Below are positions 1 through 64,000 of a stretch of DNA of 64,000 nt, piece by piece. The notes beneath the pieces are model-generated. The model made no database searches and was not told where the DNA came from. It worked only from the letters and a program-made list of their open reading frames with translations. Numbering within the stretch: the stretch's first letter is position 1; every line of letters starts with the position of its first letter. The position numbers were made by a program, and so were the translations under genes. Origin of the DNA: an uncultured Clostridia bacterium (GTDB lineage Bacteria > Bacillota > Clostridia > Oscillospirales > CAG-272); assembly GCA_944393415.1 (NCBI GenBank), contig CALYAD010000053.1, forward strand, positions 1 through 64,000, read 5' to 3'.

Positions 1-48
1 CTTGCTTTCTTGTATTTTGTTTTTGGTAATTCAATTATACAACAAAGC

Positions 49-92
49 AAGCGGTTGTTCAATACCTTTCGGTAAAGATCAACCGCTTTTTT
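49..92 (+). terminator. rho-independent terminator
   Basis: Arms AAGCGGTTG and CAACCGCTT flank a loop of about 22 bases and are followed directly by a run of T. It would end a plus-strand transcript entering from left of the window. No gene can be read in the first 144 bases. Confidence 0.75.
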
Positions 93-98
93 GCTCTT

Positions 99-122
99 TG
101 GGGGCTCTTATTGCGACAGCCC
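99..122. terminator. hairpin at the end of the ABC permease gene
   Basis: GGGGCT and AGCCCC arms surround a 12-base loop, with a T-rich stretch on the plus side. It lies 23 bases beyond the minus-strand permease stop codon. The GGGCTGTC/GACAGCCC core resembles hairpins at 35623 and 43425, so it belongs to a recurring gene-end element. Confidence 0.5.
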
Positions 123-144
123 CTTAAAATTTTTGGAAGTTGCC

Positions 145-1722
145 TTATGTTCTGAGCCTAAATGTTTTTGGAGCCAGGCGATAAATCAAAATACTCGCCA
201 CTATGCTGTAAAGCACGCAGAACACAATTGTCATTATTCCAAATATCATAATCGGCATACGGAGCTGCATCAGAGCAAAGCAGATGATATAGGTTACTGT
301 CAAAACAATACGGTATGTACCGCTTTTCAATTCCGTTCCCGCATTATATGGCTGGAGCAGATAGTAAATCGTAAGGTAATGGATAGAGAAGAACAGGCTC
401 ATACACAGGATAGAGACGATCAGCACCACATAATTCAGCGGATTATCCGTTCCTCCGGTGGCAAACAGAATCAGCGCCAGCCCAACGCCGATCACCAGGG
501 CCGGAACAGCGTTGATCTTCATTATTTCACGCAGACGGATCTGAAACAGACGCAGTATAAAGTTCGGCTTCTTATAAAACGAATAGGTCAGCAGGCTGTG
601 ATCGCAGTTCATAAAAAGAGCCTGTGTAAAATTCGTACCGCGGTTGATCGCATACATTATAAACACAAAGTACGGAAGCCAGGTCATCACGATTTCGTTA
701 ATGACGGATTTTTCTTCCGGCAGTAAATATATTCCAACCAGCGCTGCAGCGACAAGAAAAGCGCATACATAGGAAATTTTTTTCGTAGAGCTCCAAAGTA
801 TCTTCTTATGTCTTTTGATAAACAGGTCGTTGAGGTATTCAAAGCCTTTGCGGCTGCTTGTAATCGAAGCATCCGTCGATATCTTCTTCTCATTTGCCTG
901 TTTCAAAACCTGAGTCGCCGCGGCGCTGTCCATCTGATTTGTCAATCCTGCCAATAATTCTTTGTTGACCGCATAATAGTCCCGGAAGGTCAGCACTTTG
1001 ATCAGACCCACCGCTCCCAATGGTATACAAACCAAAAAGACGGTAATCGATACAAACGCCGGCACGACAAATCCAAAGGCAGGCGGGGCATAAGCTATAC
1101 CCAAAAGTACGGCGATACAGCCCCATACATATTTAGACAGCTTATTTTCGTTGTACCCAAAGCCCCTCCTCTCATAATCCCACAAAGAGACCGCCGCAAC
1201 AAACAATTTCATACCGGCTATGCAAAGCGGCAGGAGCAGGCAGAACCATAAAGGTACGCCCCTGTCCGTTCCGAACAGAATCGTGAACGGCAAAAATCCG
1301 ATGACAACCTTCAGAATGGAGTAGAGGTAGTTGACCAGCGTATATTCCCTTGCGTCCATTCTCATCAGGATCATCGCATAATATTTATCCTTTGTCGGAT
1401 TGAAAAGGCTGGTATTCATAAAGCTGCCGATCACGGTCAAAAACAGCAGGATATGCAGAAACACCTCATTTTCGGGCAGTCCCTTATAAAGAATACCGAC
1501 GCCGCAAACCATCGTAAAGAAGTAAAGGAACTTCCCGATAAACGCGGAAACAATTTCCCACATTACGGACAGTATATTCGCAAAAATTTTGAGTTCCTTT
1601 ACCTTATACAGCGTCGCCGGAAGCAAGCGTCTTAAGAGCGGGATCTGCTTTAATGAAAACAGAATACCGTTTACACGGTATGTATTTTTCAGGGAAAAAG
1701 AAATTCTGAGCGTCTTATTCAA
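145..1722 (-). CDS. ABC transporter permease, integral membrane protein
   Basis: This 525-residue protein has about ten to twelve hydrophobic segments and a central hydrophilic part (about residues 255-310), as in large single-chain ABC-2-like exporter permeases. It overlaps the end of the ATP-binding gene upstream and is therefore the likely membrane partner of that ATPase. The start is a TTG codon placed six bases after a strong GGGAGG ribosome site inside the end of the upstream gene; no nearby ATG fits. No close family is recognised and the substrate cannot be inferred. Export of a peptide, lipid or drug is possible but not shown. Confidence 0.75.
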   Translation of the reverse strand: MNKTLRISFSLKNTYRVNGILFSLKQIPLLRRLLPATLYKVKELKIFANILSVMWEIVSAFIGKFLYFFTMVCGVGILYKGLPENEVFLHILLFLTVIGSFMNTSLFNPTKDKYYAMILMRMDAREYTLVNYLYSILKVVIGFLPFTILFGTDRGVPLWFCLLLPLCIAGMKLFVAAVSLWDYERRGFGYNENKLSKYVWGCIAVLLGIAYAPPAFGFVVPAFVSITVFLVCIPLGAVGLIKVLTFRDYYAVNKELLAGLTNQMDSAAATQVLKQANEKKISTDASITSSRKGFEYLNDLFIKRHKKILWSSTKKISYVCAFLVAAALVGIYLLPEEKSVINEIVMTWLPYFVFIMYAINRGTNFTQALFMNCDHSLLTYSFYKKPNFILRLFQIRLREIMKINAVPALVIGVGLALILFATGGTDNPLNYVVLIVSILCMSLFFSIHYLTIYYLLQPYNAGTELKSGTYRIVLTVTYIICFALMQLRMPIMIFGIMTIVFCVLYSIVASILIYRLAPKTFRLRT

Positions 1723-2425
1723 TTTCTTCCTCCCGTAATGCAGCGATAATCTTATCCTTAAATTCCCTGCTGTCTAAGTCTGTTTTCTCCACAACCTCCA
1801 GCTCGCCGTGACTTAGCAGTACGATCTCGTCGCAAAGGTCGAGCGCCAAATCCATAATATGCGTGGAGAAAATGGTTATACGGTCTTGCTTCAGCGAACG
1901 AAGCAGTTGCTTCATCTCCTCAGCCACAACGACGTCAAGGGATGTCAAAGGCTCGTCAAGCAACAGAATGTTCGGCTGTGCAATGATGTTAATGAGCATC
2001 TGCATTTTATTTTTCATACCGTGAGAATAGTCTTTTAAAAGTTTATCCCTGTCCTCCGGCTCAATGCTCATATAATCAAAATACTCGTCTATACTTTTCG
2101 GATTTTTAACGGACTTCTCATTGATATCCATAAAGAACTTCAGAAATTCTCTGCCCGTAAGAAATTCCGGTACGGTAGGGGTAGACAGAACATACCCGAT
2201 ATCATCCGCGACTACCTCGCGGCGGACGCCATTCGTGTCTTCTATATAAAAATTCCCGTTGTCCGCCTTCAGATCGCGATTCAGGCAGTTGAAAAGCGTC
2301 GTTTTGCCGGCGCCGTTCCTTCCGAGCAGTCCGTAAATCTTTCCTTCCTCAAACGTAAAATTAATATCTTTGAGAACTTCCTTTTTTTCAAAGCCTTTTG
2401 ACAAATGCTCAATGACGAATTTCAT
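1715..2425 (-). CDS. ABC transporter ATP-binding protein
   Basis: This is a 236-residue cytoplasmic nucleotide-binding subunit. Visible motifs are Walker A GRNGAGKTT near residue 35, a divergent signature YSHGM (for LSGGQ) near 138, Walker B ILLLDEP just after it, and a switch histidine in FSTHIMD. The family hydrolyses ATP to drive transport through a separate membrane subunit. The permease gene follows with a short overlap, so the two form an exporter unit. It is the first gene of this unit; upstream lies a short repeat fragment and no clear promoter. The substrate is unknown. Confidence 0.9.
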   Translation of the reverse strand: MKFVIEHLSKGFEKKEVLKDINFTFEEGKIYGLLGRNGAGKTTLFNCLNRDLKADNGNFYIEDTNGVRREVVADDIGYVLSTPTVPEFLTGREFLKFFMDINEKSVKNPKSIDEYFDYMSIEPEDRDKLLKDYSHGMKNKMQMLINIIAQPNILLLDEPLTSLDVVVAEEMKQLLRSLKQDRITIFSTHIMDLALDLCDEIVLLSHGELEVVEKTDLDSREFKDKIIAALREEEIE

Positions 2426-2486
2426 GCGAACGATACTCCGTTACATATTGTTAAATAGGAAATTTTTTCCCTCCAAAAACTTTTCC

Positions 2487-2541
2487 CAGAGTAACGCTGC
2501 GCGTGTCCCGGCGCTCGCTGAAGTCGGGAAAAACGGAGAAG
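2487..2541 (+). repeat. degenerate copy of the 86-bp palindromic repeat
   Basis: The segment reading CAGAGTAACGC, then CCCGGCGCTCGCTGAAGTC, then CGGAGAAGG matches the 3' two thirds of units at 13630 and 62451-62850, in the same orientation. A CTCCAAAAACTTTT motif, the complement of the gene-end element, precedes it. Confidence 0.6.
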
Positions 2542-2604
2542 GTAATATTTCTTCATAATGAAATCATTATTTAAGTTAAGGGAACTTCTATCCCTATTTT
2601 TTTA

Positions 2605-3555
2605 TTATTTAGTCAACGCCGCGGCTCCGATAATACCGGCGTCATTGCGAAGCTCGGCAATCTTAAGCTGAGTCTTGTTTTCGTTGTTGCTTCCGTAGGT
2701 CTCCCTGTCGATCAGGGCGCGCAGAGGCGTAAGAAGATTTTCGCGTTCATTGGAGATGCCGCCGCCGAAAGCAAGCACCGACGGCTGAAAAATATTGATT
2801 ATGTTTGCGGTACCGGTAGCAAGATACTCAAGATACATGTCGACAACCTCCTTTGCCGCCGCGTCTCCCTTTCTCATGCAGTCAAACGAGGTACGTCCGT
2901 TCACCTTTTCAATGTCGCCTCCTACCTCAGTCCACATAGCGCTGTCTCTGCACTCAAGCATTTTTTCCTTTGTCATATTGATAAGCCCGGTAGCGGAGCT
3001 GTATGCCTCCCAGCAGCCCTTTCTGCCGCAGGTGCATGGTCTGCCTCCGTGTACTATAACCATATGACCAAGCTCTCCCCCGGCAAAATTGAAGCCGCTG
3101 TAGAGCTTGTTTTCTATTATTATCCCGCCGCCGACTCCGGTTCCGAGGGTAATCATTATAAAATCCTTTTCTCCCTTGCCGGCACCCGCGACAGCCTCTC
3201 CGAGCGCGGCGGCGTCCGCGTCGTTGGCGATCATAACATTATTTACCGGGAAAAGCGCACTGAGCTTTTCGGAGATCGGATAATCACGGAACGGCAGATT
3301 ATTGGCGTATATCACTACCCCCGTGTCGCGGTTTGCGGTGCCGGGAGTGGCAATCCCTACGGTTCCGATTTCCGAAACCGCTATTCCCTCATCCTCGCAC
3401 AGTTTTTCGCAGAGCGCAGCCATATCCTTGACGATCTCGTCGGCGTGACGGTCAGCCTTGGTATCGCATGTTTCCTTTCTGATAATCCTGTGGTTTTCGT
3501 CAACCAATCCCGCCGCGATGTTGGTGCCTCCGAGATCAATACCGATATTGTACAT
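2605..3555 (-). CDS. ROK family glucokinase
   Basis: This is a 316-residue sugar kinase of the ROK family, probably glucokinase (ATP + glucose to glucose 6-phosphate). It has the N-terminal phosphate-binding motif GIDLGGTN, the ATP-site motif TLGTGVGGG, the catalytic region GGELGHM, and the ROK zinc motif CTCGRKGCWE. The reading frame is open 15 codons further upstream, but the start at MYNIG is preferred because AAAGGAAGG lies just before it and the family starts here. It stands alone between the ABC pair and the dehydrogenase gene. Sugar specificity cannot be proved by sequence; N-acetylmannosamine or fructose kinases share the fold. Confidence 0.88.
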   Translation of the reverse strand: MYNIGIDLGGTNIAAGLVDENHRIIRKETCDTKADRHADEIVKDMAALCEKLCEDEGIAVSEIGTVGIATPGTANRDTGVVIYANNLPFRDYPISEKLSALFPVNNVMIANDADAAALGEAVAGAGKGEKDFIMITLGTGVGGGIIIENKLYSGFNFAGGELGHMVIVHGGRPCTCGRKGCWEAYSSATGLINMTKEKMLECRDSAMWTEVGGDIEKVNGRTSFDCMRKGDAAAKEVVDMYLEYLATGTANIINIFQPSVLAFGGGISNERENLLTPLRALIDRETYGSNNENKTQLKIAELRNDAGIIGAAALTK

Positions 3556-3787
3556 AACTGTTATTCCTTCCTTTCGCTGTGAGCGATAAAATATCTTCAT
3601 TTTCTGATCCTAAGCGTCTTCGCCGTACTACGCAAAGAAGCCGTTTCCGCCGCGCCGTTTTATGTATGATCAGCGCCCCGGCGGTCTTTTACCATAATTC
3701 TATCATAGAAATGTTAATAAATAAACACGAAACGCGTTTTTTGCGTTTTTGATTGCTGATATTTCCCGAAATTCGGCCGAATACACG

Positions 3788-4726
3788 TCAGTTCGGTATC
3801 AGATGGCGTATCTTTTCGGAAGCGCGCGATACCTCGGATACGGTAATCTGCAGCTTCTGCCTTTCCTCGTCGGTAAGAGAGTACTCCGGCACATGCCCGA
3901 TGCCTCCGCTGCCTATATAAGCGGGTACGCCGATGCATACGTCGTCAAAGCCGTATCTCCCGTCAAGAGAGACCGAAACAGGCATTACTATACTCCCGTC
4001 GCATAGCGCCGCGCGCACTATCCGGGCGGTCACTGCCGCGATACCGAAAACAGCCGCGCCCTTCGCCGCTCCCAGATTTGATTTTATTTCCGTTACGGTA
4101 CGCTCTATCAGCGTCATATCCTCTCTGCCGAGCAGCCGTTCGGCCTCAACGCCGTCCGCCTTCACGCAGCTCCACGGAACAAATTGCGAAGGTCCGTGCT
4201 CGCCGAGAAAAAAAGCGTCAATGTTTCTTACATCTGTCTTCAGTCTGTCGGCTATACAGTATCGGAGTCTTGCGGAGTTCAGACACGTTCCTGTCCCTAT
4301 TACCCTTGAGGACGGAAGACCGGAAAGCCTTTTCACCATATACGTGACGGTATCCACAGGGTTTGTTATAACGATAAAGATACCGTTAAACCCGCTTTTC
4401 ATTATCTCGGGTACGACCGTCGAAATAACCGTACCGGTCGAAGCGAGCATATCCTCCCGGCTGGTTCCCGAATATGCCGCCGAAAGCGCCAGAACCACCG
4501 CGTCCGCATCCCCGCACATTGAGTAGTCCCCGTCATAGACCCGCACCCTATACGGAGAATATCCGAGCGAATGGGCAATATCGAGAGCGTCTGCCGCCGC
4601 CTTCGGCTTGTTTATGTCGATCAGCATTATCTCGTCGCACACGTGACCGTGCGCGAGGTTGAACGCCAGCGTGGATCCAACCGAGCCGCAGCCGGCGATC
4701 GCGACTTTGGTTCTTGACAGGCTCAA
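3788..4726 (-). CDS. L-lactate/malate dehydrogenase family protein
   Basis: This is a 312-residue NAD-dependent 2-hydroxyacid dehydrogenase of the LDH/MDH family. It has the Rossmann motif GCGSVGS near residue 12, the NAD-contacting ITNPVD, the GTGTCLNSARLR helix and the catalytic histidine in GEHGPSQF. Length is normal for L-lactate dehydrogenase. Two regions depart from typical LDH: the mobile specificity loop reads SAAYSGTSRED instead of the usual PGE(T/S)R pattern, and the later GATYY-like helix is replaced by GAAKGAAVF. The start is TTG, preceded by GTGAGGAAAAG. Lactate is the likely product by family, but malate or another oxoacid cannot be excluded. Confidence 0.78.
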   Translation of the reverse strand: MSLSRTKVAIAGCGSVGSTLAFNLAHGHVCDEIMLIDINKPKAAADALDIAHSLGYSPYRVRVYDGDYSMCGDADAVVLALSAAYSGTSREDMLASTGTVISTVVPEIMKSGFNGIFIVITNPVDTVTYMVKRLSGLPSSRVIGTGTCLNSARLRYCIADRLKTDVRNIDAFFLGEHGPSQFVPWSCVKADGVEAERLLGREDMTLIERTVTEIKSNLGAAKGAAVFGIAAVTARIVRAALCDGSIVMPVSVSLDGRYGFDDVCIGVPAYIGSGGIGHVPEYSLTDEERQKLQITVSEVSRASEKIRHLIPN

Positions 4727-4855
4727 GGGCTTTTCCTCACTTTCTGACTCTATGGTAATTTCGCGTTTCGGAACGCTTCGCTGTACCCCGGATCGCGTTT
4801 TAACCGGCTTTCCGGCACATCCCGGAGCTTAGCTCTTAACACAAATTTACATGTC

Positions 4856-5830
4856 TCATTTCAGGTTCTGCATACGTATATCCTTACCCGGGAAGGCAAG
4901 AACCAAAAACTCCCCGAAAAGCCGGGAGGTTATCCTGTCGGCGTATCTTGCGCGTATCTCCTTTTCCCTGAGATTGGTGTTGATGATCACGGGCATTCCC
5001 CGATTTATTCTGGTGTTTATCAGATTATAAAACACCGAAACTGAAAACTGATTGTTTTCCTCAGTTCCGAAATCGTCTATAATGAGAAGATCACAGCCGA
5101 AATAACGTTCCGAGGCGTCGTCGGTATAAGCGTCCCCATAGCCGCGCCCGAACCTTTCACGGCTGAAAACAGAAATCAGATTCTGGGCGGTCTCGTATCT
5201 TACATCAAACCCCCGCTCGATTACCCTGCCGGCAATCGCGGTTGAAAGATGAGTTTTCCCCAGCCCAGTGTCGCCTATAAAAAGCATGGAGCCGGAGTCG
5301 TTTCCGAAATTCTCCGCGTACCTGAAGCATGTGTCATAGTTGTAACGCATGGCGGTTCTGTCCGCGCCGCTGTAAAAATCAAGTGAAAAATTTTCGAATT
5401 TCTGCTTTCCGAGAAGCACGCCGAGCCCCGAGCTTTCATATCCGAGAAGGACGCATTCCTTTCGCAGGCACTCGCACATTTTCACGCCGACGTAGCCCGT
5501 ATCCCCGCATTTTCCGCAGAAATAGTGCGGCTCGGTGTAATCCGCCGGATATCCCTTGAGCTCAAGACAGTCCGCGCGGGCTTCCTCAAGCTCCCGGCTT
5601 TCGCTCTTCAGCGCCTCAATACGTTCCTCTCTCTGCGCTTCGGTCATATTCTCGGTTACAAGCGAGACGATAGACGCCCCCAGCTTAGGAAAGGCGGCGT
5701 CTATTTCCCTTAATTCCGGTATCTCCTCATGGAGCCTCCTCAGCCTTGCCTCCGCTTCCGCTTCGGCGCTTATTTTCCGGTCGCTTATTATAGATTTAGC
5801 CTTTGCCAAGGTCTCCGAGCTGAATCCCAT
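4856..5830 (-). CDS. DnaI/DnaC-like helicase loader ATPase
   Basis: This 324-residue AAA+ protein probably loads the replicative helicase. The N-terminal half is helical and charged. A cysteine cluster CGKCGDTGY...CEC near residues 107-122 resembles the zinc-binding part of DnaI. Walker A is GDTGLGKTH, Walker B is LLIIDDFGTE, and the C-terminal region contains the ITSRLFGEF sensor segment. The DnaD-like gene lies immediately upstream (64-base gap), which supports a primosome role, as in other Firmicutes. The start is ATG with an AAAGG...GGTG ribosome site. Confidence 0.87.
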   Translation of the reverse strand: MGFSSETLAKAKSIISDRKISAEAEAEARLRRLHEEIPELREIDAAFPKLGASIVSLVTENMTEAQREERIEALKSESRELEEARADCLELKGYPADYTEPHYFCGKCGDTGYVGVKMCECLRKECVLLGYESSGLGVLLGKQKFENFSLDFYSGADRTAMRYNYDTCFRYAENFGNDSGSMLFIGDTGLGKTHLSTAIAGRVIERGFDVRYETAQNLISVFSRERFGRGYGDAYTDDASERYFGCDLLIIDDFGTEENNQFSVSVFYNLINTRINRGMPVIINTNLREKEIRARYADRITSRLFGEFLVLAFPGKDIRMQNLK

Positions 5831-5894
5831 ACGCCTAACACCACGCCTTTCCGGGAAATTCTCCCTATAGATTGTTCACACCCCGGATCCCGCT

Positions 5895-6923
5895 CTATCC
5901 GTTATTATCCGGTTCCGTTTCCTGCATATTTTTATAGCTGCGCCTGAGCGCGAGACTGAAGAACTCGTCGGTATCAAAGCTTCCTCCGGTCTCGGATTTC
6001 GCCTTTTTCTCCTCTCTGAACGCCGAGACCGCCTCATTTGCCCCGGCAAGGTCCCGTACTCCGGAGGCATACCAGTTTTCGAGTATCTTGTTTGCGTAAT
6101 CGAAATTGAACGCGCCCTTGCTGTCTACGGTTATCTCATACGCAAGATGTATGACATCCTCTCCGTACGAAAAATCCCGCACCCAGCGTTTTATCATCCC
6201 GTTTTCCTTCTGCGTATACGCCCTTCCTCCGATACCGAGCCATGTGCGGAGCTTACCCGCGATGCCGTCATAAAGCTCCATCTCCTTAAGATATTCGTCA
6301 AGCTCCTTCATAGAGGTTATACCGTTGTTTACGAGATCCGTCGCCGCGCGCTCTATATAACGCACGCTGCACCCCGGCTTCTTGCGGGTATAGTACGCCG
6401 CGACCGTAACGACAAACTCCGGGGTCAGACCAAGCCAATCGCACATACCGACCACCGAGCTGATCTCGGTCGGATTGAAGATGTGTCCTACGAGCTGCTG
6501 ACACTCGTCGATCATGGATTTCATTCCTCCGCCGTCTTTTTCCAGTATGTCCGATATCTGAGCGCCGCTGTATTTAGGCGCCGAATTCCTGTGCGGCTTC
6601 TTTTCGCCCGCTTCATTTTGACGGCCGTTTTCCGCGTCCGGGGCGTTTTTCTCATTCGGGGACACTTCCACAGTCTCAGACACCGATACTATGCCGGTCC
6701 CTCTCCAGTACGCCATGGAGCTCTCCACCTCAGAGACGGCAAGCCCGGTCAGCTCCGCTATCTTGGACGCGGTAGCCGTTTCCCGTGAGTAAAGCTCAAG
6801 AGCGGCGAAAAGCACGCGAATATCCGAGGCGGTAGCGTGTCCGCCGATTATTTTTTCCGCCGCCGTTCCAGGTATAACCGTACACCTGCTGCCGTATACG
6901 ACGTTATATTTTTTATCTGACAT
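5895..6923 (-). CDS. DnaD domain protein (primosome component)
   Basis: This 342-residue protein has an N-terminal winged-helix part (about 1-80), an acidic low-complexity linker (about 85-120), and two DnaD C-terminal-type helical repeats. The second ends in the YxxxIxxxW pattern YANKILENW near residue 283. The family bridges DNA, DnaA or PriA and the helicase loader in replication initiation and restart. It sits between the Rex homologue and the helicase loader gene, all in one direction with short gaps. The C-terminal DEFFSLALRRSY is the usual DnaD tail motif. No strong ribosome site is visible next to the ATG. Confidence 0.85.
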   Translation of the reverse strand: MSDKKYNVVYGSRCTVIPGTAAEKIIGGHATASDIRVLFAALELYSRETATASKIAELTGLAVSEVESSMAYWRGTGIVSVSETVEVSPNEKNAPDAENGRQNEAGEKKPHRNSAPKYSGAQISDILEKDGGGMKSMIDECQQLVGHIFNPTEISSVVGMCDWLGLTPEFVVTVAAYYTRKKPGCSVRYIERAATDLVNNGITSMKELDEYLKEMELYDGIAGKLRTWLGIGGRAYTQKENGMIKRWVRDFSYGEDVIHLAYEITVDSKGAFNFDYANKILENWYASGVRDLAGANEAVSAFREEKKAKSETGGSFDTDEFFSLALRRSYKNMQETEPDNNG

Positions 6924-6940
6924 TATGTATCTACTACCCG

Positions 6941-7618
6941 TTAACTATCCTTTTTGGCTATGCCTTTCCCTCCCGCGTCAAGACAAAGAAGCATCAGCGC
7001 GTCGGTGAAATGAACGTTTTTTACCGTTATAAAATTGCTGAAAAGCTCAGCGTCCGTAAAATTCCATACCTCGCAGAAGCTGTCCGCGCCGCGCGGCATG
7101 TTAGGTCTTGCGCTCCCGCTGCCGTCCCCGAGCTTCGTTTCGGCAATTTCAATAACGCGTGAAGCGCTGTCCGCGGTTCCGGCAGTGATTATTATATGCG
7201 GCCGATGCTTTTCGATATATTCCGGAAACTCCGAAAAAGCGAGGAGTCCGTCAGCGGTCTCTTCTCCCGCGTCCGCGAAGATCGCCTTAAGCTTAAGCCC
7301 GCGCTTTGAAAATACCGGAGAGCCGGAAATGGCCTGCGCCAACGGGGTACTCCCCACCATAACGGCGCTGAACTTATCGGAAAGCTGAAATATGTCCGCC
7401 AGTTTTTTATATAAAACGGGTATGCTGTAGCCGTAGCTGCGCTGCCCCTGACAGCCGATGGCGCGGATATCGGATCTGACCTGCGATGGAGTCAGTCTGA
7501 GCTGACCCGCCAGCTCCTCTGAGCTTATCCTTACCTTACCGCTTCCGTAAAACCGGATAAGTATCCTGAAATATGCCGGAAGCCTGCGCACAAGAGCGGG
7601 AGAAAAAGATCTTTCCAT
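6941..7618 (-). CDS. Rex-like redox repressor homologue with altered NAD site
   Basis: This 225-residue protein is collinear with Rex. It has a winged helix at about 1-60 containing SSEELAGQLRLTPSQVRSDI and the conserved GYSIPVLYKKL region, then a Rossmann-like domain. The normal Rex dinucleotide motif GxGxxG is not intact: the segment at 86-97 reads VMVGSTPLAQAI. Canonical Rex senses the NADH/NAD ratio and represses fermentation genes; here NAD(H) binding may be weakened or changed. It is first of the dnaD/dnaI group. The start has an AGAAAGGATATTCAT leader. It may be a diverged Rex paralogue rather than the main Rex. Confidence 0.75.
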   Translation of the reverse strand: MERSFSPALVRRLPAYFRILIRFYGSGKVRISSEELAGQLRLTPSQVRSDIRAIGCQGQRSYGYSIPVLYKKLADIFQLSDKFSAVMVGSTPLAQAISGSPVFSKRGLKLKAIFADAGEETADGLLAFSEFPEYIEKHRPHIIITAGTADSASRVIEIAETKLGDGSGSARPNMPRGADSFCEVWNFTDAELFSNFITVKNVHFTDALMLLCLDAGGKGIAKKDS

Positions 7619-7716
7619 AATATATGAATATCCTTTCTTTTACATAATCGCGTTTTGTGCGTTATGCGCTTTATTCGTCTCAGGTAAATTCAAGGGAAAA
7701 AAGCGTAAAGCCGCGC

Positions 7717-8895
7717 TTATTTCCCGGCGCGCAGGGTCTCCATGACATAATCCGCAAACTCCGCGCAGGTAGCGCCGGTGTCACGCCCGGTTATGACAAG
7801 TCTCTTCTCAGTGAACATGCAGACGTCAAGCGCCTTTTCCAGCGCGTCGGCACGATCCTGGAAGCCTATATGCGAAAGAAGCATTACGGACGCGCGAAGC
7901 ATAGAGCAGGGATCGGCGTATTTGTCTCTTCCCTCGGCGACCATGCGCGGCGCGGAGCCGTGTATGGCCTCAAACATAGCGTAGCGGTGTCCGATATTCG
8001 CGGAACCTGCCGTTCCCACGCCTCCCTGGAACTCCGCCGCCTCGTCGGTTATGATGTCGCCGTAGAGGTTGGGAAGCACGAAAACCTTAAATGAGGTACG
8101 GCGCTTTTCGTCAATGAGCTTAGCCGTTGTTATATCTATAAACCAATCGTCCGTCTCTATTTCAGGATAATCCTGCGCTATCCTTTTGCAGATATCGAGG
8201 AATTTTCCGTCGGTAGCCTTGATTATATTTGCTTTGGTGATTATAGAAACCTTTCCTTTGCGGTTCTTTCTTGCGTACTCAAACGCGGAACGCGCGATGC
8301 GCTCCGTTCCCTCGGTCGTGGTAACGCAGAAATCGACGCTCAGCTCCGGAGTGACCGCCACTCCCTGCGACCCCACGGCATAGCTGCCCTCGGTATTTTC
8401 ACGGAAGAACGTCCAGTCTATCCCTTTTTCGGGAACTCTCACGGGACGAACGTTAGCGTAAAGATCAAGCGCTTTTCTCATAGCTACGTTGGCGCTTTCA
8501 ATGTTCGGCCACGGATCACCCTTTTTAGGCGTCGTCGTCGGACCCTTAAGGATAACGTGACACTCTTTTAGCTGCGACATGACCTCGTCCGGGATAGCCT
8601 GCATATGAGACGCGCGGTTTTCTATCGTAAGACCGTCGATAACTCTGAATTCCACCTTTCCCGCCTTCATTTCCTTTTCCAGCAGGTATTCAAGAACCCT
8701 CTGCGCCGCCGCGGTTATTACCGGCCCGATTCCGTCTCCTCCGCACACGCCGATGATTATCTTATCAAGCTTTGAAAAGTCGAGGTCCTCTTTGTTTGCC
8801 GTTATACGCTCGTTTCGCTCAAGCTGTGAGCGAAGCACCGCCTCGAATTTTTCCTTTGCGGCCGCTATCTCTTTTTCGTAATTTCCGATCGTCAT
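7717..8895 (-). CDS. NAD-dependent isocitrate dehydrogenase family protein
   Basis: This is a 392-residue member of the isocitrate/isopropylmalate dehydrogenase family. The motif ESANVAMRKALDLYANVRP is of the isocitrate type (Ser and Asn in the substrate loop, LDLYANVRP). FRENTEGSY, the metal-binding NLYGDIITDEAAE and the nucleotide loop HGSAPRMVAEGRDKYADP follow. It would convert isocitrate to 2-oxoglutarate for glutamate synthesis. The start chosen is ATG at 8895 after AAGGAGACAAAAGTC; an open frame 37 codons longer lacks a ribosome site. It lies downstream of tsaD. No citrate synthase or aconitase gene is in the window. Confidence 0.85.
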   Translation of the reverse strand: MTIGNYEKEIAAAKEKFEAVLRSQLERNERITANKEDLDFSKLDKIIIGVCGGDGIGPVITAAAQRVLEYLLEKEMKAGKVEFRVIDGLTIENRASHMQAIPDEVMSQLKECHVILKGPTTTPKKGDPWPNIESANVAMRKALDLYANVRPVRVPEKGIDWTFFRENTEGSYAVGSQGVAVTPELSVDFCVTTTEGTERIARSAFEYARKNRKGKVSIITKANIIKATDGKFLDICKRIAQDYPEIETDDWFIDITTAKLIDEKRRTSFKVFVLPNLYGDIITDEAAEFQGGVGTAGSANIGHRYAMFEAIHGSAPRMVAEGRDKYADPCSMLRASVMLLSHIGFQDRADALEKALDVCMFTEKRLVITGRDTGATCAEFADYVMETLRAGK

Positions 8896-8952
8896 GACTT
8901 TTGTCTCCTTATATATGTAATTTATAATTTTTATAGAATATATCCCTTGAGG

Positions 8953-8975
8953 CGCCTCCAAAATACGCGCCTGAG
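8953..8975 (-). other. GC hairpin upstream of the isocitrate dehydrogenase gene
   Basis: AGGCGC and GCGCCT arms enclose about ten bases in the tsaD-idh spacer, about 60 bases before the start codon. No T run follows, so this may be an RNA stability or processing structure instead of a terminator. Confidence 0.35.
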
Positions 8976-9042
8976 ATATTTTAAATTTAATTTGAGGTCT
9001 TCTCAATTAACCCGGCGCTAAATATAACGAAGCCGGCTTTCG

Positions 9043-10056
9043 TCAAAAGCTGTCGTAAGCGAAGGCGTTCTGAGAAATGTCGGCTATGTGCCCCGCCATA
9101 TACTCATGATAAGCCTGCGCCGCGATCATGGCGCCGTTATCTCCGCAAAGCGATATCGGCGGCATATAAAGCTCCACACCGGCGCCATCGCAAAGCTTAC
9201 CAGCCGCGCTCCTCAGATGCGAGTTCGCGGATACTCCGCCGGCAATCACCAGCTTCTTTCTTCCGGTTCTCTCAAACGCAGTCGAAAGCTTATTGCAGAC
9301 CGCCGAGGTAAACGCCCCGGTAAACGACGCCGCCATATCGGTTATCGATATTTTTTCCCCCTTTTGCGTAAGCGAGTTAATGGTATTCAGCGCGGCTGTT
9401 TTCAGTCCGCTGAATGAAAAATCAAGACTGTCGTCCGCTATCGCCGCCGAGGGAAGCCTGTATTTCTCGTGATCACCAGCGGAGGCGAGCCTGTCCATTT
9501 CCGCTCCGCAAGGATATTTGAGTCCCATAACTCGCCCTACCTTATCAAAAGCCTCGCCTGCGGCGTCGTCTCGCGTACGCCCCAACGTAACAAACTCAGT
9601 ATAGGAGCGAACGTCTATAATGGAGGTATGCCCTCCCGATACGACAAGCGACAGAAAGGGGGGCTTCAGTTCGGGATACTGAAAATAACACGCCGCGGTG
9701 TGTCCTTTTATATGATCCACCGCCACAAGCGGCTTATGCGCGGAGTACGACAGCGCCTTGGCGAAGCTGACCCCTACCAGCAGCGCGCCTATCAGCCCGG
9801 GATTGACCGTTACCCCGATCACCTCCAGCTCTCTCACGCTTACCCCCGCATCCGTCAGCGCCTCCGTAACTATGTGACATATCGCCTCCGAGTGCGCGCG
9901 CCCCGCGATCTCCGGAACCACTCCGCCGTAAAGACTGTGGATATCCGTCTGTGAAGATACGGCATTTGAAAGTATCCGTTTTTCGCCGTTCTCCTCAAAA
10001 CTCACTACCGCCGCCGCGGTCTCGTCACAGGAGCTTTCTATACCTAAAATAAGCAT
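9043..10056 (-). CDS. tsaD: tRNA N6-adenosine threonylcarbamoyltransferase TsaD
   Basis: This 337-residue enzyme transfers the threonylcarbamoyl group to A37 of ANN-decoding tRNAs. Family features are GIESSCDETAAAVV at the N-terminus, the metal-binding VDHIKGH, SGGHTSI, DDAAGEAFDKVGR and AGGVSANSHLR. Length is typical. It directly follows rimI (42-base gap), the usual Firmicutes pairing. The partners tsaB, tsaC and tsaE are not in this window. The start is ATG with an AGGAGAAAGGAATTTCAGAG leader. Confidence 0.96.
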   Translation of the reverse strand: MLILGIESSCDETAAAVVSFEENGEKRILSNAVSSQTDIHSLYGGVVPEIAGRAHSEAICHIVTEALTDAGVSVRELEVIGVTVNPGLIGALLVGVSFAKALSYSAHKPLVAVDHIKGHTAACYFQYPELKPPFLSLVVSGGHTSIIDVRSYTEFVTLGRTRDDAAGEAFDKVGRVMGLKYPCGAEMDRLASAGDHEKYRLPSAAIADDSLDFSFSGLKTAALNTINSLTQKGEKISITDMAASFTGAFTSAVCNKLSTAFERTGRKKLVIAGGVSANSHLRSAAGKLCDGAGVELYMPPISLCGDNGAMIAAQAYHEYMAGHIADISQNAFAYDSF

Positions 10057-10098
10057 TTCTCTGAAATTCCTTTCTCCTTATATCAGGTATTTTATTTT

Positions 10099-10554
10099 TC
10101 ATTGCGCCCCTTCGGGCGCGTACGCCATAAGCAGCGCGTCCTCGGTCGGTAACCGGTAATAGCCGCGCCTCACCCCGCTGAAGCAAAACCCGCAGCTTTT
10201 ATACAGATTTATCGCCGCCTCGTTGGATGCGCGTACCTCCAGCATTATTTTCCCTCCGCGGCCGCGTTCATGCTCTATCAGGTATTCCATCAGCGCGCGC
10301 GCGTAACCCTTCCCGCGGAGCCCGGGGCTTACGGCGATCCTGAGAAGCTCCGCCTCGTCCTTCACTCTTTCGTCCAGTATAGCGTACCCTGCGGTATTGC
10401 CGGACTGCTCCGCTACCACAAAGACGTATCCGTCGGAGAGCGCCGCGCGAAGCGATTCCCGGCTCCAGGGAGAACTGAATATCAGAGCCTCAAGGCGGCA
10501 TACCGTGAGAATATCGCTCTCCTTTGCGCGCCTTATTATCGGTGCGTCCGTCAT
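10099..10554 (-). CDS. rimI: ribosomal-protein-alanine N-acetyltransferase RimI-like
   Basis: This 151-residue GNAT acetyltransferase carries the acetyl-CoA loop SPGLRGKGYARALMEYL near residues 92-108 and the terminal region ASNEAAINLYKSCGF typical of RimI. The best-known substrate is the N-terminal alanine of S18, though Firmicutes RimI proteins can act more broadly. Its start codon overlaps the stop of the phosphatase gene upstream (ATGA), and tsaD follows, so the three are translationally linked. Confidence 0.88.
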   Translation of the reverse strand: MTDAPIIRRAKESDILTVCRLEALIFSSPWSRESLRAALSDGYVFVVAEQSGNTAGYAILDERVKDEAELLRIAVSPGLRGKGYARALMEYLIEHERGRGGKIMLEVRASNEAAINLYKSCGFCFSGVRRGYYRLPTEDALLMAYAPEGAQ

Positions 10555-11060
10555 AAAGCGAACGAGCCCTTTATTCCTTCGGTTATGCTGTCAAGACAGC
10601 GGTCATATTCCTTCTGCCCCATCAGAAAAGGATCCGGTATGTCCTCAGGCATAGCCGAAAATTTCGATGCGTATTGGGGAAAATCGTATATCAGCCTCAT
10701 GAGGTGCTGCTTTGTCATAGCTATTACACGGTCGCATTCAGCGCATACCCGTTCGTCTATCCTTCGGGCGCGATGCGTCCTGTAATCATTTCCCTCAACG
10801 GGTGTGACTCCCGCTTTCTGCAGCGCCGAAACGGCGTTCTCCGCAATGGGATCGCCCGGATTTGCCGAAAGTCCCGCGGAAACAGCGTTATACCTTCCGC
10901 CGCCGAGATAATTCAGCACCGCTGCCGCCATGGGACTGCGGCAGGTGTTGCCGGTACACACAAAGCAGACCTTAAGAGGCTTATCCGGAATATCCCCGCA
11001 CTTAAGAAGCTCGCTGAGCGTTTCTCCGTCCGCCTTATTCATTACCATGCTGTCCTGCAT
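10551..11060 (-). CDS. low-molecular-weight phosphatase, YwlE-like (protein arginine phosphatase type)
   Basis: This 169-residue protein has the catalytic P-loop CTGNTCRSP near residue 36 and the acid loop DIPDPF near 142. The threonine in CTGNTCRS is the residue associated with phosphoarginine selectivity in YwlE, in place of a hydrophobic residue in tyrosine phosphatases. Arginine phosphatase activity is therefore inferred, not shown. There is an N-terminal extension of about 30 residues before the catalytic domain. The start is ambiguous: ATG at 11060 is chosen after GGAAGGGATGATGA; TTG at 11063 and ATGs further in are possible. rimI overlaps its stop codon. Confidence 0.82.
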   Translation of the reverse strand: MQDSMVMNKADGETLSELLKCGDIPDKPLKVCFVCTGNTCRSPMAAAVLNYLGGGRYNAVSAGLSANPGDPIAENAVSALQKAGVTPVEGNDYRTHRARRIDERVCAECDRVIAMTKQHLMRLIYDFPQYASKFSAMPEDIPDPFLMGQKEYDRCLDSITEGIKGSFAL

Positions 11061-11271
11061 CAAAAATCATCATCCCTTCCAAATAAATGACCATTTGTTA
11101 AAAACCATAAATTTCATCTCGCGCCCGCCTCGAACCGTTATATTCGCCAGATACTATGCACATAAAAACCGACACTATGAAATACAGTTTAAAGCGACCC
11201 CAAAACGGCTTTTTGACCTCCCGTATGCCGTAAAAGAACCGATATTTCCCGACAGCCCGCGAAGGCTTTTG

Positions 11272-11934
11272 TTATTCGAAATAATCGCTGAGCTCGTCCC
11301 CGATATTCACGCAGCGGTTAAAGGAGCGGTCCATCAGATAACGTTCTCCGTCTTCGGTTCGGAAAAACTGTATATAGTAATACAGGTAATCGTATTCCTT
11401 GCTTGTAAAATATAAAAACAAAACGGAGTCGCTGTCAATGTCGCTCGGCATTTCGCACTGCTCGCCCTCAAGGATCAGGGACGCAGCCTTGATCGCCGCT
11501 TCATTCTGCATAATTCCTATCGGTATCGCGATCATTCCTACCTCGCAGACAAACGCCATGTTGATATCGAAATCCTGCAGGGAGGGTAAGGGATGCTCTA
11601 TATTATAGTAAACGTCGTATATGTTGTCCTGGTCGGTGGTTATCAGCACCGACGGGTCCACTCCCGGGACCTTATAAAACTCCGTCTCCTTATATACTCC
11701 GTACGCCTTGTCCTTTGTCAGCTTGACCGGCTGATAGCACATCGGCGCGATGCTGTACGTTATCCCTGCCCTTTTGTCATATATCACGCTGCCTCCTGAG
11801 TCCGAGGTAAAATGCACCACCCCGAAATAACTGTTAAAAAACACAGCGGCAAGTATTGCCGCTACAAGAAACAGCAGAACTATGACTACCGGTATCACCG
11901 GGAAACCCTTTTTGGTTTTTGTTTTACTTGACAT
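11272..11934 (-). CDS. membrane-anchored protein of unknown function
   Basis: This 220-residue protein starts with a short basic segment (SSKTKTKKG), then one strong hydrophobic helix at about residues 12-32, and a soluble tail of about 185 residues rich in Tyr and Asp. This predicts a single-pass protein with the tail outside the cell. No known domain is recognised. It lies between the dCMP deaminase gene (27-base gap) and the phosphatase gene (211-base gap), and is probably co-transcribed with galU and the deaminase. The spacer downstream, 11061-11271, shows no further structure. Confidence 0.7.
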   Translation of the reverse strand: MSSKTKTKKGFPVIPVVIVLLFLVAAILAAVFFNSYFGVVHFTSDSGGSVIYDKRAGITYSIAPMCYQPVKLTKDKAYGVYKETEFYKVPGVDPSVLITTDQDNIYDVYYNIEHPLPSLQDFDINMAFVCEVGMIAIPIGIMQNEAAIKAASLILEGEQCEMPSDIDSDSVLFLYFTSKEYDYLYYYIQFFRTEDGERYLMDRSFNRCVNIGDELSDYFE

Positions 11935-11961
11935 TTTTTCTCTTCATTCCCCCTTTGACCT

Positions 11962-12450
11962 TTAATAGCCCTTTCTTCCGGTCAGACTGTCGTCGTCGGA
12001 TATCCATTCCTCCACGTTTATCTCACGGTAATCGTCCGGAGTGTTCCTTATTACGACGCGGCTTATTCCCGCGTTGATTATCAGTCTTTTACACATCGCG
12101 CAGCTGTTTGTGCCCGGAACAAGCTCGCCGGTCTTTGAGTCCAGACAAGCCATATAGAGCGTTGAGCCGAGCATCTGCTCCCTTGACGCGGATATTATCG
12201 CGTTCGCCTCGGAATGCACCGAACGGCACAGCTCATACCTCTCTCCGCGCGGGATGTTCAGCTCGTCCCTTATACATGAACCGAGATCGCTGCAGTTTTT
12301 TCTGCCCCTCGGCGCTCCGTTATACCCGGTTGATACTATAACGTCGTTTTTCACGATTATAGCCCCATATGATTTCCTGAGACAGGTGCTGCGGGTAGCG
12401 ACAGTCTGCGCAATATCGAGATAATAATTTTCCTTGCTTACTCTTGTCAT
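11962..12450 (-). CDS. dCMP deaminase (ComEB-like)
   Basis: This is a 162-residue cytidine/deoxycytidylate deaminase-fold protein. The zinc motif reads VHSEANAI (usual HAEANAI) and SCAMCKRLIINAGI (usual PCxxC). It probably deaminates dCMP to dUMP to supply thymidylate. An open frame runs 43 codons further upstream into the galU end, but the start at MTRVSKENYY is preferred: family proteins begin here and AAGAAAGGAACGGTCATC precedes it. It lies just downstream of galU. Known regulators of this enzyme (dCTP/dTTP) cannot be judged from the sequence. Confidence 0.85.
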   Translation of the reverse strand: MTRVSKENYYLDIAQTVATRSTCLRKSYGAIIVKNDVIVSTGYNGAPRGRKNCSDLGSCIRDELNIPRGERYELCRSVHSEANAIISASREQMLGSTLYMACLDSKTGELVPGTNSCAMCKRLIINAGISRVVIRNTPDDYREINVEEWISDDDSLTGRKGY

Positions 12451-12559
12451 TTTGATGACCGTTCCTTTCTTGCGCGGACGGCGCTTTTTGTTCGCCCCGA
12501 GCGGCGCATATGCCGCGAAAGGCGTGTTAAACCCCAGACCTTTTACAGACGGGCAGGGC

Positions 12560-13441
12560 TCAGGTGAGCTTTGAGACAAATTCCTTCAAAAAATCCTTGA
12601 AACGCTCCCCAAACTCCGGATTTTTCGCCGCCTGCTCCACATTGGCTATCAAAAAACCCAGCTTTGAGCCCATATCATAACGCACACCCTCAAAATCCAG
12701 CGCCATCATGCCGTCACGGCGGGCAAGCACCCGCATGGCGTCGGTCAGCTGTATCTCTCCGCCGGCGCCCGGAGGAGTTTCCCTCAGTATCTCAAATATA
12801 TCAGACGGCAGTATAACACGACCGAGCACCGCGAAATTCGTTATTATCTGGTCTCTTTTCGGCTTTTCGATCATGTCGCTGACCGTATAGACATTATCTG
12901 AAAAGGGCTTGGCGTCCAGAGTACAGTATTTCATTATAAGCTCGTCGCTTACCTGCTTTACGCCGAGAACCCCAAGTCCCGTCTTTTGATATATTTCCAT
13001 CAGCTGAGAGACGACCGGCTTTTCCGAAAATATCACGTCGTCTCCATACAGAACCGCAAACGGCTCGCCCGCAGCGAACGCCTCCGCGCGAAGGACCGCG
13101 TGCCCAAGCCCCTTTGTTTCAAGCTGGCGCATAAAGGTTATATTGACACCCCGGCATATCGCCCGAAGAGAGCTTATCAGCTCCTCCTTGCCTGACTCGC
13201 GGAGCTTTTCCTCGTATTCAGGGGAGTAATCGAAATAGTCCTCGATCGCACCCTTCCCGCGTCCCGTAATTATAAGTATATCCGTTATGCCGCTTTTTGC
13301 GGCTTCCTCAACAAGATACGATATGGCGGGCCTGTCCACTATCGGAAGCATTTCCTTCGGTACCGCTCTGGCTATGGGAAGCATCCTTGTGCCGAGTCCC
13401 GCCGCCGGGATGACCGCCTTTGTTACTTTTTTTATTTCCAC
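12560..13441 (-). CDS. galU: UTP-glucose-1-phosphate uridylyltransferase
   Basis: This 293-residue nucleotidyltransferase makes UDP-glucose from UTP and glucose 1-phosphate. It shows the N-terminal PAAGLGTRMLPIARAVPKEM signature, VLYGDDVIF, and GGEIQLTDAM. Start is GTG (at 13441), with GGAAGGAAAACTCA in front. It heads the group galU, dCMP deaminase and membrane-anchored protein. UDP-glucose would feed cell-envelope glycans, glycolipids or galactose metabolism. Upstream is a repeat-rich spacer of about 400 bases with no clear promoter. Confidence 0.95.
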   Translation of the reverse strand: MEIKKVTKAVIPAAGLGTRMLPIARAVPKEMLPIVDRPAISYLVEEAAKSGITDILIITGRGKGAIEDYFDYSPEYEEKLRESGKEELISSLRAICRGVNITFMRQLETKGLGHAVLRAEAFAAGEPFAVLYGDDVIFSEKPVVSQLMEIYQKTGLGVLGVKQVSDELIMKYCTLDAKPFSDNVYTVSDMIEKPKRDQIITNFAVLGRVILPSDIFEILRETPPGAGGEIQLTDAMRVLARRDGMMALDFEGVRYDMGSKLGFLIANVEQAAKNPEFGERFKDFLKEFVSKLT

Positions 13442-13629
13442 TGAGTTTTCCTTCCGGTTAACAATTAAACATTTAATATAAATATTATATTACACGCGCG
13501 GCTCTTCTTCAACCGGTACGGCGAATATTTAAAAAAAATGTTACATAAAACCGATTATAGTCCCATTTATTTCCCTCAAAAACTTTTCTTAAAAGGATAT
13601 ATGATTGAATCAGTCTAAGCGTGTTATTG

Positions 13630-13716
13630 CATCTTCGCCTCCGGCTTTTTGTAAGCTCAGAGAAACGCGGCGCACCTCCCGGCGCTCCGCTGAAGTCCGG
13701 AGAAGTCGGATACGGC
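13630..13716 (+). repeat. dispersed 86-bp palindromic repeat, solitary copy
   Basis: CATCTTCGCCTCCGGC at the start and GTCCGGAGAAGTCGGATACGG at the end match the units at 62451-62850. The outer ends are complementary (CTCCGG/CCGGAG), so a transcript could fold into one closed structure. Confidence 0.8.
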
Positions 13717-13768
13717 GACGAAACCTCACTTCGGACTTATCCTCTCCAGAGAAATTTTGGGGAGGTTT

Positions 13769-13836
13769 CAGGAACCCTTTTTATAAAAAGGGTTCCTGAG
13801 AAAAAGGGGAACTTTTTGAAAAAAGTTCCCCCTTTT
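13769..13836 (-). terminator. double hairpin between galU and the DUF4965 gene
   Basis: Two inverted repeats lie next to each other: CAGGAACCCTTTT/AAAAGGGTTCCTG at 13769-13798, and AAAAGGGGAACTTTT/AAAAGTTCCCCCTTTT at 13802-13836. Read from the minus gene (stop at 13858) they follow AGTTTTTGAAGGGG, the same order as at 18350, 41280 and 62890. They probably end the DUF4965 transcript. Confidence 0.75.
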
Positions 13837-13857
13837 AAATCCCCTTCAAAAACTATT

Positions 13858-15795
13858 CTACTTTAAAAGTACTTTCCTGCTCTTTTCACGGAAGTCCTTT
13901 TCCATAAGCTTGATAAACAGCCCTCCCTGTACGCTCCTGTGCTGGAAGTGTTCCATAAGAGAGGTAACGGAATCATACCAGTCGTTCATCGGTACCCGTG
14001 ACGGAGAGCGGTCGTATGTTCTCCAGACCGGTTCGATAAAGCGACGGAAATCGTCGTCTGATTCAAACATGGTCGCCGTCCAGACGATCCAGTCGGATTT
14101 GGTATATAACGCGCGGTTATCAAGCGGCATACCATAGGGATTTACATGGCGGAAATAACTTGCAAGCTCACTCTGTATAGCCTCGGCGGGGAAAATTCCC
14201 GTACCGAACAGCTTATCCCATACGGCGTTATATTTCAAAGAAAACGTTCCCTCTCGGTCAAATGCGAGCCGGTAGCTTCCGTCTCCGTTTTTGGCGGTAT
14301 CAAGCCAGACGCGCGCCATTTCCCTTGCTTTTTTCAGATAAGACTCGGCTTTGCGCTTGGCCCCAAGCATCCGGAAAATGATTGAAAGACCCGCAAGTCC
14401 CATTATCGCCTTAAGCGAAAGATTGCAGTTGTGAGCAAGATGTCCGGCAAAGTCGTCTGTGCATAGCTGGTTTTCGGGATCCTGACCGTATTCGATAAGA
14501 TATTTCGCCCACTGCTCAAGAACATCTATATGCTCCCGGATGAATGAGGTGTTCCCCTGCGCGACCGCAACGGACGCTGCCATTATCAGCATATTTCCGC
14601 ATTCCTCGACCGGCATCTGCATCTCCATAGGATGCTTTCCGTCCTTTTCGCCGTAATACTGTCCGTTAAGAATAGGGTATCGTCCGGCGTCGTGCGGCGC
14701 GAAGTCATACGGCCAATTCTCGCTTGCGGCAAACCTGAATATCGGACGCATCATGCCTTTGACAAATTCGGGGTTATAATGAAGAAACATCGGTATAGAC
14801 GGATAGCTCACATCCACTGTAGCCGCGCAGCCGTTGGAAAAGCACTCCTTTGAAACGAAAAGCAGCTGACCATCCTCGTCACACGCGGTCTTGTGAGCCG
14901 CGAAAACCTGGCGGTAGGCAAGCGAAAGCAGCTCGGCGTACTGTTCTCCTCCTGCTCTGCAGGCGTCTATATAAAGCTTATCCGAAAATTCCCGACATCT
15001 TTTTACCAACCTGTCATAGGACGCCGCCGCCTTTTCTATCGCCATTTCAATGGTCATTCCGTCGCGGTTCCACCAAGAGGAGAGCTTTTTGCCGAAATAG
15101 ATAATACTGTTGATATCATCATAGGCAAACATTATCAGCGCCTCTCCCTCAGCCGACGCGGTAAGAGATGTAAGCTCGGTTTTTTTGCCGTCATCGCTTG
15201 CATATTTCGTTTTTCCGGCAGTAACGGAAGCCCCTTTTCCCTTAGCCGCGAGATAAAAATATCCCCAGTCTATACGCACGTCGTCTCCGGAACGGTTAAG
15301 TACATTTTGCTCGGAATTGCCCATACGCATGCACGGTATACCGGAAATATCCGCCTCCGACGCGACTACCGGCGACTGACCGGCCTTGTCAAGACAGATC
15401 TCTTCCGATACAGAAACGGTAAATCCGACGGAATGCTTTGCGCTGTCAACGGATTCGTATGTAAGCTTAAGATAGCTCACGGGACGGCTGACCAGATCAG
15501 GATCGTCCGGGAGCAGCGGAGTCAGGAAGAACGCTTTTATCCTTACCATCCCCGCCTCAAAAACATAAGTTGTGGATAGGGCGTCGACATCAAGAGATAT
15601 CTGCTCTGCGGGAGCGTCGTCGGAGACGCCCATAAAACGAAAAATTTTACCGTCTACATTTACAAGACCTAACATTGAATTGGGCTTGCCAGTCCAATGG
15701 CAGACCGTTTTGTCTGTCAGCCTGTCGGCGGGCGACCAAACCGAAAAGTATGGGTCAACGGTAATAAGCGGTACAGAAGGTGCTCTTAGTTTCAT
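13858..15795 (-). CDS. glutaminase-domain (DUF4964/DUF4965/DUF1793) protein
   Basis: This 645-residue protein matches the GtaA-like glutaminase family. The N-terminal APSVPLITVDPYFSVWS and HWTGKPNSM belong to DUF4964, the middle contains SYPSIPMFLHYNPEFVKGM and DFAPHDAGRYPI, then DDFAGHLAHNCNLS and DNRALYTKSDWIVW near the C-terminus form an alpha/alpha-barrel. No signal peptide is present, so it is cytoplasmic, unlike the fungal extracellular enzymes. True activity (glutaminase or a glycoside hydrolase-like role) is unproven for bacterial members. It starts at MKLRAP after GAAAGGAAAAAT; ten extra codons upstream are rejected. It is a single-gene unit. Confidence 0.82.
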   Translation of the reverse strand: MKLRAPSVPLITVDPYFSVWSPADRLTDKTVCHWTGKPNSMLGLVNVDGKIFRFMGVSDDAPAEQISLDVDALSTTYVFEAGMVRIKAFFLTPLLPDDPDLVSRPVSYLKLTYESVDSAKHSVGFTVSVSEEICLDKAGQSPVVASEADISGIPCMRMGNSEQNVLNRSGDDVRIDWGYFYLAAKGKGASVTAGKTKYASDDGKKTELTSLTASAEGEALIMFAYDDINSIIYFGKKLSSWWNRDGMTIEMAIEKAAASYDRLVKRCREFSDKLYIDACRAGGEQYAELLSLAYRQVFAAHKTACDEDGQLLFVSKECFSNGCAATVDVSYPSIPMFLHYNPEFVKGMMRPIFRFAASENWPYDFAPHDAGRYPILNGQYYGEKDGKHPMEMQMPVEECGNMLIMAASVAVAQGNTSFIREHIDVLEQWAKYLIEYGQDPENQLCTDDFAGHLAHNCNLSLKAIMGLAGLSIIFRMLGAKRKAESYLKKAREMARVWLDTAKNGDGSYRLAFDREGTFSLKYNAVWDKLFGTGIFPAEAIQSELASYFRHVNPYGMPLDNRALYTKSDWIVWTATMFESDDDFRRFIEPVWRTYDRSPSRVPMNDWYDSVTSLMEHFQHRSVQGGLFIKLMEKDFREKSRKVLLK

Positions 15796-15926
15796 ATTTT
15801 TCCTTTCACGCCGCATCTGCGGCATTTTTTATTTTCAGGATGCATCACATCCATGTTTTATTGTTTATATGAAATTAATTTTAATCAGTCACCCATGCCG
15901 TCAGAGGCGGCTCAAATAGACAAGAT

Positions 15927-16265
15927 AAATTTTCGTGCTTCGTTCTACGAAGCAAAAGTACTATGTACTTTTAGAAAATTTGGGCGTGAAATCACCTGCA
16001 TTCTGATGCGATCAGATTAATCTTTCACGCTAATCTCCCATGCCGAAAATTTTCGTGTTTTGCTCCGCAAAAAAATTTATGAGTGAAACCGTCCGCGTTC
16101 TGACACGATGAAATATAGCTTTCACGCTATCTTACACATGACATTCGGATAAATATGATTAATTTTCGTGTTTTGCTTTAGCAAAACAAAAAGCGTTCAG
16201 CTTTTTAGAAAATTTACGCGTGAAACCGTCCGCGTTCTGACACGATGAAATATAGCTTTCACGCT
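15927..16265 (+). repeat. three repeats of the TTTTCGTG...TTTCACGCT family
   Basis: Copies lie at 15927-16031, 16046-16128 (shorter) and 16161-16265. Each begins AATTTTCGTG(T/C)TT, has a small palindrome such as TTTTGCTTTAGCAAAA, then GCGTGAAA, CCGTCCGCGTTCTGACACG in two of the three, and ends TTTCACGCT. The outer GCGTGAAA and TTTCACGC are complementary. The last copy runs into the truB stop codon. Together they fill the 468-base spacer between truB and the DUF4965 gene, where no gene is seen. Confidence 0.85.
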
Positions 16266-17178
16266 AGATCCTGAACTGCTTAACCGGCTTTATCGCGCTT
16301 CCGTCCGGGTATATCCGCACCCTTCCGAGAGCAAAAAAACCATCTTTATCGCAAAGCCGAACTAAAGTATTTTCCGGAATGTGTGTTCCCAGCTTATTCT
16401 GGTATAATTCGCATCCGCACAGTCCGAGACGCGCGTAAAAGTCCGCAAGCTTTACCCCCGGACAGCCTGAAAACAGCGAATCGACCGGGCGCAGACAGGA
16501 AAGGCGTTGGTTTTCATCCATATCCGAAAGCCGGTCGAGCGTCACGCTGTCCTCAAGTCCGAAGTCGCCGCAGGAGAGGCGGACAAGCGAGGACATAACG
16601 CCTCCTGTCCCGAGCGCTTTTCCTATGTCCGAGCATAACGTCCGGATGTACGTTCCTTTTGAAACTCTGACAAGAAGCCTGTATTCAGCCCGGTCTTCGG
16701 TAGGCATCACTTCAAGCGCGTCCACCCTGACAGGCCTTGGAGCCCGCTCAATCTCTCGTCCCGCGCGCGCAAGCTCAAGCAGCTTCTTTCCGTCCACCTT
16801 CAGCGCGCTGTACATCGGAGGAACCTGCAAAATGTCACCCCGAAAGCTTTCCGCGGCTTCTCTGACACTCGCGGGTGAAGGGAAAATGCCTTCGTACCTG
16901 CCTGTGATTTTACCTGTAATATCCTCAGTATCGGTGGTAATACCCAGCCTTAATCCCGCCAGATACTCCTTTTCCTCCGACACAAGAAACTCACTGGCCT
17001 TAACCGCCCGTCCTATCATTATGACAAGAACTCCCTCGGCAAGCGGATCGAGCGTACCCGTATGACCAACCTGCTTAGTGCCGAACATCCGTCTTATCTT
17101 ATATATTACGTCGTGTGAGGTACACCCGGACGGCTTGTTGACACATAGCACGCCGCCGACCGTTCTTATATCACACAT
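16264..17178 (-). CDS. truB: tRNA pseudouridine(55) synthase TruB
   Basis: This 304-residue enzyme makes pseudouridine 55 in tRNA T-loops. Motifs are VNKPSGCTSHDVIYKIR at the N-terminus, the catalytic VGHTGTLDPLAEGVL with Asp near residue 43, and the RVSKGTYIRTLCSDIG region, with a C-terminal PUA-like part. The start codon overlaps the end of nrnA by eight bases, so the pair is translationally coupled. The TAG stop lies at the edge of a repeat copy. Confidence 0.95.
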   Translation of the reverse strand: MCDIRTVGGVLCVNKPSGCTSHDVIYKIRRMFGTKQVGHTGTLDPLAEGVLVIMIGRAVKASEFLVSEEKEYLAGLRLGITTDTEDITGKITGRYEGIFPSPASVREAAESFRGDILQVPPMYSALKVDGKKLLELARAGREIERAPRPVRVDALEVMPTEDRAEYRLLVRVSKGTYIRTLCSDIGKALGTGGVMSSLVRLSCGDFGLEDSVTLDRLSDMDENQRLSCLRPVDSLFSGCPGVKLADFYARLGLCGCELYQNKLGTHIPENTLVRLCDKDGFFALGRVRIYPDGSAIKPVKQFRI

Positions 17179-18166
17179 AGCCTATCACCGACTGAATCGC
17201 TTCCGTGACCTTGTACTCCGCGTCCCGCGGCGAATCAGCCGTTATAGTCGCCCCGGCGGCCTTCTCGTGACCTCCGCCGCCAAAAAGCCCGCACAAACGA
17301 GCGGCGCTCACAGACGCCCCCGAACGCATGGATATCTTAAAGCTTTTGCTGTCATCCGCGCTCTGCCGAATGGATACGGCAAGCTGGATGCCCTCTATCT
17401 CTCTGAGCTTAGAGGCGAGTCCGCCGACGTCCTCGTCGGTAAGTCCGTTTTCCGCCTTCATTTCATTTGTTATAGTAATGACCGCCATCGTTCCGGAGCG
17501 ATACAGGTTAAGGTTATTGAGCATTACCCGTTCGGCAACCGCTTCGTTTACCGTCTTAAGCTCGAACAGGCGGTAGGAAACATCGCTGTGTTCGGCTCCG
17601 GCGTCTATCAAATCGGCGACTATCCGCATGGTTTTTGACGTAACGTTCGGGTATTTGAAGCATCCGGTATCAGAGGCTATGGCCGCGTACAGACATGTCG
17701 CAGACTCTTGTGTCAGCTTTCCCTTGCCTATCTCCCCCAGTGCCTTTATGACGGCAAAAATAAGCTCGCCTGTCGCCGCGGCGGTACCGTCGATATAATT
17801 ATAACGCGCATACTCGGATCCGCCCGGATGGTGATCTATCTTCAGATCTATAAAACCGGTCGTTCTGGATCCGTACTCGCCGAGCAGCGACGGCTCTGCC
17901 GCGTCTACCGCGCATATAAGATCCGGGGTAAAGCCTTTATAGCTGTCCTCTCTCAGAGAGTCTCTCATGCCGCATATAAACCGCAGACGCTTTGGAATTT
18001 GGTCGGCGCAGGCAACGTTTACCGTCTTTGAAGCGGATTGCAGAGCGCTTTTTAACGCGAAGGCGGAACCGAGCGTATCGGCGTCCGGATTTATGTGTGA
18101 CAGTATAAGTATATTTTGCTTTTCGCCGAGCATTGCGGCGATCTCAGGAACCGTTATATTGCTCAT
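17171..18166 (-). CDS. nrnA: DHH-family phosphoesterase, NrnA-like
   Basis: This 331-residue phosphoesterase has the metal-binding motifs SHINPDADTLGSA near residue 24, AVDAAEPS, and IDHHPGGS near residue 112, followed by the DHHA1 RNA-binding motif GGGGHEKAAGATI. NrnA proteins degrade short oligoribonucleotides and dephosphorylate pAp. The gene is followed by truB with overlap. In many Firmicutes rbfA precedes this pair; here rbfA lies about 15 kb away at 33.1 kb. Confidence 0.9.
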   Translation of the reverse strand: MSNITVPEIAAMLGEKQNILILSHINPDADTLGSAFALKSALQSASKTVNVACADQIPKRLRFICGMRDSLREDSYKGFTPDLICAVDAAEPSLLGEYGSRTTGFIDLKIDHHPGGSEYARYNYIDGTAAATGELIFAVIKALGEIGKGKLTQESATCLYAAIASDTGCFKYPNVTSKTMRIVADLIDAGAEHSDVSYRLFELKTVNEAVAERVMLNNLNLYRSGTMAVITITNEMKAENGLTDEDVGGLASKLREIEGIQLAVSIRQSADDSKSFKISMRSGASVSAARLCGLFGGGGHEKAAGATITADSPRDAEYKVTEAIQSVIGYV

Positions 18167-18290
18167 ATTTGTTACCCAATTCGTCTTATTTTATCTGAAT
18201 GCTTTTATATTGCAGGATCGTAAGGAAAGGTTTTTGAAAATTTGGTATTTTTTTATGAAATAAAGCTTGAGACGCCGCCCAAAGCCCATG

Positions 18291-18322
18291 TTCAGGGACA
18301 TTTTTGAAAAATTGTCCCTGAA
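18291..18322 (-). terminator. hairpin downstream of tatD
   Basis: TTCAGGGACA and TGTCCCTGAA surround TTTTT/AAAAA, giving a near-perfect hairpin. Read on the minus strand it is preceded by AAAAGTTTTTTGAGGG, as in the other members of this gene-end family. It starts about 34 bases after the tatD stop. Confidence 0.7.
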
Positions 18323-18355
18323 AACCCTCAAAAAACTTTTAAAGATTAAGCGAAA

Positions 18356-19147
18356 CTATATCAGTCTATAAACACGCTTCGCGTTCTCTGTGGTTATCCG
18401 GCATATATCGGCATATGATACTCCGCGCAGTTCGGCAAGCCGAGCCGCGGTATGGCGCATCAGCGTGGAATCGTTACGCTCCCCGCGATGCGGAACAGGC
18501 GCGAGATACGGGCAATCGGTCTCAAGAAGCATCCTGTCCATCGGGACCACCTTCGCTACCTCAGGGAGCTTCGCGGCGTTTTTAAAGGTCAGAACCCCGG
18601 AAAAGGATATGTACCAGCCGAGCTTTACCAGCTCAGCCGCCATTTCCGGACTGCCGCTGTAGCTATGAAATATTCCGCTCACACCGGGATGACGGAGAAC
18701 TATATTCATACAGTCGCCGTGAGCCTCTCGGTCATGGATTATCACCGGCTTTTTCAGCTCCTCAGCAAGAGTAAGCTGAAGCTCGAACCATTTTTTCTGA
18801 AGCTCCCGCGACGGCTCGTCCCAGTGATAATCAAGTCCGATCTCACCCAGTGCGACGTTTTTGGGGTGAGAAAGGTAATGTCGAAGTATATCGAGCGTGT
18901 CCGGATTTTTCTCCGCGCTTAAAGAATCATTTGGATGAAGTCCGGCGCTTGCGTAAATAAAATCGTATTTTTCCGCAAGCTCAGTCGCTTTGGATAGCGT
19001 GTCAAAGGAGCATCCGACGTCTACGGCGTAACCGACTCCGTTTTCTCGCAGTGAGGCTATAACCTTATCCCGATCGGCGTCAAATCTCGCGTCGTCATAA
19101 TGCGCATGGGTATCGAAAAGCACACATCCCGATTCAAGCCCTGTCAT
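18356..19147 (-). CDS. tatD: TatD family metal-dependent DNase
   Basis: This is a 263-residue TIM-barrel hydrolase. Metal ligands are seen in FDTHAHYDD, EIGLDYHWD, HDREAHGD, GIFHSYSG and LLETDCPYLAP. TatD proteins are 3'-5' DNases implicated in DNA repair and turnover. The longer open frame upstream (36 codons inside metG) is rejected because ATG at 19147 overlaps the metG stop as ATGA, the normal coupling for this gene pair. Confidence 0.93.
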   Translation of the reverse strand: MTGLESGCVLFDTHAHYDDARFDADRDKVIASLRENGVGYAVDVGCSFDTLSKATELAEKYDFIYASAGLHPNDSLSAEKNPDTLDILRHYLSHPKNVALGEIGLDYHWDEPSRELQKKWFELQLTLAEELKKPVIIHDREAHGDCMNIVLRHPGVSGIFHSYSGSPEMAAELVKLGWYISFSGVLTFKNAAKLPEVAKVVPMDRMLLETDCPYLAPVPHRGERNDSTLMRHTAARLAELRGVSYADICRITTENAKRVYRLI

Positions 19148-21114
19148 CCGACCCTGTCTCCGATATCGGCACCGTCGTCGGCAAACAGCACCTTTACATT
19201 GTCGCTGTCGTGCCCTCCCGCGGCAAGTATCATTCCGTTGCTTTCCTCGCCGCACATAACCCGCGGCTTGAGATTCGCTACCATAACCAGCTTTTTCCCT
19301 ATAAGCTCCTCCGGCTTATAGTACCTTGCGATGCCGGACAGCACCTGCCTTGTCTCAAAGCCGAGGTCAAGCTTGAATTTAAGCAGTTTTTTTGATTTTT
19401 CCACCGGTACGCACTCAAGCACCTTCGCAATCCTCAGATCCGGTTTGATAAAATCGTCAAATTCTATCATCGGAGCCAGCGGCTCGTATTTCCTGTCGGC
19501 AGCTTCTTCTGTCTTGACTTCGTTATCCATATTTTTTACGTCCTCATCTTTTTTATTGTTTTCAGCGGCTTCACCGCTTATCTTTTTAAATAACTCATTT
19601 TCGTCTATCCGCGCAAACAGCACCTCCGGCTCGCCTGTCACTGAGACGGGTCTGAGACCTCCGAACCCGGTCTCTTTGCAGTCAGAGGCAAGACATTTTA
19701 ATATCCGATCCGCCGTTCCGGGTAAAAACGGGGTCAAAAGCACCGCTCCGATACGTATGGTCTCAAGAAGATTGTACAGAACGGTCCCAAGACGCGCCGC
19801 CGCTCCTTCGGTTTTCGCAAGAGTCCACGGCGCGGTCTCGTCTATATACTTATTTGCCCGGCGGAACATATCGAATACGGCAGAAAGCGCGTCGGAGACG
19901 TGATAGCTGTCCATGCGCTCCCGCACAAGCCTGACCGTACCGGAGACGGTCTCTTTAAGCTCCGTGTCCGGTCCCTCGTTTTCTCCCGGGGATTGTATCA
20001 CTCCGTTAAAATACTTTTTGTTCATCGTTACGGTACGGTTTACAAGGTTTCCGAGATTATTCGCCAGATCGGAGTTATATGCGGCCGCCATGCTCTCGTA
20101 TGTTATACTGCCGTCGGCGGCATACGGCATGGCGCTGAGAGTGTAATAACGAACCCCGTCAACGCCGAAAAGCTCCGCGAGCTCGTCCGCGTACATCACG
20201 TTGCCTTTGGATTTTGACATTTTGTCCGTCCCGAAATTCAGCCATCCGTGGCCGTATATCTTTTTCGGGAGCGGCAGCCCGAGCGCGAGCAGCATTATCG
20301 GCCAATAGATCATGTGAAAGCGTACGATATCCTTACCGATGATATGTACGTCGCACGGCCAGTACCTTTTGAACAGCTCTCCTTCCTCGTCTACATTGTA
20401 TCCGAGAGCGGTAATATAGTTTGAAAGCGCGTCGATCCAAACATAAATGACATGCTTCTCGTCTCCCGGAACCGGTATTCCCCATGTAAATGAGCTGCGG
20501 GTCACGCAGAGATCCTGCAGTCCGGGTCTAAGGAAGTTATTGACCATCTCCTTCAAACGCGACTGCGGCTCGACAAATCCGGGATTTTCCTCGATATGCT
20601 TCATCAGACGGTCGGCATATTTGCTCATTCTGAAAAAATACGCATCCTCGCGCACACGCTGCAGCGGTCTTCCGCAGTCCGGACAAAGTCCGCCCGTGAC
20701 CTGTGTGTCGGTAAAGGAGGCCTCGTCCGGTACGCAGTACCAGCCCTCATAAACGCCTTTATAGATATCGCCCTGCTCGTAAAGCTTTTTGAATATCGCC
20801 GCTACCGCCTTTTCGTGGTATTCGTCAGTTGTGCGTATGAATTTGTCGTAGCTTGCGCCTACAAGCGACCAGATGCTTCTCACCTTTTCGTATACGCCGT
20901 CGACAAACTGCTTAGGAGTTATGCCGAGCTCTTTAGCCTTCGTTTCGATCTTAATGCCATGCTCGTCCGTTCCCGTGAGGAAAAAGACGTCGTAGCCCAT
21001 CTGACGCTTATAGCGTGCGATCGCGTCCGTAAGTATTACCTCGTAGGTATTTCCGATATGCGGCTTTCCGGAGCAATAAGGTATGGCGGTGGTCAAATAA
21101 AATTTTTCTTTCAT
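19144..21114 (-). CDS. metG: methionine-tRNA ligase
   Basis: This 656-residue class I aminoacyl-tRNA synthetase shows the HIGN form of the HIGH motif (KPHIGNTYEV), a single zinc knuckle with GLCPDCGRPL, the KMSKSKGN loop, and a C-terminal tRNA-binding OB-fold domain (FIKPDLRIAKVLE...) joined by a charged linker at about 520-545. It charges initiator and elongator tRNA-Met. tatD follows with a 4-base overlap. No T-box leader is seen upstream; the spacer at 21115-21325 has two GC hairpins. Confidence 0.97.
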   Translation of the reverse strand: MKEKFYLTTAIPYCSGKPHIGNTYEVILTDAIARYKRQMGYDVFFLTGTDEHGIKIETKAKELGITPKQFVDGVYEKVRSIWSLVGASYDKFIRTTDEYHEKAVAAIFKKLYEQGDIYKGVYEGWYCVPDEASFTDTQVTGGLCPDCGRPLQRVREDAYFFRMSKYADRLMKHIEENPGFVEPQSRLKEMVNNFLRPGLQDLCVTRSSFTWGIPVPGDEKHVIYVWIDALSNYITALGYNVDEEGELFKRYWPCDVHIIGKDIVRFHMIYWPIMLLALGLPLPKKIYGHGWLNFGTDKMSKSKGNVMYADELAELFGVDGVRYYTLSAMPYAADGSITYESMAAAYNSDLANNLGNLVNRTVTMNKKYFNGVIQSPGENEGPDTELKETVSGTVRLVRERMDSYHVSDALSAVFDMFRRANKYIDETAPWTLAKTEGAAARLGTVLYNLLETIRIGAVLLTPFLPGTADRILKCLASDCKETGFGGLRPVSVTGEPEVLFARIDENELFKKISGEAAENNKKDEDVKNMDNEVKTEEAADRKYEPLAPMIEFDDFIKPDLRIAKVLECVPVEKSKKLLKFKLDLGFETRQVLSGIARYYKPEELIGKKLVMVANLKPRVMCGEESNGMILAAGGHDSDNVKVLFADDGADIGDRVG

Positions 21115-21206
21115 GGTCTTTGTCGCGTCCTTTCCGCCGTCCTATATTGTTTTGACATAAGACGACAGTATTGATATCTGATTGCGTTATTTTTTATATT
21201 TGTTTG

Positions 21207-21325
21207 CGCGGCGGCTTTTTTATTCGCCGCGATTCGAAGAGTTCAATGTAAAAATATGGCTTTAATACTTTGTTATGTAAAGCGGCGCAAGCCGTAGCTG
21301 ATATGCGCCGCGTAAATTTCGTTTT
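21207..21325 (-). other. two GC-rich hairpins between the membrane-protein gene and metG
   Basis: GCGGCGC/GCGCCGC arms near 21279-21315 lie just after the minus-strand membrane-protein stop and may end its transcript. A second hairpin, GCGGC and GCCGC around an A-rich loop, lies near 21207-21232 in front of metG. Neither has a full T run. Confidence 0.4.
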
Positions 21326-22123
21326 TTAGCTTAAGCTTCCGCTCCCGGAACGTATCTCCTCCGCTATGCACGCAGAGCGTGCCGCGTCAAGAGTCCAGGC
21401 GTACGGAAAATATATAAAGAGAAGCCCGATGCCGAAAAGCGCGGCGCCGAACAAAAATCTTACGGCGGAACTGAAAAACGCTCCGAGACTTTCGCGTCTT
21501 CGCCCGGTCATGGCGTATTTGCTCATCCTGTCGGCGTAACCCCTGCCGTCGCTTTTTTTGTTACCCTTCATAATGAATATCCATTCAAGGGAATGCTTTT
21601 CGACTGATAGCGCGAGAAGAATCAGTATAATAGCTCCGGCTATCAGTACGACCGCTCTGCCGGTCTCCCGCCATATGATAAACGCAAGAGAAGAAAGCAA
21701 AAGTATTCCAAGGATACGAAAGATAAAGGTAAAGAGTATTTTTAAGCTCCTCGAAAATCCGGAAAAACCGGAAAACGCGTAAAATAACGGGTTTATTCCG
21801 TCGCCTTTGCCCTCTCCGTAAAAAGAGAGCGCCAGCCGTTTCCCTCCGATAAAGAGCAGACCGTAAAGCATAAACCCGACGAACGCCGAGACAGAGCAGT
21901 AAATAATCGTAAAGGTTTCCGAAAGCGCGATATGTCTGTAAAGCAGTATATATACCGACGCGCAGATGAACGTGTAGGATATCATCAGCGCGAGTATCAG
22001 CAAGGCCGCGCCAAATAATATTCCCCTGTGACTTCTTCGTAAACGTTTACTTTCGCTTTTCCAATACCGTAACCTCAGTGAACGGTATTTTCTCTCAGAA
22101 AATTTTTTTATTTTTTGCTTCAT
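21326..22123 (-). CDS. integral membrane protein of unknown function
   Basis: This 265-residue protein has a very basic N-terminus (KQKIKKFSERKYRSLRLRYW, then another Lys/Arg-rich stretch) followed by about five hydrophobic helices between residues 35 and 245. No conserved domain is recognised. The start is uncertain: an ATG 12 codons upstream is also in frame, but the later ATG is preferred because it follows AAAGGCACGGTTAGG. It lies between rluD and metG with spacers of about 200 bases on each side, so it may be a single-gene unit. Confidence 0.65.
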   Translation of the reverse strand: MKQKIKKFSERKYRSLRLRYWKSESKRLRRSHRGILFGAALLILALMISYTFICASVYILLYRHIALSETFTIIYCSVSAFVGFMLYGLLFIGGKRLALSFYGEGKGDGINPLFYAFSGFSGFSRSLKILFTFIFRILGILLLSSLAFIIWRETGRAVVLIAGAIILILLALSVEKHSLEWIFIMKGNKKSDGRGYADRMSKYAMTGRRRESLGAFFSSAVRFLFGAALFGIGLLFIYFPYAWTLDAARSACIAEEIRSGSGSLS

Positions 22124-22319
22124 TTCCCTAACCGTGCCTTTCCGGAGCGTATTTCTCACGCCGTTTTTAGTTAATATGGCATATTAAGGGAGAAAATATG
22201 CGCGGAAAACACGGTAAACCGATTATTTTAAAACTCTATCGGTTATGGAAATTTTATATAAATTCATATTTAAATAAGTCAAACGCGGAGACGCTCCTAT
22301 TACGACACGAAATAACAGA

Positions 22320-23213
22320 TTATTTTCTCAGCTTATCCAGAATTGCGCTGAACCATTCGGGAAGCTCCGAGTCCCAAAACATATACTCGCCGGTTGAGGG
22401 ATGATTAAATCCAATGGACTTTGCGTAAAGACACTGTCCGTCAAACAGCTCCGGATTATGCTTTTCGAAAGCCGTGTTTCCGCCGCCGTAAAGCGCGTCT
22501 CCCGCAAGCGGATGACCGATCGACGCCATATGCACTCTTATCTGATGAGTGCGGCCTGTTTCCAGTTTTAATTCCGCGTAAGTAAAGCCGTTTAAGCGTT
22601 CGAGCACCCGATAATGCGTTATCGCCTCGCGGCCGTCCGCACATACCGCCATTTTCTTGCGGTCGCTTGGGTTTCTGCCTATAGGTCTGCTTATAGTTCC
22701 GACGTCTTCTTTCAAGCCGCCGGTAACGACGGCATGATATATCCGATCCGCCTTGTGCTCCTTGATCTGGGCGGCAAGCGACAGATGGGATCTGTCGTTT
22801 TTCGCAACAACCAAAAGACCCGCCGTATCCTTGTCTATACGGTGTACTATTCCCGGGCGGATAACTCCGTTTATGCCGGAAAGTCCGTCCTTGCAGTGCC
22901 AGAGGAGCGCGTTGACCAGCGTTCCGGTGTAATTTCCCGCAGCGGGGTGAACCACCATGCCCTTGGGCTTGTTTACCACCAGCAGGTCGTCGTCCTCATA
23001 AACTATAGTCAGCGGTATATTTTCCGGCAGCGCCTCGTCCGGAACGGGTTCGGGATAGTCTATTTCTACCTCGTCGGTATCTGAAAGCCTGTAGTTTTTT
23101 GGCTTTGACGCTCCGTTTACAGAAACGAATCCGTTTTCTATAAGCTTCTGCGCGGCGGACCGTGTGATCTTTTCCGTTTCGGATATATAAATATCAAGTC
23201 TTTCTCCGCTCAA
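22320..23213 (-). CDS. RluD-type ribosomal large-subunit pseudouridine synthase
   Basis: This 297-residue RluA/RluD-family protein has an N-terminal S4 RNA-binding domain (about 10-60), then the catalytic motif HRIDKDTAGLLVVAKND near residue 132, and LETGRTHQIRVHMASIGHPL. It is expected to modify uridines of 23S rRNA. The start is TTG, five bases after GGGAGG. It lies downstream of lspA, a common arrangement in Firmicutes, but with a repeat-filled spacer of about 220 bases between them. Confidence 0.9.
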   Translation of the reverse strand: MSGERLDIYISETEKITRSAAQKLIENGFVSVNGASKPKNYRLSDTDEVEIDYPEPVPDEALPENIPLTIVYEDDDLLVVNKPKGMVVHPAAGNYTGTLVNALLWHCKDGLSGINGVIRPGIVHRIDKDTAGLLVVAKNDRSHLSLAAQIKEHKADRIYHAVVTGGLKEDVGTISRPIGRNPSDRKKMAVCADGREAITHYRVLERLNGFTYAELKLETGRTHQIRVHMASIGHPLAGDALYGGGNTAFEKHNPELFDGQCLYAKSIGFNHPSTGEYMFWDSELPEWFSAILDKLRK

Positions 23214-23243
23214 AACAGCCTCCCGCGTATATTTAGGACGATA

Positions 23244-23345
23244 TCGTGAAAGCCGTATATATCGAGTCCTAATACAGATATTTCACGCTTTACTTTTCTA
23301 AAAGCTAAATGCTTTTTGTTTTGCGGCGCAAAACACGAAAATTTT
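23244..23345 (-). repeat. inverted copy of the TTTTCGTG...TTTCAC repeat family
   Basis: On the minus strand it reads AATTTTCGTGTTTTGCGCC, GCAAAACAAAAAGC, GCGTGAAA, and then CTTTCACG, matching the units at 15927-16265. It lies in the lspA-rluD spacer. Confidence 0.7.
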
Positions 23346-23375
23346 TCATATTTATTAAAAACCAATTAAAACGGA

Positions 23376-23416
23376 AAAACCGATTAAAACGGTTTTTTAG
23401 CCGCCTTTGGCGGCAT
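23376..23416 (+). repeat. paired hairpin repeat (AAACCGATT... / GCCGCC...GGCGGC)
   Basis: AAAACCGATTAAAACGGTTTT followed by GCCGCC-TTT-GGCGGC gives two adjacent hairpins next to the lspA stop. The same two-part unit occurs on the other strand at 47593-47633 in front of map. On the minus strand it may serve as the lspA terminator. Confidence 0.65.
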
Positions 23417-23434
23417 GAGGTGTAATAATATTTC

Positions 23435-24004
23435 TTATCGGTCCTTGTCCCCGTTTTCCGGATCCTTGTCCGAAGCGGCTGCCTCAGCGGCTGATTTTTT
23501 TTCTCCCGCGCTTCTTATCTCGGCACGTATATAATAAATAATCAGCAGCGCAACGCCGACACACACGAAGGAATCCGCGCCGTTGAAGATCCATTTCCAT
23601 AGATTAGGAAACGCGCAGAAGTCTATGAAATCTATCACGACTCCGTAAAAAATCCTGTCTATCATGTTGCCTATCCCGCCTCCGATTATGAGCGAAAGCG
23701 AGACGCTGAAAAGCGGGGAATCCTCCTCATAAAAAATCAGCATGGCTCCAAGAAACAGAATCATTACGGCGGAAACCGTCATAAACAGCCACCGCGCGTC
23801 GGAAAACGATCCGAACGCGGCGCCGTCGTTTGTAATGTAAGTTATATGAAGCACGTTTTTTATCAGCGGGATACTCTCCCCAAGCTCCATGTTATTCATG
23901 ACGAGCTGTTTGGTGATAAAATCGACAAGCACCGATACAATGATAACGGAAAGGGAGACGATCGCTCCCTTTTTCCGTATTTTGACCTTTAATTTCACTT
24001 TCAA
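23435..24004 (-). CDS. lspA: lipoprotein signal peptidase (signal peptidase II)
   Basis: This 189-residue membrane aspartyl peptidase cleaves prolipoprotein signal peptides. It has four hydrophobic helices and the conserved NDGAAFGSF, GGGIGNMIDRI and VVIDFIDF regions containing the two catalytic Asp residues. A charged tail of about 25 residues follows the last helix. There is no ATG near the start: TTG at 24004 overlaps the ileS stop (TTGA), and GTG at 23998 is an alternative. The overlap couples it to ileS. Confidence 0.93.
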   Translation of the reverse strand: MKVKLKVKIRKKGAIVSLSVIIVSVLVDFITKQLVMNNMELGESIPLIKNVLHITYITNDGAAFGSFSDARWLFMTVSAVMILFLGAMLIFYEEDSPLFSVSLSLIIGGGIGNMIDRIFYGVVIDFIDFCAFPNLWKWIFNGADSFVCVGVALLIIYYIRAEIRSAGEKKSAAEAAASDKDPENGDKDR

Positions 24005-26790
24005 AGCCCCAGTATTTTTTTGCAGCGTGGGCAGATATGCTCCCCGTCAATATATATTGCTCCTACGGAATGCTTCCAGCAGCGCGAGCATTTATCGCCG
24101 TCTGCAGGATATACCTTGACGTCAAGCCCGTCCGGGCTTTCAGACTTTACGAGCTCTGTCTGTGAGACGATAAATACATCGGACAGCTCGTCCGTGCCGA
24201 AACCGGAAAGAAAATCATACTTTCCGCCGCCGGCAGTAAGCTCGACCTTAGCTTCAAGAGATTTTCCTATCATACCCGAGGTACGCGCTACCTCAAGAGC
24301 CGAAAGGACAGTGTCGCGCAGCTCAAAGAGAGCGTTATATTTTCTTTCGATCTCCGCGAACGGCTCGCTTTCATCGTACGCCGGCATCTCGTTGAGAAGC
24401 ACGCTTCTTGTATCGTCTGAGGGAAGGTGAGGCATTGTCTGCCAGATCTCCTCGGAGGTAAAAGCGAGTATCGGAGAGATAAGGCGTGTAAGCGCGGAAA
24501 GCACCGTATACATAGTCGTCTGAGCCGCGCGTCTTCCCTCCCCGTCTTTTGTATCGACGTAGGTCCTGTCCTTTGAGATATCTATATAAAGCTTTGACAT
24601 CTCGGTTGTGCAGAAATTGCTTATCGCGTGATATACGATATGGAACTGACACGCCTCGTATGCGTCGCGCACTTCCTTTACAAGCTTATTGAGCCTTGCA
24701 AGCGCCCACTTGTCGAGCTCGGGAAGCCTCTCCGCCGGCACCATATCCCTTTCCGGATCGAAATCGGTTCCGGCGCTGCCGAGGTTGCCCATGAGTATTC
24801 TCGCGGTATTCCGTATTTTCCTGTATACCTCGGAAAGCTGCTTTAATATCTCCTTCGATATCCTGGCGTCGACCGTAAATTCGACCGACGATACCCACAG
24901 TCGAAGTATATCCGCTCCGTAGGTGTCGATTATCTCCTGCGGAGACACCGCGTTGCCCGCGCTCTTATGCATCGCCTTACCGTTTCCGTCAACGGTCCAG
25001 CCGTGCGTTATTATTTTCTTATACGGAGCGACACCGCGCGTGGCTATGGAGGTAAGCATGGAAGACTGGAACCAGCCTCTGTACTGGTCTCCGCCTTCAA
25101 GATAAACGTCGGCAGGGAACTTCAGCTCCGGTCTTTCCTCAAGCACGGCGGCGTGAGACGAGCCTGAATCGAACCATACGTCCATTATGTCCTTTTCCTT
25201 GGTAAAGCCTTTGCCGCCGCACCAAGGACAGGCAAAGCCGCTCGGAAGTATCTCCTCAGCGCTCATATCATACCAGGCGTTGGAGCCCTTTTCCCTGAAC
25301 AGAGCCGATACCGCTCCGATGGTCTCGTCGTTTATTATATATTTTCCGCAGTCCGAGCAGTAGAATATCGGAAGCGGCACTCCCCAGTTTCTCTGACGGG
25401 ATATACACCAGTCCGTTCTCTCGCGTATCATAGCCGTCATGCGGTCCTTGCCCCACGCGGGAAGCCATTCTATACCGTCGCAGGCCTTGACAGCCGCATC
25501 GGTCATATCCCTCACCGAAGCGAACCACTGCTCGGTCGCGCGGTAGATTATCGGGTTTTTGCATCTCCAGCAGTGAGGATACGAGTGAACTATCTTTTTA
25601 GTTGCCAGCAGGGCGCCGCTTTCCGATATATCCGCAAGTATCGCCTTGTTCGCTTCGGCGGTGGTAAGTCCGTTGTATTTACCGGCCTCGACCGTCATTC
25701 TTCCCTTAGCGTCGACCGGTACGATAAGCTCGGGAAGTCCGGGATATTTTCTCCATACCTCAAAGTCCTCCGCGCCGAATCCGGGAGCCGTATGAACACA
25801 GCCCGTGCCGCCGTCGAGAGTGACATGCGCTCCGCATATGACATGTGATTCCCTGTCCATAAACGGATGCGCGGCTTTCATGCCCTCAAATTCACGGCCC
25901 TTTATGACCGCCAGAGTCTCATAATTTTCAACCGCGGCTTCCTTCATTACGTTCTCAGCCAGAGCGGAAGCGATAATATACGCCTCGTCCCCGGCTTTAA
26001 GGACCGAATATTCGTAGTCGGCGTTAAGACAGATACCGAGATTCCCCGGAAGCGTCCATGTGGTAGTCGTCCATATAACGAAATACACTTTTTCCGGTAT
26101 CCCCGGAATTTTACTCAGTTTGCCTCCGAGATCGTCTGTGACCTCGAATTTGACATATATGGAATCGCACGGGTCGTCGCTGTACTCTATTTCCGCCTCG
26201 GCTAAAGCTGTCTCGTCGTATGGGCACCAGTATACCGGCTTCATGCCCTTGTAAATATAACCTTTTTTCGCCATTTCGCCGAAAACTTCTATCTGCCTTG
26301 CCTCATACTCCGGCTTCAGCGTAAGATAAGGATTGTCGAAATCCCCTATTACTCCGATGCGCTTAAAGCCCTTTTTCTGTCTTTCCACATAAGAAAGCAC
26401 AAAGTCCCTGCACTTATCCCTGAATCCGGACACAGTAAGCGTGCTGCGGTCAAGTCTGGTCTGTTTGATTATAGCGCTCTCTGCCGGAAGCCCGTGACAG
26501 TCCCATCCGGGGACATACGGAGAACAATAGCCCGCCATATTATGATAACGGACAATAAAATCCTTGAGCAATTTGTTTAAGGCATGTCCTATATGGATAT
26601 CTCCGTTGGCGTAAGGAGGGCCGTCGTGAAGCACATACTTCGGCTTCCCGGCATTTTTCTCCATAACGAGCTTATAAATATTTTTCTTTTCCCACTCCTC
26701 AAGTATTTCCGGTTCTCTTTGAGGAAGATTTGCTCTCATGGCAAAGTCTGTCGATGGAAGATTCAGTGTTTTTGAAAAATCGGTTGCCAT
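24001..26790 (-). CDS. ileS: isoleucine-tRNA ligase
   Basis: This 929-residue class I synthetase shows DGPPYANGDIHIGHALNK (HIGH), WDCHGLP, the editing-domain region, and a KMSKS loop in the altered form AMHKSAGN, a form I recall from other clostridial IleS proteins. The C-terminus has a zinc finger, CSRCWKHS ... CPRCKK. It charges tRNA-Ile and edits valine. lspA overlaps its stop. No T-box leader is seen in the 130-base spacer upstream. Confidence 0.97.
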   Translation of the reverse strand: MATDFSKTLNLPSTDFAMRANLPQREPEILEEWEKKNIYKLVMEKNAGKPKYVLHDGPPYANGDIHIGHALNKLLKDFIVRYHNMAGYCSPYVPGWDCHGLPAESAIIKQTRLDRSTLTVSGFRDKCRDFVLSYVERQKKGFKRIGVIGDFDNPYLTLKPEYEARQIEVFGEMAKKGYIYKGMKPVYWCPYDETALAEAEIEYSDDPCDSIYVKFEVTDDLGGKLSKIPGIPEKVYFVIWTTTTWTLPGNLGICLNADYEYSVLKAGDEAYIIASALAENVMKEAAVENYETLAVIKGREFEGMKAAHPFMDRESHVICGAHVTLDGGTGCVHTAPGFGAEDFEVWRKYPGLPELIVPVDAKGRMTVEAGKYNGLTTAEANKAILADISESGALLATKKIVHSYPHCWRCKNPIIYRATEQWFASVRDMTDAAVKACDGIEWLPAWGKDRMTAMIRERTDWCISRQRNWGVPLPIFYCSDCGKYIINDETIGAVSALFREKGSNAWYDMSAEEILPSGFACPWCGGKGFTKEKDIMDVWFDSGSSHAAVLEERPELKFPADVYLEGGDQYRGWFQSSMLTSIATRGVAPYKKIITHGWTVDGNGKAMHKSAGNAVSPQEIIDTYGADILRLWVSSVEFTVDARISKEILKQLSEVYRKIRNTARILMGNLGSAGTDFDPERDMVPAERLPELDKWALARLNKLVKEVRDAYEACQFHIVYHAISNFCTTEMSKLYIDISKDRTYVDTKDGEGRRAAQTTMYTVLSALTRLISPILAFTSEEIWQTMPHLPSDDTRSVLLNEMPAYDESEPFAEIERKYNALFELRDTVLSALEVARTSGMIGKSLEAKVELTAGGGKYDFLSGFGTDELSDVFIVSQTELVKSESPDGLDVKVYPADGDKCSRCWKHSVGAIYIDGEHICPRCKKILGL

Positions 26791-26924
26791 TTTTATATAT
26801 CCTTTTAATTAATAGCTGTGTTTTACTGATATATTTTCAGTTTGATCCAAACTGATGCGCGTACTCGACTTCCGGGATCGATTACACCGCGCCCGGTCCT
26901 TTTCCGACGGTCAAATGCGGGTTT

Positions 26925-27194
26925 TCAGACTTCCGGCAGACAATAAGCGGCACAGTAAAATATTGACATGACAATGATAAGCGGAATATCCGCTGTCCCG
27001 GGATGCCGGTCGGTAAGAGGCCGCAGCAGAAGACGCACCGGGAAAACGAACATCTCGCATTCCGTGCGTATGTTCCTTTCGACCTTGCTGCCGGCAAGCC
27101 CAAACCAGGTTAGCACCGGATAATAGCAGAGCGCCGTCTGTATGTACAGCAGCAGACGCAGAGTCTCAGCGATAAACCGGAGCAGTTCTATCAT
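26925..27194 (-). CDS. YggT family membrane protein
   Basis: This short 89-residue protein has two hydrophobic helices flanking a conserved-looking LTWFGL...FVFPVRLLLRPL core, which resembles the YggT family (one-repeat form). The family is often found beside sepF and yggS in Firmicutes, and here it follows sepF by six bases. Roles in membrane or division processes are suspected from the context only. Confidence 0.72.
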   Translation of the reverse strand: MIELLRFIAETLRLLLYIQTALCYYPVLTWFGLAGSKVERNIRTECEMFVFPVRLLLRPLTDRHPGTADIPLIIVMSIFYCAAYCLPEV

Positions 27195-27200
27195 GCTATG

Positions 27201-27620
27201 TCAGGAAGGGTCCTGATCATCTGTCGCGACCTGCACTCCGTACGGTGTAAGAAGGAAGGTGCGGTCGGCGGGACGTTCGATCTTACCTTGTATCGCGTAT
27301 ATAAATCCCGCGATAAAGTCGATCATTCTTCTTCCGTCGGAATCATTCATTTCGTCAAGATTCAGCACTATCGTCTGACCGAGCTTCAGGCTGTCGGCGA
27401 TATCGTGAGCATCCTTGTCGCTGAGCTTCTTCGGACGGACGACCTTCATCTGCAGAGAGCCCTGAGCCGTTGTTTCTCTTGTTCTGATCTGTTCCACTGT
27501 TTGTATCTCCTTTTCGTTATCTTCAAAATACGGATCCCGCGAAAAATTTAACGTTGAATTTGTTTGTGGCACGGGGTTCCTTGAGCCTCTTGGGCTTTTT
27601 GTGGATTTCCAGAATTCCAT
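27201..27620 (-). CDS. sepF: cell division protein SepF
   Basis: This 139-residue protein has a short N-terminal segment, a variable linker and the C-terminal SepF domain (about 55-130), with VVRPKKLSDKDAHDIADSL, VLNLDEM and RRMIDFIAGFIYAIQG. SepF bundles FtsZ filaments and anchors the Z ring to the membrane. The ATG at 27620 is chosen because AGGAGG lies five bases before it; the frame is open seven codons more. The N-terminus (MEFWKSTKS) is a weaker membrane helix than in Bacillus SepF. Confidence 0.9.
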   Translation of the reverse strand: MEFWKSTKSPRGSRNPVPQTNSTLNFSRDPYFEDNEKEIQTVEQIRTRETTAQGSLQMKVVRPKKLSDKDAHDIADSLKLGQTIVLNLDEMNDSDGRRMIDFIAGFIYAIQGKIERPADRTFLLTPYGVQVATDDQDPS

Positions 27621-27731
27621 TGCTACCTCCTGAATTTTCATATCTTTTAATTTTATTTCCGAAAGCCTGATATTGTCCGGTTAAACCGGTACCTACCGAC
27701 TGATTCGTTTTCCTGTTTTTTGTTTTTTCCC

Positions 27732-28457
27732 TCAGACGCGTTTATCCGTCACATTGTCCGGTTTCGGTCTCTTACCGAAGATCGCAGAGCCGAGCCTTAC
27801 AAGGTTTGCCCCGCATTCAAGCGCCTCCGTGTAGCTCTCAGACATTCCCATGCTGAGCGTTTCCATGAATACGCCGGGAATGCGCACGGCTGAGATACGG
27901 CAAAAAAGCTCTCTTACACGGCTGAAATATTCTATGTACTCGCTGCGCGAGCTTCCCGCCGGCGCCATCGTCATAAGTCCGGAGACACGTATTCCGGCTA
28001 CCTCGGAGGCTTGTCTGACAAAATCCTCCGCGTCCTCCGGAAACACACCTCCCTTTTCGGCTTCCCTTGCGACGTTTATCTCCGCCAGCACCGGCATCAC
28101 CCGGCCTATAGCGGCGCTTCGCTTTCCGATTTCCCTTGCAAGCGAAATACTGTCAAGCGAATGTATCATCTCCACCTTGTCTACTATCTGTCTGACCTTG
28201 TTTGACTGCAGACGTCCGATAAAATGAATATGCAGCCTCTCTTTATCGAGAAGAGGATATTTTTCTGCCAGCTCCTGCGCTTTGTTCTCTCCGATATAGC
28301 TGATACCCAGCTCCCGAGCCGCGTAATTTATGACCTCCGCGTCCACTGTTTTTGTAGCCGCAAGCAGTATCACGTCTGACCCGACCGAAGCGCTCCGGAT
28401 ACGCGCCCTTATATTATTAAGATTATTCGCTATAAAGCTTTTATATTCCTCGGTCAT
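27732..28457 (-). CDS. YggS family PLP-binding protein (PLP homeostasis)
   Basis: This 241-residue protein is of the alanine-racemase-fold YggS/PLPBP family. Pyridoxal phosphate would bind Lys in LLAATKTVD near residue 36, with YIGENKAQEL, HFIGRLQSNK, SLSMGMSESYTEAL and VRLGSAIFGKR as further signatures. These proteins balance vitamin B6 and amino acid pools. It sits upstream of sepF and yggT in the usual division-associated cluster. GGAGTGAT precedes the ATG. Confidence 0.93.
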   Translation of the reverse strand: MTEEYKSFIANNLNNIRARIRSASVGSDVILLAATKTVDAEVINYAARELGISYIGENKAQELAEKYPLLDKERLHIHFIGRLQSNKVRQIVDKVEMIHSLDSISLAREIGKRSAAIGRVMPVLAEINVAREAEKGGVFPEDAEDFVRQASEVAGIRVSGLMTMAPAGSSRSEYIEYFSRVRELFCRISAVRIPGVFMETLSMGMSESYTEALECGANLVRLGSAIFGKRPKPDNVTDKRV

Positions 28458-28567
28458 TGTAGTTAAATATCACTCCCGCACACGCCGATTACGGCTTTTA
28501 TGGATTATTTTGTATAATTTTCCGGTTTTTTCAGTGATAAAAACAGCTTATTTACCGTAATGATACC

Positions 28568-28576
28568 AGTATAACA
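28568..28576 (-). promoter_or_regulatory. possible extended -10 promoter for yggS-sepF-yggT
   Basis: On the minus strand TGTTATACT (TG-N-TATACT) lies about 110 bases before the yggS start, just after miaA ends, in an AT-rich stretch. No good -35 was found, so the call is weak. Confidence 0.35.
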
Positions 28577-28580
28577 TATT

Positions 28581-29516
28581 TTAATTAATATTTATAATAT
28601 TTATCGCAGAATTTACAATAAATTCAAAATTATCCTGTCCCTCAGGGCATTTATCGGGGTATATCCAGTTTATTTCCGGGTTTCTTCTGAACCATGTCAG
28701 CTGACGCTTGGCGTATGCGCGTGAGCTTTTCTTTATCTCCTCCACCGCCTCGGAAAGCGTGCAAACGCCGTCAATATATGATAAAAGCTCTTTGTATCCT
28801 ATTGCCTGAGAAGCGGTCGACGCGCGGAAGCATGGAGTATCAAGCCGTTTGACCTCGTCAAGAAGTCCTCTGTCCATCATGATATCCACCCGCTTGTCAA
28901 TACGGCGGTAAAGGATTTCACGGTCATGGTAATCAAGGCCGATTACGGTGGCGTCATATTTATCACCGTTCTCCCGGGATTCCCTGTCCCAGACAGTTTT
29001 GGTCTTTCCGGTAACATGGTATATTTCAAGCGCGCGTATAACCCGCCTTACGTTATTTCTGTGAATCTTCCCGGCTGCCTCCGGATCAACGGATAGCAGC
29101 TGTGCGTACAGCTCGTCCGGACTCTTTTTCATTAAAGCCGCCCGATACTCCCTGTCTATACCGGCGTCCGAAAGGCGTGTTCCTTTCAGCACGCTGTCAA
29201 GATAAAGCCCCGTGCCGCCGCAGAATATCGGCGTCTTATTACGCGATATTATATCATCCGCCGCATTCTCGGCAAGCGATACATAATCCGAACAGGAAAA
29301 GCTTTCACCACAGGAGATAATGGAGGTCAGGTGATGCGGTACCCCGCGTGCTTCCTCAGCGCTTACCTTGGCTGTCCCGATATCCATTTCTTTATACACC
29401 TGCATGGAATCACAGGATATGATTTCTCCGTCAAGCCTTAACGCAAGCTCCACCGCCAGCGATGTCTTGCCTGACGCCGTAGGACCTGCCACGGCTATAA
29501 CTTTTGCCTTATTCAT
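28581..29516 (-). CDS. miaA: tRNA dimethylallyltransferase
   Basis: This 311-residue enzyme adds a dimethylallyl group to A37 of UNN-decoding tRNAs. It shows the P-loop AGPTASGKTSLAVEL, SCDSMQVYKEMDIGTAK, GGTGLYLDSVL and the C-terminal AKRQLTWFRR. The ATG at 29516 overlaps the aroC stop as ATGA; the 29 extra open codons upstream lie inside aroC and are rejected. It is the last gene of the aroB-aroA-aroC-miaA unit. Confidence 0.95.
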   Translation of the reverse strand: MNKAKVIAVAGPTASGKTSLAVELALRLDGEIISCDSMQVYKEMDIGTAKVSAEEARGVPHHLTSIISCGESFSCSDYVSLAENAADDIISRNKTPIFCGGTGLYLDSVLKGTRLSDAGIDREYRAALMKKSPDELYAQLLSVDPEAAGKIHRNNVRRVIRALEIYHVTGKTKTVWDRESRENGDKYDATVIGLDYHDREILYRRIDKRVDIMMDRGLLDEVKRLDTPCFRASTASQAIGYKELLSYIDGVCTLSEAVEEIKKSSRAYAKRQLTWFRRNPEINWIYPDKCPEGQDNFEFIVNSAINIININ

Positions 29517-30625
29517 ATTTTCTTCATCCCGTCTGTCGGAAGAGCGCCGTATGCGGAAATCATCATATCGCATATCACCGCCGCTGTAATCGATTCCACG
29601 CACGGAAGAGCGCGTATTGCTATGCAGGGATCGTGCCTGCCCTTTATCTCTATTTCCGTATCAGTCAGGGTCGAAAGCGAAACAGTGCGCTGTTTTTTCG
29701 AAATGGAGGCGGTGGGCTTAAACGCCACGCGGAAAACCAGTGGCATTCCGTCGGTTATACCGCCCATCACCCCACCGCAGTTATTTGTCTCTGTCACGAT
29801 TCTTCCGTTACGTATACGAAACGGATCGTTGTGCTCGCTTCCGCGCATCCGGGTCGCCGCAAATCCGGTTCCGAATTCTATACCCCGCACCCCTCCGAGT
29901 CCGAACACGGCGGCTGAAATACGGTTTTCCACACCGTAGAAAAGCGGATCTCCCAGTCCTGCCGGAAGTCCGGTAACTGCAATCTCCGTAATTCCTCCAA
30001 GTGAATCCCCGTCCCCCGCGGCAGCGGCAAGCTCGGCTTTCATGCTCCGCCCCGCCTCAGGAGACAGTACAGGAAAATCCCCTGACAGTACCTTTTCAAA
30101 GTCAAATGAGGTTACCTCCGCCGGATCAAAAGGTATATCCCGCGTATTGCCTACGGAATAAAGATGCGAACCGATAAATATCCCGCGCGCGGAAAGGTAC
30201 TGCTTCAGAACGCCTCCTATAGCGCAGAGCGGCGCCGTCAGACGCGCGGAAAAATGTCCCCCGCCCCTCAGATCGATATCCTTACCGTACCGCACCTGTG
30301 CGGTATAATCAGCGTGGGACGGGCGCGGAGTATCGGAAAAACCGTAATCCGAGGATCGGACGTTTCGGTTGTATATACGCACCCTCAGCGTCTCCCCGTT
30401 CGTTACACTGTTTGTAACCCCGGATTCAAACTCAGGTATATCGTCCTCTTTTCTTTTAGTAGTAAAAGGCAGATTCCCGCCCTGTCTTCGTTTCATAAAC
30501 GCGGCAAGAGCCTCGCGGTCTATTTTTATTCCGGCGGGAATACCGGTAGCCTCGGCGCTTACCCAGTCTCCATGGGATTCTCCCGAAAGCTTTATCTTCA
30601 GGCTTGTTCCGAATTCAGAGGTCAT
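29513..30625 (-). CDS. aroC: chorismate synthase
   Basis: This 370-residue FMN-dependent lyase is the last step of the shikimate pathway (EPSP to chorismate). Motifs are SGESHGDWV at the N-terminus, RPSHADYTAQVRYG, RGGGHFSARLT and the C-terminal RHDPCIAIRALP. It overlaps aroA upstream and miaA downstream by four bases each (ATGA), showing tight translational coupling. Confidence 0.96.
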   Translation of the reverse strand: MTSEFGTSLKIKLSGESHGDWVSAEATGIPAGIKIDREALAAFMKRRQGGNLPFTTKRKEDDIPEFESGVTNSVTNGETLRVRIYNRNVRSSDYGFSDTPRPSHADYTAQVRYGKDIDLRGGGHFSARLTAPLCAIGGVLKQYLSARGIFIGSHLYSVGNTRDIPFDPAEVTSFDFEKVLSGDFPVLSPEAGRSMKAELAAAAGDGDSLGGITEIAVTGLPAGLGDPLFYGVENRISAAVFGLGGVRGIEFGTGFAATRMRGSEHNDPFRIRNGRIVTETNNCGGVMGGITDGMPLVFRVAFKPTASISKKQRTVSLSTLTDTEIEIKGRHDPCIAIRALPCVESITAAVICDMMISAYGALPTDGMKKI

Positions 30626-31923
30626 TGCGTCCGCTCCTTTTTATCCTCGGAAAAGGTTATTTTTCCCCCGCAGGCGGCAAAATCATCAAAAAATCGGGGG
30701 TAGGATTTTTTTACCGCGTCAGAGCCCGTTACCGTAACGTCTCCCCTGCTTATGACAGAGGCGGCGGCGCAGCTCATTACTATGCGATGGTCATTAGCGC
30801 CGTCCGCCGTTCCCCCCGCAAGCTCTCCGGTCCCATATACCTCAAGTGAATCGCCGTACGCCTGAGCTTTTCCTCCAAGCGCCCGGATAAACGCCGCGGT
30901 GGTCTCTATACGGTCGCTTTCCTTAAGCTTAAGACGCGACGCGTTGTAAAGCAGGCTCTTTCCCTTTGCTCCGCAGGCGAGCACGGCAAGAACCGGAAAA
31001 AGATCCGGGAAAGCGGATACGTCTATCGAAAACGGTCTTGCCGCGTTTCTTTGAACCGTCATTACACCATTTTGATAATCGGCGTCCGCGCCGAATTCTC
31101 TGACTATATCAAATATTTTTTTATCAGGCTGCAGACTGCTTATATCCAGCCCGGAAACGGAAATTTTATCCCCGAGAGCGCCAATGACCGCGAAAAAAGC
31201 GGCTCCAGACCAATCTCCCTCGGTCAGATAAACGGCGGGCGGGGTACTTTCCGCGGTTGCGATATCAAGAACGTACCCTGAAAACGGAAATTTATCGTTT
31301 CTCTTTACAACAGACCAATTGATTCCGAAACGGGATAGCGTATTCACCGTCATATCCGCGTACATCGCAGACTGCAGAGGCGTGGTAAGCCTGATCGAAC
31401 AGCTCTCCCCGCTTAACGGCAGAGCCATAAGCAGCCCGCTGATAAACTGTGAGCTTATGTCCCCGGGCATTTCATACTCGCCTCCGCGAGCTCTCCCGCG
31501 TACTGTAAGCGGAAGCAGATCTCCGCTTATGCAGGCGCCTTTTCTGCGCAATTCTTCGGTCAGCGGAAGCAAAGGCCGTAACGGCAGCTTTCCGCTGCCT
31601 GTAAAATACGTCTCATATTCCGTCATAGCGGCGACAGGCAGCAGAAAGCGCAGGGTGGAGCCGCTTTCACCGCAATCGAGACGACCCCCGCCGTGTATTT
31701 TACCGTCTATGCTATACCCGCTTTCCTTTTGCTCCACCCCGGCTCCGAGTGCCGACAGGCACTCCGCCGTTACGGCCATATCCGCGCTCGGACTGTCCGC
31801 GGCGACAAACGTACCGTTCCCGTAAAGCGCGGCGCAGATCATTGCCCGGTGAGCGTCCGACTTGGAAACGGGAGCCTTTATATTTCCTTTTAATCTTCGG
31901 GGAGAAATATGTACGTTTTTCAT
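30622..31923 (-). CDS. aroA: 3-phosphoshikimate 1-carboxyvinyltransferase (EPSP synthase)
   Basis: This 433-residue two-domain enolpyruvyl transferase joins shikimate 3-phosphate and PEP. It has KAPVSKSDAHRAMI (KS.S..HR motif), DCGESGSTLRFLLPVA and the later LKESDRIETTAAFIRALGG. ATG at 31923 overlaps the aroB stop; 18 open codons further upstream are rejected. The N-terminal SGSTLRF in place of NAGTAxR places it with class II-like EPSP synthases, though glyphosate response cannot be claimed from sequence. Confidence 0.95.
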   Translation of the reverse strand: MKNVHISPRRLKGNIKAPVSKSDAHRAMICAALYGNGTFVAADSPSADMAVTAECLSALGAGVEQKESGYSIDGKIHGGGRLDCGESGSTLRFLLPVAAMTEYETYFTGSGKLPLRPLLPLTEELRRKGACISGDLLPLTVRGRARGGEYEMPGDISSQFISGLLMALPLSGESCSIRLTTPLQSAMYADMTVNTLSRFGINWSVVKRNDKFPFSGYVLDIATAESTPPAVYLTEGDWSGAAFFAVIGALGDKISVSGLDISSLQPDKKIFDIVREFGADADYQNGVMTVQRNAARPFSIDVSAFPDLFPVLAVLACGAKGKSLLYNASRLKLKESDRIETTAAFIRALGGKAQAYGDSLEVYGTGELAGGTADGANDHRIVMSCAAASVISRGDVTVTGSDAVKKSYPRFFDDFAACGGKITFSEDKKERTQ

Positions 31924-32951
31924 AGGCCGGACATTATCTCCCCAAGAGCGTCGATCGTGGTACGGTAAAGCTTGCATCGGCCGAATTTTTCCGGAATCAC
32001 TAATGTTATTTCTCCCCCCGAGCGTTTTTTATCGTTCTGCATAGCGTCAAGCATCAAACGCCGGTCAAGCCCGCAGCTCGTAGGAAGCCCGAAACGCTCA
32101 AGCAGCGATACTGCCTTCGAGGTATCGCCGCTTTTACAGAAGCCGAGCTTTTCCCCGGCGCGAAACGCCATAACCGTCCCGATGGCAACCGCCTCGCCGT
32201 GTGTATATGAATTGCCGCTGACCTTTTCTATGGCGTGACCAAAGGTATGCCCGAGATTGAGAATCTGACGTACGCCTGCGTCGCGTTCATCCGAGGCTAC
32301 AATATCACGCTTAATGCTTACGCAACGACAGACAATATCCGATACGTCATACTCATGTAAGAGCTTATCTCCGAGTTCCGGGTCACATATAGCCGCGTAT
32401 TTGACCACCTCAGCCATACCCGATGAGAATTCTCTCGCGGGAAGCGAGGAAAACGCTTCGGGATCGCTTATAACCAACGATGGCTGCCAAAAGCTTCCGA
32501 CCTGGTTTTTCAGACCTCCGAGATTAACTCCTGTTTTACCCCCTACCGAAGAATCGACAGCGGCAAGCAGAGTTGTGGGTACTTGTATAAATTCAATTCC
32601 TCTTAGATAAACGGAAGCGGCGAAGCCGGTGATATCCCCGGTTATCCCACCACCGAGAGCGATCAGCATATCGCTTCGGGTAAAATGCTTTTCCGCCAAA
32701 AGCTCAAGTATAAACCGAACGGTATCTATGGTCTTATTTGCTTCACCGGGCTGAAAAACGACGCTTTCAGGCGTCTGGGGAAAGCTCGCCGCCGTTCGGT
32801 CAAGGTACAGCGCGGCGACATTTGAGTCGCTCACTATACAGAAGCGTTTTTGCGGGAAGCGTTCAAGTACTATTTCGCCTACGCGGTCTATAAGCCCGTT
32901 TCCGATCAGTATATCGTAATTTCTTGAACAGGATACCCTGACTGTTTTCAT
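31920..32951 (-). CDS. aroB: 3-dehydroquinate synthase
   Basis: This 343-residue NAD- and metal-dependent enzyme makes 3-dehydroquinate from DAHP. Visible are GGGITGDITGFAASVYLRG, PTTLLAAVDSSVGGKTGVN, the metal ligands in LNLGHTFGHAIE, and HGEAVAIGT. It heads a unit with aroA and aroC. The start is the ATG at 32951 after AAAGGAATGGTCACTGA; an in-frame ATG 21 bases earlier overlaps that ribosome site. Genes for the other shikimate steps are not in the window. Confidence 0.95.
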   Translation of the reverse strand: MKTVRVSCSRNYDILIGNGLIDRVGEIVLERFPQKRFCIVSDSNVAALYLDRTAASFPQTPESVVFQPGEANKTIDTVRFILELLAEKHFTRSDMLIALGGGITGDITGFAASVYLRGIEFIQVPTTLLAAVDSSVGGKTGVNLGGLKNQVGSFWQPSLVISDPEAFSSLPAREFSSGMAEVVKYAAICDPELGDKLLHEYDVSDIVCRCVSIKRDIVASDERDAGVRQILNLGHTFGHAIEKVSGNSYTHGEAVAIGTVMAFRAGEKLGFCKSGDTSKAVSLLERFGLPTSCGLDRRLMLDAMQNDKKRSGGEITLVIPEKFGRCKLYRTTIDALGEIMSGL

Positions 32952-33045
32952 TTCAGTGACCATTCCTTTCATTATTGAAGTCCCGACACCTCTCCGAAAG
33001 CTTGGAATTCACCCGCAGGCGGAATAAAAAATCCTGCTCCGAATC

Positions 33046-33069
33046 AGCCCCAAATATCTTTTTTGGGCT
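33046..33069 (-). terminator. hairpin directly after rbfA
   Basis: AGCCCAAA and ATTTGGGGCT pair with one bulge, starting one base after the rbfA stop. The T run after it is delayed, so termination may be partial. Confidence 0.5.
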
Positions 33070-33438
33070 TTAACGCTCATCATCCGAGGATCCGGCTTTA
33101 TTTATTTCATTCAGTAAAGCGGAAATACGGCATCCTCTTTCAATTGATTCATCATAGATAAAATTCAATACAGGGGTCTCCCGAAGATTGACCTTCTGCG
33201 CTATATAGGTACGCAAATACCCGGAAGCGCCCCTTAAAGCGTTCCTGATCTCTTTTTCCGTATAATCCTTTGATAAATACGAAAAATAAACGTTTGCCGT
33301 TTTAAGATCTTTAGCGCACTCCACGTCCGTTACCGAAACGAACGCTCTCTGAATGCGGGGATCCTTCGACTGTCGCACAGCCTCGGACAGCACATGGGTA
33401 AGCTCCTCGTTTATTCTGGTTTGTCTGAAAGACGACAT
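33070..33438 (-). CDS. rbfA: ribosome-binding factor A
   Basis: This 122-residue KH-like protein acts late in 30S subunit maturation. It shows the family pattern with RTRINEELTHVLSEAV near the N-terminus, VSVTDVECAKDLKTANVYFSYL and PVLNFIYDESIERG. In most Firmicutes rbfA lies between infB and nrnA/truB; here it is isolated between a B6 kinase gene and aroB. Confidence 0.93.
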   Translation of the reverse strand: MSSFRQTRINEELTHVLSEAVRQSKDPRIQRAFVSVTDVECAKDLKTANVYFSYLSKDYTEKEIRNALRGASGYLRTYIAQKVNLRETPVLNFIYDESIERGCRISALLNEINKAGSSDDER

Positions 33439-33501
33439 TCCGAACCCTACCTTTCCAAGCTTGATCTTAATTATTTCCGATGCCGGCGCAGGTATGCCGG
33501 C

Positions 33502-34320
33502 TTAGAGCGTAAGCTCTCCGAGAATACTCTCAAAATTAACCCCGTAATTATGCTCCGCCGGAGTATTCAGCATCGCGTTACGGGTAAAAACAGCCGCAGC
33601 CTTACCGCTTTCCAGCGCGGACATACCGGAGATGAGTTTTCCGGTAAACACCGAGGCATAAACATCCCCGGTTCCGTGACAGCTCATTTCAAGTTTATCC
33701 TCAAAATGATAAATTATGCTCTTTCCGTCGCACACGCAGATACCGAGCTTTGTCGGTTCAAAGCTGACACCGGTAATTATAACGTTTTTTACGCCGAGGG
33801 CAATCGTCTCAGCGGCAAGCTTTTCTATATACTTCTCGTCATAACTCTCGCGGTAATCAAGCCCTGTCAGAAACGCCGCCTCGGTTATATTAGGCAGAGC
33901 GTAATCCGCCCCGTTTATGAATTTACGCATTCCCGCCACGAAAGCCTCGTCAAATCCGTAATACAGCCTTCCGAGATCAGCCATAGCCGGGTCTATTATC
34001 ACCGGGGCGCCGGGGCGGAGCAGCTTTTCGCGGATCACGTTTATCATATCGAACTGACGCGCGTTTCCGATATATCCGGTATAAATACCGTCAAAATCTA
34101 TTCCGTTATCATTCCAGTGACGGGTTATTTCCGGGATATCGTCTGTCAGATCGCGGAAGGTAAAGCCTGTCCAGTTGCCCGTGTGTGTTGAGAGCACGGC
34201 CGACGGTATAACGGCCGCCTCCACTCCGCAGGCGGAGAGTATAGGAAGCGCTACCGTAAGCGAGCACTGTCCGACGCAGGAGATGTCCTGCACTGTCAAT
34301 ATTCTTTTCTGAGCTTTCAT
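33502..34320 (-). CDS. pyridoxamine/pyridoxal kinase, PdxK/PdxY-like
   Basis: This 272-residue ribokinase-fold protein phosphorylates vitamin B6 vitamers by family. The N-terminal TVQDISCVGQCSLTVALPIL is the substrate-binding signature, followed by TGYIGNARQ, the PNITEAAFLTG metal/ATP region, and the anion-hole motif CHGTGDVYASVF. It has the length usual for the clostridial PdxY-like group. ATG at 34320 follows AAAGGTTTGGTTATAGAA; an in-frame ATG 21 bases upstream overlaps this ribosome site. It precedes rbfA with a 63-base gap. Confidence 0.88.
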   Translation of the reverse strand: MKAQKRILTVQDISCVGQCSLTVALPILSACGVEAAVIPSAVLSTHTGNWTGFTFRDLTDDIPEITRHWNDNGIDFDGIYTGYIGNARQFDMINVIREKLLRPGAPVIIDPAMADLGRLYYGFDEAFVAGMRKFINGADYALPNITEAAFLTGLDYRESYDEKYIEKLAAETIALGVKNVIITGVSFEPTKLGICVCDGKSIIYHFEDKLEMSCHGTGDVYASVFTGKLISGMSALESGKAAAVFTRNAMLNTPAEHNYGVNFESILGELTL

Positions 34321-34420
34321 TTCTATAACCAAACCTTTCATTTTTCAATAACCAAGCCAGCCTCAAGGACCGGAAAACCGCAAGACCGCGGCACAACGCG
34401 CAATTAAATATTTCTGACAG

Positions 34421-35440
34421 CTATACCGGACCCTGCATTCCGAAAAAGGAATAATCAACGTAACACGCGTCGTTTTCCTTACGGACACCGCAGCCGCAGT
34501 TCTGCGCGATATCAAACAGCTTCGCGCCGTCTATGGCGACTATGTTTGGAAGCGAGGATATCACCGCCGCGGCATCCTTGTGAAACCGGGAGGTGGTCAT
34601 AAAGATGCCCCGTGTCCCTTTTTCCACATAAAAAGCGCCCACAAACTCCTTTACTTCCTTCAAGGTTACAAACGAACTGCTTTTCTGCTTACACTGTACC
34701 AACACTTTGTCCGAGAATCCCAGCCAGTCTGACACTTTAAGCATCACGTCTATCCCGCCGTCGTCTGAGCCTCCTATTACGTGGCATGCGGCAACCGACA
34801 TTCCCGCGCACTTGTAAAAGCTATCCAAAAGCAGGGCGCTGTAATTTTCAAAAAATTCTCCGCCCTTGGAATTAAGATAAGCAATAAATTCCTCGTATAC
34901 CGACCCCGGCTTTTTTATAACGATACTGTCTGAGCCTATTGAATATCTTCCGCCTATATAGCGAAGCTTCCCGCGCTTAGTAAGCTCGGGCAGAAGCCTT
35001 GAGGTCAGCTTTGCGATAGCCTTTTCATCAGCGTCCGTTTCAGTCTTATCCGCCCCGAAATAAGCGACCGCCAGCTTAATAAGCTCGTCCTTGGTATAAG
35101 CGCGCGTCTTGAGATGATCGATGAGGTACGGAGCGAGCTCCGCCTCCTTAACGATAAGCGCCGGAGCTTTTATCAGCGTAACCATACCGCTGCTGCTGAT
35201 GGCGACATCCCCGTATTTTTCCATTTTGACAAGCGCGGTACCCACTATGCTGCGATACAGCGACATGGCGCCGGAGGCGCTTCGGTCAGCCAGCTGCTCT
35301 TTTGTAAGGCCCGAGCGCAAAACGACCTTATCTATCAGCTCCTTGCGCCTCATCTCGCCTCCGCCGAGTATTTCACGTATATCGCTTTTTATCTTATTCA
35401 GATAATATTTGTAGTCCGCTCTGATTTCGGAAACGTTCAT
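34421..35440 (-). CDS. Mrr-type restriction endonuclease-like protein
   Basis: This 339-residue protein has helical/winged-helix-like segments in the first 190 residues and a C-terminal PD-(D/E)XK nuclease domain of the Mrr type: SDDGGIDVMLKV, then VLVQCKQ, TLKEVKEFVGAFY, and GIFMTTSRFHKDA. The catalytic Asp and the Gln-x-Lys are present. Mrr proteins cut modified or foreign DNA, but solitary bacterial homologues have mostly unknown roles. No methylase or specificity gene is adjacent, so a classical restriction-modification system is not supported. ATG start at 35440. Confidence 0.8.
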   Translation of the reverse strand: MNVSEIRADYKYYLNKIKSDIREILGGGEMRRKELIDKVVLRSGLTKEQLADRSASGAMSLYRSIVGTALVKMEKYGDVAISSSGMVTLIKAPALIVKEAELAPYLIDHLKTRAYTKDELIKLAVAYFGADKTETDADEKAIAKLTSRLLPELTKRGKLRYIGGRYSIGSDSIVIKKPGSVYEEFIAYLNSKGGEFFENYSALLLDSFYKCAGMSVAACHVIGGSDDGGIDVMLKVSDWLGFSDKVLVQCKQKSSSFVTLKEVKEFVGAFYVEKGTRGIFMTTSRFHKDAAAVISSLPNIVAIDGAKLFDIAQNCGCGVRKENDACYVDYSFFGMQGPV

Positions 35441-35622
35441 TTTTCACCCGTCCTTTATCAGCTCCGCTTACGCAAAACTTTTTAGTGTTCCTAATTATTA
35501 TAATTATACGACTGTACGCAGGTTTTGTCAAGTGAATATAGAAAAAAAGCCCTTATTTTTTCTTACTCAGGCAGGTAAAATTTTTGTGATAAATTTTTAC
35601 AGAACTTTTTATTATAATAAAA

Positions 35623-35643
35623 GGGCTGCCTTGTCGGACAGCC
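35623..35643 (-). terminator. terminator after the 370-residue membrane protein gene
   Basis: On the minus strand GGGCTGTCC and GGCAGCCC arms are followed by TTTTATT. It lies nine bases after the stop codon at 35653. The GGGCTGTC core matches hairpins at 99 and 43425. Confidence 0.8.
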
Positions 35644-35652
35644 CAATCATAT

Positions 35653-36756
35653 TCAGCGACGCTTCAGCGCTTCTGTCAAAGCGGAAATCGCACTATAGAA
35701 AACAAACGGAAAGAATGCTATGCACAGGAAAGCAACTGTCAAGCCAAGATATCCATAGCCTATACCAAGAGAAAACCATCTCCAGCAGTACACTACCGCT
35801 CCCGCCATGACCGCAAGCGCGGCGACGGCGGAAAAAACCGCGCGAAGCAGAGGAGATAATGCCTTCGCTAAACGCCCCTCAGCCGAGACATCCGAAGCAT
35901 CGTCCGCTGAAACCGCTGCTTCCGCCGAGCCCGCAAGCTCCCGTGCTCTGAGCCTTTTGTATCGCTCCGAGAGCATATATCGTCTGCCAAGCTCCGCAAT
36001 TATAAGTGTTCCAAGCACCACCGAGGCGCATCCTCCCACAAGGAAGACTCCTACGGCGCTTTCTCCCGAGGAAAGACTTGAATATATATCGTAAACCGTC
36101 AGCAAAAGGGTAGCCGCCATCGCCGCCATACAGACCGCCACTCCGGCTGTCGCGCGCTGCAAGGACCTTTTTATCTTATCGGAACGTCTGGCCGCGCTCA
36201 GACCTCTTTGCCTGCTGAAATAGCATTTTCTGCCGCACGGCGCTACCGCGATAAAATTCCAGCCCTCATCCTGTTTGGATAACAGAAAATCACTCAGACT
36301 TTCATTTTCGCCCGCCGTACCCACATAATATTCCGCATCCGCGGAACGGGACGCCGTTTTTTCAAAAACATACTCGCCGGAATCGACCCCGCACAGCAGA
36401 TAGCCGTCGTCCATACGTTCGCACAGCCATTCCGTTTCCTCCCGTTCGTTTATGAAGCTTTCATAGAAGGAATATACTTCCCCGGGCAGCTTTTTCCTGT
36501 AATATTCTATTCCGTACCGGTCGAGTACATGCTCCCAATCCGGACTTTCCTCGAAATACTCATCTTCTTTTCTTCCGCATCCGGCGTATACATATCTCAC
36601 CGATTCATCCATTACAAATCCGTTTGTAATCACGCCGAAGCCTTTTATGTGAAGTCCTTTAGAGGACATTGAGTTCATATAATGAAGCACCGAGTTTTTC
36701 TCTCCGTCCGAAAACCCGATGTTGTTTAAAAAAGCAATTTTATTTACTGTTGTCAA
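35653..36756 (-). CDS. membrane protein with DUF2812-like repeats (tentative)
   Basis: This protein of about 367 residues has a soluble N-terminal half and three to four hydrophobic helices in its second half (about 215-365). The N-terminal half contains two similar stretches, MSSKGLHIKGFGVITNGF and LSKQDEGWNFIAVAPCG, which resemble the 'GWxLxxxGxxxYxF' pattern of DUF2812 proteins. No function is known. The start is doubtful: AGGTGAT four bases upstream favours TTG at 36756, while GTG at 36765 is also in frame. It is followed by a good terminator and seems to be its own unit. Confidence 0.6.
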   Translation of the reverse strand: MTTVNKIAFLNNIGFSDGEKNSVLHYMNSMSSKGLHIKGFGVITNGFVMDESVRYVYAGCGRKEDEYFEESPDWEHVLDRYGIEYYRKKLPGEVYSFYESFINEREETEWLCERMDDGYLLCGVDSGEYVFEKTASRSADAEYYVGTAGENESLSDFLLSKQDEGWNFIAVAPCGRKCYFSRQRGLSAARRSDKIKRSLQRATAGVAVCMAAMAATLLLTVYDIYSSLSSGESAVGVFLVGGCASVVLGTLIIAELGRRYMLSERYKRLRARELAGSAEAAVSADDASDVSAEGRLAKALSPLLRAVFSAVAALAVMAGAVVYCWRWFSLGIGYGYLGLTVAFLCIAFFPFVFYSAISALTEALKRR

Positions 36757-36838
36757 TTTAATCACCTATATATAACGGCAAAGGGAAACGGAAAACAGCC
36801 CGTTTTCTCAAGCCAGGAAAATTTCAATTTATTATTTT

Positions 36839-37333
36839 TTATTCACCGGAAATATCGGTGATGATAAGCCCGCGCTTTTTCGCGTAGCTTACCGTGTAAA
36901 AGCTTCCGCCTCCGTTTTTCCTGCAATAGCTGATGCAGTACCCGCTTCTATCCACCATATAGCGGTTACGGCGGAACATACACTCCCTTTCATAGCTTTC
37001 CGAGACATATATGACCTCGTCCGCGCGACTGATAAGCGCCGCGAGCTGCGCACGGTCCCGGGCGCTCCATCCGGTATCGTGATTCTTGCAGGGAAGCGCG
37101 ATCGTTAAAAAAATATCTTTTTTATACAGCTTCAAATTGTAGGTTACGACTGAGCATATCATATCAAAGCCGAGAGCGCCTCCGGCTATGAAACGCCGCA
37201 CACCTATATCATACAGCCTCAGTATTTCGGTCTTTACCCTCTCGCCCGTTTCAATATACCGCGACCTGGGAATATCTCTGTGACCCGTAAAACAGCAGGT
37301 CATATCCGGCGTATATTTATCATCGGACGACAT
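36839..37333 (-). CDS. SLOG-domain protein (DUF1273/YpsA-like)
   Basis: This 164-residue Rossmann-like protein has the SLOG signatures CCFTGHRDIPRS at the N-terminus, FIAGGALGFDMICS near residue 50, and ALPCKNHDTGW near residue 79. SLOG proteins bind nucleotide-derived ligands; YpsA-type members have been linked to stress and cell division, but the exact role is unknown. Start at 37333 after GGAGGG. It stands alone between the membrane protein gene and the DnaA-box spacer. Confidence 0.8.
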   Translation of the reverse strand: MSSDDKYTPDMTCCFTGHRDIPRSRYIETGERVKTEILRLYDIGVRRFIAGGALGFDMICSVVTYNLKLYKKDIFLTIALPCKNHDTGWSARDRAQLAALISRADEVIYVSESYERECMFRRNRYMVDRSGYCISYCRKNGGGSFYTVSYAKKRGLIITDISGE

Positions 37334-37511
37334 ATTTATCCCTCCGCGTCCCACAGATATGCACGCAACTGCGGAAAAGCTGCTGCAAAAGCGGGTAAGC
37401 TGCGCACGACTCTGTATGGCTGGAATCGATTTCTATTGTAGTTTTAAAATATTTATAATTAATTTAATAAAAATTTCATTAATTCGCGGATTAGTAACCG
37501 TTTAATCCGGA

Positions 37512-37542
37512 TTTTCCACAGTTATCCACATAGTTTTCCACA
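37512..37542 (+). promoter_or_regulatory. cluster of three DnaA-box-like sequences
   Basis: TTTTCCACA at 37512-37520, the consensus TTATCCACA at 37522-37530, and TTTTCCACA at 37534-37542 are in one orientation, with starts 10 and 12 bases apart. The middle box is a perfect match to the bacterial DnaA 9-mer and the outer two differ by one base. Confidence 0.6.
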
Positions 37543-37671
37543 GGCACACATCAGTTTCCCTGTCTGGGTCCGGAAACTATAAAACCATAAATAATATTCT
37601 AAATATTTTGTGTTTACTTCTATCGAAAAGCGTCGCTTACACCACGTATCTTATTCTTTTTTTATTTTACA

Positions 37672-37702
37672 ACGGCGGCGACATCGGAAAGCCGTCGCAA
37701 TA
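37672..37702 (-). other. GC hairpin between yifB and the DnaA-box spacer
   Basis: ACGGCGGCGACATC and then GCCGTCGC form partly complementary arms, next to an AT-rich stretch that is T-rich in the forward reading. It lies about 20-50 bases beyond the yifB stop and may end yifB transcripts. Confidence 0.4.
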
Positions 37703-37720
37703 AGAATAAAGCATTCCGTT

Positions 37721-39256
37721 TTATTCCGTGACAGCCCTGTCAAGGGTTCTGAACTGAATAGCCTCCGCCATATGTACTGTATTTATTTTTTCACTGCCGT
37801 CAAGATCCGCGATAGTTCTCGCTACCTTAAGCACCCGATCGTACCCGCGCGCAGAAAGTCCGATAGACTCATACGCATCAGTTATGAGCTTCTCCGCCTC
37901 CGGTTCGGTTACGCAATACCGTCTAATCTGAGCGGGAGTCATTTTCGCGTTGCAATATACTCCGCTCCCCTCAAAACGCTTTGAGGCGAAGGATCTTGCG
38001 CGGTTTACTCTCTCACGTATGACTGCGGAGCTTTCCCCTGTCTCAAGCCCGGCTATCTCCTGCTTCGTCAGCGAAGGCATTTCCACCTGTATGTCGATAC
38101 GGTCGAGCAGCGGACCGCTTATCCGGGAAAGATATCTCTTGACATCCTCCGCCTTACATGTACAGGGACGTGTCGGATGTCCCCGGTATCCGCATTTACA
38201 GGGATTCATTGCGCACAAAAGCATAAACGAACTCGGGAAACGCACCTTCCCGTTAGCTCTCGTAATCGTGATCTCCCCATCCTCAAGCGGCTGACGCAGA
38301 ACCTCGGTAACCTGCCTTGAAAACTCGGGAAGCTCGTCAAGAAACAGCACTCCGTTGTGGGCAAGAGAAATCTCGCCCGGTATCGGAACCGCTCCTCCGC
38401 CGGCAAGCGAGGCTGTCGACATCGTATGGTGAGGCGAACGGATCGGCCGCGTAGTGACAAGAGAAACTCCCTCCGGAAGCATTCCGGCTATCGAATAGAT
38501 TTTCGTAACTTCCACAGCCTCGTCAAAGGTCATATCCGGCAGAATAGTCGGAAGCCGCTTGGCGAGCATGCTCTTACCGGTCCCGGGAGGACCTATAATC
38601 AGCATGTTATGACCTCCGGCCGCCGCTATTTCCATCGCGCGTTTTGCTCTCGCCTGTCCCTTCACGTCGGAAAAATCAACATCCGCTTTGCCGCTTGCGC
38701 GCTTCAGAAGCTCGGGATCGAAAGCAACCGGTTCAAGCGTTCTTTTGCCGCTCAGGTGCTGGCAGAGCTCCCGCACGTTACTGACCGCGTATATCTCCAC
38801 TCCTTCGACGACCGAGGCTTCCCTTGCGTTGGCGGCAGGAACATATATTTCTCGTATTCCCTTATCTCTGAGCGCGAGCACCATGCAAAGAACGCCTCTG
38901 ACTCCGCGTATATCACCGGAAAGAGAAAGCTCTCCGATAAAACACTTTTTGTCAAACGGCACCGACTGATCTATAAATCCAGAGGAGCGCAGTATTCCCA
39001 CAAGCATCGCAAGGTCAAATGCGGTCCCGCTTTTTTTGGTGTCCGCCGGCGCCATGTTAATAACTATAGCGGCGTCCGGGAAGGTTATTCCGCTGTTATC
39101 TATCGCCGTGTGCACTCTTTCCTTCGCTTCCTTGACAGCGGCGTCCGGAAGACCAACCACCTCAAAGCTGGCGAGCTTATCTCTGACATCGCACTCGACG
39201 GTTACGATATAACCCTCCACTCCGTTTATACCCGCGCTGTAAACCGTTGAAAGCAT
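37721..39256 (-). CDS. YifB family Mg chelatase-like AAA ATPase (ComM-like)
   Basis: This 511-residue ATPase has an N-terminal Lon-protease-like fold segment (GYIVTVECDVRDKLASFEVVG... about 1-170), Walker A GPPGTGKSMLAKRLP near residue 222, Walker B LFLDELPEF, and a Mg-chelatase C-terminal part with CNAKMTPAQIRRYC and LSARGYDRVLKVARTIADL. ComM relatives aid branch migration during transformation. In Firmicutes it often precedes dprA, but no dprA is seen here. Confidence 0.92.
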   Translation of the reverse strand: MLSTVYSAGINGVEGYIVTVECDVRDKLASFEVVGLPDAAVKEAKERVHTAIDNSGITFPDAAIVINMAPADTKKSGTAFDLAMLVGILRSSGFIDQSVPFDKKCFIGELSLSGDIRGVRGVLCMVLALRDKGIREIYVPAANAREASVVEGVEIYAVSNVRELCQHLSGKRTLEPVAFDPELLKRASGKADVDFSDVKGQARAKRAMEIAAAGGHNMLIIGPPGTGKSMLAKRLPTILPDMTFDEAVEVTKIYSIAGMLPEGVSLVTTRPIRSPHHTMSTASLAGGGAVPIPGEISLAHNGVLFLDELPEFSRQVTEVLRQPLEDGEITITRANGKVRFPSSFMLLCAMNPCKCGYRGHPTRPCTCKAEDVKRYLSRISGPLLDRIDIQVEMPSLTKQEIAGLETGESSAVIRERVNRARSFASKRFEGSGVYCNAKMTPAQIRRYCVTEPEAEKLITDAYESIGLSARGYDRVLKVARTIADLDGSEKINTVHMAEAIQFRTLDRAVTE

Positions 39257-39387
39257 AATTTTCGTTTCCTTTCAAATACCAATGCCATCATCGCACAATA
39301 TTTGACTGCTTTTCGCAAACATTGTTTTCTCACCAGAAGTACATAAAACATATTTGCTATTATTCAAATCTTTATAGACACATTTTG

Positions 39388-40173
39388 TTACTCGGACATT
39401 TGTTCACATATTTCCTTCATGGACGGAAATATGTAATCAGGTCTTTCGTTTTCCTTGGCGTGCCGCGCGGTTTCAAGGTCCGTCTCACCTGTTAACACCA
39501 GCACCGTTTCCGCGCCGACGCGTTTTCCCAGCGCTATATCGGTATACAGTCTGTCTCCGAATATAACGGTTTCCTTGACACCAAACCCGGTATGCTCACA
39601 GATCATATTTATAGTATCCTCATAAGGCTTGCCAAAAAAACGTGGCGTAACTCCGGTACATACGGTTATAAGAGACGCAATGGCGCCGCTATCCGGAATA
39701 AAACCGTTTTCAGTGGGACAGTTCAGATCCGGGTGTGTACATAAAAACTCGGCTCCACCGCGCACCAGGTCGCACGCATGCTTCAGTTTATAATATGTAA
39801 GGGAAGTATCAAAGCTTGACACAACTATTTCGGCCTTATCGGACAAAACTATTCCCCTGCGGCAGAAATCGTTTTTAAGCTCATCCGTCCCGACAAGGAA
39901 CACCTCCCTGCCCCGTCTGTGAGCAAGCAGAAATTCCGCGGTAACATCTCCCGCCGTCATTACCTCCCCGCGCTCCGGAGCAAAACCCATTCGTCTCAGC
40001 TTTTCCGTATAATAATCAGAGGTATGTGAGGCATTGTTTGTAAAAAACAGGACCCGTCTGCCAAGTTCCCGAAGCTTATGAATAAACGCAACCGCCTCCG
40101 GAAAAACTTTTTCTCCGATGCATAGCGTCCCGTCCATATCAAACACAAACAGTTTTTTATCACCGAATATCAT
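39388..40173 (-). CDS. HAD-IIA family phosphatase (NagD-like)
   Basis: This HAD hydrolase of about 261 residues has motif I FVFDMDGTLCIGEKVFPEA, motif II FFTNNAS, and motif III GKPYEDTINMI with GDRLYTDIALGKRVGAETVLVLTGE. It belongs to the subfamily of nucleotide and sugar phosphate phosphatases; the true substrate is unknown. The start at 40173 (MIFGDKK) fits the family; an open frame of 18 more codons to 40227 has no ribosome site. It is divergent from coaW. Confidence 0.85.
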   Translation of the reverse strand: MIFGDKKLFVFDMDGTLCIGEKVFPEAVAFIHKLRELGRRVLFFTNNASHTSDYYTEKLRRMGFAPERGEVMTAGDVTAEFLLAHRRGREVFLVGTDELKNDFCRRGIVLSDKAEIVVSSFDTSLTYYKLKHACDLVRGGAEFLCTHPDLNCPTENGFIPDSGAIASLITVCTGVTPRFFGKPYEDTINMICEHTGFGVKETVIFGDRLYTDIALGKRVGAETVLVLTGETDLETARHAKENERPDYIFPSMKEICEQMSE

Positions 40174-40448
40174 ATTTATACCGTATCCGACAAGCACACA
40201 CAGTCTGTCGGAATTCATTGTCGTCATTTAAAAGGCAAAAGCATTATCAATTACGAGCGGGAGCACACGCACCCTCGGATATCGCTCTTGCTACATATAT
40301 TATAATTGAAATTTTATAAATATATGTAAATTCAGTGTAAATTTCTATCATTTCACTCCACTTTTCTATAATTTACATATTTTTAAACTATTATTAATGT
40401 TTATGTGTTAAAATGATACACAAAACAAACAGAAAAGAGCTACTTATT

Positions 40449-41267
40449 ATGAAAGCTACACTCGGGATCGATGTCGGCGGGAGTACGACAAAAATTGTCG
40501 GTTTTGACGAAAACAAGAAGCTTATTGAGCCGATGTTTATACACGCAATAGATCAGATAACCTCTATCTACGGCGCCTTCGGAAAATTTACGGATCATAA
40601 CGGGCTTTCGCTGCAGGATATAAGCGGTATCCGGGTTACCGGAGTAGGGGCTTCATTCCTCGATAAAGGCATTTACGGTCTGAAATTTGAGCGAGTATCG
40701 GAATTCAAATGCATCGGTGCGGGAGGACTGTATCTTTCCGGGCTCGACAGGGCTTTGATCGCGAGCCTGGGTACCGGAACCGCCTGCGTATACGCTGACC
40801 GCTGCGGCACAGTCGAGTATCTCGGCGGAACCGCAATCGGCGGAGGCACTCTGATGGGACTGAGCAAGCTGCTTCTCGGAATGGACACTATCAAGCACAT
40901 ATACGAGCTTGCCGAAGGCGGCGATCTCAGGCATATAGACCTGCGTATTAATAATATAACGAAAAAGGACGATCTTTCCGAGCTGCCATCCGAGCTTACC
41001 GTGGCTAACTTCGGCAAAATCAGCGATATAGCTACCAGAAACGATATCGCTCTCGGCATAATAAACATGGTATTTGAGGCGGTCGGGACTACCGCCGTTT
41101 TCGCCGCGCGAACCCGCAATATAAAAGACATAGTACTTACCGGCAATCTGACGACAATACCTCAGGCAGGACGTATTTTTGAAAATATCGGCAATATGCT
41201 CGGCGCTAATTTTATTATACCAAAACACGCTCAGTACGGCACCGTTATCGGAGCGGCGCTCAAATAA
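40449..41267 (+). CDS. coaW: type II pantothenate kinase
   Basis: This 272-residue ASKHA-fold kinase of the eukaryote/Staphylococcus-like type II group has GIDVGGSTTKIVGFD at the N-terminus, the ASLGTGTACVY phosphate loop and GGTAIGGGTLMGLSKLL. It phosphorylates pantothenate, the first step to coenzyme A, and the type is usually insensitive to CoA feedback. The ATG at 40449 is preferred to an ATG 12 codons earlier because the family starts at MKATLGIDVGG. It is the first plus-strand gene in an otherwise minus region, and has its own terminator. Confidence 0.88.
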   Translation: MKATLGIDVGGSTTKIVGFDENKKLIEPMFIHAIDQITSIYGAFGKFTDHNGLSLQDISGIRVTGVGASFLDKGIYGLKFERVSEFKCIGAGGLYLSGLDRALIASLGTGTACVYADRCGTVEYLGGTAIGGGTLMGLSKLLLGMDTIKHIYELAEGGDLRHIDLRINNITKKDDLSELPSELTVANFGKISDIATRNDIALGIINMVFEAVGTTAVFAARTRNIKDIVLTGNLTTIPQAGRIFENIGNMLGANFIIPKHAQYGTVIGAALK

Positions 41268-41296
41268 CTGATCAGTGGAAAAGTTTTTGAAAGTTG

Positions 41297-41369
41297 TTAA
41301 GAGAACTTTTTTCAAAAAGTTCTCTTAAACCCAAGGAACTGTCTTATAGGGACAGCTCCTTTTGTTTTT
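41297..41369 (+). terminator. tandem terminators after coaW
   Basis: A near-perfect hairpin TTAAGAGAACTTTTTT/AAAAAGTTCTCTTAA spans 41297-41328, preceded by AAAAGTTTTTGAAAG. A second hairpin, AGGAACTGTC/GACAGCTCCT at 41334-41360, is followed by TTTGTTTTT. The first is another member of the GGAACTTTTTTCAAAAAGTTCC family. Confidence 0.85.
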
Positions 41370-41441
41370 ATGTACTTTTTTTAACCGGAGAATTGTTTAC
41401 AGTCTTTTCTATCTTCAAATATTTCCGCTGCATTTCACATA

Positions 41442-41460
41442 TTTATCGATAAACGATAAA
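41442..41460 (+). promoter_or_regulatory. palindromic operator candidate
   Basis: TTTATCG-ATAAA-CGATAAA is a perfect inverted repeat with 7-base arms and a 5-base spacer. It ends seven bases before the -35 box of the DUF2975 promoter. The small HTH protein encoded two genes downstream could bind it; this is inference. Confidence 0.6.
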
Positions 41461-41466
41461 TTATTA

Positions 41467-41495
41467 TTGACAAACATAAATATTTGCTGTATAAT
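41467..41495 (+). promoter_or_regulatory. consensus sigma-A promoter
   Basis: TTGACA at 41467-41472 and TATAAT at 41490-41495 are exact consensus boxes with a 17-base spacer. The promoter drives the DUF2975-HTH-flavoprotein genes and predicts a 5' leader of about 115 bases. Confidence 0.85.
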
Positions 41496-41615
41496 AAAAA
41501 TAATGAAGCGCATGAAATTTATGCCTGCACTTTGTTTAATACGATTTACCTCAAAAACAGCCCTGAAGCTTTACCGATTCAGGCTTACAAAATATCTTTT
41601 ATAAGGAGAAATAAA

Positions 41616-42071
41616 ATGATAAAAAAGGCGACAATGTCGACAGCATTTGTTATGTCGGCGACAGCAATTCTGATAATCGGTGTTATGCTTGTATTATTTC
41701 CCTCGATACTTGCCAATTTCGGCGATTCCTTTTATTTTTCGGACGGAGCGGTCAATGTAACAGTTTATTTTTATACGTCTGTTATACCCGTTGCGGCGGC
41801 AGATTTGTTTTTAATAAAATTATTGTTTAATGTTAAAAAAAGCCTGGTATTTACAAATTCCAGCATATATTGTCTGAGAGCAATCGCACTATGCTGCCTT
41901 TTGGAGGCGGTTAATTCCGCGGTGGCTTCTGTGTTCTATGTCAGGAATCTGCTGCTCCCTGCGGTTACGATTGCTTTCTGCGCGTTTTTTATGTGCGTCG
42001 TCATGGTAGTGGTATCCTATGTTATCGCTGTGGGAGCGGATATAAAAAATGAAAATGACTTAACTGTCTGA
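41616..42071 (+). CDS. DUF2975-like membrane protein
   Basis: This 151-residue protein has four hydrophobic helices (about 10-32, 44-65, 84-108, 112-137) and short loops, fitting the DUF2975 family, which is commonly encoded beside a small YozG-like HTH protein. The start is ATG at 41616 after AAGGAG; longer open frames upstream overlap the promoter and are rejected. The HTH gene follows by 29 bases. The function is unknown; a role as membrane sensor or as antagonist of the HTH protein is conceivable. Confidence 0.8.
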   Translation: MIKKATMSTAFVMSATAILIIGVMLVLFPSILANFGDSFYFSDGAVNVTVYFYTSVIPVAAADLFLIKLLFNVKKSLVFTNSSIYCLRAIALCCLLEAVNSAVASVFYVRNLLLPAVTIAFCAFFMCVVMVVVSYVIAVGADIKNENDLTV

Positions 42072-42100
42072 GCTGTAAAGAACGAAAGGTATGGTCATAT

Positions 42101-42310
42101 ATGATAATAACCAATCTTGATGTTATGATGGCGAAAAGAAAAATTTCCTTAAATGAGTTGTCCCGGAAGGTCGGTATTACAGTTGCAAATTTGTCAATAT
42201 TGAAAAATAATAAGGCAAAAGCGATACGTTTTTCCACTCTGGATTCAATCTGCCGGGTGCTTGACTGCACTCCCTCGGATATTATCGAATACGTAAAGGA
42301 CGACAGCTGA
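42101..42310 (+). CDS. small HTH transcriptional regulator (YozG-like, Cro/C1 type)
   Basis: This is a 69-residue single-domain DNA-binding protein. ISLNELSRKVGITVANLSILKNNKAKAIRFSTLD forms the helix-turn-helix, and VLDCTPSDIIEYV is the usual closing segment. It lies in a unit with a DUF2975 gene upstream and the flavoprotein gene two bases after its stop. The palindrome at 41442-41460 is a natural candidate target. Confidence 0.88.
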   Translation: MIITNLDVMMAKRKISLNELSRKVGITVANLSILKNNKAKAIRFSTLDSICRVLDCTPSDIIEYVKDDS

Positions 42311-42312
42311 TT

Positions 42313-43416
42313 ATGAATGAATTAAATTTTGATTCAGGCTGTATATATGATATAGCCGTTATCGGTGCAGGTCCATCCGGCTCAAATTTTTCACGGCTCG
42401 TTGACAGCGTAAAATATAAAATTGTTTTAATAGACGGAGAGAATGAAGAAAATAAAAAGCCGTGCGGCGGTCTGCTTTCACCTGACGCGCAGGATATAAT
42501 GGCCCGGTATAACATAACTCTGCCTTCCGACATTCTTGTTTCTCCGCAGATTTTTTCCGTCCGTACAATTGATCTTGAATCCGGACTTATAAGACATTAC
42601 CGCAGAAGCTATATAAATATGGACAGATACAAATTTGACCGGTTTCTGCTTGGCATGGTGCCGCAAAGCGTGAGCCGCATAGAAGGAAGATGTATTTCCA
42701 TATCACAGGAAGATAAATACTATTTGCTTGAAATCAAAGGCAGGGAACGGATATCTGTAAAAATCAAGGCAAAAAATATCGTCGGAGCCGACGGAGCTTC
42801 TTCTATTGTCAGGAGAACTTTCTTCAAAAAAAGTACAATACAGAGATATACGGCTGTTCAGCAATGGTTTTACTCCGCGGACACAAATCCTTTTTATTCA
42901 TGTATATTTGACAGCAGTACATCGGAAAGCTGTTCGTGGGTATTTTTCAAGAATGGATTTCTGGTGTTCGGAGGTGCATTTAAGCCGTCAGGATGCAGAA
43001 TCGCCTTTGAGGAACAAAAGAGAAAGCTTATAAATATGGGGATTATTCCCGGCAATATAGAAAATAGTCTTGTCAGAACAGAGGCCTGCTCCGTACTTAG
43101 ACCTCATTTGTTCAAAGGCTTTTGTCCCGGAAAAAACGGTGTGTATCTGCTGGGAGAAGCCGCAGGCTTTATCAGTCCAAGCTCTCTCGAGGGCATCAGC
43201 AGCGCTCTGCTCAGCTCTGAAAAGCTTGCGGACGCATTCAATTCCGGAAAGGAGAATTTAATTTACAGGAAATATAAATCCGGAACCCTTTATCTGATGG
43301 GAAAGCTTAAATTAAAATGCATAAAGCGGCCGTTTATGTATAACAGAAAACTGCGCACAATAATTATGAAAACAGGTATTTTATCAATCAATATCAAGGA
43401 AAGCGCTGTGAAATAA
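42313..43416 (+). CDS. FAD-dependent oxidoreductase, geranylgeranyl-reductase-like
   Basis: This 367-residue flavoprotein has the N-terminal dinucleotide motif AVIGAGPSGSNFSRL near residue 15, KPCGGLLS near residue 50 (the Cys-containing loop of geranylgeranyl reductases), NIVGADGASSIVRR near 157, and the second FAD motif LLGEAAGFISPSSLEGISSAL near 280. Relatives reduce isoprenoid double bonds or act in pigment and lipid pathways; the substrate here is not known. It starts two bases after the HTH stop and ends at a strong terminator. Confidence 0.82.
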   Translation: MNELNFDSGCIYDIAVIGAGPSGSNFSRLVDSVKYKIVLIDGENEENKKPCGGLLSPDAQDIMARYNITLPSDILVSPQIFSVRTIDLESGLIRHYRRSYINMDRYKFDRFLLGMVPQSVSRIEGRCISISQEDKYYLLEIKGRERISVKIKAKNIVGADGASSIVRRTFFKKSTIQRYTAVQQWFYSADTNPFYSCIFDSSTSESCSWVFFKNGFLVFGGAFKPSGCRIAFEEQKRKLINMGIIPGNIENSLVRTEACSVLRPHLFKGFCPGKNGVYLLGEAAGFISPSSLEGISSALLSSEKLADAFNSGKENLIYRKYKSGTLYLMGKLKLKCIKRPFMYNRKLRTIIMKTGILSINIKESAVK

Positions 43417-43424
43417 AAATAACC

Positions 43425-43462
43425 GGGCTGTCTCAAATGAGTTTTTATCATTTGGACAGCCC
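43425..43462. terminator. bidirectional terminator between the flavoprotein gene and rplQ
   Basis: GGGCTGTCTCAAATGA and TCATTTGGACAGCCC are complementary with a T-rich loop. The hairpin lies between the plus-strand flavoprotein gene and the end of the minus-strand ribosomal operon, so it can serve both. Confidence 0.8.
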
Positions 43463-43472
43463 CTACTGTTTA

Positions 43473-43865
43473 TTATTCGGCTTTTTCCTTTTTCTCTTCC
43501 GCTGTGTCGGCGCTTAGCTCTACAGTCGGAACCGTGAGAGTGATAAGAGCCATTTCCGCTCCGTCTCCTCTGCGCGGGCCGAGCTTGTATACAGCCGTAT
43601 ATCCGCCGTTTATATCAGAATATCTGGGAGATATCGTATCGAACAGTCTCTTCGCCGTGTTCTCGGGAAGAACTGTAAGCGCACGGCGGAAATTTGAAAG
43701 CCCGCCCTTTTTACCGAGCGTTATCATTTTATCGGCAAGTGAACTGACATCTTTCGCTCTGGTCAGAGTAGTCTCGATCTTACCGTTTTCTATAAGATAG
43801 GCGACCATTCCGTAGAGCATGCTCATCCTGTGAGCTGTAGGTCTGCCAAGTTTTCTGGTTCCCAT
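43473..43865 (-). CDS. rplQ: 50S ribosomal protein L17
   Basis: This is a 130-residue protein with the family start GTRKLGRPTAHRMSMLYGMV and the TLTRAKDVSSLADKMITLG region, ending in a charged tail. It is the last gene of the alpha part of the ribosomal operon and is followed by a terminator. Length is normal. Confidence 0.96.
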   Translation of the reverse strand: MGTRKLGRPTAHRMSMLYGMVAYLIENGKIETTLTRAKDVSSLADKMITLGKKGGLSNFRRALTVLPENTAKRLFDTISPRYSDINGGYTAVYKLGPRRGDGAEMALITLTVPTVELSADTAEEKKEKAE

Positions 43866-43944
43866 TTTATGAAACCTCCTTCGTTATAATAAGTCCGTTA
43901 ATCCGTATTCAGAGCGTTATATACTCTTATTTGCGGAATTAATA

Positions 43945-44895
43945 TTATTCCTCATCGGCTTTAAGACTGAGACCAAGTGATTCCAGCTTCTGAATTACCT
44001 CTTCCAGTGATTTCTTTCCGAGATTTCTTACCTTTATCATATCGTCCGTAGTCTTGTTCACGAGGTCTTCCACTGTATCGATGCCCGCGCGCTTCAGACA
44101 ATTGAAGCTCCTTACGGACAGGTCAAGTTCCTCAATGGTCATCTCAAGAACTTTTTCCTTTATGGTTTCCTCGCGTTCGACCATAATTTCAGCATTAATC
44201 GCTTCATCTGAAAGATCCACGAATAATTTGAGATGCTCGTTGAGTATCTTGGCTGCAAGAGATATCGCTTCCTTTGCCGATATTACTCCGTTTGTCGTGA
44301 TTTCCATTGTCAGCTTATCGTAGTCTACCATGTTTCCGACGCGTGTGTTTTCAACAGAATAGTTGACCTTGTACACCGGTGTAAAAATTGAGTCGGTGTA
44401 TATAAGACCTATCTGCGCGGGGTTGTTCTGCTTGTTCTTTTCCTGTGATACGTATCCTCTGCCGTGACCGAAAGTCAGCTCCATGAACAGGTGCGCATTT
44501 TCGCCAACGGTAGCGATAACGTGATCGGGGTTCAGAATCTCTATGTCCGAATCCTGCTTGATGTCTCCCGCCGTCGCCGTACAAGGTCCGGTCACATCCA
44601 GTACGACCGTTTTCAGGCCTTCGCAATTCAGCTTCGCCGTTATTCCCTTGACATTTAAAACGATCTCGGTCACATCCTCTTTTACCCCGGGGACAGTGGA
44701 TATCTCATGTAGCACACCGTCTATTTTTATGCTCACGACCGCCACTCCGGAGAGCGAGCTGAGCAGTACCCGGCGCAGCGAGTTGCCTAACGTCGTCCCG
44801 TATCCTCTTTCGAGCGGCTCAACGATGAATGTGCCGCTGCTTCCATCATCATTGTGGATAATGGAGCTTATATTTGGCTTTTCAATTTCTATCAT
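43945..44895 (-). CDS. rpoA: DNA-directed RNA polymerase subunit alpha
   Basis: This is a 316-residue subunit with an N-terminal assembly domain ([17 protein letters not shown] near residue 32) and a C-terminal domain that binds DNA and activators ([16 protein letters not shown] near 258, [15 protein letters not shown] near 293). The alpha dimer starts assembly of RNA polymerase. It lies between rpsD and rplQ as in most bacteria. Confidence 0.97.
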
Positions 44896-44970
44896 TTCAC
44901 GTTACCCTCCTGTGTAGTTTGTTAGCCGCGGTCGCCCCACGGCCGGTTAACAGTTTGCCGGGGGTGGGTA

Positions 44971-45603
44971 TTACTTGGAGTACAATTCGACTATGAGCTG
45001 TTCCTCGAACGGGAAGTCAATATCCTCTCTCTTGGGAAGGGCTTCAAGCGTCGCCTTTACCGCTTCTTTATCTACCGCAAGCCATTTGGGAGCTATTCTT
45101 GAATCAAGTCCCTCGATAAGCTCCTTTATTTTTGCGGACGAACGGCTCTCCTCGCGAACTGTAATCACATCTCCCGCTTTTAAAAGCATGGAGGGAATAG
45201 TCGCTTTTTTGCCGTTTACTCTGAAATGTCCGTGAAGTACGAGCTGACGGGCTTCCTTACGGCTCTCCGCCATTCCCATTCTGTACACCACGTTATCGAA
45301 TCTTCTTTCAAGAAGGATAAGAAGATTCTCGCCGGTTACTCCTTCAGTACGGTCTGCCTCGACAAAGTAAGATTTGAACTGAGACTCCTGAAGTCCGTAG
45401 TATCTCTTAGCCTTCTGCTTTTCACGGAGCTGTTTTCCGTATTCCTTTTCCTTCGCTCTGGAGCCGGAGGCGCCATGCTGTCCGGGAGCCGCGGAACGAT
45501 GCTCAATGGAGCATTTTCCGTTAAGGCAACGGTCTCCCTTCAGAAAGAGCTTGGTTTTTTCTCTGCGACAAAGTCTGCATGATGGTCCTGTATATCTTGC
45601 CAT
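44971..45603 (-). CDS. rpsD: 30S ribosomal protein S4
   Basis: This 210-residue rRNA-binding protein is in the zinc-binding form: [18 protein letters not shown] and CSIEH near residues 9-34 give four cysteines. The S4 domain with [19 protein letters not shown] follows. It nucleates 30S assembly. It lies between rpsK and rpoA. GGAGGG precedes the start. Confidence 0.96.
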
Positions 45604-45621
45604 TATCTGTTTCCCTCCAAA

Positions 45622-46035
45622 TTAAACTCTTCTGCGCTTGGGAGGACGGCATCCGTTGTGCGGAATAGGCGTCACGTCCTTGATGAGCGTGATATCAAGT
45701 CCCGCGGCCGCAAGCGCGCGTATCGCGCTTTCTCTGCCCGCCCCGGGGCCCTTTACATATACCTCAACGGTCTTCATTCCGTGATCCATAGCTATCTTTG
45801 CTGCTGTTTCCGCCGCGGACTGCGCGGCGAAGGGGGTGGACTTTCTGGAACCCTTAAAACCGAGCTCTCCTGCGGATGCCCATGATATGGCGTTCCCCTG
45901 TACGTCGGTTATGGTTATTATGGTGTTATTGAATGTCGCGCGGATATGTGCCGCACCCTTTTCAACATTTTTGCGTTCACGGCGCTTTTTTATGACTTTT
46001 CTTCCGGCTGCCGCTGTGCCCTGTGCTTTTGCCAT
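45622..46035 (-). CDS. rpsK: 30S ribosomal protein S11
   Basis: This is a 137-residue protein with [16 protein letters not shown], the [12 protein letters not shown] segment, [15 protein letters not shown] and the terminal [18 protein letters not shown]. It contacts the mRNA exit path of the 30S platform. The N-terminal 20 residues are basic and Ala-rich. Order rpsM-rpsK-rpsD is conserved. Confidence 0.97.
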
Positions 46036-46050
46036 TCCTGCTTCACTCCC

Positions 46051-46419
46051 TTACTTCTTCTTATTTGCAATGGTCTTTGCGGGTCCCTTGCGGGTTCTCG
46101 CGTTTGTCTTGGTGCGCTGTCCTCTTACCGGGAGACCTTTTCTGTGTCTTATTCCGCGATAGCAGTTGATTTCCACCATACGCTTGATGTCCATCGCCAC
46201 GTCACGCTTAAGATCGCCCTCGACCTTATAGTTTTCCTGGATCTCGTCACGAAGTCTCGCGATCTCATCCTCAGTCAGATCCTTTGCTCTGGTATCAGGA
46301 TTGATACCGGTTTTTGCAAGGATATCGTTTGAGCTTTTTCTGCCAATGCCGTAGATATAGGTAAGTGCTATTTCAATTCTTTTTGAATTCGGAAGATCTA
46401 CACCTGCTAAACGAGCCAT
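46051..46419 (-). CDS. rpsM: 30S ribosomal protein S13
   Basis: This 122-residue head protein contacts the A and P site tRNAs. It begins [18 protein letters not shown], contains [15 protein letters not shown], and ends in the basic [19 protein letters not shown] region. It is first of the alpha group after rpmJ. Confidence 0.97.
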
Positions 46420-46438
46420 GCTCTTTACTCTCCTTCTT

Positions 46439-46552
46439 TTAGCCTTGTCTTTGTTTATGCTTCGGGTTTTCGCAAATTACCATTACGACCCCTTTGCGCT
46501 TTATTATTTTGCATTTGTCGCAAATTTTCTTTACGGATGGTTTGACTTTCAT
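46439..46552 (-). CDS. rpmJ: 50S ribosomal protein L36
   Basis: This 37-residue zinc-ribbon protein starts [19 protein letters not shown] and ends [12 protein letters not shown]. The C-x2-C, then C and H ligands are complete, as in the zinc-type L36. The gene is found by position between infA and rpsM. The start is preceded by AAAGGAATGGTATAAAA. Confidence 0.96.
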
Positions 46553-46570
46553 TTTTATACCATTCCTTTC

Positions 46571-46789
46571 TTATTTTTGCCGCCATGTGATCCGACCCTT
46601 GGTGAGGTCGTATACCGATACCTCGACCGTTACCTTATCACCGGGCAGAATCCAGATATAATTCATCCTCAGCTTGCCCGATATATGCGCGGTCACGATA
46701 TGACCGTTGGGCAGCTTGACCTTAAAGGCGGCGTTGGGCAGCGCCTCAACTACCGTTCCTTCAAACTCCATTACGTCGTCCTTAGCCAG
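46571..46789 (-). CDS. infA: translation initiation factor IF-1, probable CTG start
   Basis: IF-1 is an OB-fold factor that blocks the 30S A site during initiation. The core [35 protein letters not shown] and [11 protein letters not shown] are typical. The first ATG (46771) would give a 66-residue protein lacking the conserved AKDDV start. Upstream in frame the codons read CTG GCT AAG GAC GAC GTA, giving (M)AKDDV and exactly the usual 72 residues, with GGGGGG six bases before CTG. Two ATT codons precede it. Start at the internal ATG is also possible, since AAGGA lies seven bases before it. See findings. Confidence 0.88.
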
Positions 46790-46795
46790 AATAAT

Positions 46796-46801
46796 CCCCC
46801 C
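46796..46801 (-). promoter_or_regulatory. G-tract ribosome site of infA
   Basis: GGGGGG followed by ATTATT and CTG decides the longer infA reading. It is an unusual ribosome site compared with the AGGAGG-like sites of its neighbours. Confidence 0.5.
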
Positions 46802-46828
46802 AAATCTTTGATCTGATCTTACTGATCT

Positions 46829-47578
46829 TTACGCCTGCGTAAGAATAGACGGACCGTTTGCGGTTATCGCCACTGTGTTTTCATAATGCGCCGACAGCTT
46901 TCCGTCGGTTGTTACCACCGTCCACTTGTTGTCCAGCACACGGACAGTAAACCCACCGGCGTTGACCATAGGCTCTATCGCTATAGTCATTCCCTCGCAT
47001 AGTCTCGCTCCTCGTCCCGGAACCCCGTAGTTCGGAACCTCAGGCTCCTCGTGAAGCTCATGCCCCACTCCGTGTCCCACAAAGGTTTTGACTACGGAAA
47101 AGCCGTTTTCGGCGGCATGACTTCCTATAGCGGCGCCGATATCGCCTATCCGCTTACCGGGCAAAGCCATTTCCATTCCTTTATAAAAGCATTCCTTTGT
47201 CACTTTGATCAGCTTTTCAGCTTCCTTGCCGATCTTTCCTACAGCGAACGTTCTTGCGCTGTCTCCGTGAAAGCCCTTATAATACGCCCCGACGTCTATT
47301 TTAACTATATCACCCTCGCGCAGTATTTTTTTATCCGAAGGGATACCGTGTATGACCTCTTCGTTGACGCTGATGCAGGCGCTGCCCGGAAATCCGCCGT
47401 AGCCAAGGAATGACGGCGTCGCTCCCTGCTTTTCAATATACCTGCGCACTATGGCGTCAAGCTCCAGTGTACTGACACCTTCCCTGACCGCCTCGCCCGC
47501 GGCAAGCAGGGCTTCTGCCGTAATCCTGCCCGAGTCCCGCATTTTAACGATCTGTTCGTTGTTCTTCAGCTTAATCAT
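46829..47578 (-). CDS. map: methionine aminopeptidase type I
   Basis: This 249-residue metalloprotease removes the N-terminal Met from new proteins. Metal ligands occur in IKIDVGAYYKGFHGDSARTF (Asp, Asp), GHGVGHELHEEP (His), TIAIEPM (Glu) and YENTVAI (Glu). It lies between adk and infA. The start at 47578 (MIKLKNNEQI) is the family start; a frame of nine more codons including a second ATG reaches into a hairpin. No zinc-finger extension is present. Confidence 0.94.
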   Translation of the reverse strand: MIKLKNNEQIVKMRDSGRITAEALLAAGEAVREGVSTLELDAIVRRYIEKQGATPSFLGYGGFPGSACISVNEEVIHGIPSDKKILREGDIVKIDVGAYYKGFHGDSARTFAVGKIGKEAEKLIKVTKECFYKGMEMALPGKRIGDIGAAIGSHAAENGFSVVKTFVGHGVGHELHEEPEVPNYGVPGRGARLCEGMTIAIEPMVNAGGFTVRVLDNKWTVVTTDGKLSAHYENTVAITANGPSILTQA

Positions 47579-47592
47579 ATCAACATTATCAC

Positions 47593-47633
47593 CCATTGCC
47601 GCCATACGGCGGCAATAAACCGTTTAATCGGTT
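47593..47633 (-). repeat. paired hairpin repeat in front of map
   Basis: On the minus strand AAACCGATTAAACGGTTT is followed by ATTGCCGCC-GTAT-GGCGGCAAT, the same two-part unit as at 23376-23416. It separates adk from map, so map may be made from a processed or attenuated transcript. Confidence 0.6.
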
Positions 47634-47779
47634 TTTCACAGACATGAAAATTTTTCTGTATTAAACCCGTAAACAAGCGTTTATCAAACACCCGCTTGAA
47701 ACAAGTCAAAAAATCGAATAATATTCTGATTTTCAGAAAATCATAAACAATTCTGACACGATAAAATCAAACCTTTAAA
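47634..47779. repeat. degenerate repeat spacer between adk and map
   Basis: The 146-base spacer contains AAAATTTTT with CAGACATG, and AATTCTGACACGATAAAATC, which resembles the CGTTCTGACACGATGAAA core of units at 15927-16265, in the plus reading. It looks like an eroded copy. No gene is seen. Confidence 0.4.
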
Positions 47780-48418
47780 TCAGTCCCCTTTTATCGCGTC
47801 GAGGGTAAGGCGGGTGGTATCCTTTACCTCCTCCTGACCAATGACCGTTCTGAGTTTGCCTCTCTCAGCGTAAAACGCTTCCAGCGGCTGGGTTTGTTCA
47901 TGATATACCTTCAGTCTTTGTTTCACGACCTCCGGTTTGTCGTCTTCGCGAACGGCTACCTCAGAGCCGCATACTGTACAAACTGACTTTCCGCCCTCCT
48001 CCTTAGGAGGATTATATTTCACATGAAACGTTGCGCCGCACTTCGGGCAGTAACGTCTTCCTGCGGAACGCTCGATTATGACTTCGTCCGGAACGTATAT
48101 ATTCACTACCTTGTCTATATCCTCGCCCATTGACTCCAGCGCCTGCGCCTGAGCAACAGTCCTCGGAAATCCGTCAAGTATATATCCGCCATCGAGCGAG
48201 TTCAGTTTTTCCCGGACTATTCCGACAACTATTTCGTCGCTGACGAGCTTCCCCTCAGCGATCACCGATTTTGCCGCAAGTCCGACGGGAGTGCCTTTCG
48301 CTATTGCCTCCCGTATCATGTTTCCCGTTGATATCGTGGGTATATCAAGTGCCCGGCTTACCGCCGACGCCTGTGTACCCTTGCCCGCTCCGGGCGCACC
48401 CAAAAAAATAATTTTCAT
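47780..48418 (-). CDS. adk: adenylate kinase, zinc-containing LID
   Basis: This 212-residue enzyme interconverts ATP, AMP and ADP. P-loop is GAPGAGKGTQAS near residue 7. The NMP-binding STGNMIREAI and DGFPRTVAQAQAL follow. The LID has four cysteines, CPKCGATFHV ... CTVCGS, typical of Gram-positive enzymes. The start at 48418 is preferred over 14 extra codons that run into secY. It follows secY in the operon. Confidence 0.96.
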   Translation of the reverse strand: MKIIFLGAPGAGKGTQASAVSRALDIPTISTGNMIREAIAKGTPVGLAAKSVIAEGKLVSDEIVVGIVREKLNSLDGGYILDGFPRTVAQAQALESMGEDIDKVVNIYVPDEVIIERSAGRRYCPKCGATFHVKYNPPKEEGGKSVCTVCGSEVAVREDDKPEVVKQRLKVYHEQTQPLEAFYAERGKLRTVIGQEEVKDTTRLTLDAIKGD

Positions 48419-48452
48419 ATAGGAAACCCCAATCTTAAAAAGCGCGCGCTTC

Positions 48453-49745
48453 TTATTCAAGGAAGCCCTTGTAATGACGCATGGTCATCTGCGCCTCTAT
48501 CTCGCGTGTCGTTTCGAGTATAACACCGACGACTATGAGCAGCGAAGAGCCGCCGAACGCCAGCGAACCGAGCGATGTCCCGGAAATAATATTGACTATA
48601 AGCGGTATCACGGCCACGATCGCAAGGAATATTGCGCCTATGAGCGTTATTCTGTTGAGTATTTTGGTAATATAATCTGAGGTCGGCTTTCCCGGACGAA
48701 TACCCGGTATAAAGCCTCCGTTTTTCTTGAGGTTATTCGCCACCTCCACAGGATTGAAGGAGATTACGACATAGAAATACGAGAAACCTATTATCAGCGC
48801 GAAGAATATCACCGCGTACAGAATAGAGTTGTAGGACAGTATATTGAAAAACGTATCCCAGAAGCCGCCTTCCTTTATTCTGGTCGCGACCATCATCTCT
48901 ATCATGCTCGGTATGGTGACTATCGACTGCGCGAATATTATCGGCATAACGCCGTTCATGTTCAGCTTTATCGGAAGCATTGTGCTCTGTCCTCCGTACA
49001 TCTTGCGGCCGACTACCTTCTTTGCGTACTGTACGGGAAGTCTGCGCTCGCTGTTGGTAACGAAAACAACAAAGACAGTCATCGCCAGAGCCGCGAACGC
49101 GAGTATCTCTACGAGAACAAGATGCCACGCGTCGCCTATCGCGTAAGAGCCGAGGCTGATTACGCCTGATACCGTGGAAGCTATGATATTAGCGAAAAGT
49201 ATAATGGAAATACCGTTTCCGATACCCTTGTCATTGATCTTTTCGGCAAGCCACATTATAAGCGCCGCGCCCGACGCGTAACAGAATACTATTACGAATC
49301 CGCCGAACACCGTCTCGCCCGTAGAAGTAAGTACACCGTAATTTTTCATATACAGATAGTACCCGAACGCGGTCAGGAAGGCAAGTCCGACCGTCACCAC
49401 TCTGGTTATCGTAGCGATCTTCTTTTGTCCGTCGTCACTCTTGGACATTCTCTCAAGCTTCGGTATTGCCACCGCAAGCAGCTGCATCACTATGGAAGCG
49501 GTGATGTACGGGGAAATGGATAACGCGAACAGCGTCGCTCTTGAGAACGCCTCACCTGACAAAATATTCAGGTAAGTGAAGAAGTTTCCTCCCGAAAGCT
49601 GGAGTGTGCTTGCCATCATCTCGTAATCGGTAAACGGAACATGAATTGCCGCTCCGATACGGTACAGAAGTACGATGATCAGTGTAAAGACCATCTTTTT
49701 TCTCATCTCGGGGATCGCCCAAGCGTTTTTCAATGATTTGAACAA
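48453..49745 (-). CDS. secY: preprotein translocase subunit SecY
   Basis: This 430-residue, ten-helix channel protein is the core of the Sec translocon. Recognisable are SGGNFFTYLNILSGEAFSRA (plug region), GIGNGISIILF and GGFIPGIRPGKPTSDYI. The start is TTG, preceded by GAGGTGAT, a strong complement of the 16S rRNA end; there is no nearby ATG. It begins one base before the rplO stop codon and is followed by adk. Confidence 0.97.
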   Translation of the reverse strand: MFKSLKNAWAIPEMRKKMVFTLIIVLLYRIGAAIHVPFTDYEMMASTLQLSGGNFFTYLNILSGEAFSRATLFALSISPYITASIVMQLLAVAIPKLERMSKSDDGQKKIATITRVVTVGLAFLTAFGYYLYMKNYGVLTSTGETVFGGFVIVFCYASGAALIMWLAEKINDKGIGNGISIILFANIIASTVSGVISLGSYAIGDAWHLVLVEILAFAALAMTVFVVFVTNSERRLPVQYAKKVVGRKMYGGQSTMLPIKLNMNGVMPIIFAQSIVTIPSMIEMMVATRIKEGGFWDTFFNILSYNSILYAVIFFALIIGFSYFYVVISFNPVEVANNLKKNGGFIPGIRPGKPTSDYITKILNRITLIGAIFLAIVAVIPLIVNIISGTSLGSLAFGGSSLLIVVGVILETTREIEAQMTMRHYKGFLE

Positions 49746-49746
49746 C

Positions 49747-50187
49747 TCAGATCACCTCTGCTTTCCCACCGGCAGCTTCAATCTTTTCCTTTGCGGCCGC
49801 TGAGAAGACAGTAGCCCTTACGGTAATCTTCTTGCTGATCTCACCGTCGCCGAGAACCTTTAAACCGTCGTGAGCCTTACGAATAACGCGGTCACTAAGC
49901 AGAGTATTTACGTCTATTACGTCGCCATCGGCATATTTTTCAAGCGTCTTGACATTTACAACAGCATAAACCTTGGCGAATCTGTTGTTAAAGCCTCTTT
50001 TGGGAAGCCTTCTGTAGAGCGGGTTCTGACCTCCTTCAAAACCGGGACGCACGCCGCCGCCGGAACGGGCGTTCTGGCCCTTATGTCCCTTGCCGGCTGT
50101 CTTACCGTTTCCGGAGCCGATTCCTCTGCCCTTACGCCAGGCCTTTTTTACTGAGCCTTCGGCGGGAGAAAGTTCGTGGAGCTTCAT
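49747..50187 (-). CDS. rplO: 50S ribosomal protein L15
   Basis: This is a 146-residue protein with the glycine-rich N-terminus [22 protein letters not shown] and [17 protein letters not shown]. It binds 23S rRNA late in assembly. It lies between rpmD and secY. Confidence 0.97.
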
Positions 50188-50219
50188 TTATTTTCCTCCT
50201 TTATCAGATAAATAGCAAT

Positions 50220-50396
50220 TTAATTGTCTTGTTTCTCGACCTTTACAAGATGAGAAATCACAGCTATCTTTCCCATATTGGCGGCGTTTTCCGCTACCGT
50301 TACGGTATTGCCCGGACGCTTTAAGCCCAGGGAAAGAGCTGTCGCCTTTTGCTTCGGCTGTACGCCTATAAGGCTTCTGACGAGAGTTATTTTCAT
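50220..50396 (-). CDS. rpmD: 50S ribosomal protein L30
   Basis: This 58-residue protein reads MKITLVRSLIGVQPKQKATA near its start and KRPGNTVTVAENAANMGKI later, typical of bacterial L30. The gene was found by position between rpsE and rplO. The start at 50396 follows AAAGGAACAGTCATAAAA. Confidence 0.95.
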   Translation of the reverse strand: MKITLVRSLIGVQPKQKATALSLGLKRPGNTVTVAENAANMGKIAVISHLVKVEKQDN

Positions 50397-50523
50397 TTTT
50401 ATGACTGTTCCTTTCTTACATCGAATAAGTGTTTCGTGTGCGGTTGAAGCCGCGCCATAGCTTACGGCGCGGAAGTCACAAAAGGCGGAGCCTGAAAATT
50501 GATTTTCAAGCTTGCTTCCCTCC

Positions 50524-51030
50524 TCAGTTCTTCAGCTCTTCTACCGTCAGACCGCGGATACGAGCTACCTCCTCCGCCGTACGCAGAGCCTTAAGCCCCT
50601 CAAACGTTGCCTTAACAACATTGGTAACATTATTGGAACGGAGGCATTTGGTTCTTATATTCTTAATGCCCGCCATCTCCATGACCGCGCGGACCGCTCC
50701 GCCGGCAATAACTCCGGTACCTTCGGGCGCCGGCTTAAGAAGCACCTTGCCCGCTCCGAATACTCCAGTAATCTCGTGGGGTATCGTATTACCTGACATA
50801 GATACCTCTATCATGTTTTTCTTTGCGTCCTCTATCGCTTTGCGCATTGCTTCCGGTACTTCGGCTGCCTTACCGAGGCCGTAGCCCACATGTCCGTTTC
50901 CGTCTCCGACTATCATAAGCGAGGTGAAACGCATTATGCGTCCTCCCTTTACCGTCTTTGAGACGCGGTTTATGGCTACGTTTACTTCCTTAAGGTCCAA
51001 AGCTGACGCATCTATTCTCTTGTTTGCCAT
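50524..51030 (-). CDS. rpsE: 30S ribosomal protein S5
   Basis: This 168-residue protein combines an S5 RNA-binding domain ([37 protein letters not shown]) with a C-terminal fold containing [18 protein letters not shown]. It helps decoding accuracy. It follows rplR by 14 bases. A 127-base spacer separates it from rpmD. Confidence 0.97.
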
Positions 51031-51044
51031 TACTTTTGTCCTCC

Positions 51045-51404
51045 TCAGAACTTAAGTCCGCCCTCTCGGGCGCCTTCCGCAAGCTCCTGTACCCTTCCGT
51101 GATACAGATAGCCGCCTCTGTCAAATACTACTGTCTCTATGCCTTTTGCCGCCGCTCTTTCGGCGATTCTTTTTCCTACCTCGCGGGCAGCGGTCTTGTT
51201 TCCTCCGTACATACCGAAATCCTTTTCGGTGCTCGTGGCGCTTACCAGCGTGACACCGCTTACGTCGTCGATTATCTGCGCCGAAATATTTGCGTTGGAA
51301 CGGTAAACACAAAGACGGGGACGCTCCGGCGTACCGGATATTTTGGCTCTGACTCGTTTATGTCTCTGCAGTCTTGCTTTATTTGTATCCTGTTTTGTTA
51401 TCAT
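51045..51404 (-). CDS. rplR: 50S ribosomal protein L18
   Basis: This is a 119-residue protein with [18 protein letters not shown] and [12 protein letters not shown], then [15 protein letters not shown] and the terminal [20 protein letters not shown]. It binds 5S rRNA with L5 and L25. It lies between rplF and rpsE. Confidence 0.97.
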
Positions 51405-51421
51405 CTGCCTACCCTCCTCTA

Positions 51422-51961
51422 TTATTTACCGGCCTTACCGGCTTTGCGGCGGATACGCTCATCGGCATACTTAACGCCCTTGCCGAGGTACGGCTCCGGG
51501 GGTCTCTTCTCGCGGACCTGCGCCGCGACCTGTCCGACGACCTGCTTATCTATACCCTTCACTATCACGATGTTTGGCTGCGGGGATTCAAAGGTAACTC
51601 CATTGCCGTCCTCGAAAATAATCGGATGAGAGTGACCGAGGTTCATTGTGAGAGTTTTGCCTGATTTCTGCGCTCTGTATCCGACGCCGACTATCTCAAG
51701 CTGCTTGGAGTAGCCCTCGGTAACGCCTATCACCATATTGTTCAGAAGTGTGCGGGTAAGTCCATGAAGCGCCTTGTTTTCCGATTCGTCGTTAGGACGC
51801 TCGACCTTAGCCACCGCGCCCTCGACCTTTATTATCATATTTTTGTGAAGCTGCTGGGTTACTGTTCCCTTTGGACCTTTTACGGTAACAAGATTACCGG
51901 CATCGACCTTGATGTCCACGCCAGCGGGAATGGCAACCGGCTGTTTTCCGATTCTTGACAT
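51422..51961 (-). CDS. rplF: 50S ribosomal protein L6
   Basis: This 179-residue protein starts [19 protein letters not shown]; two L6 folds follow, with [20 protein letters not shown] and the terminal [23 protein letters not shown] at 51961 is chosen after GGATAAGGAA; eight extra open codons are in rpsH. It lies between rpsH and rplR. Confidence 0.97.
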
Positions 51962-51978
51962 TTCCTTATCCTCCCAAG

Positions 51979-52374
51979 TTACCATACGAAGGCAAGCACT
52001 TCGCCGCCCACGTTTTCTTTTCTGGCCTTTTTGTCTGTCATCACACCCTTGGATGTGGAAACAATGGCTATACCGAGTCCGTTCATTACCTTCGGCATAT
52101 CGGCACAGTTTGCGTACACGCGCAGACCGGGCTTTGAAACTCTCTTGAGTCCCGTTATGGCCTTCTGCTTGCCGATGTACTTAAGCGTTACCTTGATTAT
52201 ACCCTGCTTGTTATCGTCTATTATCTGATAGCCCTTTATATATCCCTCGTTTGCAAGAATGTCGGCTATAGCCTTCTTCATGTTCGACGCGGGGATCTCG
52301 ACCGATTCATGTCTGGCATCGCTGGCGTTTCTGATGCGAGTCAGCATATCGGCAATTACATCTGATATTTGCAT
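51979..52374 (-). CDS. rpsH: 30S ribosomal protein S8
   Basis: This is a 131-residue 16S rRNA-binding protein: [20 protein letters not shown] at the start, ISKPG-like [13 protein letters not shown] in the middle and the terminal [10 protein letters not shown]. In many bacteria S8 controls the spc part by binding its mRNA, though no such site was identified here. Order rplE-rpsN-rpsH is conserved. Confidence 0.97.
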
Positions 52375-52411
52375 TTCTGAATCCTCCTTCTGTCCTTTCT
52401 AACCTTCCGTA

Positions 52412-52597
52412 TTACCAGGACGCCTTGCGGACACCGGGAATCTCGCCTTTATAGGCGCGCTCGCGGAAGCAGATGCGGCAGATGCCGAACTTGCGGAGAT
52501 AACCGTGAGGTCTGCCGCAGATCTTGCATCGATTATATTCTCTTGTTGAAAACTTCTGAGGTCTTTGCTGCTTTACCTTCATTGAAGTCTTTGCCAT
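52412..52597 (-). CDS. rpsN: 30S ribosomal protein S14, zinc type
   Basis: This 61-residue protein has [20 protein letters not shown], giving the two C-x2-C pairs of the zinc-binding S14 type, and the terminal [11 protein letters not shown]. The longer zinc-free form, used by many bacteria under zinc shortage, is not in this window. Confidence 0.97.
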
Positions 52598-52611
52598 TGC
52601 GGTTTACCTCC

Positions 52612-53154
52612 TTACTTTGAAAACGGCGCGCCGAGCAGCGTAAGAAGCTCTTTGGCTTCCTCATCGGTCTTTGCCGTTGTAACAAACGCGATATCCATAC
52701 CGCGGACGCGGTCTACTTTTTCATATTCTATTTCCGGGAATATAAGCTGCTCCTTAAGTCCGAGAGAATAGTTCCCTCTTCCGTCGAAGGCGTTGGGATT
52801 TATACCCTTGAAGTCACGGACAAGCGGCAAAGCTATGCTGAAAAGTCTGTCCATGAACTCATACATTCTGTCTCCGCGGAGCGTGACCTTTCCGCCTATT
52901 GCCATTCCGGCTCTCAGCTTGAAGTTTGCCACCGACTTCTTGGCCTTGTTTATGACCGCCTTCTGTCCGGTGATCGCGGTAAGATCGCCTATTATGGCTT
53001 CCATAGCCTTTGCGTTGTCCCTTTCCTCTCCGCCGGTACCGACGTTCACCACTATCTTGTCCAGCTTGGGTATCTGCATAGGACTTTTATATCCGAATTT
53101 CTTCATAAGGGCGGGAGCAATTTCTGCCGTGTAAAGCTCTTTAAGTCTTGCCAT
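52612..53154 (-). CDS. rplE: 50S ribosomal protein L5
   Basis: This 180-residue protein binds 5S rRNA and the P-site tRNA. It has [40 protein letters not shown] and [23 protein letters not shown] at 53154 (MARLKELY) is chosen; a 32-codon longer open frame runs inside rplX and is rejected. Confidence 0.97.
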
Positions 53155-53167
53155 CTTTGCTGCCTCC

Positions 53168-53548
53168 TCAGTCAAATTTGTGACCGCACGGCGTACCGTC
53201 GCTCTTTTTTCCGGAGCACACGCGGATCTTATGCTTTTTCTGCTTTCCATCCTTACCGTCGACCATCTCGATGATTGTGTGATATCTTACGCCCTTCTGA
53301 CAGTCCGGGCAGTAAAGCGCTACCTTTGAGGCATACATGGCGCCCTCGACGGTAATTATACCGCCCTGCTCGCCCTGCCTGCGGGGCTTTACGTGTTTTT
53401 TAAGAAGGTTGGCTCCCTTTACTATAACCTTTCCCTCTTCCGGGGAGACCTCGAGAACCTCGCCTATCGTCCCCTTGCACTTATGGACCTTTGCCTCACC
53501 GGAAAGAACGATAACCGTATCGCCCTTCTTTACATGAACCTTATTCAT
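53168..53548 (-). CDS. rplX: 50S ribosomal protein L24 with cysteine-rich C-terminal extension
   Basis: This 126-residue protein has a KOW domain ([20 protein letters not shown], then [16 protein letters not shown]) and, after the usual ending KVALYCPDC, an extension with CPDC, then [17 protein letters not shown]. Four cysteines could bind zinc. Bacillus L24 is about 103 residues and lacks this. It starts assembly of the 50S subunit. It lies between rplN and rplE. Confidence 0.95.
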
Positions 53549-53563
53549 TTAACCGGCACCTCC

Positions 53564-53932
53564 TTAAAGGACTTCCGGAGCGAGTGAAAGGATCTTGGTA
53601 AATTCCTTTTCACGAAGCTCTCTTGCCACAGGACCGAATATACGTGTCCCTCTTGGTGTTTTGTCTTCTCTTATTATAACGGCCGCGTTCTCGTCGAACT
53701 TTATATACGAGCCGTCTGAGCGTCTCATCCCGCGAACCGATCTCACGATGACAGCCTTGACCACATCGCCCTTCTTTACTGTTCCGCCGGGAGCCGCTTT
53801 CTTTACGCAGGCTACTACAATATCTCCGATGTTGCCGTAGCGTCTGCCTGTACCGCCGAGTACACGGATGCACATTAATTCCTTTGCGCCCGTATTATCG
53901 GCAACTTTCATATATGACTGCTGCTGTAACAC
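53564..53932 (-). CDS. rplN: 50S ribosomal protein L14
   Basis: This 122-residue protein reads [20 protein letters not shown] at its start, then [16 protein letters not shown] and [20 protein letters not shown]. The start codon is GTG, preceded by GAGGAAACCGCACA; ATG at the eighth codon would remove the conserved QQQSY. It contacts 16S rRNA at an intersubunit bridge. Confidence 0.96.
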
Positions 53933-53997
53933 TGTGCGGTTTCCTCCTCAATTTTATACGCATTTTGACGTATCGTCCGCTTATGACAAGCGGTAAC

Positions 53998-54255
53998 TTA
54001 TTTTGCTTTCTCGACTATTTCGACAAGACGCCATCTCTTTGTCTTTGAAAGCGGTCTGGTCTCCATAATAAGCACCTTATCGTCAACGCCGGCGGTATTG
54101 GCTTCGTCATGTGCGTGGACCTTCAGCGTACGGTGCATGACCTTTCCGTACTTCTGATGCTTAACGCTGTCCTCTATTGCCACCACGATCGTTTTATCCA
54201 TCTTTGAGCTGACAACGCGACCGACTCTGGTCTTTCTGAGATTTCTTTCTTCCAT
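53998..54255 (-). CDS. rpsQ: 30S ribosomal protein S17
   Basis: This is an 85-residue OB-fold protein with [20 protein letters not shown] and [20 protein letters not shown]. It binds 16S rRNA early. It lies between rpmC and rplN. Confidence 0.97.
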
Positions 54256-54272
54256 CTTCTGTTCCTCCCGCC

Positions 54273-54464
54273 TTACGCATTCTTTCCTTCATTCATCACC
54301 GTGAGAACACGCGCTATATCGCGTTTGACCTCGGTGATCTTATGAGGATTGTCAAGCTGGTTGATGGCAAGCTGGAAACGGAGGTGGAAAAGCTCGTCTT
54401 TAAGCTGATTAAGTTTATTCTGCAGCTCTTCCTCAGACAATTCTCTGAATTCTTTAGCCTTCAT
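54273..54464 (-). CDS. rpmC: 50S ribosomal protein L29
   Basis: This is a 63-residue two-helix protein: [17 protein letters not shown], then [18 protein letters not shown] and [13 protein letters not shown]. It lies at the polypeptide exit near L23 and follows rplP by three bases. Confidence 0.96.
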
Positions 54465-54467
54465 TGC

Positions 54468-54890
54468 TTATTCCTCCTCACTCGTTTCTCTTTTTATAAA
54501 CTTACATTTTATCGGAAGCTTATGCATCGCGAGACGCATAGCCTCTTTCGCCACTTCCTCGGCTACCCCGTTCATCTCAAACAGTACTCTTCCGGGCTTT
54601 ACTACAGCCACCCAGTGGTCTACCGAGCCCTTACCTGAACCCATTCGGGTTTCAGCCGGCTTTTCTGTTATCGGCTTATCGGGGAATATCTTTATCCAGA
54701 CCTTACCTCCGCGGCGGATATATCTGGTCATCGCTATACGCGCCGCCTCTATCTGGTTGCTGGTTATCCACGCGGCCTCGAGAGCCACAAGTCCGAAATC
54801 ACCGTAAGTCAGCGTGTTTCCGCGCGTCGCCTTACCCTTAAGCCTTCCGCGGTGCACACGTCTGTATTTAGTTCTCTTAGGCATTAACAT
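54468..54890 (-). CDS. rplP: 50S ribosomal protein L16
   Basis: This is a 140-residue protein with [39 protein letters not shown] and [20 protein letters not shown]. It shapes the A site of the 50S subunit. ATG at 54890 is taken because GGAGGG lies nine bases before it and Bacillus L16 has the same MLxPKR start; ATG at 54884 is an alternative. Confidence 0.96.
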
Positions 54891-54895
54891 AGCTC

Positions 54896-55777
54896 TCAGC
54901 CCTCCTTTTTGGGATTTGCCGCGGGCGCCGGAGCTGTCGGCACGCGTCTGCCGTCGTTTCCGTAGCGGGGTTTACCGTCACGGTCGCCGAATCTGCGGCC
55001 TCCGTTGCCTCTTCCGCCGAAGTTACCGTCTCTGCGGTCGCCTCTGCGGTCACCGTCTCTACGGTCTCTGCGGTCGCCTCTGCCGTTATTTCTGCGGTCT
55101 TTTCTTTCGCTGGTCTCGGCGCTTCTTCTCGTGCCGTTACCGGCCGAGAGGACCTCGCCCTTATATATCCATACCTTTACGCCGATCTTTCCGTATGTGG
55201 TATTGGCCTCCCAGAAGCCGTAATCGATATCGGCTCTGAGCGTCTGAAGCGGTATGGTGCCCTCGTGATAATGCTCCACGCGCGCTATTTCAGCGCCGGC
55301 AAGACGTCCCGCGCAGGAAATTTTAATTCCTCTCGCTCCGAGCTGCATGGTTCTGGAAATCGCCATTTTCATGGCGCGGCGGAACGCGATTCTGCCCTCA
55401 AGCTTCGCCGCAACGCTCTCGGCGACGAGCTGGGCGTTAAGATCGGGATTCTTTTCCTCCACGACGTTCACAAAAACCGCCTTCTCAGGGCCTACCATCT
55501 TTTCGATCTCCGCCTTTAGCTTTTCGATCTCCGAGCCTCCCTGTCCGATAATCTTACCGGGCCTTGCGCAGTGTATGAAAACTCTGACTCTGGCGCTGTC
55601 GCGCTCGATCTCGATCTTCGGGATGCCTGCCTCCTGAAGCTTGCTCTTCAGGAATTTTCTTATTTTATAATCGGAAACAAGGGTATCTCCGAATTTCTCG
55701 TCGGACTCAAACCATCTGGAATCCCAGTCTTTGATGACGCCCACACGAAGGCCGTGGGGATTTACTTTCTGACCCAT
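54896..55777 (-). CDS. rpsC: 30S ribosomal protein S3 with long Arg/Asp/Gly-rich tail
   Basis: This 293-residue protein has the KH domain [19 protein letters not shown] and the C-terminal S3 domain with [20 protein letters not shown] and [18 protein letters not shown], the normal end near residue 218. About 75 extra residues follow, rich in RRD, GDRR and RGN motifs, ending [14 protein letters not shown]. Bacterial S3 is usually about 210-235 residues. The core sits at the mRNA entry channel. Confidence 0.95.
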
Positions 55778-55794
55778 TCTTTTAGCCTCCTCTT

Positions 55795-56166
55795 TTACTC
55801 AGCCACGGCGATGTCATTGCCGCTTGATCTTTCTTTCAGGGCAATCGTGACATGGCTTGTTCTCTTTAATATGCGGTCCGCGCTTCCCTTTGCTCTCGGC
55901 ATCATTCTCTTGAGTGTCGGACCGGGACAGACGTAGCATTCGGAAATATAAAGCCTTGAGGAATCCATTTCCTTGATCTCCGCGTTGGCTATAGCGCTCT
56001 TAAGCAGCTTAATGAGATATTCCGATGCAGCTTTAGGTGTATTTTTAAGGATCGCCATCGCCATATTCGCGTCCTGTCCTCTGATGAGGTCAAGAACTAT
56101 CTTAACCTTGCGCGGAGAGATCCTTGCGTGTTTTAGTATCGCTTTTGCTTCTCTGTTAGCTTCCAT
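55795..56166 (-). CDS. rplV: 50S ribosomal protein L22
   Basis: This is a 123-residue protein with [20 protein letters not shown], the exit-tunnel loop containing [20 protein letters not shown], and [12 protein letters not shown]. It lies between rpsS and rpsC. Macrolide resistance mutations map to the loop in other species; no change is claimed here. Confidence 0.97.
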
Positions 56167-56237
56167 TTCAGGTGCCTCCTTCCGGGACGTTTTTAACGCT
56201 CCGTATTTTTACTTTAGTCCGGTCTTCTATATACGGA

Positions 56238-56519
56238 TTATTTACCGTTATTGGAAGTTTTTGAACCGGCGTGACCTTTAAAGGTACGTGTAGGTGCGAA
56301 TTCTCCGAGCTTGTGTCCTACCATATCCTCCGTTATATATACCGGAACGTGCTTCCTTCCGTCATGCACCGCTATGGTATGACCTACGAACTCCGGGAAA
56401 ATGGTGGAGGCTCTTGACCAGGTCTTTATGACCTTTTTGTCACGCGCTTCGTTCATTGCGACTATACGATTGTAAAGCTTCACTTCAACGAACGGAGCTT
56501 TCTTGCAGCTTCTGCTCAT
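56238..56519 (-). CDS. rpsS: 30S ribosomal protein S19
   Basis: This is a 93-residue head protein with [18 protein letters not shown], then [19 protein letters not shown] and [16 protein letters not shown]. It lies between rplB and rplV. Confidence 0.97.
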
Positions 56520-56537
56520 TTACTTTGTCCTCCTGAC

Positions 56538-57371
56538 TTAATTATCGTGACGGCTCTTGACAATGAACTTGTTGGTTCTTGCCTTCTTATTGCGCGTCTT
56601 ATAACCGAGAGCGGGCTTGCCCCACGGTGTTACCGGGGACGGACGACCTACAGGCGATTTGCCCTCGCCTCCTCCGTGAGGATGATCGCAGGGGTTCATG
56701 ACCGATCCGCGTACCGTCGGACGGATACCCATATGGCGTTTCTTTCCTGCTTTACCGATCTTAACCGTGTCATGCTCGATATTGCCGACCGTACCTATGG
56801 TAGCCTGGCAGTCGAGTCTTACGAGACGGACCTCGCCGGAGGGAAGTCTTACCTGAGCCATGCCGTTCTCTTTAGCCATGAGCTGAGCGGCGGCACCCGC
56901 CGAACGGACAAGCTGTCCGCCCTTGCCGGGATAAAGCTCTATATTGTGGATCATGGTACCGACCGGGATAACCGATATCGGCATTGTGTTTCCGGGTTTT
57001 ATATCCGAGCCGGCGCCGGTATACACCGTATCGCCGTCCGTAAGACCGGAGGGAGCTATAATATAGCTCTTCACGCCGTCCTCGTACTGGATAAGCGCGA
57101 TATACGCGGTTCTGTTGGGATCGTATTCGATACCGATGACCTTTGCCGGCATATCGGTTTTTGTACGGCGGAAATCTATTATCCTGTATTTCTTTTTATT
57201 GCCGCCGCCCTGGTGACGGACGGTGATACGTCCGTAGCTGTTGCGGCCCGCGTTCTTTTTCAGAACTGTCAGAAGCGACTTTTCCGGAACGTACTTGGTG
57301 ACCTCGTCAAAGGAGGGCACGGCCATGTGTCTTCTGGCGGGCGACGTAGGGTTATACTTTTTTGTAGCCAT
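56538..57371 (-). CDS. rplB: 50S ribosomal protein L2
   Basis: This 277-residue protein of the peptidyl-transferase neighbourhood shows [60 protein letters not shown] and the conserved [20 protein letters not shown] with the functional His. Normal length. It lies between rplW and rpsS. Confidence 0.97.
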
Positions 57372-57390
57372 TTCTTACTCCTCCTTTATT

Positions 57391-57684
57391 TTATCTCATA
57401 CCGTCGAAGAATTCTATCGTATCGGAATCCTCCGTAAGCTGAACTATCGCCTTTTTCCATCCGGAGGTATAGCCGCTGTGTACTCCCATTCTCTTCGGCT
57501 TCTTCTTTACCGAAATGGTGTTTACATAAGCGACCTTAACCTTGAACAGCTTTTCGACCGCGTCGGCGATCTCCGGCTTCGTGGCGCCCCTCATTACTTC
57601 AAAAACATATTTCTTATTAGCCGTCATATCCATACTCGCCTCGGTAATGATCGGCCTTACAATAATATCGTAAATCGTTTTCAC
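57391..57684 (-). CDS. rplW: 50S ribosomal protein L23
   Basis: This 97-residue protein sits at the exit tunnel and docks trigger factor and SRP. It reads TIYDIIVRPIITEASMDMTA, then KKYVFEVMRGATKPEIADAV and VNTISVKKKPKRMGVHSGY. Its start overlaps the rplD stop by four bases. Confidence 0.96.
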   Translation of the reverse strand: MKTIYDIIVRPIITEASMDMTANKKYVFEVMRGATKPEIADAVEKLFKVKVAYVNTISVKKKPKRMGVHSGYTSGWKKAIVQLTEDSDTIEFFDGMR

Positions 57685-58310
57685 TTGCCGTACACCTCCT
57701 CGATAACCGCGGACGCAGCTTTTGTCATGACAAAAGTGTTGCAGTTGAGAACATCGTAAACGTTCAGCATATTCGCCCTTACGGTTTTAACGCCCGGTAT
57801 ATTGGCGAAGCTCTTAACCACCATGTCGTCGCCTCCCTCGAGTACCACAAGGGACTTCTTACCGGCACCGACCGCCTTGAGCATATCGACCATGGTTCTG
57901 GTCCGGTAGCTCTCTGTAGTTATACTGTCGACACAGATGATCTCGTTTGCCTTGAGCTTGGAAGAAAGCGCGTTGTAAAGCGCGGCTCTTCTTGTCTTGC
58001 GGTTTATCGTGACCCTGTATTCACGGGGCTTCGGAGCAAATACAACTCCTCCGTGCGTCCACTGCGGAGAACGTGTGGAGCCCTGTCTTGCCCGTCCGGT
58101 TCCCTTCTGTCTCCAGGGCTTCTTGCCGCCGCCCGAAACCTCTGAGCGAGTGAGGGCCGACTGCGTTCCCTGTCTCTGATTGAGCAGATATGCTCTTACC
58201 GACGCGTGGAGGACTGCCCGGTTTATTTCTTCAATGCCGTATATTTTATCGGAAAGCTCTATTTCCCCGACTTCCTTACCGGCCATATCTACAACTTTTA
58301 TATTAGCCAT
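57681..58310 (-). CDS. rplD: 50S ribosomal protein L4
   Basis: This 209-residue protein has RQGTQSALTRSEVSGGGKKP, GTGRARQGSTRSPQWTHGGV and VLEGGDDMVVKSFANIPGV. In Escherichia coli L4 represses the S10 operon through its leader; whether this holds here is unknown. It lies between rplC and rplW. Confidence 0.97.
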   Translation of the reverse strand: MANIKVVDMAGKEVGEIELSDKIYGIEEINRAVLHASVRAYLLNQRQGTQSALTRSEVSGGGKKPWRQKGTGRARQGSTRSPQWTHGGVVFAPKPREYRVTINRKTRRAALYNALSSKLKANEIICVDSITTESYRTRTMVDMLKAVGAGKKSLVVLEGGDDMVVKSFANIPGVKTVRANMLNVYDVLNCNTFVMTKAASAVIEEVYGK

Positions 58311-58330
58311 CGTGTTTTTCCTCCTTCCGC

Positions 58331-58963
58331 TTACGCTTTAACGGTATCGCGTATGAAAACTATACCGCCCTTCGAGCCCGGAACGGCTCCCTTTACAGCA
58401 ATAAGATTCTTCTCCGCGTCTACCTTAACGACGTCGAGATTAAGGACCGTAACCTGCTCGTTACCGTACTGACCCGCCATTTTCTTGTTCTTGAAAACTC
58501 TTGACGGGGTGGAGTTCGGACCCATAGATCCGACCTGACGGTGTATAGGTCCCGTGCCGTGCGTCATTCTGAGAATGTGATATCCCCATCTTTTTACCGC
58601 TCCGGTATATCCGCGTCCCTTTGTTATACCTGTGATATCGACTCTTTCACCTGCCGCGAAGATATCGGCGGCGACCGTATCGCCTACATTGTATCCGGAT
58701 ATATCGTCAAGACGGAATTCCTTCAAGTGACGCTTTACGGTAAGTCCGTTCTTCTTGAAATGTCCCGCCTCGGGCTTGCTTACTCTCTTCTCTGTCGTAT
58801 CCACAAATCCGAGCTGGACCGCTTCGTAGCCGTCCGTCTCGACGGTCTTCTTCTGGGCGACCACACAGGGGCCCGCCTCTATGACTGTTACCGGGATAAC
58901 GTTTCCGTTATCGTCGAAAATCTGAGTCATTCCGATCTTCTTTCCGATTATACCTTTAACCAT
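58331..58963 (-). CDS. rplC: 50S ribosomal protein L3
   Basis: This 210-residue protein starts MVKGIIGKKIGMTQIFDDNG, with VDITGITKGRGYTGAVKRWG and THGTGPIHRQVGSMGPNSTP. ATG at 58963 follows AAAGGAATGATCACAGA; an 18-codon longer open frame is rejected. L3 helps to shape the peptidyl transferase centre. Confidence 0.97.
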   Translation of the reverse strand: MVKGIIGKKIGMTQIFDDNGNVIPVTVIEAGPCVVAQKKTVETDGYEAVQLGFVDTTEKRVSKPEAGHFKKNGLTVKRHLKEFRLDDISGYNVGDTVAADIFAAGERVDITGITKGRGYTGAVKRWGYHILRMTHGTGPIHRQVGSMGPNSTPSRVFKNKKMAGQYGNEQVTVLNLDVVKVDAEKNLIAVKGAVPGSKGGIVFIRDTVKA

Positions 58964-59127
58964 TCTGTGATCATTCCTTTCTTTCGGAGGAACGCGTTTT
59001 TTCCCCGCGCCGTACACGGTGAACCTTCCGCTTTGACCGTTTCACGGTCTTCCTCCTGTTTTTGTTATTGGTTGACGCTCACGTCAACTTGACATAAAAC
59101 GCTTTAGGATATTTTCCCCGCCGGGAC

Positions 59128-59436
59128 TCAGAGCTTGACGTCTATATCGACGCCCGCGGGAAGCTCGATATTCATAAGCGCGTCCGCAACCTTCTGGCTG
59201 GGATTGAGAATATCGATGAGTCTTTTGTGAGTTCTGTGCTCAAACTGCTCGCGGCTGTCCTTATACTTATGAACAGCTCTCAGTATCGTGATGATCTCCT
59301 TTTCCGTGGGGAGCGGGATGGGTCCCGATACCGCAGCGCCGTTCCTCTTCGCAACGTCGACTATTTTTGCCGCCGCCGCATCCGCCAGCGCGTGGTCATA
59401 GCTCTTGACTCTGACTCTGATCTTTTCGCTTGCCAT
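59128..59436 (-). CDS. rpsJ: 30S ribosomal protein S10
   Basis: This is a 102-residue protein, the canonical length, with [39 protein letters not shown] and the terminal [15 protein letters not shown]. It is the first gene of the S10-spc-alpha operon and also works with NusB in antitermination in other bacteria. Start at 59436; 12 extra open codons upstream are inside the leader. Confidence 0.97.
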
Positions 59437-59611
59437 ATTTTTTCCTCCTTTTGATATATTCGGAGCCGCCATCTTTTCACACGGAGTCGGGTGTTTCTTT
59501 TGTTTATCAGCAAAAAAATTGCGTTACGCTTTCACGCGTAACACACCTCTTCCGGAAAAAGACCGTATCACTCCGGCCTCCCCTGTCCCCCCCTTATATA
59601 ATATAGAATAT
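59437..59611 (-). ncRNA. rpsJ 5' leader with attenuator
   Basis: The region between promoter P2 and rpsJ holds an AT-rich stem at the transcript start, a GGGGGGG tract, and the intrinsic terminator at 59512-59542. This is consistent with transcription attenuation of the ribosomal operon. The segment between P1 and P2 (59641-59710) also has a possible hairpin GGTG-CGCTGA-CACC. A gene for a leader peptide was not seen. Confidence 0.55.
59512..59542 (-). terminator. intrinsic terminator in the rpsJ leader (attenuator candidate)
   Basis: On the minus strand GTTACGC-GTGAAA-GCGTAAC is followed by GCAATTTTTTT. It lies about 75 bases before the rpsJ start, downstream of both promoters, so it must be read through to express the operon. 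Confidence 0.75.
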
Positions 59612-59640
59612 ATTATATAAATAAGGAAGATAGGTGTCAG
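59612..59640 (-). promoter_or_regulatory. rpsJ promoter P2
   Basis: On the minus strand CTGACA (59635-59640) and TATAAT (59612-59617) are spaced by 17 bases. The -10 is a consensus match and the -35 differs by one base. Confidence 0.75.
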
Positions 59641-59715
59641 CGCACCCCGAAGTTACCTCGCGACAAGGAATTTTCACGAGCAATCTCCGTTGGCCGCCTC
59701 ACATTAAGCCTTTTT

Positions 59716-59744
59716 ATATTATCATACTGAAAATAAAATTGCAA
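59716..59744 (-). promoter_or_regulatory. rpsJ promoter P1
   Basis: On the minus strand TTGCAA (59739-59744) and TAATAT (59716-59721) are spaced by 17 bases, about 104 bases upstream of P2. The match to consensus is moderate. Confidence 0.55.
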
Positions 59745-59955
59745 TAGACAAATCGCAATATTTACAATTTATTAACATTATTTTTTTAGCATTATATATT
59801 CGGTTTTAAATTCATTTTTTTATATATTCAGACAAAAGTAATTTTTTTATTTCTTCTTTTTTCCTTTTTCCCATGTCTTTCCACGTCGAATTATTGCTAA
59901 TAACTTTCTTTAATGCCATAAATATGATATTTTCGTTAATTTTTGGTATACCCTC
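59745..59955. other. AT-rich divergent spacer
   Basis: Between rpsJ promoter P1 and the abrB promoter the sequence is AT-rich with long T and A runs. No gene or clear structure is seen; a short minus-strand open frame here is not supported. Confidence 0.6.
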
Positions 59956-59984
59956 TTGATTTTTTGTAGATAATATGCTATAAT
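59956..59984 (+). promoter_or_regulatory. abrB promoter
   Basis: TTGATT (59956-59961) and TATAAT (59979-59984) have a 17-base spacer. The leader is about 60 bases and includes AAAGGAG before the ATG. Confidence 0.8.
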
Positions 59985-60052
59985 ATAGTCGTAGACGTCG
60001 TAAGGCGTAAAATAATAAAAAATTATGTTTAAAAATAAAGGAGAATAAAAAA

Positions 60053-60331
60053 ATGAAAACCACAGGATTTGTGAAAAAAATCGACGAGCTCGGAAGAGTG
60101 GTTATTCCAAAGGATATCAGAAGGACACTGGACGTCGATCATAACGACTATCTTCAGTTTTACTTAGAGGGTGATTCCATAATAATGAAAAAATTCGGAG
60201 ACCGCTGCACGTTCTGCAACAGCTCCGAGAACGTTGTGGTATTTAAAAATAAGCTTATATGCCGCAATTGTCTTGAAGAGCTTAAGAACAACACCAGCAT
60301 AGACCCCTATCCGGATAACGAGTCGAACTGA
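60053..60331 (+). CDS. AbrB-family transcriptional regulator with CxxC pairs
   Basis: This 92-residue protein has an N-terminal swapped-hairpin AbrB domain: TTGFVKKIDELGRVVIPKDI, then RRTLDVDHNDYLQFYLEGD. The C-terminal half has two C-x2-C pairs, CTFC near residue 52 and CRNC near 74, possibly zinc-binding. AbrB regulators control transition-state, sporulation or stress genes. It has its own promoter and terminator. AAAGGAG precedes the ATG. Confidence 0.9.
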   Translation: MKTTGFVKKIDELGRVVIPKDIRRTLDVDHNDYLQFYLEGDSIIMKKFGDRCTFCNSSENVVVFKNKLICRNCLEELKNNTSIDPYPDNESN

Positions 60332-60385
60332 AAAGCGCTGTACCGCGTTACTGAATAGTATACATAGAAAACTGAACTCAAAGCA

Positions 60386-60420
60386 AGAAGACCGCCTCAA
60401 ACGAGACGGTCTTCTTTGTT
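60386..60420 (+). terminator. abrB terminator
   Basis: AGAAGACCG and CGGTCTTCT pair around a 12-base loop, followed by TTGTTTTTG. It lies about 55 bases after the abrB stop. Confidence 0.85.
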
Positions 60421-60562
60421 TTTGCTCTCGCGACGGCAGTTTTTTAGGATACTTACAAACAGTACGGTAAGCTATAAAATTATATTTTGCCTTATTTTCG
60501 CGACGCCGACGATAAAAACTCGCCAAAAATAATAATTTTTTCTTTTTTTGTAACAAAAGCAC

Positions 60563-60591
60563 TTGCATTTTGTAAATTATAATGCTATAAT
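60563..60591 (+). promoter_or_regulatory. promoter of the repeat-bearing anchored protein
   Basis: TTGCAT (60563-60568) and TATAAT (60586-60591) are spaced by 17 bases. The leader of about 68 bases has AGCCGGACC and AAAGGATTGG before the start. Confidence 0.75.
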
Positions 60592-60665
60592 ATACTCATA
60601 TTATTACTTTGTAGGTCAAATAAGGCGAGATCCAGCCGGACCTCATGAAAGGATTGGAGATAACC

Positions 60666-62261
60666 ATGAAAAAATCAAAAAGTTTTTTAACTGCGACATT
60701 GGTATCCGCGACTATCCTGTCAGCTTTTGCGTTACCGAGCTTTGCGAGCAACGGCAGCGCCTCCTCGAAAGAAATATCTGACTACATACCGCATATAATT
60801 ATCGGCTCTTTAGTAGTTATAGCGGCGGCGATAGCCGCGATAGTCGCGGTACGCTACAATAAGGCGAAAAAAGCCGAAGAAGAAGCAAAGGCGCAAGGTC
60901 TTGCTTCCACTAAGACTCAGGATCCTAATGTCGTGACCGACGATCCTTTCAAAACAGCTCCCGATCAGGGCAGTATAAATGATAAGCCTTCCTCCGAAGA
61001 CGCTGCCGCAAAGACTATTGAGGAACCGACGATTGCGGAATCGTCGGAAACGGCTGAAGCCGACGAGACTGACAAGATCGAAGAACCGGCCAAGACCGAG
61101 ACGCCCGACGGCGATGAAAACCCTGAACCTATCGCGGAAGCTCCCGCCGAAGCATCCGAGCATGTAACGGAAGAAGCCGTCCCCACCGAAGAGCCGACCG
61201 AAAACGGACAAGCCCCGGAATCTACCAATTCTACCGCAAAGACTATTGAGGAACCGCCGATTGCGGAATCGCCGGAAACGGCTGAAGCCACCGAGACTGA
61301 CAAGACCGAAGAACCGGCCAAGACCGAGACGCCCGACGGCGATGAAAACCCTGAACCTATCGCGGAAGCTCCCGCCGAAGCATCCGAGCCTGTAACGGAA
61401 GAAGCCGTCCCCACCGAAGAGCCGACCGAAAACGGACAAGCCCCGGAACCGACTGAGTCTACCGCACAAACTCTTGAGAAACCGCCGATTACGGAATCGC
61501 CGGAAAAAGCTTCCGCTGCTGAAACTAAGACAGACGACTTAAAGCCCGGAGAGTTCAGAGACCCTGAGACCGGATGTATATATACATATAACGCGGAAGG
61601 TCTTCCCGTAGCTCCGGACGGAATGGTTATCCGTTACAAATGGAGCTTCCTCGGACGTCTGATCAGCGCTGACAATACCGTTAAGTACCGTTACATGACG
61701 CTTCGCCGCGTGTTTCTTTCATATAAAAAAGTGCGGTCAAACGTCAGCTGGAATTTTGACAGCTACTTCTACGGAAGAAAATGTCTCGCTAAAATCAAGG
61801 TAAGAGGCAAAAACCTTGTGGTATATTTCAATATCGCGCCCGAAACAATGGAGGGTACAAAGTATCTCGGCAAGGACGTCTCCTCTGTCTCGAGATATAA
61901 AACCGTTCCGTTCGCTTACCAGATTAACGGCGAAAGGAAGCTGCATTACGCAATAGAGCTTATCAGACAGCTGCTTGATGGCGTTGAATCGGAAGAGCCT
62001 GATTTCATCACTCCCGGACAGGCTCAGTACGCCATACCTTATGAGGAGTTCGGAGACCTCTTCCGCAAGGGTTATATTAAAATCAACAGCTTCCTTGCCG
62101 TAGACCGCTCGACCGTAGTCCCCGCTGACGATGACGACGACGAGCCGCTTTCCGAAGAAGCCGAAGAGGATGTTTCAAACGATGCTGATACACCCGCCAC
62201 GACTGAAGACGTAATCCCGATAGAACCGGAAGCCTTCAACTTCACTCCGCCTAAAAAATAA
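60666..62261 (+). CDS. membrane-anchored acidic repeat protein with conserved C-terminal clostridial domain
   Basis: This 531-residue protein has a signal peptide (KKSKSFLTATL to LPSFAS, about 1-28), a second hydrophobic helix at about 42-64, then a long acidic Glu/Pro/Thr-rich part with two near-identical 76-residue repeats (from AKTIEEP...). The C-terminal domain (about 290-460) includes LSYKKVRSNVSWNFDSYFYG, RKCLAKIKVRGKNLVVYFNI and TVPFAYQINGERKLHYAIEL. I recognise this pattern as a recurring uncharacterised clostridial domain. Topology is predicted as N-out, with repeats and domain in the cytoplasm. Function is unknown. ATG at 60666 follows AAAGGATTGGAG; an earlier in-frame ATG overlaps it. 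Confidence 0.82.
   Translation: MKKSKSFLTATLVSATILSAFALPSFASNGSASSKEISDYIPHIIIGSLVVIAAAIAAIVAVRYNKAKKAEEEAKAQGLASTKTQDPNVVTDDPFKTAPDQGSINDKPSSEDAAAKTIEEPTIAESSETAEADETDKIEEPAKTETPDGDENPEPIAEAPAEASEHVTEEAVPTEEPTENGQAPESTNSTAKTIEEPPIAESPETAEATETDKTEEPAKTETPDGDENPEPIAEAPAEASEPVTEEAVPTEEPTENGQAPEPTESTAQTLEKPPITESPEKASAAETKTDDLKPGEFRDPETGCIYTYNAEGLPVAPDGMVIRYKWSFLGRLISADNTVKYRYMTLRRVFLSYKKVRSNVSWNFDSYFYGRKCLAKIKVRGKNLVVYFNIAPETMEGTKYLGKDVSSVSRYKTVPFAYQINGERKLHYAIELIRQLLDGVESEEPDFITPGQAQYAIPYEEFGDLFRKGYIKINSFLAVDRSTVVPADDDDDEPLSEEAEEDVSNDADTPATTEDVIPIEPEAFNFTPPKK
61008..61463 (+). repeat. two tandem 228-bp coding repeats (plus a partial third)
   Basis: Units 61008-61235 and 61236-61463 differ at about 11 positions by my reading, with a fragment from 61464 on. 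The phase is exactly 76 codons. Differences cluster at the ends, and the centre is identical, which suggests recent duplication or gene conversion. Confidence 0.9.
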
Positions 62262-62393
62262 TCTAAAATACAATATTGAATCTTTCTCAAACTTTTCAGA
62301 GAAGTTTTTGAATGGGATAAAAAGTGGGGAACTTTTTTCAAAAAGTTCCTCCTTTTTTCTCAGGAACCCTTTTTGAAAAAAAGTGTTCCTTAA
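62262..62393 (+). terminator. double hairpin after the anchored protein gene
   Basis: GGGGAACTTTTTT/AAAAAGTTCCTCC with a T run (62326-62358) and AGGAACCCTTTTT/AAAAAGTGTTCCT (62362-62390) lie after AGTTTTTGAATGGG. They are members of the gene-end hairpin family. Confidence 0.75.
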
Positions 62394-62850
62394 CCTCCCA
62401 AAAATTTCTCCGGAAAAGGTATATCTCTGATTTCAGCAGGCATGATATTCCATCTCCGCCTCCGGCTTTTTGAAAGCTCAGAGTAACGCGGTGCGCGTCC
62501 CGGCGCTCCGCTGAAGTCCGGAGAAGTCGGAGACGGAACTTTTTTCTAACCTCCCAAAAATTTCTCTAAAAAAGGTGTTTCTCTGATTTCAGCAGGCATG
62601 GTGCTTCATCTCCGCCTCCGGCTTTTTGAAAATTCGGAGTAACGCGGCGCACCTCCCGGCGCTCCGCTGAAGTCCGGAGAAATCGGAGACGGGAACTTTT
62701 TTCTAACCTCCCCAAAAATTTCTCCGGAAAAGGTGTATCTCTGATTTCAGCAGGCATGGTGTTCCATCTCCGCCTCCGGCTTTTTGAAAATTCGGAGTAA
62801 CGCGGCGCACGTCGCGGCGCTCCGCTGAAGTCCGGAGAAGTCGGAGACGG
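62394..62850 (+). repeat. three tandem repeats of about 156 bp
   Basis: Units start at 62394, 62550 and 62707. Each has CCTCCC(C)AAAAATTTCTC, then TCTGATTTCAGCAGGCATG, then the 86-bp palindromic core (62451-62536, 62607-62692, 62765-62850) with CTCCGCCTCCGGC at its start and CCGGAGAAGTCGGAGACGG at its end. The first two units are followed by GAACTTTTTTCTAA; the third is not. No gene is supported; a minus-strand open frame in the repeats is not credible. Confidence 0.9.
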
Positions 62851-62880
62851 TGATGTAATATCTTGCTTACTCAAATCCAA

Positions 62881-63020
62881 TTACTTATCCCCTCCGGAAA
62901 AGTTTTTGAGGGTTTCAGGGAACTTTTTTCAAAAAGTTCCCTGAATTAACTGAAAGGGTTCCTGAGAAAAAAGTGGAAACTTTTAAAAAGTTCCCACTTT
63001 TTTGATTTTTGTAAGAAAAG
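62881..63020. terminator. hairpins between the repeat block and rubrerythrin
   Basis: TTCAGGGAACTTTTTT/AAAAAGTTCCCTGAA (62914-62945), preceded by AAAAGTTTTTGAGGG, and AAAAGTGGAAACTTTT/AAAAAGTTCCCACTTTT (62968-63003) are strong hairpins. They can end the minus-strand rubrerythrin transcript and any plus-strand read-through. The rest of 63021-63098 shows nothing. Confidence 0.7.
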
Positions 63021-63098
63021 CTTTTGACTCAGCCCCTTTTTCATCTTCAGAACCTACAGAAAAATATTGGGAGGTCAACGAACGAAATCCGGGAAAAA

Positions 63099-63638
63099 TC
63101 AACCGAAATATCTCTTAAGCAGTCCTTCAAAAGCCCTGCCGTGTCTTGCCTCGTCGCGAGCCATTTCATGAACGGTATCATGTATGGCGTCAAGATTCGC
63201 GGCTTTTGCTCTCTTAGCGAGGTCAGCCTTGCCGGCGGTTGCGCCGTTCTCGGCGTCTACTCTCATCTGGAGATTTTTCTTAGTGGAATCAGTGACTACT
63301 TCTCCGAGCAGCTCGGCGAACTTAGCCGCATGTTCCGCTTCCTCAAACGCGGCCTTTTCCCAATACATACCGATCTCGGGATAGCCCTCGCGGAAAGCGA
63401 CTCTTGACATAGCGAGATACATACCTACCTCTGAGCATTCACCGTTGAAATTAGCGCGGAGATCCTCCTTAATATCCTCGGGAACATCCTTGGCGACGCC
63501 GACGACATGCTCAGCCGCCCAGCTCTTATCTCCGTCCTGCTTTGTAAACTTGCTGGCGGGAGCGTTGCATACCGGGCACTTCTCCGGCGCCTCGTCTCCC
63601 TCGTGTACGTATCCGCATACCTGACATACAAATTTCAT
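63099..63638 (-). CDS. reverse rubrerythrin (rubredoxin-like domain first)
   Basis: This 179-residue non-haem iron protein has an N-terminal rubredoxin-like site [20 protein letters not shown] with CPVC, then a ferritin-like diiron domain with Glu and His ligands ([48 protein letters not shown]). It reduces hydrogen peroxide in anaerobes. It follows the PerR-type gene by 25 bases, with AGGAGG before the ATG, so the two form a peroxide-response unit. Confidence 0.92.
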
Positions 63639-63663
63639 TGCTTTTTCCTCCTGAATATTTTTA

Positions 63664-64000
63664 TTATTTTTGTTCTTTGACTCCGCAAGCGGCGCACAGT
63701 CCGAAATACAGGACCGTGCCTCCTTCTATAAGAAATCCGTTATTATCCTTTACTGATGGCAGAACGCCGTCTGTCATTACATCAGATACCGCCCCACAGC
63801 GTCTGCATTTAGCGTGGCTGTGCGGGGTCACTGTAATGTCATAGCGATCCGCGCCGTCCGTTATGGGTACTTTGATAGCGGTACCGTTCTTTACAAGTGA
63901 ATTAAGTACGCGGTAAACTGTCGCGCGTCCGATGCCGGGAGCTTCCTCCTCGACCTTTTCATATACCATATCAGCTGTCGGATGGTTGCGCATAGCACTG
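63664..64000 (-). CDS. Fur-family regulator, PerR-like (N-terminus beyond window)
   Basis: The visible 112 residues include the winged helix segment [30 protein letters not shown], and the C-terminal zinc site with [15 protein letters not shown] and LCAACG (two C-x2-C pairs). The reading frame runs on beyond the right edge of the window, so the true start is not visible; an internal ATG at 63993 is too far inside. The rubrerythrin gene downstream suggests PerR rather than Fur or Zur, but metal specificity is not certain. Confidence 0.88.

What the first reader, a model, noticed from the sequence alone, without database searches (positions are those of the whole stretch)
62394..62850. Tandem and dispersed 86-bp imperfect palindromes
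Seen: three tandem copies in units of about 156 bp, plus one single copy at 13630-13716 and a degenerate one at 2487-2541, all in the same orientation. Each unit begins CTCCGCCTCCGG and ends CCGGAGAAGTCGGAG, which are complementary, so the unit could fold into a closed RNA. No open reading frame is convincing. Inference: a small non-autonomous mobile element or a structured RNA, expanded by tandem duplication here.
Basis: seen in the sequence. Interest (0 to 1): 0.5.

Follow-up and report, generated by a model that had tools for sequence, protein, structure and literature searches.

The report
Palindromic DNA repeats at gene ends
The bacterium carries about fifty scattered copies of a short mirror-image DNA repeat, not found in the relatives searched, that sits mostly where two genes run towards each other; it looks like a small hitch-hiking DNA element, a new example of a known kind with hints of a wider system in its bacterial family.

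Summary
Three units at 62394-62912, one copy at 13573-13764 and one remnant at 2470-2542 belong to an interspersed family: 48 blastn matches in the 2.33-Mb genome (40 of 77 candidates scored), 0 of 6 congeners, and no other of 395 family genomes by covariance model.

The unit is not the 86-bp core but about 200 bp from one 16-bp inverted 'tail' to the other (fold z mean -4.4 against -1.85 for the core, 24 copies). Copies lie between convergent genes at 16 of 23 sites, against 14 of 114 ordinary gaps. Hairpins flank the tails mainly where a gene's 3' end faces the element (29 of 40 sides against 1 of 9).

A structured RNA is not supported: no covariation. A recent local duplication is doubtful. 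No target-site duplication or Y1/RAYT transposase was found.

Best reading: a species-private, REPIN/BOX-like non-autonomous repeat. Genome G051, of another genus, carries its own private interior, a covarying four-way-junction repeat, between similar hairpin-tail ends.

The parts
62362..62390 (.). Hairpin A (AGGAACCC..GTGTTCCT), after the 3' end of the frame 60645-62261
   Evidence: sequence; listed for C53 62437 L; similar hairpins beside other copies
62395..62410 (+). Left tail (terminal inverted repeat) CTCCCAAAAATTTCTC of the array
62437..62537 (+). Core copy 1 of the array
   Evidence: nhmmer profile, score 105.6
62551..62566 (+). Inner tail between core 1 and core 2, after the shared junction
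62593..62692 (+). Core copy 2
   Evidence: score 101.5
62709..62724 (+). Inner tail between core 2 and core 3
62751..62851 (+). Core copy 3, the only one of the three with a full right flank
   Evidence: score 106.0; sequence
62897..62912 (-). Right tail CCCTCAAAAACTTTTC, inverse of the left tail
62918..62941 (.). Hairpin B GGGAACTTTTTTCAAAAAGTTCCC, on the side facing the 3' end of the rubrerythrin-like gene 63099-63638(-)
   Evidence: pattern with up to 1 mismatch at 45 genome positions, 0 in 6 congeners
62299..62350 (.). Neighbouring tail (62299-62314, -) plus hairpin (62327-62350) without a core; the only hairpin here that passes the terminator scan
13573..13588 (+). Left tail of the single copy; no hairpin outside it (this side faces a gene 5' end)
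13617..13716 (+). Core of the single copy
   Evidence: score 100.7
13749..13764 (-). Right tail of the single copy
   Evidence: 32 nt beyond the core end
13771..13858 (.). Hairpin A (13771-13796), hairpin B (13807-13830) and a further tail (13843-13858), beside the 3' end of the gene 13858-15825(-)
2470..2542 (+). Remnant: tail 2470-2485 and partial core 2485-2542
41278..41324 (.). Tail (41278-41293, -) plus hairpin B-like palindrome (41301-41324) without a core

Best explanation
A species-private, non-coding, dispersed palindromic repeat about 200 bp long, with two conserved 16-bp inverted tails around a GC-rich interior, the same plan as REPINs and BOX elements. Shown: copy number, inverted tails, palindrome of the whole element, lodging mostly between convergent genes, hairpins beside the tails mainly on sides facing gene 3' ends, absence from the relatives searched. 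Inferred: it spread as DNA, copied as a symmetric hairpin or cruciform unit that an enzyme acting in trans, or template switching and recombination between copies, carries to new sites. Gene ends are where such insertions do least harm and where hairpins already stand. The triple array is probably a composite unit whose junction also occurs at other sites, rather than a recent local duplication.
For: 48 blastn matches and 51 profile places in the DNA fetched. 0 of 6 congeners and, by covariance model, the own genome alone among 395 of the family. One tail type (CCCAAAAA..) at 71 genome positions against 1 for the pattern read backwards. Tail-to-tail fold z mean -4.4, core alone -1.85, 24 of the 37 copies scoring 60 or more. 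Convergent gaps at 16 of 23 sites with both neighbours called, against 14 of 114 ordinary gaps of 100 bp or more, Fisher p 5e-8. Hairpin on 29 of 40 tallied sides facing a 3' end, 1 of 9 facing a 5' end, p 0.001. 32 aligned copies 68-98% alike (mean 85%), so more than one round of spread. 7 of 8 neighbour junctions shared.
Against: No excess of direct repeats outside the tails (mean 1.08 against 0.97 when re-paired, 37% of shuffles as high). No Y1/RAYT transposase; no inward-facing pair of listed tails 0.2-5 kb apart and no transposase among 7 frames in two candidate loci. No empty site: around the rubrerythrin gene 5 congeners show other neighbouring sequence. Hairpin-plus-tail modules also occur without a core in this genome (41278-41324) and in other genera, so tails may belong to a gene-end signal rather than to the element. 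Array mates are more alike than the median pair.
Confidence: 0.6

Rival explanations
1. A functional gene-end device: paired hairpins and tails stop or stabilise transcripts from both convergent genes (or take up supercoils, as proposed for E. coli BIMEs, recalled), and the core is filler or insulator kept by selection.
For: Convergent bias; hairpins follow gene 3' ends; exact hairpin-plus-tail pattern in 8 of 59 family genomes including this one, 0 for the pattern read backwards.
Against: The hairpins next to the array lack the T-run of an intrinsic terminator, and the terminator scan is at chance (2 found, 1.7 expected). The core is absent from congeners and so is hairpin B. SPRITE, RUP, BOX and IS elements show the same convergent bias, read there as tolerance (PMC3049150, passages). 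In G051 hairpins do not follow gene 3' ends.
Confidence: 0.25
2. A structured RNA (3'-UTR module or small RNA).
For: Stable predicted folds; several copies begin shortly after stop codons, hence perhaps transcribed (distances).
Against: No covariation in 32 copies: 1 of 15 pairs doubly changed, 294 of 500 shuffles as high (the covariation score itself was reached by 23 of 500); RNAalifold covariation term 0; no Rfam match at gathering threshold in the window or in the elements of 20 further loci; all 43 matches listed at E <= 5 lie below their family cut-off.
Confidence: 0.07
3. REP/REPIN moved by a RAYT (Y1 tyrosine transposase).
For: Symmetric doublet of 16-nt ends around a variable spacer, clusters, private to one species: the REPIN plan (PMC3116915, passages).
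Against: PF01797 gives 0 matches in this 96.7% complete genome, while the control rings in 5 of 14 genomes.
Confidence: 0.05
4. Simple local tandem duplication or chance low-complexity repeat.
For: The 6 array pairs tested sit in the 57th to 97th percentile of identity of all pairs.
Against: Nearest relatives lie at other sites for 9 of 9 array members; shared junctions at 7 of 8 neighbour pairs; E-values to 2.8e-51 elsewhere in the genome.
Confidence: 0.03

Closest known systems
REPINs (REP doublets forming hairpins), Pseudomonas and others (PMC3116915, abstract and passages)
   Same: Two short conserved inverted ends around a variable spacer, dispersed in extragenic space, whole unit folds, clusters.
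   Different: No RAYT/Y1 transposase in this genome; unit about 200 bp with a long GC-rich core; own copies show no compensatory changes, which that paper calls common in REPINs.
BOX and SPRITE elements of Streptococcus pneumoniae (PMC3049150, passages)
   Same: Modular with a variable number of inner units (BOX), terminal inverted repeats, clusters, terminator-like hairpins (SPRITE), over-represented between convergent genes; for SPRITE too no TSD could be established.
   Different: No sequence relation was tested; here similar hairpin-tail ends recur in other genera while the interiors compared differ.
MITEs of prokaryotes (PMC10969869, two passages; the TSD criterion is recalled)
   Same: Short, non-coding, terminal inverted repeats, multicopy, intergenic.
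   Different: No TSD and no parent insertion sequence found.
Stem-loop repeat families of bacteria such as Bcr1, ERIC, YPAL, Clop-1, Clot-1 (PMC2267715, passages)
   Same: Intergenic, tens of copies, foldable.
   Different: None of that list was compared by sequence here.

Membership tests
MITE | Terminal inverted repeats | tested here: met
   16-bp tails in inverse orientation on both sides of 24 core copies, of 37 scoring 60 or more; some of the 24 belong to arrays, so one of their tails is an inner one
MITE | Target-site duplication | tested here: not met
   mean longest flanking direct repeat 1.08 against 0.97 re-paired, 37% of 1000 shuffles as high
MITE | Parent insertion sequence with the same ends | tested here: inconclusive
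   no inward-facing pair of the 71 listed tails 0.2-5 kb apart (only one tail type was listed); two loci with hairpin B about 2 kb apart hold a sodium:solute symporter and a MazE-like frame among 7 frames, no transposase
REPIN | Symmetric doublet of conserved short ends that folds as one hairpin | tested here: met
   tail-to-tail z mean -4.4, range -1.4 to -7.3
REPIN | RAYT (Y1_Tnp, PF01797) in the genome | tested here: not met
   0 matches; control rings in 5 of 14; genome 96.7% complete
BOX/SPRITE-like interspersed repeat | Multicopy, intergenic, over-represented between convergent genes | tested here: met
   16 of 23 sites against 14 of 114 gaps
BOX (the pneumococcal family itself) | boxA, boxB, boxC sequence similarity | not tested
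   no BOX sequence was fetched
Structured RNA family | Covariation of the stem | tested here: not met
   (1 of 15 pairs; 294 of 500 shuffles as high)
Structured RNA family | Match to a curated RNA family | tested here: not met
   no Rfam match at gathering threshold in the window; in 20 further loci only a tRNA outside the element
Intrinsic terminator (hairpins A and B) | T-run directly after the stem | tested here: not met
   in 62200-63150 the scan finds only the hairpin at 62326-62351, once per strand, at chance level; hairpins elsewhere were not scanned

The most novel reading that the evidence does not exclude
A family-wide system in which a hairpin-plus-tail bracket is kept between genera while the interior is replaced by a new palindrome private to each species and multiplied within it: here a GC-rich core with about 50 copies, in genome G051 (another genus) a 150-nt four-way-junction repeat with at least 13 copies that keeps its shape through double changes at 26 of 50 pairs. 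The brackets would be what the copying machinery reads, and folding of single-stranded or cruciform DNA would be what is selected in the interior, without a RAYT at least in the window species.
Probability: 0.2. Interest if true: 0.65.

Novelty: new variant of a known kind. Interest (0 to 1): 0.42.

Why it matters
Small dispersed palindromes are common in bacteria, but how families without a RAYT spread is open. Similar hairpin-tail ends with private interiors in two genera would offer a natural comparison: what stays (the ends) should be what is recognised, what turns over (the interior) should be free or shape-selected. If that fails, the finding is still a plain addition to the catalogue: a private gene-end repeat at which this draft assembly often breaks.

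Tried and rejected
Rubrerythrin neighbourhood in congeners for an empty site: 7 genomes searched, flanks of 6 loci from 5 congeners printed; neighbouring sequence differs and no site can be compared. RAYT search: none. Phage and plasmid collections: no match for 62394-62912. Core pattern in the 84,980 genomes of genome contigs: one exact hit in an Actinomycetota MAG, which I take as chance without reading it; 0 in viral contigs. Those four searches may leave out records of the own genome or one very near it. TSD test negative. Autonomous element between hairpins B at C28:32921/35037 and C33:31651/33575: 7 frames scanned, a symporter and a MazE-like frame, no transposase.

The first profile mixed both strands because the core is self-complementary; redone with one strand per place. 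The gene-end rule does not carry over to G051: there 4 of 9 sides facing a 3' end and 5 of 13 facing a 5' end have such a hairpin (hairpins with a bulge are missed by that rule), and 8 of 9 G051 sites with both neighbours called are codirectional. Dropped rows: 86 sides of 43 cores were listed and 37 not tallied (inner side of an array, no gene call, no tail, or too little sequence). In one search, 48 of 51 places (score 28 or more) fold into 41 sites, 18 of them left out for want of a gene on one side; two of the 16 convergent sites (C23) may share one gap. Identical or near-identical copies at contig ends (C30:1-100, C43:32818-32917) may be one locus counted twice. All gene calls are my own codon-score calls.

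The seven genomes are exactly the seven non-own hits, so 7 of 7 there is not a frequency; 51 of 59 genomes lack the exact bracket. One search scored 40 of 77 first-look candidates in the own genome; one search scored 2 per genome; searches scored 8 to 10 per genome with strict filters. The pattern covers the CCCAAAAA.. tail type and misses the CCCTCAAAAAC.. type. In one search the 36 positions allow 2 mismatches, two overlap, and some are nearer to hairpin B.

PMC12306157 (abstract) and PMC1525189 (abstract) were looked at; papers not named in this report were seen as search listings only.

Full report
What is there. The array at 62394-62912 holds three cores (62437-62537, 62593-62692, 62751-62851), their 153-nt units 156 and 158 bp apart. 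A single full copy lies at 13573-13764 and a remnant at 2470-2542. The window is contig C53 of a 2.33-Mb genome in 76 contigs. One query unit of 121 bp finds 48 matches at E <= 0.001 there (40 of 77 candidates scored) and a one-strand profile finds 51 places in the DNA fetched; the 48 places scoring 28 or more make 41 separate sites. Many lie within a few hundred bases of contig ends, so the assembly tends to break at them and the true number is uncertain.

The real unit. Flanks of the copies (the middle of that printout was cut) show homology beyond the core: a tail CTCCCAAAAATTTCTC or CCCTCAAAAACTTTTC on each side in inverse orientation, then in many copies a perfect or near-perfect hairpin (A: CAGGAACCCTTTTT..AAAAAGGGTTCCTG; B: CAGGGAACTTTTTTCAAAAAGTTCCCTG). 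Folding tail to tail gives z -4.4 on average for 24 core copies with both tails found (range -1.4 to -7.3), the core alone -1.85. Some of the 24 belong to arrays. The stretches between tail and core come in several interchangeable variants (read by eye), so copies look like mosaics.

Where it sits. Of 41 sites, 23 have a called gene on both sides: 16 convergent, 5 codirectional, 2 divergent. In 304 kb of the same genome (12 sampled stretches and the window) gaps of 100 bp or more are 14 convergent, 76 codirectional, 24 divergent (Fisher p 5e-8). Gene calls are my own codon-score calls, not an annotation. Tails are found on both kinds of side, but a hairpin next to the tail was found on 29 of 40 tallied sides that face a gene's 3' end and 1 of 9 that face a 5' end (p 0.001). 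In the window the copy at 13573-13764 shows this well: no hairpin on the side of the 5' end of 12560-13441(-), two on the side of the 3' end of 13858-15825(-). The hairpins next to the array do not pass the usual rule for intrinsic terminators, lacking a T-run.

RNA or DNA. For the window family covariation is absent: 1 of 15 pairs doubly changed in 32 copies, 294 of 500 shuffles as high (the composite covariation score is somewhat high, reached by 23 of 500), RNAalifold covariation term 0, no Rfam match at gathering threshold. That leaves the palindrome most simply as a property of the DNA unit. There is no sign of target-site duplication, no Y1 transposase and no comparable empty site, so movement is inferred from dispersal and copy divergence, not seen.

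The tandem array. The six array pairs tested are more alike than the median pair (57th to 97th percentile), which fits duplication in place; but for 9 of 9 members tested, in the arrays of C53, C31, C35 and C38, the best match lies elsewhere (one a near tie; three point to one copy with an internal deletion, L025, compared over fewer columns). Seven of eight neighbour junctions in the genome share GACGG followed by a short variant of (G)AACTTTTTTCT. In the C53 array and in C38 the hairpin that stands at this junction in C31, C2, C23 and C43 is missing. I read this as composite units copied between sites and then trimmed, rather than a duplication made here.

Relatives. The core is absent from 6 congeners and from the other 394 family genomes scanned by covariance model (few candidates scored per genome). 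Hairpin B too is absent from the 6 congeners at up to 1 mismatch. But the exact pattern tail + hairpin B occurs in 8 of 59 family genomes, one genome per genus and this one included, with no hit for the pattern read backwards. One of these, G051, with the exact pattern at one place, holds between such ends a different interior that is itself multicopy: the 281-bp query, ends included, has 29 matches in G051. I read 13 copies: a 145-154-nt four-way junction with z -7.1 to -12.6 in the four copies folded and double changes at 26 of 50 pairs, 0 of 500 shuffles as high (the structure was derived from this same alignment, and slid controls give 3 to 15). In four copies (L130-L133) much of one arm is replaced by another complementary sequence, and in two (L129, L133) the interior is inverted relative to its ends. 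A covariance model of it hits G051 alone among 395 genomes. Its ends are variants of the bracket, and a strict hairpin stands on only 9 of 22 tallied sides. Its sites are mostly codirectional (8 of 9), unlike the window family. So two genera have similar ends and each its own private palindromic interior. Whether the ends come from common descent of an element, or from a common style of gene-end hairpin, is not settled.

Comparison. By plan this is closest to REPINs (inverted conserved 16-mers around a variable spacer; PMC3116915 passages) and to BOX/SPRITE (PMC3049150 passages), but the RAYT test fails and TSDs were not found, so I file it as REPIN/BOX-like, not as a REPIN or a proven MITE. 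The rows listed by paper searches showed no description of such repeats in this group; they are the top rows only, of open-licence PMC papers only.

Noticed in passing
L078:376-520, L122-L133 (genome G051, other genus of the family): At least 13 copies of a ~150-nt four-way-junction intergenic repeat with strong compensatory changes (26 of 50 pairs), found in G051 alone among 395 genomes, flanked by hairpins and tails similar to those of the window element; for 11 of 13 copies a gene start called by me lies 80-130 nt from the interior.
   Followed up: partly
L129:460-606 and L133:437-587: In these two G051 copies the four-way-junction interior is inverted relative to its flanking ends.
   Followed up: no
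window 62299-62350 and 41278-41324: Tail plus hairpin modules without a core, after gene 3' ends; in the window genome the hairpin B pattern occurs at 45 positions, and in several of the 20 loci read no core stands beside it.
   Followed up: partly
G000 contig C31 (right end, L010) and C74 (left end, L018); also C43 (L008) and C22 (L036): Half of a hairpin or a broken tail is abutted by the same foreign sequence at two places each, as if insertion sequences had entered there; REPs are known IS targets (PMC1525189, abstract). No transposase was identified.
   Followed up: no
L057 around 1100-1200 and 2700-2850 (C33): A related hairpin/tail subfamily (AGAAAACTTCTTTCAAGAAGTTTTCT with tail TTCAAGAACTTTTC) that also stands beside the divergent cores at C76 and C71.
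   Followed up: no
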